From Planctomycetales bacterium (GTDB taxonomy: Bacteria; Planctomycetota; Planctomycetia; Isosphaerales; Isosphaeraceae): a DNA stretch of 60,549 bases. The notes below the pieces were generated by a model. That model saw only the letters and a program-made list of their open reading frames with translations, was not told the DNA's origin and made no database searches. Numbering within the stretch: position 1 is the stretch's first letter; each line of letters opens with the position of its first letter. The stretch spans positions 1 to 60,549 of the forward strand of contig DAIDHX010000005.1 of the NCBI GenBank assembly GCA_027451885.1, given 5' to 3'. Of the stretch, positions 1 to 60,549 are shown piece after piece. The position numbers and the translations under genes were made by a program.

Positions 1-503
1 GTCGGCTCGTCCGCGAGCACCAGGATCGGCTGCTTCACGAGCGCGCGGGCGATCGCCACCCGCTGTTGCTCGCCGCCGGAAAGCTGGTAAGGCCGGTGGT
101 CAAGACGATCACCCAGCCCCACGCGTTCGAGCAGCTCCACCGCCCGCGCCCGGGCGTCCGCCGGCACCCCGCGCGGTAAAAACGGCACCAGCACGTTCTC
201 GAGCGCTGTGAGATTGCTGATCAGGTTGAACGACTGGAAAATAAAGCCAACCTGGTCACGGCGATAGGCGTTTTGCTCCGCCTCCGACATCGTCCCCAGG
301 TCACGCCCATCGACCCGTATCTCCCCCCGCGTGGGCCGGTCGACCGCACCCAGCAGATAGAGCAACGAGCTCTTGCCCGACCCGCTCGGACCCACGATGA
401 ACGCAAATCGCCCGCGCTCGATCTGGCACGACAAACCCCGGAGCGCATCGACCGAGCGATGCCCGCTCTTGTAGCTCTTGTAGACGTCCACCACGTCGAT
501 CAT
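1..503 (-). CDS. ABC transporter ATP-binding protein, MacB/LolD type (partial, C-terminus outside window)
   Basis: Cytoplasmic ATPase that would power the FtsX-like permease encoded just upstream. The first 167 residues are visible. Walker A (GPSGSGKSS) lies at residues 38-46, the signature LSGGEQQ at about 141-147, and Walker B (ILVLADEP) reaches the window edge at 160-167. The sequence YKSGHRSVDALRG before Walker A and the Q-loop FIFQSFNLI are typical of the LolD/MacB/FtsE-like subgroup, which drives lipoprotein export or tripartite efflux rather than solute uptake. The ATG at 503-501 is 18 bases after the stop of the permease gene, so the two are almost certainly one transcript. The D-loop and H-loop cannot be seen. 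Substrate is not deducible from the sequence. Confidence 0.93.
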   Translation of the reverse strand, partial: MIDVVDVYKSYKSGHRSVDALRGLSCQIERGRFAFIVGPSGSGKSSLLYLLGAVDRPTRGEIRVDGRDLGTMSEAEQNAYRRDQVGFIFQSFNLISNLTALENVLVPFLPRGVPADARARAVELLERVGLGDRLDHRPYQLSGGEQQRVAIARALVKQPILVLADEP

Positions 504-521
504 CGACGTCCCCCGCGATCG

Positions 522-1736
522 TTAATGCGAGCCCAGGCGAATGGCTTCCATCGGCAAGAGCCGCGCAGCCCGCCAGGCCGGGTAAAGTCCGCCGAGCATC
601 CCCATGGCAATTGACAGCCCCATGCCGAGCCCCAGCAGCCCCGGCGTCATCGCGAGCTTGACCCCGCCGCCGATAAACGGATTGGCAACCAGCATCAGCA
701 CCCAGGCTAGCCCGCAACCCGCCAGCCCGGCGAGCATCCCCAGATACGCGCTCTCCAGCGTGACCAGCAACAGCACGTCCGTCTGCGACCAGCCGTTCGT
801 GCGCAAAACCCCAAATTCCACAAATCGCTCGGTCGTGCTCATGAGCATCGTGTTCACAATCCCCACGATGCCCACCGTGAGCGCCAGGCTCACGGTCATG
901 AGCAAAAACGTATCAATCTGACCCATCAGACTGCTGAAATTTGCCTGCGCCTCGCTCATGCTCCGCGCGTCGAGCGCGGGGAAGGACTTCTCGATCAGTT
1001 CGGAGAGCTTGACATTGTCCTTGGGGTCCTCCCCTTCAACGTAGATACAGGACAGCGAGTCCTTGGGCTCGTTCAAAAGCTCCCGCGCTGTGTCGATATC
1101 CATCACGATCACCACGTCGAGAATCATCGACCCGGTTTCGTAAAGTCCAACGACGGTGAATGGCTTGCCGCCGATTTTGAGCGTGTCACCCACCTTGCGC
1201 GGTTGGCCGTTGGCATTGGGATGTTCGCGTGCAATCTTCTTGCTGATGACGATGTTTGGCTTGCCCCGGTCCTCGGGCTGGAGAAAACGTCCCTCGCCAT
1301 TCTCGCGGAGCGCCCGCGGGAACACGGCGGAGCGCAGGTTCTGATGAGCCTCGATTTCCTGGCCCGCGATGACCGGCTGGTCCAGGATCGATGAATAGGC
1401 ATTGCGCCCGGAGACGATGGCGTTCAGCAACATGCCGCGGCCTTCGATATTCGGCGATAAACCCCAGACTTCGGGCGCAACAGCACGAATGCCCGGCATT
1501 CGCCTGAGCTCAGTTGCCACCGAGGCTGGGATGTGGCTGAAGACCGGGCTCGGGGCGTTCTCACGCAGGATCATCAGGCCTTCGATGCGGCTCAAGGTGT
1601 CTCCGACCAGGTCGCGGAGCCCATTCGAGACGCTGAAGAGGCCAAGCACGCCCAGAATCGGAATCGAGAGGCCAACGAGCGCAAGAGCAGTGCGCATGGG
1701 CCGGGTGAGCAAGTTACGCCAGGCGAATACGCCCAT
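522..1736 (-). CDS. FtsX-like / MacB-type ABC transporter permease
   Basis: Inner-membrane permease of 404 residues, partner of the adjacent ATPase. The layout is the MacB/LolE one. It has an N-terminal membrane helix at about 17-37, a large periplasmic domain of roughly 230 residues, and three C-terminal helices (the first around the stretch IDTFLLMTVSLALTVGIV). The cytoplasmic loop sequence TERFVEFGVLRTNGWS is the FtsX-family coupling region. The start at 1736 (MGVFAWRNLL) is preferred because the membrane-proximal FAWRNLL sequence is where this family normally begins. An in-frame upstream ATG at 1814 would add 26 polar residues that resemble nothing. It may export a lipid, lipoprotein or antimicrobial compound; no periplasmic adaptor gene is visible nearby. 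Confidence 0.9.
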   Translation of the reverse strand: MGVFAWRNLLTRPMRTALALVGLSIPILGVLGLFSVSNGLRDLVGDTLSRIEGLMILRENAPSPVFSHIPASVATELRRMPGIRAVAPEVWGLSPNIEGRGMLLNAIVSGRNAYSSILDQPVIAGQEIEAHQNLRSAVFPRALRENGEGRFLQPEDRGKPNIVISKKIAREHPNANGQPRKVGDTLKIGGKPFTVVGLYETGSMILDVVIVMDIDTARELLNEPKDSLSCIYVEGEDPKDNVKLSELIEKSFPALDARSMSEAQANFSSLMGQIDTFLLMTVSLALTVGIVGIVNTMLMSTTERFVEFGVLRTNGWSQTDVLLLVTLESAYLGMLAGLAGCGLAWVLMLVANPFIGGGVKLAMTPGLLGLGMGLSIAMGMLGGLYPAWRAARLLPMEAIRLGSH

Positions 1737-1912
1737 TGGGCGGGAGTCCTCGGGACCGGCGCGAGTCTTGGCGGCCGAACAGGGCTGCGAATCCCGCGGA
1801 TACAACTGGAACAATAAGTCGGATTATAGGGAAGAAATGGTCGAATGACCAGCGCGACTGAGCGGCTGCGCTGCGCCTGTCGCCGACAAACCCAGGGAGG
1901 GTGCTCGACGGG

Positions 1913-1945
1913 GCCTTGCAATGATTTGATTCATCATTGCAAGGC
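1913..1945 (-). terminator. Perfect 13-bp inverted repeat (hairpin) between tex and the ABC permease gene
   Basis: GCCTTGCAATGAT and its exact reverse complement flank a 7-base loop. The hairpin begins 34 bases after the tex stop codon and lies about 175 bases ahead of the permease start. It has no downstream U-run on the minus strand, so it is not a textbook intrinsic terminator. It may end or stabilise the tex transcript, or be a protein-binding palindrome for the ABC operon. Confidence 0.45.
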
Positions 1946-1979
1946 ACAGTCTCAAAATGGGTTGCATCCCGGGATCGGG

Positions 1980-4900
1980 TCACGAGTCGGTGGACTCATG
2001 AGTGGCGGGAGCGGCGCCGTCGGCGTTGCTGGGTTCACTGGCGGCAACGGCGGCGACCGGTTGGTTTGCGGGGGTATCGGCCCTCGGGGGGACGTCGTCG
2101 CTTTTGCGTGCTTGCCAGAGCTGGTTGAGCTGCCCGAAGGATCGGAGCGGCTCGCGGCCAGCGAGTGCGTCCTCGGAGAGCGGCGGCAGGGGCGCGGATG
2201 ACCGCTGGCGACCTCCCTGGGGCCGGCCGCCGCGGTTGGAATCATCGCGTGGGTGCCGTCTGGAATCAGGATGGTGCGGCCTGTTGCCGCTCCGGCCTGA
2301 GGCCGCGGCATCGCCCGACTGCCGATGATCGTCCTGTGGACCCCGGCGCCCGGCCTCGTCGGTCCGGCCCGGATGACCGCCCTCGCCACGCCCTCGGTCG
2401 TGACGCCGTGGAGGCACTTCGCGGTGTTCCGTGAGGGGTGCTGCACCCACTGGCGGCGACGTGAGCGATGACCCCGATGGCCGGGGCCGTTGCGCAGGCT
2501 GGCGATTGTCGCGTGGGCCGCGTTCCCGTGGCTCCGCCTCGCCCCGCTTGCCTTCCGCACGCGATCCCCGAGGCCGCTCCGTGCCCGGCTTCACCATCGT
2601 CAGCGAAACACGCTTGCGGTCGTTGTCCACACCCATCACCCAAACCGTCACCACGTCGCCCACGGTGATCACGTCGTGCGGGCTCTTGATGTAGCGGTTG
2701 GCCAGTTGGCTGATATGGACCAGCCCAGAATCCTTGAGCCCGATATCCACGAAGGCCCCAAAGTCGACGACGTTCAGCACTGTGCCCTTGAGCTCCATGC
2801 CGGGCGTGAGATCCTCGATCTTGAGCACGCCCTTCTTGAAGATGGGCTTGGGCAGGTCCTCGCGCGGGTCGCGGCTGGGGCGCCCAAGCGCGTCCAGAAT
2901 GTCACGCAAGGTGAATTCACCAAGCTGGAGCTCGGCCGCAATCGCGGCCCGGTCGAGCGCAGCCAGCTTCTCACCGACTTCCTTGAGCGTTGTCTTGTCA
3001 CGGACAACATCCGGGGCCGCGCCCACCTTTTCGAGCAACGCCCGCGCGGCGGGGTAGTTTTCCGGATGGATCCAGGTGGCGTCGAGTGGCTCGTCTCCCT
3101 CGTTAATCTTGAGAAAGCCCGCAGCCTGGGTGAAACGCGCGGGGCCGACGCCGGTGACGTTCACAAGCTGCTCGCGGGAGCGATACGGCCCGTTCGCCTT
3201 GCGATGCTCGACCACATTCTTGGCGGTGAGCTCGTTGAGGCCGGAGACATGGCGCAGCAGCGACGCGCTGGCCGTGTTGAGGTCGACGCCGACGAAGTTG
3301 ACGCAGCTCGTGATCACCGTGTCGAGCATTTCCTTGAGCTGCTTCAGGTTGACGTCGTGCTGATAAAGGCCGACGCCGATGTTCTGGGGCTCGATCTTCA
3401 CGAGCTCGGAGAGCGGATCCTGAAGCCGGCGGCCGATGGAGATGCTGGAGCGGAGCGTGGAGTCGCACTCGGGTAATTCTTCGCGGCCGACATTGCTGGT
3501 GGAGTAGACGCTTGCACCGGCTTCGTTGACGACGATGTAAACGAGCTGGGCGAGGGCCTGATCGGCAGGGTGAGGCGCGGGGGGCAGATTTTGCGCTGGC
3601 GGCAGCTTGAGACGCGGCGCCCGCGACCGGTCATGTTTGCCCTGCCCGGAGCGACCGGATCGCGACCGGGAGCGGATGCCTCCCTCGCGTCCCTTGCCCG
3701 ATCGAGCCTGAGATCCCAGCGGTGCCGGGGTAGTTGTTCCCGATCCGCCGGCCTCGGTTTCGGCCGTTTGCGTTGGAACTTCCTGCCCGGCAGCCGCGGC
3801 CGGCGACGATTCCGCCTCGGAAGTTCCCGAAGCCGCTTCCCCAGCCACCGGAGCCGCGTCCCCAGCCACCGGAGCCGCGTCCGCGACAGCCGGAGCAGAC
3901 TCGCCCGACACAATTACAGCGCTTTCCGCAACCGGGGATTCCGCCGGGGGCGGGGCGGGATCGCTCGCCGGCGAGGACTCGTCGCCTGAGCCGCCGGAAA
4001 TTGGCGGGGGATTCTCGAGTGAAATTGTGTGTGCAGGCTCCTCGGCCGTCGCGGCCGCTGCGTCCTCGGCCGCGGGACTCGCGGCGGCAGCCGCCAGGTT
4101 TTCGGATTCGCCCGAACCGTTGCGTTCGCTCATCTCCGGCGCTGTCTCCGTGGCTGCCGAATCTTCCTCGTGAGCGGCCGCGGGCGTCTCGGTCGACGAC
4201 TCGGCCTCGGGTGCCGGCTGAGGCATCAGCGCCGCCGCGCCAGGGCGGCTGCCGTCTTCCAGGAAAGGCGCGGCCTCGAGGAATTGAGCCCCTTCGGTGA
4301 TGATCTCGGCCACAAGCTCCTCGGTCTCCCGGCAGGCCGTGCCGTTACCGATCGCGACCACCGAAACCTGGTGCTTGCCAACCAGGTCCTTGAGGAAGAG
4401 CTTGGCCTCCGACCGCCGATTCTGGGGCGCGTGCGGATAGATCACGCCGTGGTCGAGCAGTTCGCCGCCGGGGGTGAGAACCGCAACCTTGCAGCCGGTA
4501 CGGAAGCCAGGATCAATCGCGAGCACCGTTTGCTTGGGGATCGGCGGCTGGAGCAATAGCCCGCGCAGATTGCGGGCGAAAACCTCCACGGCATGGCGCT
4601 CGGCCATGTCGGTCAGATCCCGGCGGACCTCGCGTTCCATGCTCGGCATGAGCAGGCGATCGAGCGCGTCGACCGCGGCCTCGCGGAAAATCTCGGCGTG
4701 GGGATGACCTTCAAGCGGCAGGTGGTGGAAAAGCGCCGCCTCCGCATCAGGCCGGGACACTTCCAGCTTGATCTTGAGCGGACCTTCCTTGTCGCCACGG
4801 TTGATCGCCAGCACGCGGTGTGGCGGTATCTGGCTCACAGGCTCCGAATAATTAAAGTAATCGCGGTACTCAAGGCCCTGGCCTTCGGGAATGTCAGCCC

Positions 4901-5492
4901 GCGAGGTGACGATCTTGCCCGTCTTCCAGACGACTCTGCGCACCCCATCGCGCACGGCCGCCATCTCGCTCACGGCCTCGGCCAGGATGTGCTTGACCCC
5001 CTCGAGCACCTTCTCGACATTGTCGAGCCCCTTCTCGGGGTTGACCATCTCGAGCGCGGCCGCGGCCAGATCGCCCAGGGTTTCGTCACGCGTCCAGATG
5101 CGAAACGCCAGCGGCTCGAGACCACGCTCGCGCGCCTCGGTCGCCTTCGTTCGCTTCTTGGGCTTGTAGGGAAGATAGAGATCTTCAAGCCGCTTCATGC
5201 TCTCGGCACCGCGAATCGCGGCCGCGAGATCTTCTGTCAGCTTGCCCTGGGCTTCAATCGTCTTCAGGATCGTCAGCTTGCGCTCGACCAGCTCGCGCTG
5301 GCGCTTCACACGCTGTTCGATCTCGAAGATCACAACCTCGTTGAGGTTGCCCGTTTGTTCCTTGCGGTAACGGGTGATGAAGGGGACGGTGTTACCCGCG
5401 TCGAGAAGCTGAACGACGCTCTCGACTTGAACCCGACGGATCTGCAGGTCTTGCGCGATCCGCCCCAGGTCGATTGGAATCGGGATGTCCAT
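1980..5492 (-). CDS. tex: Tex-family transcription accessory / S1 RNA-binding protein with long low-complexity insertion
   Basis: Nucleic-acid-binding protein thought to act on transcription complexes. From the ATG at 5492 the protein is 1170 residues, against about 720-790 for typical Tex. Visible order: N-terminal Tex helical domain; YqgF/RNase H-like domain (VLAIDPGFRTGCKVAV); helix-hairpin-helix region (GVDLNTASASLLRHVSGL); S1 domain at about 895-975 (GTVLNVVDFGAFVDIG). Two features are unusual. About 240 Ala/Pro/Ser/Glu-rich residues (about 401-640) split the YqgF domain between IGNGTACRETEELVAEI and YIVVNEAGASVYS. There is also a roughly 195-residue Arg/Pro/Gly-rich tail after S1. MDIPIPIDLGRIAQ is the expected family N-terminus. 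The ATG at 5573 would add 27 unrelated residues. A TTGACA promoter lies about 150 bases upstream. Confidence 0.93.
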   Translation of the reverse strand: MDIPIPIDLGRIAQDLQIRRVQVESVVQLLDAGNTVPFITRYRKEQTGNLNEVVIFEIEQRVKRQRELVERKLTILKTIEAQGKLTEDLAAAIRGAESMKRLEDLYLPYKPKKRTKATEARERGLEPLAFRIWTRDETLGDLAAAALEMVNPEKGLDNVEKVLEGVKHILAEAVSEMAAVRDGVRRVVWKTGKIVTSRADIPEGQGLEYRDYFNYSEPVSQIPPHRVLAINRGDKEGPLKIKLEVSRPDAEAALFHHLPLEGHPHAEIFREAAVDALDRLLMPSMEREVRRDLTDMAERHAVEVFARNLRGLLLQPPIPKQTVLAIDPGFRTGCKVAVLTPGGELLDHGVIYPHAPQNRRSEAKLFLKDLVGKHQVSVVAIGNGTACRETEELVAEIITEGAQFLEAAPFLEDGSRPGAAALMPQPAPEAESSTETPAAAHEEDSAATETAPEMSERNGSGESENLAAAAASPAAEDAAAATAEEPAHTISLENPPPISGGSGDESSPASDPAPPPAESPVAESAVIVSGESAPAVADAAPVAGDAAPVAGEAASGTSEAESSPAAAAGQEVPTQTAETEAGGSGTTTPAPLGSQARSGKGREGGIRSRSRSGRSGQGKHDRSRAPRLKLPPAQNLPPAPHPADQALAQLVYIVVNEAGASVYSTSNVGREELPECDSTLRSSISIGRRLQDPLSELVKIEPQNIGVGLYQHDVNLKQLKEMLDTVITSCVNFVGVDLNTASASLLRHVSGLNELTAKNVVEHRKANGPYRSREQLVNVTGVGPARFTQAAGFLKINEGDEPLDATWIHPENYPAARALLEKVGAAPDVVRDKTTLKEVGEKLAALDRAAIAAELQLGEFTLRDILDALGRPSRDPREDLPKPIFKKGVLKIEDLTPGMELKGTVLNVVDFGAFVDIGLKDSGLVHISQLANRYIKSPHDVITVGDVVTVWVMGVDNDRKRVSLTMVKPGTERPRGSRAEGKRGEAEPRERGPRDNRQPAQRPRPSGSSLTSPPVGAAPLTEHREVPPRRHDRGRGEGGHPGRTDEAGRRGPQDDHRQSGDAAASGRSGNRPHHPDSRRHPRDDSNRGGRPQGGRQRSSAPLPPLSEDALAGREPLRSFGQLNQLWQARKSDDVPPRADTPANQPVAAVAASEPSNADGAAPATHESTDS
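3840..3881. repeat. Two tandem 21-bp copies within the tex insertion
   Basis: The 21-base unit cccagccaccggagccgcgtc occurs twice back to back and encodes the repeated peptide DAAPVAG. It shows that the disordered insertion in Tex is growing or shrinking by slippage or duplication. Confidence 0.7.
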
Positions 5493-5932
5493 GGCGATTC
5501 GACTCGACACCAGGTGAGACGAAGACAAGGACGACATGGTCAGTCGATCCGGGAACCACCTAGATCGTCTCAAACCGAATGCGATAGGCGCGGCGTCCAG
5601 TATGAGCCCACGCGCACGAAAACGCCTGTCAGACCATGGGTTTGGTCACTCTAGAATAACCGAAAAGGCTTGTCAAGCGCCCGAATGTCGAGCCTCGATC
5701 CGATTCTTGTATCCCGGGTTCGCCAGCGCTAGCACCGGAAAGCCGGCGCAACAGGGTGTGATGATTGACGACCGCGGAGAGCGGCCGCTAAGATCCAGCC
5801 TCGACCGATCCCGCGGGAATCGCGCGTTTCCGGGATCGTCCACGGCGCGTCCCGTCGTGCATGGCCGCGTGCGAGCGGCGGATCGACATCGGGGCCGCTC
5901 CACGCCATTCGCGACCACGGGGGCTCCTGGAA
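5493..5932. other. Divergent intergenic region between tex and acs
   Basis: This 440-base region separates two divergently read genes. It contains the minus-strand tex promoter at 5648-5676. I see no convincing plus-strand promoter for acs, no RNA gene and no credible small ORF. Confidence 0.6.
5648..5676 (-). promoter_or_regulatory. Sigma70-type promoter for tex
   Basis: On the minus strand TTGACA (5676-5671) is followed after exactly 17 bases by TAGAGT (5653-5648). The -35 box is perfect and the -10 box matches 4 of 6. Transcription would begin near 5641, giving an untranslated leader of about 150 bases before the ATG at 5492. Confidence 0.55.
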
Positions 5933-7909
<1,977 letters not shown>

Positions 7910-8149
7910 ACCAACGCCCCCTCATCCAGACGCGGCGGCGCCTTGCTCGCAAGCGCTGTGCTACGCAATGCGATGGCAGCCTCACGCACGTGGCTGCGAG
8001 AGAATGGTCCGCGCTCTGGAGCCGCCTCTGAATCGCGCCGACCTGCCCATGGCAGGCTGGATTGCAGCCGCCCCAAGCGCCAGCAGCCAACCACGCCAGG
8101 CGGCTGAGGTTGGCTTTACGCTGACCAGGATCGATCCGCGCGGGCGCGA

Positions 8150-8470
8150 TCAGATCGGGTAGAGATTCTTCAGGCTCTCGCGTGCCTTGGCGCTTCCCTT
8201 CGAGGCCTTGATAAGCGGGAAGGTTTGCATCTTCCCGTCAACCTCGAGCGTGAGCACGCCGCTGCGAATGACCGACGTCGCCACCCGCACACGGCACGTC
8301 GTGCCGTTGGGCAGCCAGACGTGGATCGTCTGCAAGTTCGGCTTGAACGTCCGGCGGCTGACGCCGGTGGTTTTCTTGCCGACGCCGCCGAGGTATTTCG
8401 CCTTGCCGCGCTCGGTTTTATGGTTGCCGAACGAGGTCTTCTTGCCGCTGACTGGACACTCACGACCCAT
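8150..8470 (-). CDS. rpmB: 50S ribosomal protein L28
   Basis: Large-subunit ribosomal protein bL28, 106 residues against about 62-80 in most bacteria. The N-terminus MGRECPVSGKKTSFGNH and the core RRTFKPNLQTIHVWL match the L28 pattern of a V-G-K element followed by FxPNLQ. The extra length comes from a Gly/Lys-rich insertion between the two motifs (about residues 20-40) and a longer C-terminal half. Only one cysteine is present, so this is not the zinc-binding form. It follows rpmF by 102 bases on the same strand and is probably co-transcribed with it. Confidence 0.92.
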   Translation of the reverse strand: MGRECPVSGKKTSFGNHKTERGKAKYLGGVGKKTTGVSRRTFKPNLQTIHVWLPNGTTCRVRVATSVIRSGVLTLEVDGKMQTFPLIKASKGSAKARESLKNLYPI

Positions 8471-8572
8471 GGCACATGCTCCCAGGTATCTTGCACGCCC
8501 GCGGTCTCGCCCCGCTCCGGAGACGACGCGCTGGGCGGCTCGCTGCGACCCACCGCCAGGCTGGCGGACGGA

Positions 8573-8785
8573 TCACTTGGCCTTCTCTTTTTGCTTCTTC
8601 TTGAGCGGATCGTGCGGCTTGCTCCGCTGAATGTTGCCGCACTCCTCAACCAGTTCGCACACCTTGTGGGGCGGCACGGCCAGCTTGCACTGCGGGCAAA
8701 TGCTCAAGGCGGGAGCAACCAGAAAATCGTGGCTCCGTCGCTTGCCCTTGGCTGACTTGGATTTACGTCTCTTTGGAACTGCCAC
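8573..8785 (-). CDS. rpmF: 50S ribosomal protein L32
   Basis: Large-subunit protein bL32 of 70 residues. The start MAVPKRRKSKSAKGKRRSHD is the family signature. The zinc ribbon is unusual: the cysteines are C30-x2-C33-x9-C43-x5-C49, whereas the second pair is normally C-x2-C. The C-terminus is a long Lys-rich tail. The gene is not next to plsX/fabH/acpP as it is in many bacteria; its only partner here is rpmB downstream. Confidence 0.93.
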   Translation of the reverse strand: MAVPKRRKSKSAKGKRRSHDFLVAPALSICPQCKLAVPPHKVCELVEECGNIQRSKPHDPLKKKQKEKAK

Positions 8786-8942
8786 GAACGGGATCTCCCA
8801 CGCCGTTACTTGCCCACTGTTTTTGGGCGAAAGATTCCTATTATCGAGATCCCGCCCGGTGTTTCAAGAGCAGCATCCCCCGTTTTTGCGTGTGACGAGC
8901 CAGGGGAGGCCCTGCCACCGGCCGAGTCGCGCTGCCGGGACT

Positions 8943-9734
8943 TCACGCGGGCTCGTCCAGTGTGATCACGGCCGAGGCGCCTCCGTCGATGGTCAGCACC
9001 TGCCCCGTGATCATGGCGGCGGCGTCGGACGCCAGAAACACCACGGGGCCAACGACGTCCTGGGGTTCGCCCAGGCGTTTCAGGGGCACGCGAGCGAGGA
9101 TGCGCTCGAGCAGGCTGGGGTTTTCAACGAGCGGCTTGTTCATCGCGGTGTTGAACCACCCCGGCGCGACGGCGTTGACGCGCACGCCGTACCGGGCCCA
9201 TTCGGCCGCCAGGTCGCGGGTCAGGGCGACGACCGCCCCCTTGGTCGAGCAGTAAATCGCGTTGCCGCGCCCGAGCCCGATCACGCCGCCGCCGAGTGCG
9301 GACATGTTCACGATGCTGCCTGCGCCAGCCGCGATCATCCGTTTGCCCACGGCCCTGGCGGTGGTGAATGTGCCAATCTGGTTGATGCGAATGACTTCGT
9401 TCCAGTCGTCCTCTTGCCAGTCGAAGAGTGGGATTCGCCTGGTGATGCCGGCGTTATTGACCAGGATGTCGATTTTGCCGAGCGCCCGCACCGCGGTTTG
9501 AACCATGGCGTCGACCTGGGCGGGATCACCGACGTCGCAGGCGATCGGCACGGCGGTTTGTCTGTGAGCGGCGAGCAGCGCAGCGGTTTCGCGCGCGGAT
9601 TCGAGATCGCGATCGACGACGGCGACCTCGGCTCCGGCTGCCGCCAGCCCGAGCGCGATCGCCTGTCCCAGCCCGCGCCCCGCGCCTGTGACGATGGCGG
9701 TGCGGCCGTCGAGTCGAAAGAGATCGGGGTTCAT
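8943..9734 (-). CDS. SDR-family NAD(P)-dependent dehydrogenase (gluconate/deoxygluconate dehydrogenase-like)
   Basis: Soluble 263-residue short-chain dehydrogenase. The cofactor loop TGAGRGLG is at about 17-24, NNAG follows the fourth strand, and the catalytic Ser, Tyr and Lys are in MSALGG and YCSTK. The C-terminal VLTIDGGAS is the usual SDR end. It most resembles KduD/gluconate 5-dehydrogenase-type enzymes that oxidise sugar acids, but the substrate is inferred. Its ATG overlaps the stop of the upstream MFS gene by 4 bases, so it is the last gene of an isomerase-transporter-dehydrogenase operon, which supports a role in sugar or sugar-acid catabolism. Confidence 0.9.
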   Translation of the reverse strand: MNPDLFRLDGRTAIVTGAGRGLGQAIALGLAAAGAEVAVVDRDLESARETAALLAAHRQTAVPIACDVGDPAQVDAMVQTAVRALGKIDILVNNAGITRRIPLFDWQEDDWNEVIRINQIGTFTTARAVGKRMIAAGAGSIVNMSALGGGVIGLGRGNAIYCSTKGAVVALTRDLAAEWARYGVRVNAVAPGWFNTAMNKPLVENPSLLERILARVPLKRLGEPQDVVGPVVFLASDAAAMITGQVLTIDGGASAVITLDEPA

Positions 9735-11047
9735 GGCTGTTGCTCCGAGGAAGAGGGCGTGTCAGGTTGACTGGACCTGGGGGACGAATGAGGTACGACG
9801 GCGAACCACGCGAGGGCGCCGAGGAGATAGCCGGTCGCGAGCAAAATAAAGGGCGTTGACAGGTCGCCGGCGCTGAACATCCGGCCCACGGTGCGGGTCT
9901 GAAACGACGCGAGCACGCTCGAGGCCATGTTCATGGCGCCCGAAAGCGCGCCGGCCTTGCGTTCGTCGATATCCGCCGCCGCGGCCCACGCGGGCGCCAT
10001 GGCCAGGTCGTTGCCCGCGAAGGCGAGTGTGAGCAAAAACGCAAGCGCAGGAGTGCTCGAGCACCAGGGCACAAGCGCGATCGCCGATCCGGCAAGCGCC
10101 ATCCCGGCGAAACCCACCGCGCGCCGGCTGGAGGAGTGCCCGCTTCGGCGGACCAGGCGATCGGAGAGCATGCCGCCCGCCAGGCAGGCCGCCATGCCGA
10201 ACGCGAACGGCAGCGCGGTGAGCACCGCGGTCGCAGACGTCTCGAGGCCGCGTTGCTTGGCCAGATAGCCGGGCAGCAAGGTGACGAAAAAGTTGCCGCT
10301 GAAGCCCAGGCAGCCGTAGCTCACGCAAAGCGCAATCGCGCCTGGGTTGCGCGCCAGTGCGATCCAGTCGGACCATTCACGGCTTGCGCCCGGGCGTGGG
10401 GTCTGGCCGCCGCCGTGGTTTCGAGCGTGCCGGCCGTACCAGCGCAGGAACCAGGTGGTCCAGGCCACGCCCAGGAGTGCGATCAGCACCAGCGGCAGCC
10501 TGCTGTCGCCGCACATCCAGACAAGCTGAGCCATGACGAACGGCGCGATCGCGCCGCCGAGCCGGCTCGCGGTCCAGACAAAACCCTGGGCTCGGCCCCG
10601 TGACTCCGGAGCGATCCAGTCGGCGGTCAGTCGCGTGATCGAGGGGAACGTCCCCGCCTGGAACGCGCCGAAGAGAAATCGGCACACGAGAAGGGCGCGA
10701 AACGCCCATGCGGTTCGGGGCGAAAGTGCAAGCGCGGCGGGCAGGGCGGTGAGCAGCGAGCCGCCGATCACCACCGGTGCCAGCACCTTCGCCACGCCCA
10801 GCCGATCGGCCAGAATTCCCCACGGCATTTCCAGCAGGCCGTAGCCCAGCAGGAATGCGCTCATCAGGTCGCCCAGCTCCCGGTCGCTCAGATGGAACGG
10901 TCCGTCCGGATCACCCGCGGCCACCGCGAAACCCAGGCGATGGATATAAACCACAATCGCCAGCAAGCTCGCGGACGCCATCACGAAGGTCTGGCTGTCG
11001 CGGGGGCGAGCGCCTGGCACAGCCGCGTGTGGGTCGAGCGTGGACAT
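9731..11047 (-). CDS. MFS transporter (sugar acid/phthalate ACS-like family)
   Basis: Inner-membrane carrier of 438 residues with about 12 predicted helices. The loop GILADRLGVAKVLAPVVIGG after helix 2 is the MFS signature (G-x3-D-R-x-G). SRGRAQGFVWTASRLGGAIAPF in helices 4-5 is close to the anion:cation symporter group that takes up hexuronates and similar acids. The ATG at 11047 is chosen because the preceding 75 in-frame residues up to 11272 are Arg/Gly-rich and non-membrane. It sits between the isomerase (47-base gap) and the SDR (4-base overlap), so it probably imports the substrate processed by those enzymes. Confidence 0.88.
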   Translation of the reverse strand: MSTLDPHAAVPGARPRDSQTFVMASASLLAIVVYIHRLGFAVAAGDPDGPFHLSDRELGDLMSAFLLGYGLLEMPWGILADRLGVAKVLAPVVIGGSLLTALPAALALSPRTAWAFRALLVCRFLFGAFQAGTFPSITRLTADWIAPESRGRAQGFVWTASRLGGAIAPFVMAQLVWMCGDSRLPLVLIALLGVAWTTWFLRWYGRHARNHGGGQTPRPGASREWSDWIALARNPGAIALCVSYGCLGFSGNFFVTLLPGYLAKQRGLETSATAVLTALPFAFGMAACLAGGMLSDRLVRRSGHSSSRRAVGFAGMALAGSAIALVPWCSSTPALAFLLTLAFAGNDLAMAPAWAAAADIDERKAGALSGAMNMASSVLASFQTRTVGRMFSAGDLSTPFILLATGYLLGALAWFAVVPHSSPRSSQPDTPSSSEQQP

Positions 11048-11094
11048 CGTCGGCTCCCGATCGACCCTTCGAGTCGTCGCGTATCCTCGATTTG

Positions 11095-11886
11095 TCAGAG
11101 CGCTCCCAGGGAACGCAACATCTCCGCCGAATGCCTCGCAGCGCCTTCCCAGTCGGGATCGCGATAGATTTTCACCGACACAACCCCGCTGTAGCCCTGC
11201 TCCTCGAGCCGGCGTAGCACCCCGGGAAGATCCAGATGCCCGCTGCCCAGCCGCAGGCCAGTCGTTTCGCAAAGATGGAAATGCCAGGCCTCCGCCGCGA
11301 ACTCGTCGAGCGCGGATTCAACCGAGCGTTCCTCGATATTGAGGTGAAATGTGTCGAGCATGTAGCCGAGCGCCGCAGAATGCACGCGCCTGGCCATCGC
11401 CCGGGCCTCGCAGGCCCGGTTGTTGAAGCCGACCTGGAGATGATTCACCGGCTCGATCACGAGCCGCACGCCCTTTTCGGCCGCCTTGCGGGCCACAATG
11501 CCCAGCCCTTCGGCGATGCGGTCGTTGGCGAGCGATCCATCCGGCTCATCCTTGCGCAGACCCTGAAGCAGGCCGACGACGAGCAAGCAGCCCAGCTCAG
11601 CGGCCTGGTCGACATAGTTGCACAGGCGGGCCGCCGCGCGGCTGCGAGCGGCCGGGTCGGGGCTCGACAGGCAGCACCCCTCGCCGTACGACCAGCCGGT
11701 GAGCATCGAAACGACAGGCAGGTTGTGCTTGAGCGCAAGCGCCTGTACGCCGGTGATCGAGTAGGGCATGGGGTGAAATGCGGAAAGCTCGATTCCGTGG
11801 TAACCGAGCGCCTTGAGCACGCCCATGCGGCGGTCGAGCTCGGCGAGCGCGGTGACCGGCTCGTGGAACAGAAAGCTGAATTTCAT
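11095..11886 (-). CDS. Sugar phosphate isomerase/epimerase (xylose isomerase-like TIM barrel)
   Basis: Cytoplasmic 263-residue TIM-barrel protein of the AP-endonuclease-2/xylose-isomerase-like family (hydroxypyruvate isomerase and sugar epimerases). The metal and proton-transfer residues are visible as the Glu in VIEPVNH, the Asp-x2-His in DTFHLNIEE, the His in HFHLCET and a final Glu/Lys region in VVSVKIY. The start at MKFSFLFHEP (11886) opens directly into the first barrel strand; the earlier in-frame ATG adds 70 implausible residues. It is the first gene of an operon with an MFS carrier and an SDR. Exact substrate unknown. Confidence 0.87.
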   Translation of the reverse strand: MKFSFLFHEPVTALAELDRRMGVLKALGYHGIELSAFHPMPYSITGVQALALKHNLPVVSMLTGWSYGEGCCLSSPDPAARSRAAARLCNYVDQAAELGCLLVVGLLQGLRKDEPDGSLANDRIAEGLGIVARKAAEKGVRLVIEPVNHLQVGFNNRACEARAMARRVHSAALGYMLDTFHLNIEERSVESALDEFAAEAWHFHLCETTGLRLGSGHLDLPGVLRRLEEQGYSGVVSVKIYRDPDWEGAARHSAEMLRSLGAL

Positions 11887-12080
11887 GGGGACCTGCCGTC
11901 TTCCGGGCGTGCGCCGGTCTTGGGGGAGCAATGGATTGAAACATAAGCCCGCGCCTGGCCAGCCGCAAGGAGGCTCTGCGCGGGCTCGCGGGTGATCGCT
12001 TGCCCTTGCGCCCTGGCGATGCCTATGCTCCAGGCCACGGGGTAAGGCGCGGCGAGCCGATTCCAGGAGAGAAAGCGCGG

Positions 12081-12941
12081 ATGGCGAAGCGAGCAAGCAA
12101 GGGTCCGGATGAGGTGCGGTGGGGGTTCCTGGGCGCGGGCCGAATGGCCACCGCGCTCGTCGACGGCATGATCCACGCGGAGCTCGCGAAACCAGACGCG
12201 ATCACCGCCGCCGATCCGTCGCCCGATGCGCGGCATGCGCTCGCCAGGTCGTCGGGCGCCACCGTGCTTGAATCGAATCTCGAGGTGGTCAATCGCGCGA
12301 ACGTGATCGTGCTGGCGGTTAAGCCGCAAACCATGCGCGCGGTGCTCGAGGAAATCCGCCCTGCGATCGGAAACGAGCATCTGCTGGTTTCGGTCGCGGC
12401 CGGGGTGACGATCGATACCATCGCGCGTGTGCTCGGTCCCGAGCGGCGGATCATCCGCGTCATGTCGAACACGCCCGCGCTTGTGGGCCTGGGCGCATCG
12501 GCCTATGCCCCGGGGCCGTTCGCATCCGGTCATGACGAATCGCTCGTGAAGCGCATGCTCGAGGGAATCGGCCTCGCGGAAAAGGTCTCGGAATCCTTGC
12601 TCGATGCGGTGACGGGGCTTTCCGGCAGCGGTCCCGCGTTTGTTTACCTGTTCATCGAGGCGCTCGCCGACGGCGGAGTGCGCTGCGGCCTGCCGCGCGA
12701 TGTGGCGATTCGCCTGGCCTCGCAAACCGTGCTGGGGGCTGCGGTGATGGTTCAGGGCGCGCGGCAACATCCCGCTGAGCTCAAGGATCAGGTGGCCTCG
12801 CCGGGCGGAACGACGATCGCAGGTCTCCATGAGCTCGAGCGCAGGGCCGTGCGCGGAGCCATGATCGATGCCGTCTACTCCGCCACGCAACGGGCGGCGG
12901 AGCTGGCGCGGCTGGCGGCGGACGAACCTCACGCAAAATAA
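12081..12941 (+). CDS. proC: Pyrroline-5-carboxylate reductase
   Basis: Final step of proline synthesis: reduces 1-pyrroline-5-carboxylate with NAD(P)H. The protein is 286 residues. The N-terminal Rossmann motif is [18 protein letters not shown] contacts the cofactor, and [16 protein letters not shown] with LGAAVM is the P5CR signature in the helical dimerisation domain. The ATG at 12081 is preceded by AGGAG at 12065; an upstream ATG at 12000 overlaps nothing recognisable. It is read divergently from the isomerase operon and is followed by guaA on the same strand. Confidence 0.95.
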
Positions 12942-13072
12942 CGGCCCCGTGCCGCGATCGAACCAGCCCCGCGCTGCCCTCCGTTTCATCAGGGGGGGTG
13001 AAGTGGGTAGGATACTTGACTGAGCCCCGGCGATCGGCTGGGGCTGTTCCATTCTCGGGAAGCTCACGGCTC

Positions 13073-14638
13073 ATGACGGCGGATCACGATCCCACAGCGC
13101 GACCGGTGCTCGTGCTCGACTTCGGCGCCCAGTATGTTCAGCTCATCGCACGCCGGGTGCGCGAGCGGCTCGCCTTCGCCCGGATCGTGCGCCACGACAT
13201 CACCGCCGAGCGCGTGCGCCAGCTCAATCCGCTCGGCATCATTCTCTCGGGCGGCCCGGCCAGCGTTTACGACGCAGGCGCCCCCCGCTGCGATCCCGGC
13301 ATCTTCGACCTGGACGTGCCGGTCCTGGGCATCTGCTATGGCATGCAGCTTGCCTGCCAGGCGATGGGCGTGGCGGTTGAGCCAGCGCCAGCGCGCGAGT
13401 TCGGCCGGGCGGAGCTCCGCGTGGTCGATCACGGCGCGCCGCTGTTTCTCGGCGTGCCCGAGCGCAGCCAGGTCTGGATGAGCCACGGCGATCAGATCCC
13501 CGACGCCGGGCCTGACTTCATGCCGCTCGCCGCAACCCACACCTGCCCCGTGGCCGCGGTCCGGCACCGCACGCGCCCGATCTATGGGCTCCAGTTTCAT
13601 CCCGAGGTCTCGCACACGCCCCATGGCACCACGATCCTGGGTAATTTCCTCGATCGGATCTGCGGCAATCCGGGCGACTGGACCATCGGCGCCTTTCTGG
13701 AACGCGCGGTGGCATCGATCGAATCACGCGTGAAGCCGGGCGAGCGCGTGGTCTGCGGCCTTTCCGGCGGCGTCGATTCCGCGGTCTGTGCCGCGCTTCT
13801 GGCCAGGGCGGTCGGCGAGCGCGTGGTCTGCGTATTCGTCGACACCGGGCTCCTGCGCCTGGGCGAGCGCGAAAGCGTGGTCCGCGCCTTCGGCGGCCGG
13901 CACGGACTCGAGCTCCGCGTGGTCGACGCCGAGGATCAATTCCTGGACGCGCTCGCCGGCGTGCTCGATCCCCAGGAAAAACGCAGGCGCATCGGACGCG
14001 TCTTCATCGAGGCCTTTCGCGAAGAAGCACGCTCGATCCCAGCCGCGCATTACCTGGCCCAGGGCACGCTTTACCCCGACGTCATCGAAAGCGGAGGCGC
14101 GCCCGACGGACCCACCGCCAACATCAAGCTCCACCACAACGTCGGCGGCCTGCCCAGCGAACTCGGATTCGAGCTCATCGAACCGCTCCGCGACCTCTTC
14201 AAGGACGAGGTCCGCGGCCTCGGCCTCGAGCTCGGGCTCCCCGAATCACTCGTCTGGCGGCACCCGTTTCCTGGCCCCGGACTCGCCGTGCGCTGCCTCG
14301 GCGAGGTCACACGCGACCGCCTCGAAATCCTCCGCAAGGCCGACGCCATCTTTCTCGAGGAACTCGCCGCCGCGGGGCTCGAACGCCAGACCGCCCAGGC
14401 CTTCGCCGTGCTCTTGCCCGTCCGATCCGTTGGCGTCATGGGCGATGGCCGAACCTACGACAACGTCATCGCCATTCGCGCCGTCGAGACCGACGACTAC
14501 ATGACCGCCGACTGGTCCCGCCTGCCGCATGACCTGCTCGCACGCGTATCCACTCGTATCACCAATTCGGTCAAGGGAGTCAACCGCGTGGTCTACGATA
14601 TCACCAGCAAACCGCCTGGCACGATCGAGTGGGAATAA
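13073..14638 (+). CDS. guaA: GMP synthase (glutamine-hydrolysing)
   Basis: Converts XMP to GMP in purine synthesis, 521 residues, cytoplasmic dimer. The N-terminal class I glutamine amidotransferase has its nucleophile in GICYGMQ and the His/Glu pair in [10 protein letters not shown]. The ATP pyrophosphatase domain has the PP-loop [10 protein letters not shown]. The C-terminal dimerisation domain ends in the conserved PPGTIEWE. The ATG at 13073 is the family start (LVLDFGAQY follows after 11 residues). Confidence 0.97.
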
Positions 14639-14886
14639 CCAGGCAGCCTAACCTGAAGGCCGAACCGCCTGGCCCCTATGGCGCGAAATTTGCCTGTCTT
14701 GCTTCAAGAACGCGATCGCCGCGCTTCCGCCGCGGGCTCGCAAGCCCGGATCCAGAACCGCTCGCAATCGGTGCGGAGTGGACGAAATCCGTCCAGGTCG
14801 ATTGGAACCGGAGCCCATCTTGGGATAAAGTCATGGTAATCCCGGGCTTGAGACTTCACACGGAAGGACTGAAGGAGGCAAGGGTC

Positions 14887-16107
14887 ATGCGGCATCGTGC
14901 GTGGGGTTGGGTGTTTGCGGGGCTTGTCGCGATCCTTTCGCTGGGTGCGTGCGCGTTCGCTGGCGAGGGCCGCACGATCGCGCGCTGCGGCGCGGGGTTT
15001 CTCGAGGAGATCGACGGCGCGCGCGTGCTCCACGTCGCGGGCGAGCCCTATGAAATGGGCTATCAGCAAGGCGCTCTCCTGCGGGACGACGTCCGTGAGA
15101 ACGTCCGCTATCTCTTCGACGTGAAGGCCAGGGAGATCAAGGTCGAGCTGGGCGGTCTCAAGCTGCTCGATCCCAGGCAGGTGATCCGCGGCATCGCGTC
15201 CCGCCAGCGCAAGTTTGTGCCCGATCGCTACTACGAAGAAATGCGCGGAGTGGCCGACGGCTCTGGCGTGCCCTTCGAGGACATCGTCGTCGCCAACTTC
15301 ATCCCGGAGCTGTTCCACTGCTCCGGCTTCGCTCTGGCGGGCTCGGCCACGAAAACGGGCGAGCTCTATCACGGCCGCATTCTGGATTACGCCTGCGACT
15401 GGAAACTCCAGGAACACGCGGTGCTTGTCGTCGCTGCGCCGCGGAACCGCATCCCGTTCGTGAATGTCACCTACGCAGGCTTTGTGGGCTCGGTCACGGG
15501 CATGAACGCCGAACGCATCTCAATCGGCGAAATGGGCGGCGGCGGCACAGGCCACTGGGATGGCACACCCATGGCGTTCCTGATGCGGATCGCCCTCGAG
15601 GAAGCCGACTCGCTCGAACAGGCCGTCAAAACCTTCCGCGACCGGCCGCGAACCTGCGAATACTACTTCGTCATCGCCGACGGCGAGACCAAAAAAGCCG
15701 TGGGCATGGAAGCGTCGTGGAACGTCTTCACCACCCTTGCCATGGGGCAGGGCCATCCCAAGCTCCCCGACCCCGTGAAGGACGCCGTGGTGCTCTCGGC
15801 GGGCGATCGTTACAAGGAGCTTGTCAAGCGGGTCAAGGCGGGCGCAGGGACCTTCGACGTCGAGGGCGCGATCCATCTGATGGATCGCCCGGTCGCGATG
15901 AAGTCCAACCTGCACAGCGTTCTCTTCGAAACCACAACGGGCCGATTCTGGGTGGCGAACGCATCGAAGGACGGCAAGCCCGCGGCCACGCAGCCGTTCC
16001 ACGCCTACGATCTGCACGCGCTTCTCGGCCGCAAGGCAGATGAGTCCGCCCCCGCACTTTCACCCCCGCCGGCGCCTCCCGCGAAGGCCGCAAGCCTCTA
16101 TCCATGA
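14887..16107 (+). CDS. Secreted C45-family autoproteolytic acyltransferase/hydrolase-like protein
   Basis: Predicted exported N-terminal-nucleophile hydrolase of 406 residues, related to isopenicillin-N acyltransferase and acid-ceramidase-like enzymes. A hydrophobic signal segment (about 8-22) ends in LGACAFA, compatible with cleavage after AFA or with a weak lipobox. The candidate nucleophile is Cys145 in HCSGFALAG; autocleavage before it would release a catalytic chain. EPYEMGYQQGALLRDDV is the conserved prodomain motif of the family. The start at 14887 has a near-perfect AAGGAGG about 10 bases upstream; the ATG/GTG at 14629 would add 86 residues and overlap guaA. The C-terminus is Pro/Ala-rich. 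The substrate is unknown; amide or N-acyl bonds are inferred from the family. Confidence 0.8.
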   Translation: MRHRAWGWVFAGLVAILSLGACAFAGEGRTIARCGAGFLEEIDGARVLHVAGEPYEMGYQQGALLRDDVRENVRYLFDVKAREIKVELGGLKLLDPRQVIRGIASRQRKFVPDRYYEEMRGVADGSGVPFEDIVVANFIPELFHCSGFALAGSATKTGELYHGRILDYACDWKLQEHAVLVVAAPRNRIPFVNVTYAGFVGSVTGMNAERISIGEMGGGGTGHWDGTPMAFLMRIALEEADSLEQAVKTFRDRPRTCEYYFVIADGETKKAVGMEASWNVFTTLAMGQGHPKLPDPVKDAVVLSAGDRYKELVKRVKAGAGTFDVEGAIHLMDRPVAMKSNLHSVLFETTTGRFWVANASKDGKPAATQPFHAYDLHALLGRKADESAPALSPPPAPPAKAASLYP

Positions 16108-16173
16108 CCCTGCGGCCGCCGGGCGCGGGCCACGGCGGGCGTGTATTCGGATTCTCCCAGGGAGCCAGCGCTG

Positions 16174-16788
16174 ATGCGGAGCGTGTTTGTGGTCGCGGCC
16201 TGCCTCGCCGCGACGATCCCTCTTAACCTGCCCGCGCAAACCACGCAGCAGGCGAAATCGAAGAAAATCAACCTGCGCACCCGGGCCGGCGTCGACTCGG
16301 TCAAGGGCCAATGGCGCTACCACGACGTCAAAATCGTCGAGGTCGACGGCAAGGGGCCCGACGGCAAGCCCAACAAGACCTACAACATCTCCCCCCGCGC
16401 TGAGGCCGCGGCCTTCGACGATTCCAGATGGGAAGCCATCACCCCGGAATCCCTCGGCAAGGCCCGATCGACCGGCCAGGTCTGCTTCTGCTGGTACCGC
16501 ATCAAGCTGACCATCCCGCCCGAGGCGAAGGGCAAACGCGTGTTCTTCCAGACCACTGTCGACGACTACGGCGAGGTGTGGGTCGACGGCAAGCTCCCAC
16601 GCACCCCAGGCAAGGGGGGCGAGGCCATCGTCGGCGGCTTCAACACCCCGAACCGTGTCGAGCTCAAGGACCCGGAGCCGGGCAAGGTCTATCAGATCGC
16701 CGTCTTCGGAATCAACGGACCAATCTCCGCCGCCCCCTCGAACTGGATCTTCTTGCACGACACCTTCCTGGAGCTGGTCGACCGGTGA
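16174..16788 (+). CDS. Secreted jelly-roll (galactose-binding-like) domain protein
   Basis: A 204-residue exported protein. Residues 1-20 form a signal peptide ending near LPAQT. The body has FDDSRWEAITPESLGK, WYRIKLTIPPEAKGKRVFF and DDYGEVWVDGK, the pattern of the sugar-binding jelly-roll domains found in beta-galactosidases. It is often fused to enzymes but stands alone here. AGGGAG lies about 10 bases before the ATG. No catalytic residues are expected; it may bind carbohydrate. It lies between the C45-type hydrolase and the dioxygenase on the same strand. Confidence 0.72.
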   Translation: MRSVFVVAACLAATIPLNLPAQTTQQAKSKKINLRTRAGVDSVKGQWRYHDVKIVEVDGKGPDGKPNKTYNISPRAEAAAFDDSRWEAITPESLGKARSTGQVCFCWYRIKLTIPPEAKGKRVFFQTTVDDYGEVWVDGKLPRTPGKGGEAIVGGFNTPNRVELKDPEPGKVYQIAVFGINGPISAAPSNWIFLHDTFLELVDR

Positions 16789-16840
16789 GCGCGGACTCTC
16801 GAGCCACCCTCGACTCCGCCCCCGGGTGGGAGCTCTCATC

Positions 16841-17917
16841 ATGACGCTCGCTCCTGGACGAGGCTTCCTGCCAGCCGCGGACCCGCTCGGCGAGTTTCCC
16901 GCGGACTCCCCGCTCCACACGCTCGACCGCCTCGGCCGCGATCTCCCCAGCTTGCTCGTTGATCCCGCGTTTCGAGCCTTCGCACGCACCCTCGAAATCC
17001 CCAGCTTGCACGCAACCGCCGACCTCGGCACCCAGGCGCTTTACTATACCCGCGTGGGATTTCTCGCCTCGGCCTATGTCAATCAGGTCGGCCAGGAGCC
17101 GGCCACGCTCCTGCCCCGGAACATCGCGATCCCACTGGTCGACGTCTGCCGCCGTCTCGATCGGCCCCCCATCCTCAGCTATGACGGCTACGCGCTTTAT
17201 AACTGGAAACGGTTCGACCCGGCCGGTCCCGTGGCGCTCGGAAACATCGACACGATTCAGAACTTTGTCCATCTCTATGACGAGCACTGGTTCATCCTGG
17301 TGCATGTCGAGATCGAGGCCCTGGCCGCGGGCCTGGTCGACGCGATCGAGGCGGCCGGTCAAGCCCTCACGCAGGGAGATCAAAACGCGCTTTCGGGCGC
17401 GGTCGCCCTGCTCGGGCGCACGCTCTGGGCGCAGGTCGAGACGCTGAGGCGCATCCCCGAGAAAATGGACCCTGCGCTCTATTACCGCACCTTTCGCCCG
17501 TACATCCGTTTCTTCGAGGGAGTGGTCTACGAGGGAATCGACGCGTCTCCGCTCAACTTCCGCGGTGAAACGGGCGCGCAGAGCAGCGTGGTTCCCGCCG
17601 TGACCTCGTTTCTCAAGATTCCGCACAAACCGTCGCTGCTCACAAACCATCTGGCGGACATGCGCAGATTCATGCCCGCCGCGCATCGCGCGTTCCTGCA
17701 GCATGTCGAACAGATGCCAGACCCCCGCGGCCTGGCCGACAGGACGCCCTACAATGACGCACTCGACGCGCTCGCTGCATTCCGTGAGACCCACCTGGAA
17801 TTCGCCAGACGCTACATCGCCGCCCACGTCCGCGACCCGCGCGGTACCGGCGGAACCCCCTATCTCGAATGGCTCGCGCAATTGATCGACGAAACCACAG
17901 CCCACAAGCTCGCCTGA
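16841..17917 (+). CDS. Indoleamine 2,3-dioxygenase-like haem protein
   Basis: Soluble haem dioxygenase of 358 residues, expected to open the indole ring of L-tryptophan to N-formylkynurenine. FFEGVVYEG and the GETGAQSSV loop match the IDO distal pocket. RRFMPAAHRAFL carries the proximal haem ligand (His282), matching the YMPPAHRNF region of animal IDO. The length also fits IDO rather than the shorter bacterial TDO. The ATG at 16841 follows the jelly-roll gene by 52 bases; the ORF could be extended to 16655 but only by overlapping that gene. Only 2 bases separate its stop from purC. No kynureninase or formamidase gene is visible, so the fate of the product is unknown. Confidence 0.82.
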   Translation: MTLAPGRGFLPAADPLGEFPADSPLHTLDRLGRDLPSLLVDPAFRAFARTLEIPSLHATADLGTQALYYTRVGFLASAYVNQVGQEPATLLPRNIAIPLVDVCRRLDRPPILSYDGYALYNWKRFDPAGPVALGNIDTIQNFVHLYDEHWFILVHVEIEALAAGLVDAIEAAGQALTQGDQNALSGAVALLGRTLWAQVETLRRIPEKMDPALYYRTFRPYIRFFEGVVYEGIDASPLNFRGETGAQSSVVPAVTSFLKIPHKPSLLTNHLADMRRFMPAAHRAFLQHVEQMPDPRGLADRTPYNDALDALAAFRETHLEFARRYIAAHVRDPRGTGGTPYLEWLAQLIDETTAHKLA

Positions 17918-17919
17918 CC

Positions 17920-18819
17920 ATGCAAACGCCTTACCTCAAGACCCGTCTCGCCTGCGGCATAACCCCCACGCGCCAGGGCAAGGTGCGCGACGTCTTCGAC
18001 CTGGGCGACCGCCTGCTCCTGGTCGCCACCGATCGCATCAGCGCCTTCGACTGGGTGCTGCCAACGGGTATTCCCGACAAGGGGCGCGTGCTCACCGCCC
18101 TCTCCGCATTCTGGTTCAGCGCACTCGGTGTTCCGCACCACCTGCTCTCCACCCGCATCGAGGACGCCGGCCTTGCCCTCGAGCCAGACGAACGCGCCAA
18201 CCTCGCCGGCCGCGTGATGATCACGCGCAAGGCCCGTGTTGTGCCCTTCGAATGCGTCTGCCGCGGCTACCTCTCCGGCAGCGGCTGGAAGGAATACAGG
18301 ACCACGGGTGCTGTGTGCGGGATCAGGCTTGGCTCGGGACTCGTCGAAAGCGCACGCATCGACCCCATCTTCACCCCCGCGACCAAGGCCGAATCCGGGC
18401 ACGACGAAAACGTCTCCTACGAGCAAATGGCAAGCGTCATCGGCGAGTCCCTGGCCGACACCCTGCGCTCAAACACGCTTTCCATCTACCGCGACGCCGC
18501 TCAACGCGCAGCCGAGCGCGGGCTCATCCTGGCCGATACCAAGCTCGAGTGGGGGATCGACCTCGCCACCGAAAACCTGCTCTTGATCGACGAGGTTCTC
18601 ACGCCGGATAGCTCGCGTTACTGGCCCGCTGACGCGTATCATCCAGGTGGGCCGCAGCCCTCGTTCGACAAGCAGTTCGTGCGCGACTGGCTCGAGCAAA
18701 CGGGCTGGGACAAGTCGAGCCCGCCGCCGGAGCTGCCGCCCGACGTTGTCTCGCGGACCCGATCCAAGTACATCGAGGCCTACGAAAGGCTCACCGGGGA
18801 ACAGTTCCCCTGGCGCTAG
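17920..18819 (+). CDS. purC: Phosphoribosylaminoimidazole-succinocarboxamide synthase
   Basis: SAICAR synthetase of de novo purine synthesis, 299 residues. GKVRDVFDLGDRLLLVATDRISAFD at the N-terminus and the family motifs CRGYLSGSGWKEY and ADTKLEWG are all present; DEVLTPDSSRYWP is the metal/ATP site. The extended C-terminus (DWLEQTGWDK onwards) is of the longer type also seen in yeast Ade1-like enzymes. The ATG at 17920 starts 2 bases after the dioxygenase stop, so the two genes are translationally close. Confidence 0.96.
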   Translation: MQTPYLKTRLACGITPTRQGKVRDVFDLGDRLLLVATDRISAFDWVLPTGIPDKGRVLTALSAFWFSALGVPHHLLSTRIEDAGLALEPDERANLAGRVMITRKARVVPFECVCRGYLSGSGWKEYRTTGAVCGIRLGSGLVESARIDPIFTPATKAESGHDENVSYEQMASVIGESLADTLRSNTLSIYRDAAQRAAERGLILADTKLEWGIDLATENLLLIDEVLTPDSSRYWPADAYHPGGPQPSFDKQFVRDWLEQTGWDKSSPPPELPPDVVSRTRSKYIEAYERLTGEQFPWR

Positions 18820-18843
18820 GCGCTCGAGAGCGGGAGTTTGACC

Positions 18844-20016
18844 TTGCTGCGCTACCTGACCGCCGGAGAATCGCACGGACCTGCACTCGTGGCCATCGTC
18901 GAGGGCTTCCCCTCGGGCGTTGCGCTCGACACGGCGTTCATCGACCGCGAGCTCGAGCGCAGGCAAGGTGGATATGGCCGGGGCAAGCGGCAGCAGATCG
19001 AGACCGACCGCGTGATCGTGGAGTCCGGCACCTATCACGGCGTCACCACGGGCGCGCCCATTACCCTGCGGCTGGTGAACAAGGACGCCAAACTCGAACG
19101 CTTGCAGGAGCCCGCTGCACCCCGCGGCGGCCACGTCGACCTCGCCGGCTCCATCAATTACCAGACCGGCATCCGCCAGGTGCTCGAGCGCGCAAGCGCC
19201 CGCGAAACCGCCGCACGCGTGGCCGCGGGTGCGCTCGCCCGCCTGCTCCTGAGTGCGCTTGGCATCCACGTGCTGGGATATGTGCGTGAGATCGGCGGCA
19301 TCACGGCCGAGCCGATCGCGCTCGATCCCACAATCCGCGACGCCAGCCAGGTCTACACCCTCAACCCCCAGGCCGACGCCGCGATCATCGCCCGTATCGA
19401 CGAGGCCCGCGCAGCCGGGGACACCCTGGGCGGCGTGGTCGAAACCATCGTAACCGGCTGCCCGATCGGCCTGGGCAGCCACGCCCAGTGGGATCGCAAG
19501 CTCGACGCCCGGCTCGCCTGCGCGGTGATGAGCATCCAGGCGATCAAGGCGGTCGAGATCGGCCTGGGCATCGAAGCCGCGAGACGCCCCGGGTCGAAGG
19601 TCATGGACCCCGTCTCCTACGACCCTGCGCACGCCGAGGACGACCGCCGCTATGGCTTCCGCCGCCCCACCAACAACGCCGGCGGCATTGAGGGAGGCAC
19701 ATCCAACGGCGAGCCGATCGTCGTCCGCGCCGCCAAAAAGCCGATCAGCACACTGGCCGCACGCGGACCCTCGATCAACATGGTCACCAAGGCGCCTCAT
19801 CCCGCCACGTATGAACGCTCCGACGTCTGCGCTGTGCCCGCCGCAAGCGTGATCGTCGAGAACGTCGTCGCCTTCGAAATCGCCGCCGCCGTTGTCGAAA
19901 AATACGTCGGCACCAGCCTCGAAGCCATCAAAACCGCCCACGACGCGATCCACACGCTCAATCGCGACCGCCTCGCCCACCTGGGCACACCCCCGCTCGA
20001 CGCGCCCGCTCGCTAA
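18844..20016 (+). CDS. aroC: Chorismate synthase
   Basis: Last shikimate-pathway step: EPSP to chorismate with reduced FMN. The protein is 390 residues. TAGESHGPALV, GGYGRGKRQQIETD, RASARETAARVAAGALA and NAGGIEGGTSNGEPI are the FMN/EPSP-binding signatures. The start is a TTG. GGGAG at 18832-18836 gives a 7-base spacing to the TTG at 18844, while the TTG at 18838 is only 1 base away. The chosen start gives the classical N-terminus (M)LRYLTAGESHG. It follows purC by 24 bases and is probably in the same operon. Confidence 0.95.
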   Translation: MLRYLTAGESHGPALVAIVEGFPSGVALDTAFIDRELERRQGGYGRGKRQQIETDRVIVESGTYHGVTTGAPITLRLVNKDAKLERLQEPAAPRGGHVDLAGSINYQTGIRQVLERASARETAARVAAGALARLLLSALGIHVLGYVREIGGITAEPIALDPTIRDASQVYTLNPQADAAIIARIDEARAAGDTLGGVVETIVTGCPIGLGSHAQWDRKLDARLACAVMSIQAIKAVEIGLGIEAARRPGSKVMDPVSYDPAHAEDDRRYGFRRPTNNAGGIEGGTSNGEPIVVRAAKKPISTLAARGPSINMVTKAPHPATYERSDVCAVPAASVIVENVVAFEIAAAVVEKYVGTSLEAIKTAHDAIHTLNRDRLAHLGTPPLDAPAR

Positions 20017-20203
20017 TCCGGGCCGCCCCCACCCACTGGGGCCTTCCCGCCACGCTCCCTCCCTCCGCTATAAGGACAGGCACGGGCGTCGACGGGTCGC
20101 CGTCTCCTCCGTCCCCGTTGCTCCACGAACTCCAGGAATGGGTACATCTGCAAGGCGCCCGCCCCCGCAAGGAAGACATGAAGCCGAGGCCCGCCAGGCG
20201 CCT

Positions 20204-20911
20204 TCAGCACTTCACGGTTTTCTTTTTCTTCCCGAGCGATCCCCGGGCTTCAACCTTCTTGATGGACTCGGCGGCGTCTGGAACCTTGCACTCGGTGTCG
20301 CCCCTGTCGGCCGTGACCTTGCCGATCCTCGCGGCCGTCTCGAGGGCAAGATCCGTCAGCGCACACACATAACAGCCTGCGCAAATGATGAAGTGATTCA
20401 TGGCCGCCCGCACGGCGTCGGGCTGTTTGTGGATCGAGTCCTGGACGCGTTTCAGGAGTCGCGTGTAGAGCGCGAGGTCAAGTTCTCGATCGGGCTTGAG
20501 CGAGACGAGCGCGCTCAGCGTGGACCAGCCGCAGACGGCCGTGGTCTCGTCCTTCGAATCGATCCACTCGCGTGCGAGCTCCGCGCCATGGGGACTTCCC
20601 GCGGCGACCCACGGGACCGTCGCCGTTGCAAGCGCACCCCCCTCGGCCTTCTTGACCCATGCGCTCAGATCCTTCCTGGTCATGCGCGCATCGTCGGCGA
20701 TCAGCCCCGCCAGGTACATGGCGTCGTAGATGCCGGTGTCGTAAAGCTCGAGAGCGAGCTTGTAGTTCTGCTTCACACGCCTGACGATCGGCTTCATATC
20801 CCCGATCTTCACGCCAAGGAGCGGGTCCCGGGCTCCGTGTTTGCGGAGCACTTTTCGGACGCTCTCGCTCCCGAGGGACGCGAGTTCTTCCACGATTTCC
20901 GCCGCAGTCAT
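20204..20911 (-). CDS. DNA alkylation repair protein, AlkD-like HEAT-repeat family
   Basis: Soluble helical protein of 235 residues. MTAAEIVEELASLGSESVRKVLRKHG, GVKIGDMKPIVRRV and ARMTRKDLSAWVKKAE follow the AlkD/AlkC HEAT-repeat pattern of DNA glycosylases that recognise cationic alkylated bases. It has a cysteine cluster near the C-terminus (CAGCYVC), not usual in AlkD, then a Lys-rich end. The start at 20911 is preferred over 20941 because homology-like sequence begins with MTAAEIVEEL. It is convergent with aroC. Glycosylase activity is inferred; some family members lack it. Confidence 0.75.
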   Translation of the reverse strand: MTAAEIVEELASLGSESVRKVLRKHGARDPLLGVKIGDMKPIVRRVKQNYKLALELYDTGIYDAMYLAGLIADDARMTRKDLSAWVKKAEGGALATATVPWVAAGSPHGAELAREWIDSKDETTAVCGWSTLSALVSLKPDRELDLALYTRLLKRVQDSIHKQPDAVRAAMNHFIICAGCYVCALTDLALETAARIGKVTADRGDTECKVPDAAESIKKVEARGSLGKKKKTVKC

Positions 20912-21265
20912 GGGCAAACCCCGATGTGCGTCTCTCGACATGTCTCGCAGGCTCGATCGCCCGTTGAATCGAGCCAGGCTTCCCGGCTATACGAACACAC
21001 CGATGACACCATGAGGAATGTCGGTCCCGCTCAAAGAGCTTGAAAGCGTTCTCTCGGTTGCTGGCGCTGGACGTCGCCGCATCGTTCGGCCGATGCCCCG
21101 TCCGCCCTTGCAACCCCGGCACGAGCCCGACCGAATACAGGCACGATGCGCCAGTAAATGTGTACCAACCCACGCGCCCCGGCCGCCCTCGCAAGCTTCG
21201 CGCGATCACGGTCCTTGCCCGCGACCGCGTCCGATTCCGCGTCCGCGTCCCGAAGCCCTAATGGT

Positions 21266-21287
21266 ATACTAAATACATATGTAGTAT
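21266..21287. promoter_or_regulatory. Operator-like palindrome in AT-rich patch
   Basis: ATACTA at 21266-21271 and its complement TAGTAT at 21282-21287 flank the perfect 8-base palindrome ACATATGT (21275-21282). It looks like a dimeric-repressor site; the ATGT/ACAT content resembles PadR-type operators, but no such gene or clear target gene lies next to it. The left end also contains TATACT, which could serve as a -10 box. Confidence 0.35.
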
Positions 21288-21906
21288 AACGAGAATCCAA
21301 TTGTCCAAGCCCACCTGCCGTTCATGGGTCGGGCACTGGCGTCAAGATGACAACGCCTGTCCTAAATAAGACCATGTCTTACATGGGAATACGCCTCACC
21401 TGCATCAAGGAGGCCGTTGGCCGCGGCGGGAAGGCCCTGGCGTCGGGTGGCGTCATGGGGCGTAACGATTGGGATTTCCCCGAGAATCCGCAGTCCTTGC
21501 GCAGTTCGACCAGGCCGGGCAAAAATCGGGGGGATTCTTGATTCGGGTCGAACCAACGTGCGTTAGATTCATGGTGAGAAGAACCTGGAACGGCGTCCAG
21601 CCCGTCCGTCTTCCACCTTCCACGACTCACGCAAAGCACCTCGGCGATTCCCGAGTCGATGAATCCGTAAAGCCGATCCGGGGCGGGTCTGAGCACCTGG
21701 CCTGCGCTTGGTGTTCGTTTTGTTACCGGCTGGGCGCCAGCGTTGAGGGGCGGACCTGGCACGAATTCACGCACTTGCTCACGCTGCGTGCTCGTACCGG
21801 AGGCGTGGTCGAGGGTGTTGTTTCCGCGCCGACGAAGTGAACCCAGTCGCGCCAGAAATCGAACCCAGGCGCGTCAGAAAATGAGACCACAACCGCTGCG
21901 CAAAAT

Positions 21907-22263
21907 CGAGCCAGGGCTCTCCGTAATATGAAGCCAGCAAGGGAGAACCGTCGACTGCGAACCGAACCCATTGCGCTAGTTCGAACCGAACCCAACGGCC
22001 CGCGCAGACCGAAGCCAGCGCGCGGAAAAAGCGAAGCCGAATCGCCCGCGCAGACCGAAGCCAGCGCGCGGAAAAGGCGAAGCCGAATCGCCCGCGCAGA
22101 CCGAAGCCAGCGCGCGGAAAAGGCGAAGCCGAATCGCCCGCGCAGACCGAAGCCACCCGCGCTCCGCGAACCGAACCCAAGCGCGCACAAAACCGAGCCC
22201 AGGCTAGCCAGAACATGAAGCCATGAAACGAGAACCGTCGAATACGAACCGAACCCATTGTGC
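21907..22263. repeat. Diverged 70-bp direct repeat, offset 287 bases
   Basis: The segment 21907-21976 recurs at 22194-22263. Both begin CGAGCC, share ATGAAGCCA, GAGAACCGTCGA and end GAACCGAACCCATTG(C/T)GC, with about 15-20 differences between them. The copies bracket the 46-bp tandem repeats, giving the field a higher-order structure. Further GAACCCA/GAAGCCA units continue upstream to about 21840. Confidence 0.7.
21998..22154. repeat. 46-bp tandem repeat, three full copies and one partial
   Basis: Copies begin at 21998, 22044, 22090 and 22136 (partial, about 20 bases). The three full copies are nearly identical: copy 1 differs by one base (A for G in the GGAAAAAGCG part). Each unit begins GCCCGCGCAGACCGAAGCCA and ends GCGAAGCCGAATC. 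There are no variable spacers, so this is not a CRISPR array. Confidence 0.85.
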
Positions 22264-22628
22264 CCGCGCGGACCGAAGCCAGCGCGTGGTTCATCTGTCA
22301 CGCAAGGCCCCGGCCTGTCCTCTCGATAAGGCGCCGGCAGGTCCTCGACGGGGAGTGGGGCGTGCGTCCTCGACGGGGTGTCTTCGTGGCGTCCCCGCCG
22401 TGGCAGGCTTGCGAGCCGCTTTGCTCGTGAGCCAGGGTTCGTGCGGCGCTCCTGGTGGATCCGGTCCCTTCGATGACCCTCCCCGACGGGATGCTTGTTC
22501 GTTCCAGCCTTATTCGCCGCTTCGGAAGGTCGTTGCCGATGGTCTGTCGTGTGTCTGGATCGCGGCACGCCGAGCCTTGTTCGCCGTTGGTCGGCGGGGT
22601 CGGCTGTGCTTGCCCACCCTGAAACTTC

Positions 22629-22656
22629 TTGATCCGCTCGTGGATTACACTATAGT
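22629..22656 (+). promoter_or_regulatory. Candidate sigma70-type promoter for the MMPL transporter gene
   Basis: TTGATC (22629-22634) and TATAGT (22651-22656) are separated by 16 bases. It is the best match in the region and leaves an untranslated leader of about 220 bases before the ATG at 22886. Confidence 0.4.
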
Positions 22657-22885
22657 AGAAGCGATGAAAAAGACGCATGGGTTTGCCCATCTTTGCTAGA
22701 CCTCCGTCGTCAACTGGCCCGTTTCCCGGTTGTGTTCGATCCGAGTGGTCGTGGGCCGGGGTGAGAAAACTGGTTTGGCGCGGACCCACGGGGATGTGGG
22801 TGAGGTTAATTGCGGTCGCCCAGGGGGGCGGCGCGGAGCGTACCCGGGCTCGAGGGAAGACGGCCGGGACGGGAGACGAGATCTG

Positions 22886-25654
22886 ATGCGATTGGACGGA
22901 TCGCGGGTTTTCAGCGGTCGCGGGCCGTGGTGGATCATCGCGGGCTGGTCGATCGTGGCGGTTCTCGTTTTGGCGACGAGCCCGAACTTGACGCGGTTGG
23001 CCGCGGAAGGTCAGGCGCGGATGCTCGCAAACGATGCGGAGAGTCGGCAAGCCGCTGCGCTTCTGGATGAGTGCTGGCCCGACCAGGCGTATGCCTCGGT
23101 GGCGGCGATCACGCTGCATCGGGCTCAAGGGCTGCGTGACGAGGACCGCCGGTTCGTGCGGGCGCTTGCGGCGGACTTTGTGGGGCCGGGCGCGCCGGCG
23201 GAGATTCATCGGGTGCTGGGTCCCGATTCGCGGCCGGAAATCGCCGATCGGCTACTGAGCCGCGATCGCTCGGCTCAGCTTCTCGTGGTGCCGCTCTCAA
23301 GCTCATTTGTTGCGCCTCGCACCCATGAGATCGTCGGCTGGCTTGAGGGCGAGGTCAAGCGGATCGGCAGCCCGGCCGGACTCGAGGTGCGCTGGACGGG
23401 CGATGCCGTGGTCGGCCGCGAGTACATGAAGAACGTGCAGACCTCGCTCGATCGCGCCGCGATTGCAACCGTCGCCCTGTTGCTCATTGTCCTTTTATTT
23501 GTTTATCGGTCGGTCTGGCTCGCCCTGGTGCCGCTGGTCACGATTGGTGCGAGCCTGGTCATCGCGCGCGGGTTGCTGGGCTGGATGATGCTCCTGGGCT
23601 GGGATCTTTCGCCCCTGGTTGAGCTCTTCCTGATCGCCGTGCTTTTCGGCACCGGTACTGACTTTTGCCTGTTTCTCTCGTGGCGTTACGCGGAGCGATT
23701 CAATCCCGAAAACCCGCTCGGCGCGCTCCGCTCGACCTTGTCTCGGTCGGCGGTGCCGCTCATGACGAGCGCGGGGACGATCATCGTTGGTCTGTTGCTC
23801 ATGGGAACGACCAGGTTCAAGCTCTTTTCGAGCACTGGCCCCAGCGTGGCGATTGCACTTGTGATTGCGCTTGTGGCCACGCTTTCGCTCACGCCCGCGC
23901 TTTTGCTGGTACTGGCCCAGCGCAGGCCGACTGCCTTCGACGGGCTGGTGCGTGCGTCGCATGCGAGCTGGTGGGAAGCGGTGGGGCGGATGGCGATGGC
24001 GAGTCCGCTGCGAAGCTGGGGGCTCGCGGTGCTGGCGATGATCCCGCTATCGGTCATTGGGCTGCGGACACACTTCATCCAGGATTTGCTTTCCGAGCTG
24101 CCGGATTCGTCGGCGGCGGTGCGTGACTTCCGGTTGACGACCGATAAGTTTGATTCCGGCCGCCTGGCGCCGCTCACCGTCATGCTGGAATCGGACGTTG
24201 ACCTGCGGAGCTCGCAGGGGCTGGCGATGATCGACGACGTGAGCCGTTTGCTTACGCATCAGCGTATGCTCACGGAGGTAAGATCGGCGACGCAGCCGCT
24301 GGGCAGTCCGGAGCCGCTCGAGCGGGCAAGGCTGTCGTCGCGGCTATCGGAGGTCGATCAGGGCTTTGTGCAGATCGCGGCGGGCGCGCGTGAGCTCCAG
24401 CGTGGTTTGTTGGAGGGGGCGTCCAAGCTCCGCGCTGCGCTCTGGCTGCAGCGCCAGACTGGTCTGCCGATCGCCGGTCCGCCTGCTCCCAAGAGTGATA
24501 CGGGCCTTGAGCGCGCCGGCGGCCGGGGCGGATCCACGCCAGGGCTCACGGCGGCGCAGGCGATGGTCGACGTGGCCAAATCCGGCGGCGGCGTGCTCAG
24601 CTTGCCCGCGCTCTCGCGCGCAGTCGGCGCCCTGCGCGGTGAACCAAGGGACGCGCGTTCCGCCGCCACCCAGCCCAGCGCAACCGGGCCGGAATCAGGC
24701 TCGGAAACCATGCTCCGCGACCTTGGCCGCGCCATTCAGGGCATCGGCAAAATCGCCGCAGGCGCAGCCCGCGCCCATCGCGAGATGGACAGCATCATGA
24801 AAGACCCCGTGGGACGCAGAGCGCTCGATCGCCTGCTCATCAACGACGAGACCGTACGCGACCACCCCGACCTGCGCCAGAGCTTCGACGCCTACATCAC
24901 CCCCGACGGCCATCACGCCCGCATCGACCTCACCCAGGGCAGTCCCGTGTTCTCGCAACCCGCCATGGATCAGGTGCTCACGCTCAGGCGCAGGCTCAAG
25001 GACTATCTCGGCGAGTACGAAGGCGTGCGCGTCACAGCACGCGTCGCCGGCGCCAACGCGGAATCGGCCGATATCCGCACCCTCACCGAATCCGACCAAC
25101 GCCAGAGCTGGATCATCGTCCCCATCGGCGTGTTCCTGGTGCTCTTGATCGCCCTCCGCGATCCCCTCGCCTGCTTCAACCTGGTCGCCACCATGATCCT
25201 CACCTACGCCTTCGCCCTGGGCGCAACCCACCTGGTGTTCGTGTCAATCCTGGGCGCTGAGGGGCTCGACTGGAAGACGCCGTACTTCCTGTTCGTGCTG
25301 CTCGTGGCCGTGGGCGTCGATTACAACGTCTTCCTGATGACCCGGCTCAAGGAAGAGTCTCGCAAACGCGGGCTGCGTGAAGGCGTCGTCCGCGCCATCA
25401 GCAACACCGGCGGCCTGATCAGCTCCGCCGCGCTCATCACCGCGTGCAGCTTCGCGTCGTTTCTTACGAGCCCGCTGGGATCGCTCCGGCAGCTCGGATT
25501 CGCGCTCGCCGTGGGCATCCTGGTCGATGCGGTCCTGGTACGCCCCGTGCTCGTGCCCTGCGGTCACTGGCTGCTCAGGCGCAGCCGAGAGGCGCTCGTG
25601 CCCACCATCAAGATCAAGCGCGGAACACGTGAATATGCAGTGATTCCAGACTGA
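22886..25654 (+). CDS. MMPL/RND-superfamily transporter
   Basis: Inner-membrane exporter of 922 residues with two MMPL repeats. Each has one helix, a large periplasmic loop and a five-helix bundle. The first helix is at about 13-31. The conserved acidic intramembrane motifs are GTGTDFCLFLSWRY (first half) and VGVDYNVFLMTRLKEE (second half). These residues mediate proton coupling in the family, which exports lipids, hopanoids or siderophores. The second periplasmic loop has a Gly/Ala-rich stretch. The ATG at 22886 has GGGAG 10 bases upstream; the in-frame start at 22730 would add 52 Gly/Arg-rich residues. It is apparently monocistronic, convergent with the SDR that follows. Cargo unknown. Confidence 0.9.
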   Translation: MRLDGSRVFSGRGPWWIIAGWSIVAVLVLATSPNLTRLAAEGQARMLANDAESRQAAALLDECWPDQAYASVAAITLHRAQGLRDEDRRFVRALAADFVGPGAPAEIHRVLGPDSRPEIADRLLSRDRSAQLLVVPLSSSFVAPRTHEIVGWLEGEVKRIGSPAGLEVRWTGDAVVGREYMKNVQTSLDRAAIATVALLLIVLLFVYRSVWLALVPLVTIGASLVIARGLLGWMMLLGWDLSPLVELFLIAVLFGTGTDFCLFLSWRYAERFNPENPLGALRSTLSRSAVPLMTSAGTIIVGLLLMGTTRFKLFSSTGPSVAIALVIALVATLSLTPALLLVLAQRRPTAFDGLVRASHASWWEAVGRMAMASPLRSWGLAVLAMIPLSVIGLRTHFIQDLLSELPDSSAAVRDFRLTTDKFDSGRLAPLTVMLESDVDLRSSQGLAMIDDVSRLLTHQRMLTEVRSATQPLGSPEPLERARLSSRLSEVDQGFVQIAAGARELQRGLLEGASKLRAALWLQRQTGLPIAGPPAPKSDTGLERAGGRGGSTPGLTAAQAMVDVAKSGGGVLSLPALSRAVGALRGEPRDARSAATQPSATGPESGSETMLRDLGRAIQGIGKIAAGAARAHREMDSIMKDPVGRRALDRLLINDETVRDHPDLRQSFDAYITPDGHHARIDLTQGSPVFSQPAMDQVLTLRRRLKDYLGEYEGVRVTARVAGANAESADIRTLTESDQRQSWIIVPIGVFLVLLIALRDPLACFNLVATMILTYAFALGATHLVFVSILGAEGLDWKTPYFLFVLLVAVGVDYNVFLMTRLKEESRKRGLREGVVRAISNTGGLISSAALITACSFASFLTSPLGSLRQLGFALAVGILVDAVLVRPVLVPCGHWLLRRSREALVPTIKIKRGTREYAVIPD

Positions 25655-25665
25655 CCGCCCGGGCG

Positions 25666-26439
25666 TCAGTCCACGCCCAGGAAGCGGCCGCCATCCACGC
25701 GAAAACAGGCCCCGGTGACGAAGCCTGTGCCCTCGAGCAGATACAGAATCAGGCGGTTGAGATCCCCCGGCGTTCCAACCCGGGCGAGTGGCGTTTGCGA
25801 GATCACGGCTTGTGTGTCTTCCGCGGTGAAGTCAGGCGGCGGGTCGATCATGGCGGGTTGAACCAGGGCGACGGCCACCCGCGGCGCAAGCTCCTTCGCA
25901 AGCGCGAGCGTCATGGTGACGAGGCCCCCCTTGGCGACGAGATACGGCAGATAGTCGCGATACGGCCGGTCGGTCGCCCAGTCTCCCACGGTGACGATCT
26001 TCGCAGGCATGTCGGAGTCGGTTTTCTGATCAAGCATCACGCGGCCGGCTGCGACGGAGGTGTAATAGGGAGCCGCGAGATTGGCGGCGATCATGGTGTC
26101 GAAATCATGGGGCTCGAGTTCCCTGAAAGGGGTGCGGCAAAAGACGCTTGCCATGTTCACGAGGGCGTCCAGGCGACCGAAGGTTTCGTGTGTCTCGCAG
26201 ACCGCGGCCTCGGCCTCTTCTGGCTGAGAAAGATCCGCCTTGAGAGCCAGCCCGCCCGTCCCGCGCTTCTTAACGTCCGCGATCGTGCCCTCGATCGCCT
26301 TGCGGCTGGTGTGATAGGTCATGGCCACGTTGGCGCCTCGATCGGCGAGTGCGAGCGCGAGCTCGGAGCCAACTCTGCGCCCGCCAGTGATCAGCACGGT
26401 CTTGCCGCGAAGCGAGATGGAGGCGGATGGGAGGCTCAT
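25666..26439 (-). CDS. Pteridine-reductase-like SDR (FolM/PTR1 type)
   Basis: Soluble SDR of 257 residues. The cofactor loop TGGRRVGSELA has the Arg pair typical of pteridine reductases rather than the usual TGxxxGxG. The catalytic centre is Asp-Tyr-Lys with Asp in TVGDWATD, Tyr 13 residues later and Lys four further on, which is the same spacing as Asp181-Tyr194-Lys198 of Leishmania PTR1, and replaces the usual SDR serine. It probably reduces a dihydropterin or a related compound. Its start overlaps the end of the cobalamin adenosyltransferase gene by 4 bases, so both are made from one message. Confidence 0.8.
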   Translation of the reverse strand: MSLPSASISLRGKTVLITGGRRVGSELALALADRGANVAMTYHTSRKAIEGTIADVKKRGTGGLALKADLSQPEEAEAAVCETHETFGRLDALVNMASVFCRTPFRELEPHDFDTMIAANLAAPYYTSVAAGRVMLDQKTDSDMPAKIVTVGDWATDRPYRDYLPYLVAKGGLVTMTLALAKELAPRVAVALVQPAMIDPPPDFTAEDTQAVISQTPLARVGTPGDLNRLILYLLEGTGFVTGACFRVDGGRFLGVD

Positions 26440-26990
26440 CTGGGCAACCCTGTCCAGAGGATATCAGGTACGTTCGCGCACTTGTTCACATAACGCGCCA
26501 TTACGAAGAGCAGGTCGCTCAAACGGTTGAGGTAGACGACAAGCTCGGGCGGGATCGCGGGGCTGGCGTGGCGTGCCAGGGCGACGACTCTGCGTTCGGC
26601 CCGGCGGCAAATCGTGCGGCAGAGATGAAGCTGGGCGGCGGCAGGTGCGCCACCGGGGACGATGAAATGCGTGAGCGGGTCAAGCGCCAGCTCGAAATGG
26701 TCGATCGCCTGTTCCAGGGTTTCCACCTGCTCGGGCCGCAGCACGCCGCGAAACCGCCCCTCGGCCGAGGTATCCGCGAGCGCGGCCCCGATGAGGAAAA
26801 GATCGTCCTGCACGCGGCTCAGAACTGGCGAGAGATCCTGAGGCGCAGGCAAGCTCCGCGCCACGCCGAGCGCAGCGTTGAGCTCGTCGACCGCTCCATA
26901 GGCTTCGATCCGATCGTCCGATTTGGAAAGCCGATCCGGACCCAGCACGCCCGTTGTGCCGTCGTCCCCCGTTTTCGTGTAAATCTTCAA
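26436..26990 (-). CDS. Cob(I)yrinic acid a,c-diamide adenosyltransferase, PduO type
   Basis: Transfers adenosyl from ATP to cob(I)alamin to make coenzyme B12. The protein is 184 residues, a single PduO-type domain. MKIYTKTGDDGTTG is the N-terminal ATP-binding signature, and RTICRRAERRVVAL with YLNRLSDLLFVMAR forms the trimer-interface active site. The start is a TTG at 26990, since the protein begins exactly with the family N-terminus there. It is the first gene of a two-gene unit with the pteridine-reductase-like SDR and is divergent from the propeller gene. Confidence 0.93.
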   Translation of the reverse strand: MKIYTKTGDDGTTGVLGPDRLSKSDDRIEAYGAVDELNAALGVARSLPAPQDLSPVLSRVQDDLFLIGAALADTSAEGRFRGVLRPEQVETLEQAIDHFELALDPLTHFIVPGGAPAAAQLHLCRTICRRAERRVVALARHASPAIPPELVVYLNRLSDLLFVMARYVNKCANVPDILWTGLPR

Positions 26991-27027
26991 GTCGATCCAC
27001 CCATTCTAGCGCGATTTTGAGCCCTGC

Positions 27028-27057
27028 TTTACCTTCGCCCATCCACCTGCTTATACT
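27028..27057 (+). promoter_or_regulatory. Candidate promoter for the TolB-like propeller gene
   Basis: TTTACC (27028-27033) and TATACT (27052-27057) are separated by 18 bases. An inverted repeat, CGAAC-AGC-GTTCG at 27065-27077, lies at the expected transcription start and could be an operator. Confidence 0.4.
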
Positions 27058-27164
27058 AGGCAAACGAACAGCGTTCGAACAGGGTACGCTCGTCCGTCGT
27101 GGTCCTGCGAAAGACGAGCTTGAAGCCCAGGCGGGGCCCGCAATCGCCCCAGGGAGCATGATCG

Positions 27165-28256
27165 ATGGCGGCACTGGCGGGATGGGGACTTCTGCTCGCG
27201 ATCGGCCTTTCGGGCCAGGGGCATCCTGGCGCGGGCCAGCCTGGGCTTTCACCCCAGGAAGTCGAGCGGCTTGAGTCGAAGCATCTTGTGAATATCCGCC
27301 AGGTGACCTCGGGCCTGGCCAGGGCCGGCGAAGGTTACTTTAGCCCCGACGGCAATGCGATCATCTTCCAGGCGGTGCCCAACATCGCGCCCGCGATCTT
27401 CCATGAGCCAAAGCCGGACGAGGACGGCTACCAGATCTTCCTTGGGCCGCTCAAAAAGGATGCCCCCGCGCGGATGGTCAGCACCGGCAAGGGGCGGTGT
27501 ACGTGCCCATTCTTTCATCCCGGCGGCAAGTCGATCCTGTTCGCGTCCACGCATCTCAGCCCGAGCACTGAGGTCGCGCCTTCGCGCGGGCCTGCCTATA
27601 GCCGCACAGCGCGCTATCGCTGGGAGTTTCCCGAGACGATCGACATCTTCGCGGCCGATCTCGAGGGGGGGCGTCTCGTACGCTTGACCGACACGCCAGG
27701 ATACGACGCCGAGGGGAGCTACTCGCCCGACGGCAAGCAGATCGTGTTCACGTCGTTCCGCGACGGCGACGGCGAGATCTACATCATGGACGCCGACGGC
27801 AAAAACCCGCGCAGGATCACCCATGCCAGGGGATATGACGGCGGCCCGTTCTTTTCGCCCGATGGCAAACGGATCATTTACCGCAGCGATCGCCGCGGCG
27901 ATGACCTGCTGCAAATCTACGTGAATGACACCGAGGGGAAATCCGAGCGGGCGCTCACGAGCAACGAATTCGTGAACTGGGGACCGTACTGGAACCCGGA
28001 CAACAAGCGGATCATCTACGCCACATCACGGCACGGGCATGCAAATTATGAACTCTATTTGATGGATGTGGATTCCGGCCGGGAGGAACGCATCACCTAT
28101 CACGAGGGCTTCGACGGCTTGCCCGTGTTCAGCCCTGACGGCAAGCGCCTCATGTGGACCTCCAGCGGGCGAACCGCGGATCGCAAGAGCCAGCTTTTCA
28201 TCGCGGACTTTCGCATGGGGCCAGAAGCGTCAAGCGCGGCCGCCGGCAATCGCTAG
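27165..28256 (+). CDS. Secreted TolB-like (PD40) beta-propeller protein
   Basis: Predicted exported 363-residue protein. The N-terminal hydrophobic segment (about 3-18) is a signal peptide. At least four PD40 blades are visible through the recurring S-P-D-G-K motif: YFSPDGNAI, SYSPDGKQI, FFSPDGKRI and VFSPDGKRL, with matching IFAAD/IYIMD/LYLMD strands. This is the Tol-Pal TolB or peptidase propeller fold, but no peptidase domain follows. It probably mediates protein interactions in the periplasm. The ATG at 27165 follows a candidate promoter by about 108 bases. Confidence 0.85.
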   Translation: MAALAGWGLLLAIGLSGQGHPGAGQPGLSPQEVERLESKHLVNIRQVTSGLARAGEGYFSPDGNAIIFQAVPNIAPAIFHEPKPDEDGYQIFLGPLKKDAPARMVSTGKGRCTCPFFHPGGKSILFASTHLSPSTEVAPSRGPAYSRTARYRWEFPETIDIFAADLEGGRLVRLTDTPGYDAEGSYSPDGKQIVFTSFRDGDGEIYIMDADGKNPRRITHARGYDGGPFFSPDGKRIIYRSDRRGDDLLQIYVNDTEGKSERALTSNEFVNWGPYWNPDNKRIIYATSRHGHANYELYLMDVDSGREERITYHEGFDGLPVFSPDGKRLMWTSSGRTADRKSQLFIADFRMGPEASSAAAGNR

Positions 28257-28354
28257 GCGGCCCTTTCCAATCACGCCGCGCATCGTTTCCTCACATCCGA
28301 GCGTGGCGCATTCTCTGTTCGTTTCCATTCGAGTCTCCAGGGAGTACTTCGCGC

Positions 28355-28843
28355 ATGGGACCCAAGGACGTTCTGCTGAACACGATCGGCACCTCCGATT
28401 TTATTCTGAAGTCCTACATGGACGGTCTTTCGGACAGCGACATCAAGCTGCGTCCGATCGAGGGCATGAACTCGATCGCGCTGCAGCTCGGGCACATCAT
28501 CGTGGCCGAACGGATGTTCGCCGAGATGCTCCGGCCGGGCGTTTCGCCCGCGCTTCCAGACGGCTTCGCCGAGGCACACTCGCTCAAGGAGCCGAGGGGT
28601 GATGACTCGCACTTGCTGACCAAGGACGGCTACATGTCGCTGCTGGAAGCTCAGCGCCAGGCGACGCTGAAGATTCTCGGCGAGATTCCGGAATCGGAGC
28701 TCGAGTCCAACCAGGACGGCAAGCTGCCGCCGTGGGCGCCCACGGTCGCGGCCGTGCTCAACATGGTCGGCCTGCACTCGCTCAACCACTCGAGCCAGTT
28801 CGTGGCGACCCGCAGAATGCTCAAGATGAAAGTCGCGTTCTGA
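28355..28843 (+). CDS. DinB-family metal-binding protein
   Basis: Small cytoplasmic four-helix-bundle protein of 162 residues. The presumed metal triad is His47 (LQLGHIIVAE), His141 and His145 (LHSLNHSSQ), the DinB/YfiT arrangement. Related proteins are thiol-dependent transferases such as bacillithiol or mycothiol S-transferases, but the cosubstrate cannot be read from the sequence. The ATG at 28355 has AGGGAG 10 bases upstream; the ORF could extend to 28154 only by overlapping the propeller gene. It follows that gene by 98 bases. Confidence 0.82.
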   Translation: MGPKDVLLNTIGTSDFILKSYMDGLSDSDIKLRPIEGMNSIALQLGHIIVAERMFAEMLRPGVSPALPDGFAEAHSLKEPRGDDSHLLTKDGYMSLLEAQRQATLKILGEIPESELESNQDGKLPPWAPTVAAVLNMVGLHSLNHSSQFVATRRMLKMKVAF

Positions 28844-28876
28844 TCGGTCCGTTTGAGGTTCACGCGCGCCGCCTGG

Positions 28877-30247
28877 CTAGGCCCGGGCGGCTTCGCGCTC
28901 GCCGCTCTTCACGTCGACCATCGCCAGAATCGCACCCCCGATCACGAAGAAGGCGATCACCGAAAGGATCGCGGTTCTTCCCTGGCCGGTGGCCAGGTCG
29001 ATAATCCAGAACAGCCCTGGGCCGAGGATGCCTGCGAATTTCTCAGCCACGCCGAAGAAGCCGAAGAATTCCGCGGATTGCTCACGCGGAATCAGCCTGG
29101 CGAACAGCGAGCGGCTGAGCGCCTGGGTTCCGCCCTGAACCGCGCCCACGAGGAGTGCAAGGATCACGAAGTGAATCGCGTTTGTCATCAACCAGCCGAA
29201 GACGCAGATCCCCACGTAGACCACGAGTCCCAGGCCGATCGAGCGCTTGGCGCCGATCCGGTCGGCAAGCATTCCGAACAGAAACGCGAACGGGATGCCG
29301 ACGAATTGCACAAGCAGGACCGCGGCAATGATGACCGTATCCTTGACGCCGATGCCCTTGCCGTAAATCGCGGCCAGGCGGATGATTGTGCCGATACCGT
29401 CGTTATAGACCAGGAACGCCAGCAGCATCAGAAAGGCCTGGCGATACCGCCTGAGCGAGCGCACGGTCTCAAGGAATCGCAGAATCGCCTGGTAGAATAT
29501 GGTGGCAAGCGGCAGGCGCTCGATGCTGGCCGGCGGTGCCTTGGGTTCGGACACACGCAGAAACAGGGGGATCGCGAAAACAACCCACCAGATCGCGACC
29601 GAGAGAAACGCCAATCGGGGGCCGAGAGTACTCTGGGATTCGGTGAGGTTTGCTCCCGAGGGCAGGCCAAACCTGGCTGGGTAAAGGATCCAGGCGAGGT
29701 TGAGTGCGAGCAAGAGGCCGCCGCCGATGTATCCAAGTGCGTAGCCGGCGGTGGAGACCCGGTCGATCTCGTCATCGCGGGCGATATGGGGCAAAAGCGC
29801 GTCGTAGAAGACGAAGCTCCCATTTGCACCGATGTTGGCGAGGATGAAGAGAACCGACGCCAGGAGCACATCGCCGGTGTGGATGAAATACATCGCGGCC
29901 ACCGAACCCGCGCCCAGCCCCAGAAAGGCGCCAAGCATTCGCTTCTTGCCGCCGCGCATATCCGCGATCGCCCCCAGCAACGGGGACGCGATCGCAATCA
30001 TGATCATGGCCAGCGTGGTCGAACCCGTGAAGGTTTGCCGCGCCTTCGCGGGGTCCATCCCCTTGCACGCAACCTGCTCGTAATAGATCGGAAACACGGC
30101 GGTGATGATCGTGCACATCATCGCCGAATTCGCCCAGTCGTAAAGCGCCCAGGCACGGAGCTCAGGCCGTCCCAGGCCGAGCCGCTCGAGCCAGTTTCGC
30201 CCACGCGACTCGCCGGCTTCCGCCTCCCCGTCCGCCAGTTCCATCAT
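28877..30247 (-). CDS. UMF1-family (Atg22-like) MFS permease
   Basis: Inner-membrane carrier of 456 residues with about 12 helices. AWALYDWANSAMMCTIITAVF is the UMF1/Atg22 signature in the first helix. GAIADMRGGKKRML and GMLADRIGAKRSI are the two MFS loop motifs. The eukaryotic relative releases amino acids from the vacuole, but bacterial substrates are unknown. The M19 dipeptidase gene is read divergently 146 bases away, so release or salvage of amino acids is a possible common theme (inference). Confidence 0.88.
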   Translation of the reverse strand: MMELADGEAEAGESRGRNWLERLGLGRPELRAWALYDWANSAMMCTIITAVFPIYYEQVACKGMDPAKARQTFTGSTTLAMIMIAIASPLLGAIADMRGGKKRMLGAFLGLGAGSVAAMYFIHTGDVLLASVLFILANIGANGSFVFYDALLPHIARDDEIDRVSTAGYALGYIGGGLLLALNLAWILYPARFGLPSGANLTESQSTLGPRLAFLSVAIWWVVFAIPLFLRVSEPKAPPASIERLPLATIFYQAILRFLETVRSLRRYRQAFLMLLAFLVYNDGIGTIIRLAAIYGKGIGVKDTVIIAAVLLVQFVGIPFAFLFGMLADRIGAKRSIGLGLVVYVGICVFGWLMTNAIHFVILALLVGAVQGGTQALSRSLFARLIPREQSAEFFGFFGVAEKFAGILGPGLFWIIDLATGQGRTAILSVIAFFVIGGAILAMVDVKSGEREAARA

Positions 30248-30287
30248 CCGCCAATCCTCGGCAGCACAGGTTCATCCCTGGCCTCGC

Positions 30288-30316
30288 TTGGGCGCAGGGC
30301 TGCTTCGGGATAACAT
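30288..30316 (+). promoter_or_regulatory. Candidate promoter for the M19 dipeptidase gene
   Basis: TTGGGC (30288-30293) and TAACAT (30311-30316) are 17 bases apart in the divergent region between the UMF1 and M19 genes. The -10 box matches 4 of 6. It is about 75 bases before the ATG at 30394. Confidence 0.3.
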
Positions 30317-30393
30317 AAACATGCGGAGATTCCAAGAACCGCGCGTGCTCGAAAGCACTCCTCAATACTCTCAAGGACCTGCCGCGACCTCTC

Positions 30394-31473
30394 ATGAGAC
30401 CTCTTTTCGACGGCCATCTTGATCTTGCCTGGAACGCGGTTTCGTGGGATCGCGACCAGTCGCTTCCCCTCGACCGATTGAACGAGATCGATCGAGCGAT
30501 GACCGACCACCCCGCGCGCGGGCGGGCGACGACCTCGTTGCCCGAGCTGGAGCGGGGGCATGTCGCCGTCTGCCAGGCGACCCTGCTGGCGCGGTCACGG
30601 CCGCAATCGCGGCGGCTCGAGGGCCAGAGCCGGTGCTCGCTCGACTTTTGCAACCAGGAAACCGCCGCGGCCAACGCGCGCGGCCAGCTCTATTACTATG
30701 AGCTGCTCGAGCGGAAAGGGCTCTTGCGGGCGATCCGCACCTCGACTGAGCTCGAGTCGCACTGGCGTTCCTGGCGCCCGGGGGCAGCGCCCGGTTACAT
30801 CCTGGCGATGGAGGGGGCGGATCCCATCGTTGATATCGACCATGCCCGCGCGTGGTGGGATCTTGGGCTGCGGTCGGTGAATCTGGTGCACTACGGGCGC
30901 AATCGGTACGCCGTCGGTACAGGAGACGACGGCCCGCTTACACCAGACGGCCAGGCGCTCCTGCGCGAGTTTGAGACCCTGGGCATGATTCTCGACGCCA
31001 CGCATCTTTCCGACACCAGCTTCTTCCAGGCCCTCGAGCGATTCGGAGGCGCAGTGCTGGCGAGCCACAATAATTGCCGGGCGCTCGTCGATGACCCGCG
31101 CCAGTTCAGCGACCGCCAGATCGCGCTTCTGGTCGAGCGCAAGGCAGTGATCGGCGTGGCGTTCGACGCCTGGATGATGGCGCCTGGCTGGATCCGCGGC
31201 GAGACCGCGCGCGAGGTCGTCTCGATCGAGGCGGCGGCTGACCACATCGATCACATTTGCCAGTGCGCTGGCAACCACGATCACGCCGCGATCGGCAGCG
31301 ATCTCGACGGCGGCTTTGGGACCGAGCAAACTCCCGTGGGGCTCGACCGTATCTCCGACTTGCAGAAGCTCGACGCGATCCTGTCTCGGCGCGGATACTC
31401 GAGCGCGGCGATCGACGCCGTCTTTCATGGCAACTGGCTGCGCTTTTTTGCCGTTGCGCTGCCGCGCGGGTAA
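30394..31473 (+). CDS. Membrane dipeptidase (peptidase M19, renal dipeptidase family)
   Basis: Zinc dipeptidase of 359 residues with a TIM-barrel fold. The metal-binding residues are His8 and Asp10 (FDGHLDLA), the Glu in AMEGADP, His in DATHLSD, His in LASHNN and the Asp of IGSDLDGG. It has no signal peptide, so it is probably cytoplasmic despite the family name. It likely cleaves dipeptides, perhaps including D-amino-acid dipeptides. It is followed after 23 bases by the giant voltage-sensor-like gene on the same strand, probably in the same message. Confidence 0.92.
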   Translation: MRPLFDGHLDLAWNAVSWDRDQSLPLDRLNEIDRAMTDHPARGRATTSLPELERGHVAVCQATLLARSRPQSRRLEGQSRCSLDFCNQETAAANARGQLYYYELLERKGLLRAIRTSTELESHWRSWRPGAAPGYILAMEGADPIVDIDHARAWWDLGLRSVNLVHYGRNRYAVGTGDDGPLTPDGQALLREFETLGMILDATHLSDTSFFQALERFGGAVLASHNNCRALVDDPRQFSDRQIALLVERKAVIGVAFDAWMMAPGWIRGETAREVVSIEAAADHIDHICQCAGNHDHAAIGSDLDGGFGTEQTPVGLDRISDLQKLDAILSRRGYSSAAIDAVFHGNWLRFFAVALPRG

Positions 31474-31496
31474 AGCGAGGGCGGGAGCAAGACGCG

Positions 31497-34400
31497 TTGG
31501 ACGACTCGACCCATCGAGCAAGTCTTTGGCTGCAAGAGACCGAGAGTCCAAGCGCGAATCCCTGGCGCGATGGCGCGGGCCTGTTCGCAGCTCGCATCGA
31601 GGCGATTGACGATGGCCTGCGCCTCAGGCGCAGGCTCGATCGCTTCACAGGCGAGACGCCCGAAGCCGCTTGCCGCCTGGCCGTCGCCGAGCGGTTGACA
31701 TGGATCGAAGAACAGGTTGATCAACATGCGTTCACTCAAGAGACTGAGCGCGAGGAGCGGAGCCTGCTGGCGAATCGGGTCCGCGGCTGGCTGGGCGAGG
31801 CGAAGGCCGCGGTTCGCGCCCTGGCGGGCAACTCCGCGCTCGACCCGCTGGCGGCAGCGCTTGCGCTTGAGGGGCTGCGTGGGGATCTCGAGTGGTTCTC
31901 GCGGATCATCGCCCGGCTCGACCGCGAGCCGGCTCATCCCGCCGCGATGGGCATCGAGCTCGAGCTCGATCGTGCCAGCAGCTTGCTTGAACAGGCGCGC
32001 TTGCGATCGGCTCAGGCTCGGCTCGCGCCCCTCAAGGCGCGCAGCCAGGAGCTTGCGGCCGACCTGCTCGAGCGCAAGATCACGCTTGAGCTTGCGATTG
32101 AGCCTCTGGATCCCCTGGGCGCCTGGCGGACGCGGTTTCAGCTCACTCGGCTGGCGGCAGAGGCCGCCGCGCTTGGTGTTGAGCGCTTCTCGAGCGATTC
32201 GATCACCGCGCGGCTTGCGGCCAGGTGCGACGCACTTGTGGATGACGCCGACGCCAGGCTCGCTGCGCTCGATGCCCAGTCTCGCACCAGGATGGCCGAG
32301 CGCATCGTCCAGGCGGGCGTTGACGAGCTTGTGGAGACGACCGCGTTTATCGAGGATTTGCCCGCCGCGCATGCCGCCGAACGGCTGGAGCGGCTCCAGG
32401 TCGATCTGGCCAGGCTGCTGGAATCGTGCCGCCGCGCGGCCGGCCAGGCGCGTGCCGCGGCGCACACCGATCGCCAGGCCGTGCCAGAGCGGCTCCAGCG
32501 TGTTGTGCGCAGGGCGCGCAGGCTCAAGAAACGCGCCCGCGCTGCCTGGCGCGAGAAAACGCTCGCAGCGCGGCTCGAGCATCTGCTGGGCCGCCGCGCT
32601 GCCCAGGGGCTCGATGCCGCCGTGCTCCTGCTCATCGTGATCCTCTGCGGCCTGATCGCCCTGGATTTCGTGCTGACTCACGCCAGAACAGGGGGGCTCT
32701 CCGCCGCCGAACATCGCTGGCTGGGCGCGGCCGATCTCGTGCTCTCGTCTTTCTTTCTGCTGGAATTTACATTCAAGTTGATTCTCACGCCAGACCGGTT
32801 TGCATTTCTGGTCGACCACATGCTTGTCGACCTGGCGGCATCGTTGCCGTTTGGCTTCGTGAGCCACGCGATCGAGCTCGCCGCGCTCGAGACGGGGGCG
32901 ATCGCGGCGGGCCGATGGGCGCGGCTGCTGCGGTACCTGCGCGTCCTTGTGCCAGTCGCCCGCCTTGCCCGCGCGGGGCTCGTGCTGCTGCGGCTTGCCG
33001 ACCGGACGATCGGGCGCCTGGCCGGGCTGCTCAACCGCAATATCGTGCTTTTCGAGCCGATGCAGGCTCAGCGCCCCGAATCGCGGGACAGGCATCGCCT
33101 GCGCTCGGTCCGCGCGGAGCTGGAAGCGGCCCTGGCCGCGCTCGAGCCCAGGCTCGTCCTGAACGATCGCGTTGCAGTTCTCGGCAGGATTCTCGGTGAT
33201 CTCCAGGCACGCGCGAATGTGCTCCAGCCCGTCTCGGCCCCCGAGGAGCTCGAACTCCCAGTCCATCGCGAGATTCCCATCGAGGCCGTGGTCGAACGCC
33301 TGATCCAGATGACTCCGGAGCAGCTTCGCGCACGTGCGGGGCCGGGATTCATCGCGGCCGCGGATCGCTACCTGCGGCTGTTGAATCTGCCTGGAATTCG
33401 CCGCTTGCCCTGGGTGCGCGACCTGCTCGCTTATCGCGAGCGCAGCCCGGCCGAGGCTGTTTCGCTCGCGGCCAATCAGGCAGGGCTTGTCATTCAGCGC
33501 GGTCTGGATCTTGTTTACTTCATGGCCGATCTGCAGGGCACGCTCTCGCCTCCGGTTTTCCTCGACCGGCTGGGAAGCGCGATCGTGAGCGCCACGCGCA
33601 CTCCCGCCAAGCGTTTGCTCTGGCTCGGAGGGGGCTTCCTGTTTGTGTTCCTGGTTGTGCAGATCGCCACGTTCCTGAGGCCGTTGCGCGGGTTCGTGGA
33701 CCGGATCCAGATCGTGATCGGCTGGCCGGTGATCATCCTGGGCGCAGTCTGCCTGGGGCTCTGGGCGCTGGGATCATGGCTCCGGAAGATCGCCAATCAG
33801 TCGGCCGATTACTGCGAGCGCGTGGTCGAGGCCCAGTTCGCTGCGCACACCAGGAGCCTCAAGTCGCGGCGGCGAGAACAGGACGCACGCTTCCTGGCCG
33901 ACCGTGTGATCGATCCAGAATTGCTGCTGCGTGCATCGGATGATCGGATTCCTGACTCGATCCAGAGCGCCGGAAACGGCAACGCAACGCCGCATGTTCA
34001 TTTTGTGTTCGAAAATCGCGAACTGGCGTTTCTGCGCAACGTGCGCCTGCTTTACCAGGACTATCTCGAAGGCTCGCCGCTGCACCGCAGCGACGTCAAG
34101 GCGACGGTTCAGCTCCTTGGCAATCTCGCGCTTGGAAACCTGAGACGGAGCCATCTCGGCCACCTGCTTGAGGAGAGCCGGATGCTCGACCGGCTCGACC
34201 TCAGCCGCGCGGGGGGGATTTTTGGCGGGCCGTACCTCTGGTTCAATTACATCACGCGGCTGCTGGTGCAGGAGACCGCGATCCTGATTCTCGACTACAA
34301 TCGCAATGCGATCCCGTGCGATCGGCTGGCGTGTTCTCCGGAGCCGGTTCGCGCCCGCTACAGGGCGTGGCTTGCGAGCCGGCTGAGGATTGACCCAGTC

Positions 34401-35777
34401 GCGGTGCTTCTGCCCGATCCGGCGGTTGCGAATCCGGCGGCGAACGTGCCGGCTGGGGATTTGCCCGCCACGGCGGCGCTCCGCGAGGAGGCGGAGCTCT
34501 TTCTCGAGACGGTCGAGTTCACGGCGGTGGACTTTCTGGCCGACGATCCCGTTCGCTGCGCGGAGATCGCCTCGCGATTCGGACCCCAGGTCGCCGAGCT
34601 CGTGGCGCGCGATCGCGAGCAAAACGTGCGCAGGGCGTTTCGCAGTTTCCCATTGCATGAGCTGCCGCTTTCGAGCCGCACCTTGAACCCCTTCGCCCTC
34701 TACCAGACACACATCGCCGGGGGCCGGGTGCTGCTGCTGCCGCTCACGTGCGCACGGCTTCTTTTGCAGGGCTCGGTCGCCGCGGCACGCGGTCTTTCAC
34801 GCGTGATCCGCGAGATTCTGGACCCGCACGTCGATCGCCAGCAGCCCATCCCAGCCGACACTTACTGGGCCGCGCTTCGCAAAATTCATCGCATGCGCAA
34901 GCCTATATTCATGGGATCGCTCTGGCTTCGCGCCCGGTTCGACGTGGAATACGTCGGCCTGTCCCTGCCGACTGCGCCCGAGTCGCTGGCTCCCGCCGCT
35001 TTCATGGAGACCGATCTCGACTACATCCGTGCCACGCGCAGGGATCGGATCCTGGCGGAGCAGGCCAGGCGCAGGCACAAGGCTCGGCTCGATCTGATTC
35101 GCGGCTGGCTCGTGCGCTTTGGATTCACGTTTGACGGCCTCGGCCCTTATCTTTTGGCCGAAATCCCCTATCTGGCCAATCGCGGCGGCGAGGCGCTGCG
35201 GGCCCTCACGGCGGCGTGCATTCTGGACCACGATGACATCGCCACCCTCGCCAGCTCGATCGAAGGGCTCTCACGCGTCATGGCGTGGGCCGCCAATCGC
35301 AAGAACGATCGCAGGTCGCTGCCCCCCGCGCTCCCCGATCCCGTGCTCAACCCCAGGCGGCTCTGGCGGCCGGTTCATCGCGTCTCAGTCTCATATGAAA
35401 AACTGTTCGCTCTCGAGTGCTTCCCCCGCCTGGATGATACCGAACGCGGGCGCGCCAGGCGCTATCTGGAGCGGCATCGCCGGGTCGTTCGCGGCTGGAT
35501 CAAGGTGGTGCTTGGCCAGGGGGGGCCTGATCCCTGGGCCGTCGTCAAATCCCGCATGCACCAGGTTCTCCTGCGCACCGACCTTTGGAGCGACCAGATT
35601 CTGGTTCTTCGCGCCCTCCAGACACTCACCATGCTTGATATTCAGCATAACTGCGAGCTTGTGTGGAGCCTGGGGGGATACTCGCATGAGCCGGACGATG
35701 TGGATGCCGAGTTACCAAAGGCCCCACCAACCAGCGAGCGAGGCGTTCTGAAACAGGGTTCGCACGCAAACGCCTGA
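31497..35777 (+). CDS. Giant (1426 aa) membrane protein with voltage-sensor-like domain and no pore
   Basis: No family recognised for the whole protein. Residues 1-365 are Ala/Arg/Leu-rich and probably helical. Four predicted helices then resemble the sensor half of an Ion_trans channel: S1 372-393; S2 411-431 with FFLLEFTFK (the F-x2-x-E-x3-K pattern); S3 about 441-460 with an Asp in MLVDLAASLP; S4 from 473 with Arg at 473, 476, 479 and 482, then 489 and 492. No pore helix or selectivity filter follows. Two more helices lie at about 707-728 and 738-763, then a soluble domain of about 660 residues. The TTG at 31497 is chosen: GGGAG is 9 bases upstream, and it starts just after the M19 gene. 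The ORF could open earlier but only inside that gene. Confidence 0.75.
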   Translation: MDDSTHRASLWLQETESPSANPWRDGAGLFAARIEAIDDGLRLRRRLDRFTGETPEAACRLAVAERLTWIEEQVDQHAFTQETEREERSLLANRVRGWLGEAKAAVRALAGNSALDPLAAALALEGLRGDLEWFSRIIARLDREPAHPAAMGIELELDRASSLLEQARLRSAQARLAPLKARSQELAADLLERKITLELAIEPLDPLGAWRTRFQLTRLAAEAAALGVERFSSDSITARLAARCDALVDDADARLAALDAQSRTRMAERIVQAGVDELVETTAFIEDLPAAHAAERLERLQVDLARLLESCRRAAGQARAAAHTDRQAVPERLQRVVRRARRLKKRARAAWREKTLAARLEHLLGRRAAQGLDAAVLLLIVILCGLIALDFVLTHARTGGLSAAEHRWLGAADLVLSSFFLLEFTFKLILTPDRFAFLVDHMLVDLAASLPFGFVSHAIELAALETGAIAAGRWARLLRYLRVLVPVARLARAGLVLLRLADRTIGRLAGLLNRNIVLFEPMQAQRPESRDRHRLRSVRAELEAALAALEPRLVLNDRVAVLGRILGDLQARANVLQPVSAPEELELPVHREIPIEAVVERLIQMTPEQLRARAGPGFIAAADRYLRLLNLPGIRRLPWVRDLLAYRERSPAEAVSLAANQAGLVIQRGLDLVYFMADLQGTLSPPVFLDRLGSAIVSATRTPAKRLLWLGGGFLFVFLVVQIATFLRPLRGFVDRIQIVIGWPVIILGAVCLGLWALGSWLRKIANQSADYCERVVEAQFAAHTRSLKSRRREQDARFLADRVIDPELLLRASDDRIPDSIQSAGNGNATPHVHFVFENRELAFLRNVRLLYQDYLEGSPLHRSDVKATVQLLGNLALGNLRRSHLGHLLEESRMLDRLDLSRAGGIFGGPYLWFNYITRLLVQETAILILDYNRNAIPCDRLACSPEPVRARYRAWLASRLRIDPVAVLLPDPAVANPAANVPAGDLPATAALREEAELFLETVEFTAVDFLADDPVRCAEIASRFGPQVAELVARDREQNVRRAFRSFPLHELPLSSRTLNPFALYQTHIAGGRVLLLPLTCARLLLQGSVAAARGLSRVIREILDPHVDRQQPIPADTYWAALRKIHRMRKPIFMGSLWLRARFDVEYVGLSLPTAPESLAPAAFMETDLDYIRATRRDRILAEQARRRHKARLDLIRGWLVRFGFTFDGLGPYLLAEIPYLANRGGEALRALTAACILDHDDIATLASSIEGLSRVMAWAANRKNDRRSLPPALPDPVLNPRRLWRPVHRVSVSYEKLFALECFPRLDDTERGRARRYLERHRRVVRGWIKVVLGQGGPDPWAVVKSRMHQVLLRTDLWSDQILVLRALQTLTMLDIQHNCELVWSLGGYSHEPDDVDAELPKAPPTSERGVLKQGSHANA

Positions 35778-35801
35778 GCTCACCTTGCAGGAGGGAAGAT
35801 C

Positions 35802-35885
35802 GTGGCCGATAATGTTGTGCTCGGCAGAGAACTGGGTCAGCGAACCGGCCGCCCTGGCGGCGGAGATGGAGACGGACGAAGATGA
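35802..35885 (+). CDS. Tiny 27-residue ORF overlapping the next gene
   Basis: A GTG start is preceded 6 bases upstream by a very strong AGGAGGG (35789-35795). The 27-codon ORF encodes a Gly/Arg/Asp-rich peptide ending GGGDGDGRR. Its TGA at 35883-35885 overlaps the ATG of the following small gene by 2 bases as ATGA. This is the arrangement of translational coupling or a regulatory leader peptide. No known peptide is recognised. The strong ribosome site is the main evidence that it is translated. Confidence 0.45.
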   Translation: MADNVVLGRELGQRTGRPGGGDGDGRR

Positions 35886-36025
35886 AGACCAAGACCAGGC
35901 ACTCGAAGAGTTACAAGTGGCGGAAGCGGTGTGACAGCTCGCCGGTTGCGAAGGGGCGGCGTGCCAAGATTCACGGCGTGCGCAATCCGTCGAAGCGTAA
36001 GCATCTGGGCGGCAAGGGTTTGTGA
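35882..36025 (+). CDS. Small, very basic 47-residue protein
   Basis: Encodes 47 residues, about a third of them Lys or Arg, starting MKTKTRHSKSYKWRKR and ending KRKHLGGKGL. Such composition is typical of ribosome- or nucleic-acid-associated proteins, but it matches none of the small ribosomal proteins I know. A GGAG at 35868-35871 is suitably placed, and the ATG overlaps the stop of the 27-residue ORF. It contains a single cysteine and one tryptophan. It is convergent with gdhA. A role in RNA or DNA binding is only inferred from charge. Confidence 0.6.
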   Translation: MKTKTRHSKSYKWRKRCDSSPVAKGRRAKIHGVRNPSKRKHLGGKGL

Positions 36026-36056
36026 TGAATCGGCGGGCCCGGCGGAATGGTCGGGC

Positions 36057-37286
36057 CTACATTCCGCCCAGAACGTGCGCCCGGCCGACCCGGGCGATGG
36101 CCTTCATGAAGGCCGCGGTGCGCAGTGAGACAGACTTGCGCTGGGCGAGCTTGTAGACATCCTCGAACGCGCTCACCAACTTTCGCTCCTCCTCGCGCTC
36201 GATCTGTTCCAGCGGCCAGCGGAAGTGCTGGAGATTCTGCACCCACTCGAAGTAGCTGACGATCACGCCGCCGGCGTTGGCGAGGATATCGGGGACGACG
36301 AGAATACCCCGCTCGTTGAAGATCTGATCCGCCTCGGGCCAGATTGGGCCGTTGGCGGCCTCGACAATGATCCTGGCCTGGACAGCCTTTGCGCGTTCCG
36401 CATCGAACACGCCGCCGAGCGCGGCCGGGATCAGAACGTCAACGGGCATGGTGAGGAGCTGTTCATTGGTGGTCGTGTCGCCCCCTTTGAAGCCCACGAT
36501 CTTGTGCGAGACGGCCATATGGCGGTCGAGCTCGGCGATATCGATGCCTTCGGGATTGTGGACCGCGCCGTAGGCGTCCGAAATCGACAGGATTTTGGCC
36601 CCCATCGCCGCCAGGCGTCTCGCGGTGTGGCTGCCAACGTTGCCATAGCCCTGAATGGCGAACGTGGTTCCCGCAACAGTGCTTTTGAGCTTTGCCAGAA
36701 CCTCGCGAGTGACGATTGCAACACCGAACCCAGTCGCCGCCTCACGCCCCTCCGACCCGTGGAATTCCACCGGCTTACCGGTCACGCACGCAGGATGAAA
36801 TCCCTCGTACTTGGCGTATTCGTTCATGATCCAGGCCATCACCTGGGCGTCGGTCCCCATATCCGGCGCGGGGATGTCTTTCTGAGGGCCGATCAGGTCG
36901 TGGATTTTCTCGGTGAATTTGCGGGTGATCCGCTCGAGCTCTCCCTTCGAGAGTTTGTTGGGATCGCAGTTCACCCCCCCCTTGGCGCCGCCGTAGGGCA
37001 GGTCGACGAGCGCTGTCTTCCAGGTCATGAGGCTGGCGAGCGAGCGGGCCTCGTCCTGGTCGACCATGGGATGATAGCGCAAGCCCCCTTTGAACGGTCC
37101 ACGCGCGTTGTCATGCTGCACGCGGTATCCGATGAAGTTGCCGATCTTGCCCGAGTCCATTTCGATCGCCACCTCGACGCGTACTTCTCGGTCGGGCGTG
37201 ATCAGCAGGGTTCGCACGTTCGAGGTGAGCTCAAGCTCCTTGGCTGCCTGGTCAAAGAAATGGTTCGTCGCCTCGAAGGCTTGCAT
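36057..37286 (-). CDS. gdhA: Glutamate dehydrogenase (Glu/Leu/Phe/Val dehydrogenase family)
   Basis: Cytoplasmic oxidoreductase interconverting glutamate and 2-oxoglutarate plus ammonia, 409 residues (the short hexameric type). GPFKGGLRYHP and the catalytic Lys/Asp in PYGGAKGGVNCDP and KDIPAPDMGT form the active site. GYGNVGSHTARRL is the dinucleotide fold. ILANAGGVIVSYFEW is the conserved C-terminal motif. The ATG at 37286 (MQAFEATNHFF) is preferred; upstream in-frame residues to 37469 are unrelated and would overlap the divergent creatininase gene. Confidence 0.94.
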   Translation of the reverse strand: MQAFEATNHFFDQAAKELELTSNVRTLLITPDREVRVEVAIEMDSGKIGNFIGYRVQHDNARGPFKGGLRYHPMVDQDEARSLASLMTWKTALVDLPYGGAKGGVNCDPNKLSKGELERITRKFTEKIHDLIGPQKDIPAPDMGTDAQVMAWIMNEYAKYEGFHPACVTGKPVEFHGSEGREAATGFGVAIVTREVLAKLKSTVAGTTFAIQGYGNVGSHTARRLAAMGAKILSISDAYGAVHNPEGIDIAELDRHMAVSHKIVGFKGGDTTTNEQLLTMPVDVLIPAALGGVFDAERAKAVQARIIVEAANGPIWPEADQIFNERGILVVPDILANAGGVIVSYFEWVQNLQHFRWPLEQIEREEERKLVSAFEDVYKLAQRKSVSLRTAAFMKAIARVGRAHVLGGM

Positions 37287-37456
37287 CGCTCTTCGCTTCC
37301 CTGGATAAACGACAAACAGGGGGACATGAGCACCCGTCGCACGACCCACGCGATCGTAACGGACCGCACGCTCCCCCCGCAATGCCACGTAAAGACATCC
37401 AACCACCCGATTCGTGCGTGCGTGGGTTCCCGGCCACGCCGCTCTGAGGTTCTCTG

Positions 37457-38239
37457 ATGATGCATCCATGGCGCCTGGCTGAGCTCACCTACGGCCAGAT
37501 CAAGTCCTCACCTCCGTTTCAGGTTGCGGTGTTTCCCTTCGGCGCGACCGAGCCGCACAATCTTCATTTGCCATATAGTACTGACACGTATCAGGTTGAG
37601 GAAATTGCCACGCGCGTCTGCGGGTATGCCTGGGAGCGTGGGGCGCGGGTTTTGCAGCTTCCTGTGATGCCCTACGGCACCGAGACCAACCAGATGGCAT
37701 TCCCCTTTGCCATGAATGTGAACCCGACGACGCTGGTGCGTGTCGTGGCGGATCTGGTCGACTCGCTGGCGGCATCGGGTATCGAGAAGTGCCTGCTCCT
37801 GAATGGACACGGCGGCAACGATCTCAAATGGATGCTGCGGGAGCTGTACCGGTCCACACCGGTGAAGCTGTTTCTCTGCAACTGGTACAAGGTAGGCTCG
37901 GATGTTTATGCGACGATCTTTTCCGAGCGCGAGGATCATGCGGGAGAGATGGAGACGAGCATGGGGCTTGCGTACTTCCCCGAGCTTGTGCGGTTCGAGA
38001 CCGCGGACGCGGGGCTGGTGCGGGGGTCGCGGTTTGAGGCTGTCGAGCGAGGATGGGTGGAGCTCACGCGGCCGTGGGAGAAGCTCACAACGAACTCGGG
38101 CGCGGGTGATCCGCGGCGGGCCGAGGCAGCGAAGGGAGAAGCCTATACAAGAATTGTCGTCGAGCGTCTGGGCGGGTTTCTGGTCGAGCTGGCGGCCTCG
38201 CCGTTGGATGCATCCTTTCCTTTCGAGATGAACACATGA
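37457..38239 (+). CDS. Creatininase-family protein
   Basis: Metal-dependent amidohydrolase of 260 residues. The metal-binding residues of the creatininase fold are visible as Glu-x-His in GATEPHNLHLP, Asp in YSTDTYQVEE, His in LNGHGGND and Glu in AGEMETS. Relatives hydrolyse creatinine, FAPy intermediates or mycofactocin peptides, so the substrate is open. The gene starts with two successive ATGs at 37457 and 37460, either of which could be used. Its stop overlaps the start of the SCO-fusion gene by 4 bases. Confidence 0.85.
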   Translation: MMHPWRLAELTYGQIKSSPPFQVAVFPFGATEPHNLHLPYSTDTYQVEEIATRVCGYAWERGARVLQLPVMPYGTETNQMAFPFAMNVNPTTLVRVVADLVDSLAASGIEKCLLLNGHGGNDLKWMLRELYRSTPVKLFLCNWYKVGSDVYATIFSEREDHAGEMETSMGLAYFPELVRFETADAGLVRGSRFEAVERGWVELTRPWEKLTTNSGAGDPRRAEAAKGEAYTRIVVERLGGFLVELAASPLDASFPFEMNT

Positions 38240-39240
38240 AGACGCGCAAGGTCACTCGGCGGTTCGGGTTGTGCGGCTTTGGGTTCGTCGCGGTCTGGGT
38301 CGGCCTGGTGTATGCGCTTGGGCTTGCGGCGGGCTGTGGCGCTCCTGCGCCTGAACCGGCCGCGGCCGTTCCCGGCGCCTCCGCGGCGGCCGGCGAGAAG
38401 CTCGAGGAATACCCGCTCGTGGGGTTGGTGCGCAAGGTCGAGGTCGAAAACCAGCACGTCACGATCAAGCACGAGGAGATCCCCGGTTTCATGGGGGCGA
38501 TGACCATGCGCTTCGCCCTGCTGGATCAGCCGGTGATCCGCGAGCTCAAGCCCGGCGATCACGTCCGGGGCACGCTGCGAGTGCATACAAAACAAGGCGC
38601 CGTGACCGATTACGAGCTTGTGGGCCTGGCGATCAGCGAGCACGCGGCCGCAGACGGGGCCACACCCGCCCAAACGAAGGCTCAGATGCATCCCCCGGCC
38701 AGGCGGCTCGAACCGGGCGACCCCGTGCCCGACTTCACCATGACCACCATGGAAGGCCGCGTTCTTAAACTCTCGGAGCTCCGCGGGTATGTCGTTGTGA
38801 TTACTTTTATTTACACGCGGTGCCCCTTGCCCGAGTTCTGCCCGCTCATGGACCGGAAGTTTCGCGAGCTGGCCGAGCATGTCAGCGCGGTCTCCGCCCG
38901 TGCCGAAAAGGTGCGAATGATCTCGCTTTCCTTCGACGCCGTGCACGACACTCCGGAGGTTCTCCGCAAGCACGCGGCCGCCCGCGGCGCCATCCCGCCA
39001 CTCTGGATCTATGCCAACGCCGCGGATGCGGAACTGAACAGGATCGCGGGCCCGCTGGGCCTGATTTATGGCGAAAACGGCCCGGAATTCGCCCACAACC
39101 TTTGCACCGTCGTGATCGACCCGGATGGGAAGGTCGAGAAATTGCTCGTGGGAACCGCGGCGAATCGATTCGAATCCGCCGACATGATCAAGACGATCAG
39201 GCAAGCGATCGCCAAATCGAGTCCGAACCCACGGCCCTAG
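38236..39240 (+). CDS. SCO1/SenC-family lipoprotein fused to a CusF-like copper-binding domain
   Basis: Predicted periplasmic-side lipoprotein of 334 residues. Residues 1-34 form a signal with lipobox LAAGC. The first domain (about 55-135) contains IPGFMGAMTM and LKPGDHVRGTL, the CusF-type copper-binding pattern with Met/Trp-like ligands. The second (about 155-330) is a thioredoxin-fold SCO domain with FTMTTMEG, CPLPEFC (cysteines five apart rather than three) and the distal His in EFAHNL. It probably delivers copper to an oxidase or handles copper stress. The ATGA overlap with the creatininase gene suggests translational coupling. Confidence 0.87.
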   Translation: MKTRKVTRRFGLCGFGFVAVWVGLVYALGLAAGCGAPAPEPAAAVPGASAAAGEKLEEYPLVGLVRKVEVENQHVTIKHEEIPGFMGAMTMRFALLDQPVIRELKPGDHVRGTLRVHTKQGAVTDYELVGLAISEHAAADGATPAQTKAQMHPPARRLEPGDPVPDFTMTTMEGRVLKLSELRGYVVVITFIYTRCPLPEFCPLMDRKFRELAEHVSAVSARAEKVRMISLSFDAVHDTPEVLRKHAAARGAIPPLWIYANAADAELNRIAGPLGLIYGENGPEFAHNLCTVVIDPDGKVEKLLVGTAANRFESADMIKTIRQAIAKSSPNPRP

Positions 39241-39769
39241 AGTGCGGAAAAAACCAGTCGTGAGTGTGGAAATGACCCGTCTCTGAATGGGTTAAGAGAA
39301 GTCGTTGGTTGGCCAGGAGGACCCTGCATGTAAGGCTTAAGTGATTGTGGAATATGAGATTACAACCTAATTGAATATAAAAGATTGCAGATTCCGGTTG
39401 ACAGACGTGGGATTAAACTTAAGATGTCGTCAAGCACCCACGTTGTGATACGTTCGCGCAAGATCGTGATGGAGCCGTTTTCGCAATCACCGCGTCGCGC
39501 CGGCCCCGCCTTATCGCAGCGGTGAATGAGAAGAGATCGTTTCCGGCGGTCGGTTGGCGCGTGGGCAGATAGGAAGCTCACGAGCCGAGTGCAGGTGGCG
39601 GCCGTCGAACGGCGTTGGAAGGCGCTCTTCTGATTTCGGAAATGGTCAGAATCGGCATGGAATGCTTTCAGGGATTCCATGCGTGGTCTCGAGCACCGAG
39701 GATGGCGTCTGGGTGCCAACGATGTTCAAGCGCGATCGAGTTTTGCGAATTTGAGTGGAGGGCAAACCC
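39241..39769. other. 529-base intergenic region, partly AT-rich, before the ArsR gene
   Basis: The first 230 bases are noticeably richer in A and T than the rest of the window. It contains a TTGACA/TAGGAT-like promoter at 39398-39425 and no credible ORF. The segment 39426-39769 would be a long untranslated leader for the ArsR gene. No tRNA or riboswitch motif was recognised. Confidence 0.5.
39398..39425 (+). promoter_or_regulatory. Sigma70-type promoter upstream of the ArsR gene
   Basis: A perfect TTGACA (39398-39403) is followed after 16 bases by TAAGAT (39420-39425). It is the strongest plus-strand match in this region. The ArsR start is about 345 bases downstream, so an unseen small RNA or a long leader must lie between. 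Confidence 0.45.
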
Positions 39770-40129
39770 ATGGCGGCGACGAAGACCAGCGCGAAGAGTG
39801 TCCCGGTGACGAAGACGGTGATTGGGCGACCGAAGACCCTCCGCGCGGCCGAGCAGCGGTCGCAGCAGGCGCGCCGCGCCTCGATCTTGCTCAAGCATGT
39901 GAGCGATCCGACCCGGCTGCAGGTGATCTTGATTCTGGCCGACGGCGAGCGCCATGTGGGCGCGCTTTGCGACCAGCTTAGCCAGAGCCAGCCCGCGGTG
40001 AGCCATCACCTGGCTCTGCTGCGGCACGGCGGCATCATTTCTCCTCGGCGCCAGGGGAAGAACAATTTCTACAGCCTGACCGAGATCGGGACCGACCTCG
40101 CCCGCGTGGTCAAGAACCTGATCGCCTGA
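39770..40129 (+). CDS. ArsR-family transcriptional regulator
   Basis: DNA-binding dimeric repressor of 119 residues. After a 35-residue Ala/Lys/Arg-rich N-terminal extension, the winged helix contains DPTRLQVILILADGERHV, CDQLSQSQPAVSHHLALLRHGG (recognition helix) and RRQGKNNFYSLTEIG (wing). The usual metal motif ELCVC is reduced to ALCDQ with one cysteine, so classical arsenic or zinc sensing at helix 3 is unlikely. The ATG at 39770 has GGAGGG 7 bases upstream. It is convergent with the tolC-like gene. Target and inducer are unknown. Confidence 0.88.
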   Translation: MAATKTSAKSVPVTKTVIGRPKTLRAAEQRSQQARRASILLKHVSDPTRLQVILILADGERHVGALCDQLSQSQPAVSHHLALLRHGGIISPRRQGKNNFYSLTEIGTDLARVVKNLIA

Positions 40130-40243
40130 TTGCCCGCGCGCGGGCGCTGGGGATCGCTCAGCGCCCGCCGCTCCTGCCTCTTGCCGCTCACGCATCAAGT
40201 CATACCGACCTTTCCTCTCCAGCATGCGTGAGTTCGTGTTCCA

Positions 40244-41866
40244 TTAAGGCAGGACTCGCGCACCCATCACGGTGTTGAGGTCGATCATGGAGCGCCGGTG
40301 CCGCACCAGGGCGTCGAGATACGCCTTGGCCTGGTCGTTAAACCTGCGCTGGGTGTCGTGATAGGCGAGCTTGTTCGCCTCCCCTTCCTGGTACAGCAAC
40401 AGGCGATCCTTGAGTGCCTTTTCAAGTCCGGGAAGCACCATCGATTTGATCCGCTCCGAGATCAGGCGGCTCGCCTCGTACTCTCGGTAGGAGCGGCGGA
40501 CCTCAATCTCAACCCTCCGCGCCTGCCCCTGGAGCTGCACATGTGACTGGTCGATGTTGTATCGAGCCCTTTCGATATTTCCCTGGTTGCGGTTGTAGAA
40601 GGGGACGGGAACGGTGATGCCAAGCGCCCAGGACGTGCCTGAAAGCCGGTTGAAAGGCACGTTGTTCTGAAAGGTGTAGGGCTGGACGAGCAGGTAAGCA
40701 TCGGCGAAACGGTTGGCTTGCTGCAATTTGAGATTGGCCTCGGCGGCCGGAACGCCGAGCCGGTAAGCGATCATATCCGCCCGGCTCTCGAGTGCCTGCG
40801 CGATCATGTTCTCAACAGGCGGCAGCGGGGGCGCCTGGATTTTGATGGCGCCTCGAAGCTCGAGCTGGTCCGCCTCGGCGGGTGGGATTCCAAGCAGTTC
40901 GGTGAGAACCAGGGTGCGTTGCTGGAGGATCTGGTGGGCGTCGTCGAGCCCGAGCCGGGCAATGCCTAGATCAGCGCGGGCCTGATCGACGTCGGCGCTC
41001 ATTACGCCCTTGTGATTGAACAGGGTTTCATTAATTCGCACGATCTCGGTGAGGCCCTGGACACTGGTCTCGGCGTAGTGCACGGTTTCGCGCGCGGCGA
41101 GGACGTCAAGATACGCGTTACAGGCCGCACCCACGGCCAGCCGGACCTCATTTTGGTACTGCGCTTCCATCACGTGGAGCGCCCGGGCGGCGTAAGTCAT
41201 CCGCGCCTTGCGTTTGCCGGAGTAGTCGAGCGGGTGTGACATGTTGACATCGTACTGATTGGGGCCTCCGGGCCGCGCTCTCGAAAATGTGCCGTAGGGA
41301 TTGAGCTGGCTGTCCGCGTAGAAGATTGGGTTTGCGCGCAGGCTGGCGGTGAGCACGTCGGCCCGGGCCTGCGGGATCTCGTACTTCTTGGCGAGCAGGT
41401 CGAGGTTGCGGTTGACCACGAGCTCGATCGCCTGATCGAGGGTGAGTCCGTTCGGCGGGCCTTCTTCACCTTCGTGCTTGGGGACTTCGAGCGTGCCATA
41501 AAAGGGGGCGCGAGGCACTGGGATTGGCTGGGGTGCGACAGAGACTGGTCCGCCAGGGGGGCCCTGATAAACGCCACCGGGCATGGTGACCGCGGTGGGC
41601 ACGCGCCCGCCCGAGGCGCCCAGGCGGCCCAGGATCATGTCACCGCGACCGGGGACCATGCCGCCGATCCCGCCGCCCCCCGCACCCGGCGTTGGACCCA
41701 GGAGCGATTGCATCGAGCCGGGCTTCGACATGAGCGCTGTGCCAGAAGGCAACAGCCCCGACTCCTCAATCGTGGGTGCCTGACCGTAAGCGGAAATCGT
41801 TCCCCCCGCAGTGACGGCAAGCGAGCTGAACGCGAAACGCAAGCCTTTTCTCACAAGCGACTTCAC
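40244..41866 (-). CDS. TolC-family outer-membrane efflux protein
   Basis: Outer-membrane channel component of 540 residues. A signal peptide (about 1-29) ends at SAYGQA. A Gly/Pro-rich spacer to about 135 precedes two OEP repeats of long helices, beginning LTLDQAIELVVNRNLDLL and NMIAQALESRADMIAYRLG, which build the alpha-helical barrel. It would pair with an inner-membrane pump and adaptor, but none is adjacent; partners are elsewhere or the CusF/SCO context suggests metal efflux (inference). An ArsR gene lies convergently at its 3-prime end. Confidence 0.9.
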   Translation of the reverse strand: MKSLVRKGLRFAFSSLAVTAGGTISAYGQAPTIEESGLLPSGTALMSKPGSMQSLLGPTPGAGGGGIGGMVPGRGDMILGRLGASGGRVPTAVTMPGGVYQGPPGGPVSVAPQPIPVPRAPFYGTLEVPKHEGEEGPPNGLTLDQAIELVVNRNLDLLAKKYEIPQARADVLTASLRANPIFYADSQLNPYGTFSRARPGGPNQYDVNMSHPLDYSGKRKARMTYAARALHVMEAQYQNEVRLAVGAACNAYLDVLAARETVHYAETSVQGLTEIVRINETLFNHKGVMSADVDQARADLGIARLGLDDAHQILQQRTLVLTELLGIPPAEADQLELRGAIKIQAPPLPPVENMIAQALESRADMIAYRLGVPAAEANLKLQQANRFADAYLLVQPYTFQNNVPFNRLSGTSWALGITVPVPFYNRNQGNIERARYNIDQSHVQLQGQARRVEIEVRRSYREYEASRLISERIKSMVLPGLEKALKDRLLLYQEGEANKLAYHDTQRRFNDQAKAYLDALVRHRRSMIDLNTVMGARVLP

Positions 41867-42076
41867 GCGCGTACTCCCTTGCTCAAGGACTGCCCTGGCG
41901 CGGCCTGGACCGCGTGAGCGGCACGACGGGCCGACGGCGAGGACGGCGAAATCCTTGAGATCAAATCGGCGCGCGCAGGGGGTGGGGTCGAGTCAGATCG
42001 CGCGGATCGACCGATTCCGCCTGAGATTCCCCGGGAAACGAATATTCCGGCGCGTGGGCGCGTGCGTGCACCAGGG

Positions 42077-43666
42077 CTACCGGGATGCCTGGGCGCCTGG
42101 GGGTTTGTAACCTGGGGCAGCGATCCAGGAACGGATCAACTTGCCGTCCGCGGCGTTCCAGAGCCGAATCTCGCCGTCCCACGAGCCCGAGGCGATCATC
42201 TTGCCATCGCGCGAGACGGCGAGAGCGTAGATCCAGTCCTGATGTCCCTCGAGCCGGCGGACCGTCGCGCCTTTATCGGTGAACACGCGTACGGATTTGT
42301 CGGCTCCCGCACCGAGGAGATTCTTGCCATCGGGCGTGAACAGCATGGCGAAGACAGCGCCCCCAAAGCCGCCGATCTCGCGGATCGACTTGCCGTCGGC
42401 GTCAGGGTTCCAGATGCGGATTCGGTTGTCCTCCCCCGCGCTTGCTACTCCCTTGCCGTCTGGGGTGAAAGCGACGCTGAAGACAGGTTGATTGTGGCCG
42501 GGGAAGGTGACGAGCGACTCCTTCTTGTCGATGTCGAAGACCTTGGTGGTCTTGTCGCGGCTGGCTGTGGCCAGGCGCTTGCCGTCGGGGCTGAAGGCCA
42601 CGTCGACGACCCAGTCGGCATGATCCTCGACATTGAAGATCGGTTTACCGGTTTCGACCTCGAGCACGCGCACCGAGCGGTCCGCGGAGCCGATCGCCAC
42701 GCGTTTGGAGTCGGGGCTGAAGGCGACGGCGAAGACGACGTCCTGGGTTTCGGCGAGGTCGCGGGCGGGTGTGAGCTTGCCATTCGCCTCGACCTTGAAG
42801 AGCCGTGCGACGCCGTAGATGCCGGGATCGCCGCTGGCCGTGGCGAGCCACTTGCCGTCGGGGCTGAAGACGACGCGATAAATCCGCTCCGCAAGGCCGG
42901 GGTAGCGTCCTATGAGGGTGCCCGTTGCCGTTTTCCAGGCGGTGATTTCGTGAAAGCCGGCGGCGAGCAGCGTCTGGCCATCCGGCGTGAAGGTGAGCCC
43001 GGTCACGGGGATCGTGGCGGGGTAGGTCTCGGGTATCGCGATTTTTTCGACCTTGTGCATCGCGATCGTCCAGTCCTCGGCCGGCGAGGTGCCGTCGTAT
43101 TTCGCGCCTTCGGCCACCCAGCGCTCGATGAGCTTGATCTTCTCAGGGCTGAGCGGGTCGAGCTTGTAGGGCATGCGGGGATTGCCGTTGGGGCGAATGA
43201 CTTCGACCAGGTAGCTTTCCTCAGGCTTCCCCGGCTCAAGATTCACGCCCTCGCTCTGCGCTCCTCCCTTCGCGAGCTGCGTGAAGGTCGTCATCGCATA
43301 CTTGCTCTCGGCCTTCTTGGCGTTGTGGCAGCCGATGCAGTTTTCCACAAACACAGGCGCAACCTCGTGCAGAAAGCTCACGGGCCTGGAGGCCGCCACG
43401 GATTTGGCTTCGGGCTTTGCCGCTTGTTTGGCAGCGGGTTTCGCCGCGGGTTTGGTCTCAGCCTTCGCCGCGGGTTTGGTCTCAGCCTTCGTCGCGGGTT
43501 TGGTCTCAGCCTTCGCCGCGGGTTTGGTGGCAGGTTTGACGTCAGCTTTGGGCGCGGCTTGCTTCCTGGCAGGGGCGGTCTTGCCGTCGTCGGCCAGCGC
43601 GGCTGGAGCCAGCGAGACCACCATGGCGGTTAAAAGGGTTAGGAAAAAGCCTGGCGCCCTGGTCAT
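42077..43666 (-). CDS. Planctomycete-type cytochrome c / WD40-propeller protein
   Basis: Predicted exported protein of 529 residues. Residues 1-25 are a signal peptide. A linker (about 30-92) is a run of KPAAKAET-type units. A single-haem domain follows with CIGCH and a likely Met ligand in NPRMPYKL, typical of the planctomycete PSCyt1 domains. The rest is a WD40 beta-propeller of about seven blades with repeated FSPDGK/FTPDGK and IRIWN/IRLWN strands. It is thought to act at the envelope in redox or protein-interaction roles. The start at 43666 is 49 bases after the stop of the PPC-type gene, so the two form an operon. Confidence 0.9.
   Translation of the reverse strand: MTRAPGFFLTLLTAMVVSLAPAALADDGKTAPARKQAAPKADVKPATKPAAKAETKPATKAETKPAAKAETKPAAKPAAKQAAKPEAKSVAASRPVSFLHEVAPVFVENCIGCHNAKKAESKYAMTTFTQLAKGGAQSEGVNLEPGKPEESYLVEVIRPNGNPRMPYKLDPLSPEKIKLIERWVAEGAKYDGTSPAEDWTIAMHKVEKIAIPETYPATIPVTGLTFTPDGQTLLAAGFHEITAWKTATGTLIGRYPGLAERIYRVVFSPDGKWLATASGDPGIYGVARLFKVEANGKLTPARDLAETQDVVFAVAFSPDSKRVAIGSADRSVRVLEVETGKPIFNVEDHADWVVDVAFSPDGKRLATASRDKTTKVFDIDKKESLVTFPGHNQPVFSVAFTPDGKGVASAGEDNRIRIWNPDADGKSIREIGGFGGAVFAMLFTPDGKNLLGAGADKSVRVFTDKGATVRRLEGHQDWIYALAVSRDGKMIASGSWDGEIRLWNAADGKLIRSWIAAPGYKPPGAQASR
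43443..43529. repeat. 24-bp tandem repeat coding the Lys/Ala linker
   Basis: The unit gccgcgggtttggtctcagc plus cttc is repeated at 43443, 43467 and 43491 with one base change, then a partial copy from 43515. On the coding strand it encodes repeated (A)ETKPAAK units in the linker between the signal peptide and haem domain, so linker length can change by slippage. Confidence 0.8.
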
Positions 43667-43715
43667 GAGCTGGGTCTCCGCAAGTTCCGCAATCGATCAA
43701 ACGAGGGCGTCGTGG

Positions 43716-46055
43716 TCACTTTGGGACGACGATCTCGATTGGGAGAGGCTGCGTGGGATAGTCCTTGTTTTCCACCTTGTACGCCGGTGTGATCTGCCCC
43801 TTCACGTCAGCCGGCGCCGCTCTGGGCTCGGCCGCAACTTTGAAGGTAAATTCCGCTGTCTTGTCATCCGCGGTGATGGGGTCGGATTTGAGACCGGCTG
43901 GCAGGCCCGTGAGCTTGAGCGTCACGGGTCCCTTGATGCCGCCCTTGCGCACCAGCTTGCCCTTGAGCTCGAAGGTTGTGCCCGGCTTCACCTGGATTTT
44001 CGCGGCCGCCATCTCAATCGCGACGGGGGGGACGACGTTCAGGGTGACGAGCGGCAGGTCGAGCTTTTGATCCTTCCCCTGGACTTTGCCTTCGGCCTGA
44101 AGGGCAAGGCTGAGCTTGCCTGTTGGCGCGGCGAGGATCGTTTTGACGCTGATCGTGCCCGAGGTGGCCTTGGCCGCGATGTTCACGGGCTGGACCGAGC
44201 ATCCCGTCGGCAGGTCCCTGGCCGAGATCCGAAACGCGTCGTCCACGCCCTTGGGGCGGGTGATCGTGATTGGGATCGTGCCTGTGAAGCCGTGGGCGAC
44301 CTCAACGGGAGCGGCGGAGACGTCGAGTCCCACCGCGGGGGCAACCGCCGGTGCGAGCGTCACGCCGTGGAACACCACCGTGCCGAGTGGCGGGTCCGCG
44401 TCCTTCACAAAAACGACCGTCTCCGTGGCGGTGCGTTCGATCGTGCCGGCCGGTCCTTGCCCGCGGCCGACAAGCCGAACCGGCGCGGGTGCAAACTCCG
44501 CGGTCTGAGCCGCTGTGAGCGAAAGCGCTCCGGTTTTCTGGCCGGCGGGAATGATCCCCTCACGGATGGTCACACCCGCCGGCGGGTCCGCGACCGTGAG
44601 TGTGATCGCCCCGTTGTATCCCTTGCGATTCACCGTGGCGGAGATCGTGGCATGCCCCCCGCGCGGGATGCTGAACTCCGATGCGCCCGCGTCCAGCTCA
44701 AATTCTTCCGAGATCGGCTCGACCACGATGCGGTAGGGATAACCAATCCCGCCCCGGCCGGCCAGGTCGCGGAGCACAAGCGTGATTTCCTTCACGCCCC
44801 CCGGGACCGTGATGTCGGTCGAAGGGTCGGCAAGATTCATCGCCTGCGCCTGGTTGTTCCGTTTCTTGACACGATTCACAACCGTGTCATCCGCGGTGAC
44901 GATCACGCCCCCTTTTTCGTCCTTGACCTCCATGATGCCGTCGAGCGCGGAGCCAAAAGCCGAGGCTTGAACCTCGATATGCAGCCGCTTGCCGGGTTCG
45001 GTCGCCACGATGAATTGATCCGTGTCGCCTGGCGGATCGATACGGCCGTTGAAGACCACGGGCCCGATCGCGCGGATGGGCTGGTCGTCCACGGTGGATT
45101 CGCGGAGTTCGGGATAGGAAGACACGGCCAGCGGGCCGATCCCATCCGCATCGTGAAATCCCCTGCTTGAGCCAGGCTCGGGAGGCAACAGAAAGCGTGG
45201 AACAGCGATCGCGGTTCCGGGGATTGGTGTGAGCCGCGTAGCCACGCTCTCAACGCCCGCGAGCGTGCCGCCCCGTAGCTCAAGTCCGAGCGTTTCACCC
45301 GCCCGGCCGCCCAGCGGATAAACCTCGTCCGCCACCGGCACAGCGCCCACGAGCATTCGGTAAAGCGGCCGGTTCGCACCCTGGTAGCGCGAGTCCGAGA
45401 TCTCGATCACATAGTCGCCGTCGCTGGGCAAGACCGCCGTGAGCCGGGCGTCAATCTCCAACCCCGGTGAATCGTCCGCCGAGGCGACATATTTCCGGGA
45501 GGCCGAGGCCGACGTCAGGCGGATCGTGGGATCGACGCCGGAGCCGATCCGGGCGCACATTGCGTCCACGACGATGCGCTCGCCCGCGCGGCCGTGAAAG
45601 CGAAAGTAGTCCACGTCGTTGCCGTCGAGCCGGCCCTCGACAATGATCGGCGTCGCAGGCAGCATCATGGCTCGATCGAACTGGCTTTCGTCCTCTTTTT
45701 CCACGATCTGCGGATACTGGCCCACGGCAAGCAGGATCGGGTTCGAGAGCCCGCCATCGGTCTGGATGCGCACGGGGTAAACGCCCACAGGGGTCGCGGG
45801 ATCCGCCGTCACCCGGATCGTCCACGCGCCATTCACCTTCGACCCTGGCGCGGACTGGAACCGAAAAGGCGCAACCAACCGGGGGTTGCCCTCAAGCCCA
45901 GCGCCAGTGAACTTGAGCTCGGTCGCCTTGCCGCGCTCAATCCCCGCCGGCTCCATGTTGTCAAGATGCGCAGGCGAGCCGAACGCGGAGCAGGGGATCA
46001 TCGCCGCGGTAACAGCGAAAACGATCATGCCATGGAGGCGGCGGCGATCAATCAT
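43716..46055 (-). CDS. Large secreted Ig-like/PPC-type domain protein
   Basis: Exported protein of 779 residues. The signal peptide is at about 8-28. No catalytic motif is visible. Domains are beta-sandwich repeats: an N-terminal one with ELKFTGAGL, a PPC-like one with NDVDYFRFHGRAGERIVVD, a second with GDTDQFIVATEPGKRLHIEV, and several Ig-like folds with VTLTVADPPAGVT and LTGLPAGLKSDP repeats. Such proteins accompany cytochrome/WD40 proteins in planctomycetes and may bind surface polymers. The start at 46055 is preferred; 46199 adds 48 Arg/Pro-rich residues. The cytochrome/WD40 gene follows after 49 bases. Confidence 0.82.
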   Translation of the reverse strand: MIDRRRLHGMIVFAVTAAMIPCSAFGSPAHLDNMEPAGIERGKATELKFTGAGLEGNPRLVAPFRFQSAPGSKVNGAWTIRVTADPATPVGVYPVRIQTDGGLSNPILLAVGQYPQIVEKEDESQFDRAMMLPATPIIVEGRLDGNDVDYFRFHGRAGERIVVDAMCARIGSGVDPTIRLTSASASRKYVASADDSPGLEIDARLTAVLPSDGDYVIEISDSRYQGANRPLYRMLVGAVPVADEVYPLGGRAGETLGLELRGGTLAGVESVATRLTPIPGTAIAVPRFLLPPEPGSSRGFHDADGIGPLAVSSYPELRESTVDDQPIRAIGPVVFNGRIDPPGDTDQFIVATEPGKRLHIEVQASAFGSALDGIMEVKDEKGGVIVTADDTVVNRVKKRNNQAQAMNLADPSTDITVPGGVKEITLVLRDLAGRGGIGYPYRIVVEPISEEFELDAGASEFSIPRGGHATISATVNRKGYNGAITLTVADPPAGVTIREGIIPAGQKTGALSLTAAQTAEFAPAPVRLVGRGQGPAGTIERTATETVVFVKDADPPLGTVVFHGVTLAPAVAPAVGLDVSAAPVEVAHGFTGTIPITITRPKGVDDAFRISARDLPTGCSVQPVNIAAKATSGTISVKTILAAPTGKLSLALQAEGKVQGKDQKLDLPLVTLNVVPPVAIEMAAAKIQVKPGTTFELKGKLVRKGGIKGPVTLKLTGLPAGLKSDPITADDKTAEFTFKVAAEPRAAPADVKGQITPAYKVENKDYPTQPLPIEIVVPK

Positions 46056-46314
46056 GGGCTCGCCCTCGGGGCGCTCGGGCCTGGGATGCTTCGAGGCGTT
46101 GGGTCTCGAATGCGGGGAACCTGGCCCGTCCCTGGCGTGTCTCGCTAGCAGGCGAGCAAGGACGAGGTGTGGGGCGTGATCCCCCGCAAAATTCAACACA
46201 GTTCAAACAGTTCTACGGTCGCATGCATTCGCCACGATTGTCAAGCGCTCTGCTTCCCGTGTGCGGCCGGGGATACACGCGATAGAATAAACTCCATGCG
46301 AGGAGGTTCCGCAG

Positions 46315-48426
46315 GTGGCAAGCGCGAGTGACATTCCCGGCGTGCGCGTGGCGAAGTGCGTCTGCCCGCTCGACTGCCCCGACACGTGCTCGATGCTCGT
46401 CACCGTGCGGGATGGCGTTGCAGTCGAGCTCAGGGGAGATCCCGATCACACATTCACCCGCGGGTTCCTGTGCCAGAAGATGGCCCGGTATCTCGACAGG
46501 GTGTACAGCCCGGAGCGTCTGCTGACTCCACTGCGCAGGGTTGGCCGCAAGGGGCAGGGCAAGTTCGAGCCGATTTCCTGGGACGCTGCACTCGAGCTAA
46601 TCGCGGCCCGCTTCCGATCGATCGCCGAATCGAGCCACGGGCCGCAGGCGATCTTGCCCTATAGTTATTACGGCACGATGGGGAAGATCCAGGCGAGCAG
46701 CCTCGATCGCCGCTTCTTTCACCGGCTGGGAGCGAGCAAGCTCGATCGTACGATTTGTGCCTCGGCCGGGGGCCTGGGGTATGAATACACGCTCGGCCGA
46801 GGGCGGCTGGGCGCGGATCCATATGCCGTGCCGGGATGCCAGCTCATCATCAACTGGGGCTCGAACACCGCGAACACGAATAGCCATCTCTGGAGTCTGA
46901 TGATCGAGGCGCGTAAACAGGGCGCGTCGATCGTGACGATCGATCCCTACCAGAGCCCCACCGCGACGCGCTCCGACTGGCACATTCAACCTCGGCCCGG
47001 CACCGACGCCGCGCTTGCGCTTGGGCTCATGCACGTTATCTGGAGCGAGGGGCTCGAGGATCGCGCGTATCTCGCGCGTGCCGTGATCGGCGCAGAGGCG
47101 CTGCGGGATCGCGTTTTGGCCGAGTACGCTCCCGAGATCGTGGCGGCGATCACCGGCGTCGATTCGGACGCGATCCGCATCCTGGCGCGGCGTATCGCGC
47201 TTGAACAGCCGGTCTTCATCCGCATCAATTACGGCCTTCAGCGCCATCACGGCGGCGGTATGGCCGTGCGCACCATCGCGTGTCTGCCCGCCCTGATCGG
47301 CGCCTGGCTCAAGCCAGGGGGCGGCTGCCTGCTCTCCACCAGCGGCACCTACGACTGGGCGCAGGGCCGGCTCGAACGCCCAGATCTTGCACCCGCCGGA
47401 ACCCGCACCATCAACATGAACCAGCTTGGCGAAGCGCTCCTGGGCGAGCTCCCCGGTCCGCCTATTCAGGCATTATATGTTTATAACTGCAATCCAGCAG
47501 CCGTTGCTCCCAACCAGGCGAAGGTTCTAAGCGGGCTCGCGCGCGAGGATCTCTTTGTGGTGGTGCACGAGCAGTTCCCCACGGACACCGTCGATTATGC
47601 CGATGTGGTTTTGCCCGCGACGACCCAGCTCGAGCATCACGACCTGCACGGCTCTTACGGCCACCACGACGTGATGTACAACGCGCAGGCGATCCCGCCG
47701 CGGGGCCAGGCGCGGTCGAACAGCGAGGTCTTCCGGGCGCTCGCTGCGCGCATGGGCTTTGAGCCCGAGCTTTTTCCCGATGACGAAACGCTGATGCGAA
47801 ACGCACTCGACGGCGGGCCAGCGCTTGCTGGCATCACGCTCGAGGAGCTGAAGGCAAGCGGCTCGAAACGGCTCAACTTGCCGGCGGTTTATGCCCCGTT
47901 TGCCGACGGCGTGTTTCCCACCCCCTCGGGCAAGTGCGAGTTTTATTCGGAGCGGATGAAGTTGGACGGGCACGATCCCTTGCCCACGTATACGCCCCCC
48001 CTGGAGGATCCGCTCACGCGGCCCGATCTTGCCAGGCGGTATCCGATTCAATTGATCTCGCCGCCGCGCCCGCAGTTTTTGAACTCGACCTTCGCCAATT
48101 CCGACCGGCATCGCCGCGCGGCGGGCGAGCCGACGATCGAGCTGGCGGCGGAGGACGCGGCCGTGCGCGGGCTTGTCGCGGGGCAGTGGGTGGAAGTGGT
48201 CAACGACCGGGGCGTTTTCCAGGCCCGGGTCTCGCTCGCCGGCAGGGTGCGCCCGGGCGTCGCCGTGGCCACCGGCATTTACTGGAACAAGCTCTCACCC
48301 GGCGGCTCGAACGTGAACAGCACCACCTCGTCAGCCCTCACCGACTTCGCCGGCGGAGCGACCTTCTTCGACAATCTTGTTGAGGTTCGCCCCGTCACGG
48401 ACCCCAGCGCGGGAGCTCGATCATGA
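46315..48426 (+). CDS. Molybdopterin oxidoreductase with N-terminal 4Fe-4S cluster
   Basis: Cytoplasmic bis-MGD enzyme of 703 residues, DMSO-reductase superfamily. The 4Fe-4S cluster uses Cys17, Cys21, Cys25 and Cys53. RYLDRVYSPERLLTPLRR joins it to the cofactor domains, which contain YSYYGTMGKIQ, NWGSNTANTNSH and the C-terminal MPT-binding beta-barrel. The Mo ligand is not obvious. No Tat signal is present. The GTG at 46315 has GGAGG about 9 bases upstream. The relatives are thiosulfate/polysulfide- or formate-type enzymes, but the substrate is unknown. The gene overlaps a glutaredoxin-like gene by 4 bases, which suggests a thiol electron donor or acceptor. Confidence 0.87.
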   Translation: MASASDIPGVRVAKCVCPLDCPDTCSMLVTVRDGVAVELRGDPDHTFTRGFLCQKMARYLDRVYSPERLLTPLRRVGRKGQGKFEPISWDAALELIAARFRSIAESSHGPQAILPYSYYGTMGKIQASSLDRRFFHRLGASKLDRTICASAGGLGYEYTLGRGRLGADPYAVPGCQLIINWGSNTANTNSHLWSLMIEARKQGASIVTIDPYQSPTATRSDWHIQPRPGTDAALALGLMHVIWSEGLEDRAYLARAVIGAEALRDRVLAEYAPEIVAAITGVDSDAIRILARRIALEQPVFIRINYGLQRHHGGGMAVRTIACLPALIGAWLKPGGGCLLSTSGTYDWAQGRLERPDLAPAGTRTINMNQLGEALLGELPGPPIQALYVYNCNPAAVAPNQAKVLSGLAREDLFVVVHEQFPTDTVDYADVVLPATTQLEHHDLHGSYGHHDVMYNAQAIPPRGQARSNSEVFRALAARMGFEPELFPDDETLMRNALDGGPALAGITLEELKASGSKRLNLPAVYAPFADGVFPTPSGKCEFYSERMKLDGHDPLPTYTPPLEDPLTRPDLARRYPIQLISPPRPQFLNSTFANSDRHRRAAGEPTIELAAEDAAVRGLVAGQWVEVVNDRGVFQARVSLAGRVRPGVAVATGIYWNKLSPGGSNVNSTTSSALTDFAGGATFFDNLVEVRPVTDPSAGARS

Positions 48427-48722
48427 CCACGCTTCTCGCACGGCTGCTCGGGCGCGGGCGGGCGCGCCTTGCGCCCAGGCGCGTCGTCGTTTATAGCCGC
48501 CAGTGCTGCGGCTGTTGCGACAGGGCGTTTGAGACCCTTGCCCGTGCAAACAGGCGATACCCGCTCGCCATCCAACGCGTCGATGTGGATCTCGATCCGG
48601 AGCTCCAGGCCAGGTTCGGACAGGAGGTGCCTGTTGTCGAGATCGACGGCAAGGTGCGTTTCCGCGGCAAGGTCAATCCCGTGTTGCTCGAGCGGCTGCT
48701 CGCCGCGAAGGCGGATGCGTAA
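48423..48722 (+). CDS. Glutaredoxin-like thioredoxin-fold protein
   Basis: Cytoplasmic 99-residue protein. The redox site is unusual: CCGCC at about residues 28-32 within VVYSRQCCGCCDRA, where typical relatives have a Cys-x2-Cys. The rest has the fold pattern VPVVEIDGKVRF, with the cis-Pro. It is translationally coupled to the molybdopterin oxidoreductase through an ATGA overlap, so it may shuttle electrons or protect that enzyme. Convergent with pcs. Confidence 0.75.
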   Translation: MTTLLARLLGRGRARLAPRRVVVYSRQCCGCCDRAFETLARANRRYPLAIQRVDVDLDPELQARFGQEVPVVEIDGKVRFRGKVNPVLLERLLAAKADA

Positions 48723-48749
48723 GAAGACGGCTCGAGGCCGTCTGGACCC

Positions 48750-49598
48750 TCAGCGCATCGCCGCGGACTCCTCGGTTGGCGAGGTCTCGGCCCGCCTGTG
48801 CGCGGTTGCCTTCCGCACCCAGTAGCGCAGACTGATCCACCACGACACGCCCAGATAATACGCCGGATAGAAAAGCGAGACCCAGGTCAGGTTGAGCGTG
48901 CCGGCATCGAGCGTCCGGGCGGTTGTCTGTGGTAAGCGCCAGAGAATCCACGCCATGAGGAACGTCCAGGGAATACCCAGAATCGTGGTCCACAGATTAA
49001 GCCGCCCAGGCATGGACGGATAAAGATGTCGCGTTGGCACGAATGTGAGCACCGCAAGCAGGGTGATGATCCCGAGCGCGGCCCAGGGGCTGATCGGCAG
49101 CGCGTAGAGATAAAACGCCACCACGTTCCAGAGTGATGGAAAGCCCAGAAAGTAACCGTCGTCGGTTTTGGCCTGAACCTGGCAAAATCCATAGGCGCTG
49201 GCGTAGAGCGGCAGGATGAGCGCGGGCTCCCATCCCGCGGGCAGGATTTGTGCGCGGTAGATCAGGAAGAGCGGCAGGAAGGTGTAAGTGAGAAAGTCGA
49301 TGATGTCATCGAGCCGGCGGCCGTCGAAGCTGGGAACGGCTTCCTTGATCTTGACCTTGCGGGCGAGGGTGCCGTCGGTGGAGTCGATGATGGTTGCAAT
49401 CGCCATGAGCAGGAAGGACCAGCGAAATGCGTTCGCGCCTCCTTCAGCCAGCAGGGCCACGATGAGCGCGGCACAGACCAGGCCAAGCCCGGTATACGCG
49501 TGTACGCACCAACCCAGAACGCGCGTAAGCTTGCTGACAGCGTGCGGCCGCCTCGGCTCTGACTTGCGCCTGGGTTTGCGTTTCTTGAGCGTGAGCAT
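48750..49598 (-). CDS. pcs: Phosphatidylcholine synthase (CDP-alcohol phosphatidyltransferase)
   Basis: Inner-membrane enzyme of 282 residues, expected to condense choline with CDP-diacylglycerol to phosphatidylcholine and CMP. The CDP-alcohol motif is DGTLAR, then G-R-R-L-D-D-I-I-D (D-G-x2-A-R...G-x3-D-x3-D). Beyond the shared motif it tracks rhizobial Pcs closely: VHAYTGLG at the first helix, ARKVKIKEAVP, DFLTYTFLPLF, KTDDGYFLGFPSLWN and VLTFVPTRHLYP. About eight helices are predicted. The start at 49598 follows a Lys/Arg-rich end; the longer ORF to 49901 overlaps the permease gene. It is the last gene of the pmt-permease-pcs operon (31 bases after the permease). Confidence 0.9.
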   Translation of the reverse strand: MLTLKKRKPRRKSEPRRPHAVSKLTRVLGWCVHAYTGLGLVCAALIVALLAEGGANAFRWSFLLMAIATIIDSTDGTLARKVKIKEAVPSFDGRRLDDIIDFLTYTFLPLFLIYRAQILPAGWEPALILPLYASAYGFCQVQAKTDDGYFLGFPSLWNVVAFYLYALPISPWAALGIITLLAVLTFVPTRHLYPSMPGRLNLWTTILGIPWTFLMAWILWRLPQTTARTLDAGTLNLTWVSLFYPAYYLGVSWWISLRYWVRKATAHRRAETSPTEESAAMR

Positions 49599-49629
49599 GT
49601 GCGAGATCCTTCTTGAGATCCGTGGGGCG

Positions 49630-51162
49630 CTAGCCATCCGCCCCGGGCGTGGCCGCGTGCTCGGGCAGTATTCCAGAACGCTGCCGGTCACCAAATTTAT
49701 CATAGAGGAACGCGAGCGCCAGGAGCGAGGCCGTTGCAATGGGCGCAGCGTAGCGGGCGAGCGGCTCCTCGCCGTGGATTTCCACCCTGGGCCAGCCAAT
49801 ATTGACAACCACGCATGCGCTAAAGCACACGGCCGCGAGGTTGACTGCAAGCCCCAGGCGGCCGAGTGAGAAGTGGGGCTCGCCAGTGCGCTCCGCGCCA
49901 ATTGGACTCCCGCGGAATCGGCGGAGGAGAATCGGCAGGTTTGTCATCAGGTAGGCGAGATTTGCCCAGACAACGGCCAGCGAGCACAAGCTGGAGACGA
50001 CTCGGGGGTGGTTGAGGTTGGCGAGCAGGATCCCAAGCGCGAGCGATCCCACGAGGAGCAAGGGCGCAACAGGCGTGCGGGTACGCGGCGAGATCCGCGA
50101 GAGCCGGCCTGGCCAGGGGAGCACGCCGTCACGTGCCATGGCGAAGATCAAGCGTCCCGCGGTGCTCTGGACCGACACAGCGCAGAAGAAAACGGCCATG
50201 GCGGCGAGCCCGAGCAAGGGCGTGCCCAGGCGGGAACCGAGGGTGGATTTCACGATGAGTGCGAGCCCGCCGGTGAGCTTGCCGAGGGTGGGGCTTGTGG
50301 GCTCTGCCGCGGCCAGCAATCCGAAGATGATGAGCGCGCCTCCCGCCAGCCCGGAGGCGAGCAAGGCGCCCAGAATCGCCGCTGGAGCGCGCCTGCGCGG
50401 GTCGCGCGTTTCCTCGGAGAGAGCGGCCGCGGCGTCGAAGCCGTAGAGCACATAGGTTGATGCCAGCGAGGCCGCCAGCATCGCCCCCGCGCTCGACCTG
50501 CCTGATCCCGCCTGAATTCGCAGCAGCAGCTCAGGCCCATTGTGCATGGCAAGCGCGAGCAACGCGAGGAGCACAATCGCGGCCACAAGCTCGACCGCTG
50601 TACCCAGGCTGTTCACCTTGCCCAGCACGCGCACGCCCGAGAGGTTGACCAGCGTTGCCAGCCCCACCAGCACGCAACCCAGCAGCACGGCGTTTTTGCC
50701 GCTTGCCGTTTCATCTCCCGGCGCGCCCACGAGCTGAAAGCCGCTTGAGAGCATGGGCAGCGTGGCCTCGAGCGCAACCGCGACCGCCGCCAGGCTGACG
50801 ATCGCACACCCGAGCGCGACGAATCCGGTGAGCACGCCCCATCTGCGCCCGCCCAAATGCGCGGACCACTGGTAGATCCCGCCTGAAAGCGGGTATTGCG
50901 CGGAGAGCTCGGCAAAGCAAAGCGCGACTGCGGTCTGGCCCAGCAGCACCGCCGGCCAGGTCCAGAAAAACGCCGGCCCCGCCGCGGCGAATCCCAGGGG
51001 AAACACCTGGAAGACGCCGGTGAGGATCGACAGATAAGAGAATCCCGCCGCGAATGCGGAGAACGAACCGAGGCGGCGATCGAGCTCCTGGCGGTACCCG
51101 AAGGTGGCCAGGTCGCCCGCGTCGTCGAGAGATTTCGGCGTCACGGGCGGTCCCTGAGCCAT
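49630..51162 (-). CDS. APC-superfamily permease, amino acid/choline (ACT) type
   Basis: Inner-membrane transporter of 510 residues, about 12 helices. LSAQYPLSGGIYQWSAHLGG is the family hallmark after helix 2. STYVLYGFDAAAALSEETRDPRRRAPAAI and FFCAVSVQSTAGRLIFAMARDG are the conserved loops of the ACT group, which contains yeast choline and GABA permeases. It starts 10 bases after the PMT-type gene and ends 31 bases before pcs. That position makes choline, ethanolamine or a related amine a reasonable cargo, but amino acids cannot be excluded from sequence alone. Confidence 0.88.
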   Translation of the reverse strand: MAQGPPVTPKSLDDAGDLATFGYRQELDRRLGSFSAFAAGFSYLSILTGVFQVFPLGFAAAGPAFFWTWPAVLLGQTAVALCFAELSAQYPLSGGIYQWSAHLGGRRWGVLTGFVALGCAIVSLAAVAVALEATLPMLSSGFQLVGAPGDETASGKNAVLLGCVLVGLATLVNLSGVRVLGKVNSLGTAVELVAAIVLLALLALAMHNGPELLLRIQAGSGRSSAGAMLAASLASTYVLYGFDAAAALSEETRDPRRRAPAAILGALLASGLAGGALIIFGLLAAAEPTSPTLGKLTGGLALIVKSTLGSRLGTPLLGLAAMAVFFCAVSVQSTAGRLIFAMARDGVLPWPGRLSRISPRTRTPVAPLLLVGSLALGILLANLNHPRVVSSLCSLAVVWANLAYLMTNLPILLRRFRGSPIGAERTGEPHFSLGRLGLAVNLAAVCFSACVVVNIGWPRVEIHGEEPLARYAAPIATASLLALAFLYDKFGDRQRSGILPEHAATPGADG

Positions 51163-51172
51163 GTGCGTTAGC

Positions 51173-51976
51173 TTAGCTGCGGGCGGTGTAGATGCCCCAT
51201 TTCATGTCGCCGTTCTTGCAGAAGCCGACCTTCATCGCCCAGCGCTCGACCAGGTAATTCAGGTCGTTTTCCGGGAACACCGTGAGGAATTCCGAGCGGT
51301 TCGTCCTGAGCCGGTCGGCCTCGCTCTCGAGGATCTCGATGAACTTCGCGGTGGCGTCGTCGACCACAACATCCGTGAAACCGGCCTGTTCGAGCAGCTT
51401 GCCATACTGGGCCGGCTCGACGACGTGGTAGCCGGTCTTCTTGATGTATTCCTCGAAGGCGGGACTGCCAGGGGTTTTGCCACGGGCGTAATCCGTGATC
51501 ACGAGCGTGCCGCCCGGCGCCATCAGGCTTCTAAGCCGCGAAAAGAGCCGTGGCTTGTCCGGGATGTGCATGAGCGCGTCCCGGCTCCAAACGATGTCGA
51601 ACGGCTCGGGAAAATCGGTCACGAGCACGTCGCCCAGAATCGAGACGACCTGGTCGCCGAGCGATTCCTTCTCAGCGCGTTCGAGCGCGATGGCGATCAT
51701 TTCCTGCGCCAGGTCGATGCCGATCACCCTGGCGCCGTAGGTCCTGGCAAGGTGGAACGCTGCGCCGCCGATCCCGCTGCCCACGTCGAGCACGCGTGCG
51801 CCCGGCTTAAGCGCGCCTTGAATGCGGCGGCATAGGTCTTCCGTGGTCGCGGCCCCGCCGGTGCTCACATAGCCCGGTCCGAAGATCATCTCGTAGCGAA
51901 GAATGCTGGTGCGGCTGTACTGACCGTTGTTGTCGAATTTGGGCGGGGCGGCTTGCGCAGCCTGTTGCGTCGTCAT
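51173..51976 (-). CDS. Phosphoethanolamine N-methyltransferase (PMT/PfPMT type)
   Basis: SAM-dependent cytoplasmic methyltransferase of 267 residues, the size of Plasmodium PMT (266). QYSRTSILRYEMIFG (Tyr20, Tyr28) corresponds to the Tyr19/Tyr27 region of the Plasmodium enzyme. VLDVGSGIGG binds SAM. SRDALMHI supplies the Asp/His pair equivalent to Asp128/His132. ITDYARG, KTGYHVVEPAQY and KNGDMKWGIYTA complete the phosphobase pocket. It is expected to convert phosphoethanolamine to phosphocholine in three steps. The ATG at 51976 is preferred; ORF extension to 52261 would overlap the surface-protein gene. It is the first gene of the operon with the permease and pcs. Confidence 0.85.
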   Translation of the reverse strand: MTTQQAAQAAPPKFDNNGQYSRTSILRYEMIFGPGYVSTGGAATTEDLCRRIQGALKPGARVLDVGSGIGGAAFHLARTYGARVIGIDLAQEMIAIALERAEKESLGDQVVSILGDVLVTDFPEPFDIVWSRDALMHIPDKPRLFSRLRSLMAPGGTLVITDYARGKTPGSPAFEEYIKKTGYHVVEPAQYGKLLEQAGFTDVVVDDATAKFIEILESEADRLRTNRSEFLTVFPENDLNYLVERWAMKVGFCKNGDMKWGIYTARS

Positions 51977-52058
51977 GGGTTGGCTGGACTCGCGATCTGA
52001 GAACGTGTGAGGCCAGACCGCCCGCGCAGCGGATGCGTGCCAGGGCGATCCCTCGTGA

Positions 52059-55000
52059 TCAAAAACGAGCCTTATTATCTGAAGATTGGAGGAAGAAAGC
52101 AAATCGGCGGATGTGATGCCGGGTTGGCGGCAAGCCGCGATGGACCTGTACAAGCGGTCTGCGGAGCGTGTGTCTGGCCCTGGGATGCTGTGCATGAACA
52201 ACGGTCGGGACGCCCATGCCCTCGATGTAGAAAGGCGGGCGTTTGAGATGGATCTTGACACTCCCCGTGCCCTGGATTGCGGGGAGAATTGTTCGGCCGG
52301 GCGAAGCGCCTTGCCGCTTGACCGAGCCCGAGAGCGTGCTCTGCCGCGTGGTCGGGCCCAGGATTCCCAGGAAGTCGACGGCCCCGCTCGGGGCTTGCTG
52401 GAGCTCCATGAGCCCGCCGTGGGCCAGGTTCAAGGTGACCAGATTTCCTACCGAGTCGTTGTAGACGAGGTGCGAGCCGACGCCGAACGTGAGCGCGATT
52501 GGCGCGCCGACTGCGCCGCCGTCGCCCACGAGAAGCGCGCCGGCCGGGCTTGCCAATCCGGCGTTGATGAACACGTTCGCACGCGGGTCGACGGTCAAGT
52601 TGAAGAGCTGGTTGAGCGGCAACGGCCGCGCGGGCACGAGCGTCACGGAGCTCGAGCTGGCGCCAGGGCTGTACACAGCCTGCGCGAGCGGGACGATGCC
52701 GCCGTTTGCATACGGGCCGGCGGAGAAGATGTAGTAGCCGTAATTCGCCAGATCGCTCGCCCGCGAGGGATCGAGCGGCATGTTGAACGAGAGCACGATC
52801 GCGCCGATGCCCGATCCAGAGGCCGCGATCTGTTCGGAGAGCAGAACTGGGGACGGCGGCGGTGGCGGCGTTTCCTGAATCACGAGCGTGGCGGTTGCGG
52901 TCGCGCCGATCACCGCGCCCCCCGTCGGCGCCGCAAGCGCGAGCTGAACCGTGGGATTGGGGGCGGTGGGATCAGAGATGAGCGGGATGGAGAACGTCGC
53001 GCCCGACTGGCCGGCGAGGAACGTCAGCACGCCCGATTCCGGTGTGTAATCGACTCCAGGCGCGGCGGTTCCGGGGCTTGTGGAATAGGCGACGGAAACC
53101 GCCGAGCTGCGGTTTCCGCCCCGGATGACCGTGATTGTGGCGGATCCGCCCGTGGCCATCGCGGTGTAACTCGGCGCCGAGAAGGCGATCGTCGGCGGCA
53201 GGTTGTCGACGGTTGTGAGCTCGTAGCTGGCAGGCGCGCTCAATGTCTCGCTCCCGGTTGGCGCGGAGAGTGCCAGATTCACCGTCGTCGCGGCCGCCGT
53301 TTGAAGGATGTTCTCGAGAATCGGCACGCTGAATCCAAGCTGCATCTGCCCCGGCTGGAATGTGAGCGTGCCAGAGGTCGCCGTGTAATCGAACCCGGCC
53401 GCCGCCGTTCCATTCGCCGTGGCGTAATTGACCGAGACAAGCGCGTTCGGGTTGCCAATGCGATCGACCTGGATGTCCGCCTGGCCCGAAGTCGCCGTGG
53501 TCGATTGCGCCGCGACCGCGAATTGCAGGCTCACCGGCTGAGCCGAGACCGAGTTGGAAAACTCCGACGTATCCCCCGTGTTCAAGTTGGTCGCCGTGGT
53601 GGTGATCCAGGTGTTCGGAGGCAGGCCAAGCGGAGGCGCCAGGTCGGCGGCCGCGTTGCCGTTCGCGTCGGTCGTCACCGTGAGCGATTGCAGAAATGTT
53701 TGTCCCTGCCCATAACCCGATGGGTCGGGGATCGTACTCGTGAAAAACTGGATCAGAAACGGAGTGTTCGGCAGGCTGTTCAGGGTTGCCTGGGCCGCGC
53801 CTTGCGCGCCTCCGACCGCGGCAACCACGACCGGCGTGTTTTGCAGGTCGTTCGGGCCCACGCGCACCCCGGGCGCATTGGGCGTGATCCCCGAGGGAGG
53901 ATCGCCGGGCGCGACCAGATCGATGCCAATCAGGCCATTCTGATAGATCGAGTTCGAGAGGATCGCATTCCCCACGCCGGACTGCACGCTGACACCGGCA
54001 TCAACGTTGAAGTCGATCGTGTTGCCCGCGCCCGCGACCGTGCCGCCAAGCGTGTTGTTGGATGCGCTCGTCGAGAACACCACGCCGTTCGTCTCGTTGC
54101 CAAGCGGCCTGGCGCCGGTGAGGTCGGTGCCGATGAGGTTGCCCTCGATCAGGTTGTTGATCGCGGTCGCGCCGTCGACTTGCACGCCGATCAGGTTGGC
54201 GGAGATCACATTCAGCGCGTTTGCCGTCACCCCGCCCACGGTGTTGCCGTAGCCGCCCTCGATCAAGATCCCCTCGTTCGAATTGCCGCGATCGGCCGAG
54301 CCCGCCCTGTCGAGCCCGATCAGGCTGCCGGTGATCAGGTTGCCGGTTGAGGTCGAACCCAGAATCTCCACACCGATCTGGTTGCCGGAGATGACCTGCC
54401 CCCCTTGCGCGTCTCCCTGGATGGTGTTGTTCGACGCGTTCTGGATAAGCACGCCTTGCAAGGCGTTGCCCAGGTCGGCCTCGCCGGTGATGTCGGTGCC
54501 GATGAGGTTGTTCTGCACCAGGATGTCGCTGGCGGTAGCGCCCGAGAGCAGGACGCCGACCAGGTTCGCGGAGATCACGTTGGCCGGGCCGATGGTGTTG
54601 TTTGGGGTGTAGACGGCGACGCCGTTCTCGCCATTGCCGAGCACCGCCGCGCCCGAGGAAATGAGGCCGATGATATTGTTCGCGACGCTGTTTTCGGTTG
54701 CGCTCGAACCGCTGATATCGACCCCGTCGCCGCTGTTGCGGCTGATCACGTTGCCGTCGCTCCCCACCGGGCCGCCGACCTGGTTGAAGGGAGCGTTGTC
54801 GAGAAAGACGCCGTCGCCGCGGTTGCCAGGGTCGCCGGTGCCGAAAATGTAGCCTCCGCCCGGCCCGGTGCCGATGTAGTTGGCCTCGATCAGGTTCCGC
54901 GCCGCACCCGGACCCTCCACGTGAATGCCGGCCGACTGGTTGCTCGAAATGAGATTCCCCGACCCCGCGACCGCTCCGCCGATGATGTTGCTCGAGGTCG

Positions 55001-56300
55001 AAACGATCGAGGCCGGGTTCGATGCACTCCCCAGCGAAAGGATCAAAACTCCTTCCGCGCCATTGGCGTTTTCGCTGTAAAGCCCGTTGAGCGAAGGGCC
55101 CAGGATTCCAATCTGATTATCAACGACCTGGTTGCCGTTCGCGCCTGGCTCGATCTCGATGCCCTGGGCGCCGTTGCCGCCGATGGCGTTCGCCGCCTGA
55201 ACATCGATCCCCCCGATCGTGGCGTTGCTGCCATAGAGCGTGATTCCCTGCTGCGCGTTGCCGCTGCCGGCCACGACCACATTGCCAGGCGCGGTCGCCG
55301 GCGCGCCTGTCTGGGCGTTGACCGGGTATTCGAAATACCTGCCGATATAGTTTCCCTGGATCAGATCGCCGGCATTGCCCCCCGGCTGAATCGACACGCC
55401 GACCGAGAAGCCGTCGATGATCAGGCCGCGGATGGTCACATTGGGAGAATCGACCACGAGTCCGGTCGCGCTGGCGGTGGCGGAGCCGTCCAGGATCACC
55501 CGGTCCTGGGAGTTGTAACCCGAGAGCGCGGCCGAGGAATTGGGCACCGACATGATGTACGTGGGCGTTCCAGGGACGCCGCCGATCACCGTGGTGAGCA
55601 CGGTCAGACTGACCGCGCCGCTCGCGCCGGCGAGGCTGCTCGAGGCCGCCAAGGTGGGAACTGCCTCGCCGCCGTAGGCCCCCTGAAACGCGAGCGTGAA
55701 TCCGCCGGAATCGAGCGGCCCGCCGCTCACGGTAACATTGCCCGTGCCCACAATTGTTTCCAGCGCGGACTGCACCGCGCCGGCTGGAGCGTCGTACGGG
55801 ATCGCGATGGTGGTGCCAACCGGCAACGGCGCCGCGGTGGTCAGCGTGAACGACCCTGAGGTGGGAGCCGCGCTCGCGCTGATAAACTGCGAGGCGGAGC
55901 TGATATTGTCAGGATAGATGTAGGGTTCGCCAACGCCGTTTCGGGCCTGCGAAAAGCCGTCCATGTAAACCGGGCGGGTGATCGCCGGCAGAGGCGTCGC
56001 GGGCGTGATCGTCCATTCCTGGGTCGTGGGACTGAAGCCGGGCACGGGAACGTTGAGCTCAGGTGCGGTTGAGGCGGGGATGCCGAACTCGATGTTGATC
56101 ACCCCGGGAGCGGTGCTGGCATTGGCGTCCAGGATCGCCTGGCGCAGCGAGCCCGGGCCAGAATCGCTCGTATTCGTGACCGTGTAGGTGTACGCGGAAA
56201 GCAGGCGGCGGTCCTCGAGCAGTTCGAGACCCAGCCGGCGTGCGTGTTTGCGGCTTCCAGGAGGTGCCAATCGGCTTCCAGGCTTGATCATGCGGCTCAT
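52059..56300 (-). CDS. Giant surface protein: beta-helix repeats with two Calx-beta domains and planctomycete N-terminal motif
   Basis: A 1413-residue predicted extracellular protein. The N-terminus has Lys/Arg residues then LELLEDRRLLSA, the planctomycete motif for surface/export targeting. After SDSGPGSLRQAILDANA come dozens of right-handed beta-helix repeats rich in NNTIGG/NLIGTD/GVQI-type turns (about 150-900). Two Calx-beta domains follow (about 960-1180, with SVNYATANGTAAAGFDYT and its counterpart). The C-terminal part has an Ig-like segment and a basic His/Arg-rich tail. It probably binds calcium or polysaccharide. The ATG at 56291 is an alternative start: GAGG is directly abutting the ATG at 56300 but 9 bases before that at 56291. 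Confidence 0.85.
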   Translation of the reverse strand: MSRMIKPGSRLAPPGSRKHARRLGLELLEDRRLLSAYTYTVTNTSDSGPGSLRQAILDANASTAPGVINIEFGIPASTAPELNVPVPGFSPTTQEWTITPATPLPAITRPVYMDGFSQARNGVGEPYIYPDNISSASQFISASAAPTSGSFTLTTAAPLPVGTTIAIPYDAPAGAVQSALETIVGTGNVTVSGGPLDSGGFTLAFQGAYGGEAVPTLAASSSLAGASGAVSLTVLTTVIGGVPGTPTYIMSVPNSSAALSGYNSQDRVILDGSATASATGLVVDSPNVTIRGLIIDGFSVGVSIQPGGNAGDLIQGNYIGRYFEYPVNAQTGAPATAPGNVVVAGSGNAQQGITLYGSNATIGGIDVQAANAIGGNGAQGIEIEPGANGNQVVDNQIGILGPSLNGLYSENANGAEGVLILSLGSASNPASIVSTSSNIIGGAVAGSGNLISSNQSAGIHVEGPGAARNLIEANYIGTGPGGGYIFGTGDPGNRGDGVFLDNAPFNQVGGPVGSDGNVISRNSGDGVDISGSSATENSVANNIIGLISSGAAVLGNGENGVAVYTPNNTIGPANVISANLVGVLLSGATASDILVQNNLIGTDITGEADLGNALQGVLIQNASNNTIQGDAQGGQVISGNQIGVEILGSTSTGNLITGSLIGLDRAGSADRGNSNEGILIEGGYGNTVGGVTANALNVISANLIGVQVDGATAINNLIEGNLIGTDLTGARPLGNETNGVVFSTSASNNTLGGTVAGAGNTIDFNVDAGVSVQSGVGNAILSNSIYQNGLIGIDLVAPGDPPSGITPNAPGVRVGPNDLQNTPVVVAAVGGAQGAAQATLNSLPNTPFLIQFFTSTIPDPSGYGQGQTFLQSLTVTTDANGNAAADLAPPLGLPPNTWITTTATNLNTGDTSEFSNSVSAQPVSLQFAVAAQSTTATSGQADIQVDRIGNPNALVSVNYATANGTAAAGFDYTATSGTLTFQPGQMQLGFSVPILENILQTAAATTVNLALSAPTGSETLSAPASYELTTVDNLPPTIAFSAPSYTAMATGGSATITVIRGGNRSSAVSVAYSTSPGTAAPGVDYTPESGVLTFLAGQSGATFSIPLISDPTAPNPTVQLALAAPTGGAVIGATATATLVIQETPPPPPSPVLLSEQIAASGSGIGAIVLSFNMPLDPSRASDLANYGYYIFSAGPYANGGIVPLAQAVYSPGASSSSVTLVPARPLPLNQLFNLTVDPRANVFINAGLASPAGALLVGDGGAVGAPIALTFGVGSHLVYNDSVGNLVTLNLAHGGLMELQQAPSGAVDFLGILGPTTRQSTLSGSVKRQGASPGRTILPAIQGTGSVKIHLKRPPFYIEGMGVPTVVHAQHPRARHTLRRPLVQVHRGLPPTRHHIRRFAFFLQSSDNKARF
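52074..52102 (-). promoter_or_regulatory. Candidate promoter of the pmt-permease-pcs operon
   Basis: On the minus strand TTGCTT (52102-52097) is 17 bases from GATAAT (52079-52074, 5 of 6). It overlaps the 3-prime end of the surface-protein gene. The leader to the PMT ATG would be about 90 bases. It supports separate transcription of the phospholipid operon. Confidence 0.45.
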
Positions 56301-56556
56301 CCTCGAGAATCTTCCCGGTCGGGGCCATGCCGCGCGCTTGAAAACACCGACCGATCGCCGTCTTGCGCCCGGTAAGCTCCCTCCCTGAGACTCGCCCTAC
56401 CTGAACCATAGAACGCGGCGCCGAAGGTGAGATCTCATGGCCCCCAGGCGCTTGACCAACGCCGCTGGTAATCCGCGGCTCCCCGTTCGCAACCGGTCCT
56501 GGCAGCGGGTAAAGTGGTTTTCGCTGATCCTCGATCAAGATCAAGGAAATCCACCG

Positions 56557-57327
56557 ATGAGCCTGGCGATCGAAACCCACCGCCTGACGCGCTATTTCAA
56601 TGACTTCTGCGCAGTCGATGAGGTCGCGCTTGCGGTCGAACGAGGCACGTTTTATGGGTTTCTGGGCCCCAATGGCGCGGGGAAATCCACCACGATCAAG
56701 ATGCTCACCGGTCTCCTGGCGCCGACCGACGGCCAGATCATCGTGCTCGGGCGCAACATGCTCGATCCCAGGGACGCCCTTGAGTCCAAGCGCAGGATGG
56801 GCGTCATTCCCGAGGATCTCGCCCTCTTCGACAATCTGACCGCGCGTGAATATCTCACCTTCGTGGGCCGCATCCACCTGATGGAAAAGGCCACGATCCA
56901 GGAACGCTCGAACGAGCTCCTGGAGCTCCTCGATCTGCACAAGGAAGACAGGAAGCTCACGATCGAATACTCCCACGGCATGAAGAAGAAGCTGGCGCTC
57001 GCGGCCGCGCTACTGCCCAACCCCGATCTTCTCTTCCTCGACGAGCCGTTTGAAGGAGTTGACGCGGTGACCTCGCGCACGATCCGCGACCTGCTCGCCG
57101 GCTTCGTGGCGCGGGGCTCGACCGTGTTTCTCACATCCCACGTCCTTGAGATTGTCGAGCGGCTCTGCACCCACGTGGGGATCATCGTCAAGGGGAGGCT
57201 GGTCGAGCAGTCCTCGCTCGAGGCGATCCGCCAGGGGGGCACGCTTGAGGATCGCTTCCTGGAAAAAGTCGGCGCGGATCCCGAAGCCACCCACAAGCTG
57301 AACTGGCTGGAAGGAGCCGCCTCATGA
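56557..57327 (+). CDS. ABC transporter ATP-binding protein (ABC-2 type exporter)
   Basis: Cytoplasmic ATPase of 256 residues. Walker A is GPNGAGKST near residue 40, the signature SHGMKKKLALAAAL near 140, Walker B LLFLDEPFEGVD and the switch His in LTSHVLE. The sequence YSHGMKKK replaces the canonical LSGGQ, as in many ABC-2 family members. The ATG at 56557 has AAGGA 9 bases upstream. The start of the permease gene overlaps its stop by 4 bases. The exported substrate is unknown. Confidence 0.93.
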   Translation: MSLAIETHRLTRYFNDFCAVDEVALAVERGTFYGFLGPNGAGKSTTIKMLTGLLAPTDGQIIVLGRNMLDPRDALESKRRMGVIPEDLALFDNLTAREYLTFVGRIHLMEKATIQERSNELLELLDLHKEDRKLTIEYSHGMKKKLALAAALLPNPDLLFLDEPFEGVDAVTSRTIRDLLAGFVARGSTVFLTSHVLEIVERLCTHVGIIVKGRLVEQSSLEAIRQGGTLEDRFLEKVGADPEATHKLNWLEGAAS

Positions 57328-59168
57328 ACGGCCGGCACCTGGCGGCCTTTGTGTGGCTCCGCTGGCGCGTGCTCATGAACCAGTGGCGCAGGGCCGGTCG
57401 GTTCAACTTCGTGCTGCTCACCATCATCGTGGGCGCTGCCATCGCCACGGCTGTGCCGATGTTTCTGGGCACCTTCGCGCTCGCGATCAGCCTCATCCCG
57501 CGGGCAAGGCCCGCCCAGCTCATGCTCGCCATGGACGTCATGCTCGGCGGATTCTCCTTTTTCTGGTTGATCGGCCTGGCGGCGGAGCTCCAGCGCGGAG
57601 ATCCAATCAATCTATCCAAGTTTCTGCACTTGCCGGTTTCTGCCAGCGGCGCGTTCCTGATCAACTACCTCAGCTCGCTGGCACGGATCAGCCTGATCCT
57701 TTTTGTGCCGCCGCTGCTTGGTTTCTCCCTGGCCCTGGTCTATGCCCAGGGGATCTCTCAGATCCTGGCGCCCTTCGGCGTTCTCGCGTTCTTTCTCATG
57801 ATCACAGCGTTGACTTATCAGTTGCAGGGCTGGCTGGCCGCGCTCATGAGCAACCCTCGCAAACGCAGGGCCGTCGGCGTCTTCGCCACGTTGATCCTGG
57901 TCGCGATCTCGCAGACCCCGAACATGATCAACATGATGGTCCAGAAGGCGGCGATGGAACGCCAGTTGTTGGATAACGCACAACTTCAGAAGGATCTGGC
58001 CGAGATCGACAGGATCCCCGTCAAAACGGCCGGGGATGCCGACGAGCGCAATCGTCAGCGGCAGGTTCTGCTTGAGCGCCGGGCGCAAGAACAGTTGGCC
58101 GCCCTGGGCGCCCGGCAGATGGAAGTCGAGAACCAGGCGTCGCTGTTCAACATGATCATCCCCCTCGGATGGGTGGCATACGGGGTCAAAGCAGCCGCGG
58201 AGAACTGGTTTTTGCCGTCGGCGCTGGCGTTTGGGGGCATGGCGATGATCGGCATCGCAAGCCTGGCGAAGGGATATCGAGCGACGCTGGCGATGTATCA
58301 GGGGAAGGCGTCGGCCCGGCGGTCGATCGCCGCGCCTGCGGCTGCGCGGGCCGCACGCCCCACTGGCAAGGGCGCTGGGATGCTCGAATGGCGCATCCCA
58401 GGCACGTCCGAACAGGTGTCGGCCGTGGCCTGCGCGGGCTTGCGCTCACTCCTCCGCGCACCCGAAGCCAAGCTCCTTCTGATCGGGCCCCTGGTCATGA
58501 TGATCGTCCTCTTTCAGGTCTTCTCCTCCGCCGCGATCAAGGCGCCCGAAGCCCTTCGACCGCTCTTCATCACAGGCGCCATCGCGTTCTCCATCGTCAC
58601 CTTCGTGCAATACATGGGAAACCTCTTCGGCGTCGATCGCGATGGCTTCCGCGTCTTCGTCCTTTCCGCCGCCAGTCGACGCGATATCCTCCTTGGCAAA
58701 AACCTCATCTTCGTCGTGCCCACCTCTCTCGTCGCGCTGCTCACCACCCTCGTGTTCGAATACTTTTCCCCCCTGCGCTGGGATCATCTGCTCGCGATCG
58801 TCCCCCTCTTCGTCTCCTTCTATCTGGTCTACTGCACCGTCATGAATTTCAGCTCGATCCTGACCCCGATGCAGATCACCCAGGCGAGCTTCAAGCCCAC
58901 AAATCCCAAGGCCAGCTTCGTCCTCATCCAGTTTCTCTTGATGCTGCTGGTCCCCGCGCTCATGGCCCTGGTCGCTTTTCCCATCGCGATCGAACCTGTC
59001 CTCAACTGGCTCGGCTGGAGCTACGGCCTGCCGATCGGGCTGATTCTTTCCACGGTGGAGTGCCTCGTGATCGCCGTGCTCTACATGGTGATCCTGGGTT
59101 GGCAGGGGCGCATGCTCCAGGCGAGGGAGATGCGCATCCTTGAGGTCATCACGGGCCGGGCCGTTTAA
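57324..59168 (+). CDS. ABC-2 type transporter permease
   Basis: Membrane subunit of 614 residues with about 12 helices in two similar groups, separated by an amphipathic region (about 210-290) rich in Gln/Glu/Arg that may form coiled coil, and a short Ala/Arg-rich linker near 330. The N-terminal group has LLTIIVGAAIATAVPMFLG; the C-terminal group ends VLYMVILGWQGRML. It overlaps the ATPase gene by 4 bases (ATGA), so the pair is translationally coupled. The length is larger than typical ABC-2 permeases, as if two half-transporters were fused. Substrate unknown. Confidence 0.88.
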   Translation: MNGRHLAAFVWLRWRVLMNQWRRAGRFNFVLLTIIVGAAIATAVPMFLGTFALAISLIPRARPAQLMLAMDVMLGGFSFFWLIGLAAELQRGDPINLSKFLHLPVSASGAFLINYLSSLARISLILFVPPLLGFSLALVYAQGISQILAPFGVLAFFLMITALTYQLQGWLAALMSNPRKRRAVGVFATLILVAISQTPNMINMMVQKAAMERQLLDNAQLQKDLAEIDRIPVKTAGDADERNRQRQVLLERRAQEQLAALGARQMEVENQASLFNMIIPLGWVAYGVKAAAENWFLPSALAFGGMAMIGIASLAKGYRATLAMYQGKASARRSIAAPAAARAARPTGKGAGMLEWRIPGTSEQVSAVACAGLRSLLRAPEAKLLLIGPLVMMIVLFQVFSSAAIKAPEALRPLFITGAIAFSIVTFVQYMGNLFGVDRDGFRVFVLSAASRRDILLGKNLIFVVPTSLVALLTTLVFEYFSPLRWDHLLAIVPLFVSFYLVYCTVMNFSSILTPMQITQASFKPTNPKASFVLIQFLLMLLVPALMALVAFPIAIEPVLNWLGWSYGLPIGLILSTVECLVIAVLYMVILGWQGRMLQAREMRILEVITGRAV

Positions 59169-59323
59169 TCCGGCCTCACGCCTCCTCCCCGTACCCTCAA
59201 AATCCATATCGCCGGCAAATTTTGTCTCATCTTCAAGATCGATCTGGTCGATCCAGAAGAAGAGAGATCCTGGATCGTGCCGGATCGGGTTGCGCACGGA
59301 AGCTCGAGGGAATGCTCTAACCC

Positions 59324-60549
59324 ATGGGCAAGAAAGCAGTTCGGGATCGCCGTGGACTTCGATGCAGGCCCTCGCTGGACCGTCTTGAGGACCGGCTGAC
59401 GCCCAGTGCAACGACGCTTTCTCCCTTGCTCCAGAGCCCGACTGCTTACGTTGCGCTCAGACCCAATACCCCTGTGATGCCGTTCGGGACCCCGGCCAGG
59501 AAGGCGACGTTCATTGATCCCACGGTGTCGATCAAGGACGGGCACACCGTTGTCGTGGGTTATCAGAACTTCATCGGTCCTTACGCGACCCTGGACGGGC
59601 GCGGAGGCGCCATCAAGATCGGCAACAAGTCGAACATCCTCGACAACGCGCGGATCATCGCGCGGCCCGCGGGAGCGAACAAGGGCACGGTTGTGCTGAT
59701 CGGCGACCAGGTGGTGATCAGCTATGGTGCGACGGTGGAGGGGCCGAGCACGATCGGGGGGTACTTCGCGGCGGGGCAGCCGACTTACGTTGGTCCAGGC
59801 GCGCTCATCGACGGGGCGACGATTCAGCCTGGGGCCTGGGTTGGAACCCGCGCGCGGGTGGGCCCTGGCGTGACGATTCCGGCGGGGCTCCAGGTCTTGC
59901 CAGGAAAGAACGTCACGACCGAGGCCGAGGCCACCAGCCCCGCGCTCGGCTTCGTCGCGCCGCTGACCTCAGCGCAGATCTCCACCCTGTCGCAGACATT
60001 GAGCGAAAACGCTGCGCTCGCGTTCGGCTACACCCAGCTCTACCAGGGCGATTCCAGCACAGGTGTGAACCTGGGGGCGAATCCGGTCATCACGGGGATC
60101 TACAACGGCGATCTGGCAAAGGTGCTGGGATCGAACTCGGATCCTGGGCCGAGCTATGTCTCCTACGAAACCAGCCGCAGCGCTCCCGCGTTTCTTACTC
60201 CTCGTCAGGGAGTCCTCGGCATGATTCTGCCCACGTTCCCGGGCAGACTGACCGGTGATGTTCAGATCTCGATGCGCGCCTGGCGTGCAGCTCATCGCCT
60301 GGGCCGGGCCAACGCGATCCGGGCGGATCAGGGGCAGCCGATCTCAATCGCCTCAATCGCGGGGACTGGGCGCCACGTCACGATCAACGCCCCGCTCGGC
60401 GGCAGCGTGGCGATCGGAAGCAGCTTCCAGGCGGACACAGGCGCAATCATTCTGGGTGGGCCGAACGTCACCACCACGCTCGGCAACAGTGTTACCATCG
60501 GCTCAAACGCCGTGGTCGACCGTAGCTCGCTGGGATCGGGCTCGAGCGT
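59324..60549 (+). CDS. Left-handed beta-helix (gamma-carbonic-anhydrase-like) surface protein, partial at window end
   Basis: At least 408 residues; the C-terminus is outside the window. The N-terminus, residues 1-30, contains SLDRLEDRLTPSA, the planctomycete surface motif. From about 65 come hexapeptide repeats of the left-handed beta-helix fold (FIDPTVSIKDG, YVGPGALIDGATI, WVGTRARVGPGVTI), the fold of gamma-carbonic anhydrases and acyltransferases. A second helix region (ISIASIAGTGRHVTI onwards) starts at about 350. I see no clear set of three zinc-binding histidines in the visible part, so enzymatic activity is uncertain. A GAGGG at 59306 is somewhat far (13 bases) from the ATG. Confidence 0.78.
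   Translation, partial: MGKKAVRDRRGLRCRPSLDRLEDRLTPSATTLSPLLQSPTAYVALRPNTPVMPFGTPARKATFIDPTVSIKDGHTVVVGYQNFIGPYATLDGRGGAIKIGNKSNILDNARIIARPAGANKGTVVLIGDQVVISYGATVEGPSTIGGYFAAGQPTYVGPGALIDGATIQPGAWVGTRARVGPGVTIPAGLQVLPGKNVTTEAEATSPALGFVAPLTSAQISTLSQTLSENAALAFGYTQLYQGDSSTGVNLGANPVITGIYNGDLAKVLGSNSDPGPSYVSYETSRSAPAFLTPRQGVLGMILPTFPGRLTGDVQISMRAWRAAHRLGRANAIRADQGQPISIASIAGTGRHVTINAPLGGSVAIGSSFQADTGAIILGGPNVTTTLGNSVTIGSNAVVDRSSLGSGSS

Follow-up and report, generated by a model that had tools for sequence, protein, structure and literature searches.

A cluster of three genes in an Isosphaeraceae bacterium raises the question of whether its host can make phosphatidylcholine (PC) without phosphatidylethanolamine (PE). 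The cluster lies in the window, that is, the whole stretch of 60,549 nucleotides that was analyzed, and encodes a protein resembling phosphobase methyltransferases (PMTs), a permease, and a homolog of Pcs. Isosphaeraceae are a family of budding soil bacteria of the Planctomycetota. The bacterial routes to PC in the literature are methylation of PE by PmtA, Pcs with imported choline, acylation of GPC, and the CDP-choline route of Treponema (PMC8590670, PMC11409717, PMC10434233). Headgroup methylation combined with Pcs is missing from the bacterial routes listed in the open-licence papers that we searched; the preliminary description held that such a layout would be distinct. The genes are arranged as follows:

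51173..51976, minus strand: gene 1, PMT-like SAM-dependent methyltransferase (ATG at 51976; 267 aa)
49630..51162, minus strand: gene 2, APC-superfamily permease (510 aa)
49607..49613, minus strand: Shine-Dalgarno-like AGAAGGA in the sequence, 8 bases upstream of the Pcs ATG
48750..49598, minus strand: gene 3, Pcs homolog (ATG at 49598; 282 aa)

The three open reading frames were verified at the positions first claimed for them, with intergenic gaps of 10 and 31 bases. The promoter proposed at 52074–52102 was not confirmed, as a sigma-70 scan yielded 0 qualifying sites where 0.2 were expected; TTGCTT-17-GATAAT can be read within this stretch, which falls within the 3' end of the upstream open reading frame 52059–56300.

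We consider it probable that the operon lets this bacterium make PC without PE, by PMT action, dephosphorylation, and Pcs in succession, with choline import in parallel. Ethanolamine would be converted to phosphoethanolamine, which the PMT would methylate three times to phosphocholine; a phosphatase encoded outside the operon would free choline, and Pcs would join it to CDP-diacylglycerol (CDP-DAG) to give PC. The permease would import choline when available, so that Pcs would draw on two choline supplies. Apart from its promoter, the preliminary reading of the locus as an operon that combines phosphobase methylation with Pcs for PC is supported.

The family assignment of gene 1 is directly supported by both sequence and fold. 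In phmmer searches of the PDB, its product matches 5wp5 (E = 1.1e-66) and 5wp4 (2.5e-64), followed by the PMTs of Plasmodium and of nematodes (1e-47 to 3e-41), whereas the closest non-PMT family is reached at 4e-19; full-length similarity to PMTs exceeds that to every other methyltransferase family. The top fifteen PDB fold matches of its AlphaFold model (pLDDT 93) are PMTs (Z = 32–37.4; rmsd 1.3–2.2 over 236–263 residues), and the next entry has a Z of 29.2. Tyr20, Tyr28, SRDALMH, and ITDY, on which the PMT identity had been proposed, are all present. Grouping with sterol/quinone or sarcosine methyltransferases had been named as the outcome that would speak against this identity, and the protein groups with PMTs instead. 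Sarcosine/dimethylglycine, cyclopropane, ubiquinone, and sterol-type methyltransferase identities were rejected on their much weaker sequence and fold matches. Three codons bear on catalysis and substrate:

51917..51919, minus strand: Tyr20 codon, equivalent of PfPMT Tyr19, catalytic dyad (invariant in both alignments, A1 and A2)
51566..51568, minus strand: His137 codon, equivalent of PfPMT His132, catalytic dyad (invariant in the alignments)
51434..51436, minus strand: Thr181 codon, aligned at the PfPMT Arg179 position of the phosphobase site

In PfPMT, Tyr19 and His132 are the catalytic dyad, Tyr27, Tyr160, Tyr175, Tyr181, and Lys247 belong to the phosphobase site, and Arg179 provides an electrostatic contact in that site (PMC6705855). 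The dyad is conserved in the gene 1 product, as are the site residues Tyr28, Tyr163, Tyr177, Tyr183, and Lys249. The Arg179 position is occupied by Thr in all compared Isosphaeraceae sequences, by Ser in Myxococcota and Desulfobacterota, and by Arg in eukaryotes, Anaerolineales, and Poribacteria; the branch of bacterial sequences to which this protein belongs has Thr or Ser throughout, even where a kinase gene is adjacent. Because of this substitution, we class the protein as a member of a bacterial clade of the PMT family and not as a proven PMT, and predict from its sequence that it converts phosphoethanolamine to phosphocholine.

The last gene encodes a Pcs homolog, as originally proposed, and Pcs models, motif spacing, and the fold of CDP-DAG-dependent synthases agree on this point. 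Its product scores 104–143 bits against five NCBIfam Pcs models and at most 26 bits against every other family. These scores are below the curated equivalog cut-offs (143 versus 300 bits for NF045887; 139 versus 440 for NF045886), but since each of the five models covers one subgroup, the protein is better regarded as a new Pcs subgroup than as an outsider. It is approximately 36–38 per cent identical to the Pcs proteins of Sinorhizobium (S.) meliloti and Legionella, and alignment with both retains the spacing AR-x12-G-x3-D-x3-D:

49296..49385, minus strand: Pcs-type CDP-alcohol phosphotransferase motif D72-x2-DG-x2-AR-x12-G-x3-D-x3-D101, aligned with S. meliloti Pcs, DGIDGPIARKVQVKEVLPNWSGDTLDNVID

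The best PDB fold matches are the PSS structures 7pow (Z = 14.8) and 7b1k (Z = 14.0), with PgsA and PIP synthases at Z = 8–10; as the fold is helical, this match carries moderate weight. The gene 3 product is expected to use CDP-DAG as donor and free choline as acceptor.

The middle gene falls within the APC superfamily (PF13520, E = 1e-40; TIGR03428, 440 bits against a cut-off of 740; TIGR00907, 163 bits), so that the earlier family assignment holds. Permease–Pcs pairs occur in four genomes in which no PMT was detected (G010, G027, G031, and G047). This pairing suggests that the permease is a choline importer, possibly also of ethanolamine.

The expected linkage of the genes is conserved across the family. 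PMT is present in 25 of 45 Isosphaeraceae genomes and was not found in any other sampled Planctomycetota. The order PMT–permease–Pcs is kept on the same strand in 16 of these 25 genomes, representing seven genera; in two more genomes (G022 and G013) from two further genera, PMT adjoins Pcs and the permease is missing from the array. Recurrence in 16 genomes of seven genera indicates that the arrangement is more than chance. In the first sample, Pcs accompanies PMT in all 20 PMT-bearing genomes and is missing from 13 of the 17 others (Fisher P = 7e-7, uncorrected for relatedness). A tblastn search of plasmids with the PMT recovered no PMT, only weaker methyltransferase matches.

In several relatives, the gene neighborhood points to a source of phosphoethanolamine. 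A choline/ethanolamine-kinase-like gene lies immediately 5' of PMT in G003, G034, G022, Singulisphaera acidiphila, and Singulisphaera sp. GP187 (PF01633, 71–91 bits against a gathering score of 29) and makes the operon a four-gene one in two relatives; kinase–PMT pairs also occur in Desulfobacterota and one proteobacterial MAG. We infer that an ethanolamine kinase supplies phosphoethanolamine in roughly half of the relatives with PMT, and perhaps a CobD-like phosphoserine decarboxylase does so in one genus. The window's genome lacks the relatives' PF01633 kinase, a CobD-like decarboxylase (none at 1e-25), and a PF00282 (serine) decarboxylase. Its two best APH-type matches were rejected as ethanolamine kinases, being weakly homoserine-kinase-like and weakly methylthioribose-kinase-like; most of its other APH-type matches are long frames resembling protein kinases. 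The preliminary description had named as the missing link either a phosphatase that acts on phosphocholine or a Pcs able to use phosphocholine itself. This genome has no member of the PHOSPHO1/PECP-type family PF06888, and no dedicated phosphocholine phosphatase was found, so that the first half of the proposal still lacks its gene, and the second is chemically unattractive. In Anaerolineales, HAD and histidine phosphatases neighbor PMT and are the leading candidates for the phosphatase step.

The alternative that survives best, although we regard it as unlikely, is that Pcs uses only choline imported by the permease, with the PMT serving another role (such as osmolyte or surface phosphocholine production) and sharing the operon since both act on the choline headgroup. 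The permease–Pcs pairs in genomes without PMT fit this alternative, and a non-lipid role is made possible by other phyla, in which PMT is paired with a kinase and not with Pcs; in L127 and L128, inspection by eye places ProW-type transporters in its vicinity. The membrane lipids of Singulisphaera acidiphila, whose PMT and Pcs homologs lie apart at 8867079–8867873 and 7136125–7136838 of NC_019892, speak for the main model. PC, whose presence in membranes had been called for as a check, is a main lipid of this bacterium together with PG, PA, and a trimethylornithine lipid, and PE is not among the lipid classes reported (PMC12493201). On the other side, this species also carries a PS decarboxylase gene, its PMT and Pcs genes are not neighbors, and its culture medium contained yeast extract and peptone, a possible source of imported choline. 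Against import alone, PMT is restricted to Pcs-bearing genomes in the first sample, and a wholly external choline supply is hard to reconcile with the two genera in which PMT and Pcs adjoin without the permease.

Somewhat less probable still is a substrate shift, in genomes without kinase and phosphatase, by which the enzyme methylates free ethanolamine imported by the permease straight to choline for Pcs. The replacement of Arg179 by Thr and the absence from the window's genome of the kinase, CobD-like decarboxylase, and PHOSPHO-type phosphatase searched for would agree with such a shift, and if true, three genes would lead from ethanolamine to PC without PE or phosphocholine. However, the remaining phosphobase-site residues (Tyr20, Tyr28, Tyr163, Tyr177, Tyr183, and Lys249) are retained, and PMTs paired with kinases share the Thr (Isosphaeraceae) or have Ser (Desulfobacterota), which shows the substitution to be compatible with a presumably phosphorylated substrate.

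A Kennedy-type route like that of Treponema denticola is very improbable. The Pcs-like protein would then be a cholinephosphotransferase that joins diacylglycerol to CDP-choline formed from phosphocholine. Phosphocholine from the PMT would be the first intermediate of this route, and cholinephosphotransferases have the same CDP-alcohol phosphotransferase fold (8ero, Z = 8.7), but the gene 3 product combines the Pcs x12 spacing with a Pcs-like stretch, K-T-x-D-x-x-F-x-G-F-P-x-x-W-N, scores clearly only with Pcs models, and has a CDP-DAG-dependent synthase as its best fold match. Moreover, Agrobacterium (A.) tumefaciens Pcs failed to use CDP-choline and diacylglycerol (PMC11409717), and no cytidylyltransferase gene lies in the neighborhood of the operon. 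Least credible is PC formation by PE methylation with the operon incidental: a PS decarboxylase gene occurs in six of 20 PMT-bearing genomes, S. acidiphila included, but is absent from the other 14, among them the window's genome, where neither it nor a PssA (among four CDP-alcohol phosphotransferases) is detectable, making PE methylation unlikely there, and the methyltransferase belongs to a soluble family and PE is not a reported main lipid of S. acidiphila.

The proposed pathway, with phosphobase methylation feeding Pcs, shares parts with several known systems. With the plant, nematode, and Plasmodium enzymes (AtPMT1/2, PfPMT, and HcPMT2), the methyltransferase has in common its family and fold (Z up to 37.4; 33–42 per cent identity), the Tyr/His dyad, the SAM motifs, and, in relatives, kinase-supplied phosphoethanolamine. 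It differs in being a single-domain bacterial clade with Thr for Arg179 and in being tied to Pcs, which needs free choline, whereas eukaryotic phosphocholine proceeds to CDP-choline. The Pcs proteins of S. meliloti, Legionella, Pseudomonas, and Borrelia share the x12 motif, the fold, and the expected CDP-DAG donor, but the routes they serve are described as relying on choline from outside, whereas here a Pcs of a subgroup below the present equivalog cut-offs shares its operon with an enzyme predicted to make choline. PmtA likewise performs SAM-dependent triple N-methylation toward PC, but on lipid PE, whereas a soluble headgroup would be methylated here, in a genome without a recognizable PE pathway. 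LicCA/CPT of Treponema denticola also passes through phosphocholine, but starts from imported choline and joins CDP-choline to diacylglycerol, not choline to CDP-DAG.

Our analysis suggests that Isosphaeraceae can build the choline of PC themselves without PE, whereas other Pcs-bearing bacteria are thought to depend on import. Headgroup methylation joined to Pcs in one operon would add a further PC arrangement in bacteria and, if true, would make Pcs independent of choline from outside and account for planctomycetes that have PC as a main lipid and no reported PE. It would also give the phosphobase enzyme, known from plants, worms, and malaria parasites, a place in the membrane metabolism of bacteria. 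The pathway is testable in S. acidiphila, a species in which genes have reportedly been deleted (PMC12493201).

Three minus-strand genes, separated by gaps of 10 and 31 bases, lie where the preliminary description had placed an operon for phosphatidylcholine (PC):

51173-51976, minus strand: gene 1, methyltransferase resembling phosphoethanolamine N-methyltransferase (PMT)
49630-51162, minus strand: gene 2, APC-superfamily permease
48750-49598, minus strand: gene 3, homolog of phosphatidylcholine synthase (Pcs)

The ATG start of gene 1 at 51976, which the preliminary description had chosen, coincides with the point where similarity to relatives begins; a longer reading from an in-frame GTG at 52261 is without support. 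The promoter proposed at 52074-52102 was not recovered (sigma-70 scan; 0 sites vs 0.2 expected), and its position falls within the tail of an upstream ORF (52059-56300, minus strand). The product of this ORF (1413 aa) carries Calx-beta domains and, at its N terminus, a LELLEDRRLLSA motif, and its homologs are also found upstream of the PMT locus in three relatives (G025, G034, and G029). Convergent to the operon are two plus-strand ORFs, read by eye as molybdopterin-oxidoreductase-like (46315-48426) and glutaredoxin-like (48423-48722); nothing in that reading ties either of them to lipid metabolism.

The assignment of gene 1 to the PMT type is upheld by sequence and predicted structure. In a PDB sequence search, its top matches are phosphoethanolamine N-methyltransferases throughout (1e-66 and 3e-64 for C-terminal domains of the Arabidopsis enzymes, 1e-47 to 3e-41 for those from Plasmodium and nematodes), and the next family, D-glucose O-methyltransferase, follows at 4e-19. 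Structural comparison of the AlphaFold model (pLDDT 93) gives Z 32-37.4 for fifteen PMT entries and Z 29.2 for the best non-PMT entry. The Plasmodium enzyme (PfPMT) has a Tyr19/His132 catalytic dyad, phosphobase-binding Tyr and Lys residues, and Arg179 (PMC6705855). Gene 1 retains the dyad and phosphobase residues (Tyr20, His137, Tyr28, Tyr163, Tyr177, Tyr183, and Lys249), the sole exception among the residues compared being Thr181 in place of Arg179. Every Isosphaeraceae sequence compared has Thr at this position; the Myxococcota and Desulfobacterota sequences have Ser, and those of eukaryotes, Anaerolineales, and Poribacteria have Arg. Because of this substitution, we refer to gene 1 as a member of a bacterial clade in the PMT family with a predicted substrate.

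Gene 3 is likewise of the proposed type: among curated families, it clearly matches phosphatidylcholine synthase models only (104-143 bits, vs at most 26 bits for all non-Pcs families), with scores below the Pcs model cut-offs, which were drawn for separate subgroups. Aligned to annotated Sinorhizobium meliloti and Legionella Pcs, it retains D-x2-DG-x2-AR-x12-G-x3-D-x3-D and K-T-x-D-x-x-F-x-G-F-P-x-x-W-N, and its predicted fold is closest to phosphatidylserine (PS) synthase, which is also CDP-DAG-dependent. The gene 2 permease is nearest to TIGR03428 and TIGR00907, under both cut-offs. Permease-Pcs pairs in genomes without a detected PMT (G010, G027, G031, and G047) point to a permease that works for Pcs, choline import being the simplest such role. 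An Atg22-like/UMF1 MFS transporter gene, absent at the corresponding place in the window, lies near Pcs, mostly convergently, in ten relatives (loci L056, L059, L061, L062, L064, L065, L068, L069, L070, and L074).

The expected conservation of the linkage is found within the family. The family to which the window's genome belongs is taken to be Isosphaeraceae because it contains Singulisphaera acidiphila (NC_019892, matching G028), Paludisphaera soli, and Aquisphaera insulae. PMT is present in 25 of 45 genomes of this family, whereas a sample from the phylum yielded no PMT in its other genomes (0/391 at 1e-35, best six candidates per genome scored; Isosphaeraceae share of the sample not given). 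Sixteen genomes from 7 genera have PMT, permease, and Pcs side by side on the same strand (the window's genome G000, G001, G002, G003, G006, G008, G015, G019, G025, G029, G034, G036, G440, G441, G442, and G443). PMT adjoins Pcs with the permease missing between them in G013 and G022; in the remaining 7 of the 25, PMT and Pcs are non-adjacent or a contig edge blocks judgement. Among the 37 family genomes sampled first, Pcs accompanies PMT in 20/20 cases and is lacking in 13 of the 17 genomes without PMT (Fisher p = 7e-7, shared ancestry ignored). On a tree of 44 PMT proteins, Isosphaeraceae form one supported group (100/98) near Myxococcota and Desulfobacterota within a wider branch (98/98) that leaves the eukaryotic sequences outside; the deeper order is unsure because of long branches.

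Listed bacterial PC routes comprise PmtA, Pcs, GPC acylation, and the Treponema CDP-choline route (PMC8590670, PMC11409717, PMC10434233). We found no description of a PMT linked to Pcs in the open-licence literature searched; the enzymes are of known kinds, and their combination appears new. In the pathway we favor, PMT would methylate phosphoethanolamine to phosphocholine, a phosphatase would free choline, and Pcs would join choline to CDP-DAG. Agrobacterium tumefaciens Pcs did not use CDP-choline plus DAG, and Rhizobium leguminosarum made PC from CDP-choline and GPC solely via Pcs, presumably after choline release (PMC11409717), so that choline release inside a bacterium is plausible.

In G003, G034, G022, S. 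acidiphila, and Singulisphaera sp. GP187, the gene immediately upstream of PMT belongs to the choline/ethanolamine kinase family (PF01633); G003 and G034 thereby have an operon of four genes, kinase-PMT-permease-Pcs. Every genome with a strong copy of this kinase has Pcs, and all of these genomes except G031 (a draft of 89% completeness) have PMT as well. Such a kinase is absent from the window's genome, as are a PHOSPHO-type phosphatase and any CobD-like or PF00282 decarboxylase; combined with Thr181, these absences would allow gene 1 to methylate free ethanolamine directly, although the kinase-linked PMTs of other genomes bear the same Thr, or Ser. A Pcs accepting phosphocholine is unlikely on chemical grounds, since with the hydroxyl blocked the phosphate would attack and give a pyrophosphate-linked product.

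As for the phosphatidylethanolamine pathway, PS decarboxylase is absent from the window's genome, and none of the four CDP-alcohol phosphotransferases there (PgsA, Pcs, and two nearest to inositol-phosphate synthases) is a PssA. Counting this genome, 14 of the 20 PMT genomes of the first sample lack PS decarboxylase. PC itself is among the main lipids of S. acidiphila, together with trimethylornithine lipid, PG, and PA (PMC12493201), and this species carries both PMT (with the kinase) and Pcs (with the permease), at two separate loci. Because its genome holds a PS decarboxylase gene and its medium contained a little yeast extract and peptone, this organism-level evidence is supportive of the proposed PC route, not decisive.

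Genus g8 has a second gene for a CobD-like (threonine-phosphate decarboxylase-like) PLP enzyme, divergent from PMT and next to it (L075:2727-3935, L072:3317-4525). S. acidiphila has such a paralog outside the cobalamin cluster and the ordinary copy inside it (Singulisphaera loci with the outside copy, L174 and L175). Our guess is that the second enzyme is a phosphoserine decarboxylase supplying phosphoethanolamine. Kinase-PMT pairs with no Pcs nearby occur in one proteobacterial and two Desulfobacterota MAGs (the latter at L114 and L117); the L114 pair is located downstream of a gene for the monomethylamine methyltransferase MtmB, and its PMT-like enzyme has Glu at the active-site Asp of other PMTs (PfPMT Asp128). 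In two Anaerolineales MAGs, a co-oriented phosphatase gene directly abuts PMT (L124:7125-7913 and L118:1183-1797; one of the HAD family, the other a histidine phosphatase), and these are candidates for a phosphocholine phosphatase. In G019, a tyrosine/dual-specificity phosphatase-like gene (L169:7505-8215) is divergent from a stand-alone choline/ethanolamine kinase. In two Poribacteria MAGs (L121, L123), the genes after PMT are one resembling adenylate kinase and, on the opposite strand, one for a CDP-alcohol phosphotransferase closest to inositol-phosphate synthases.
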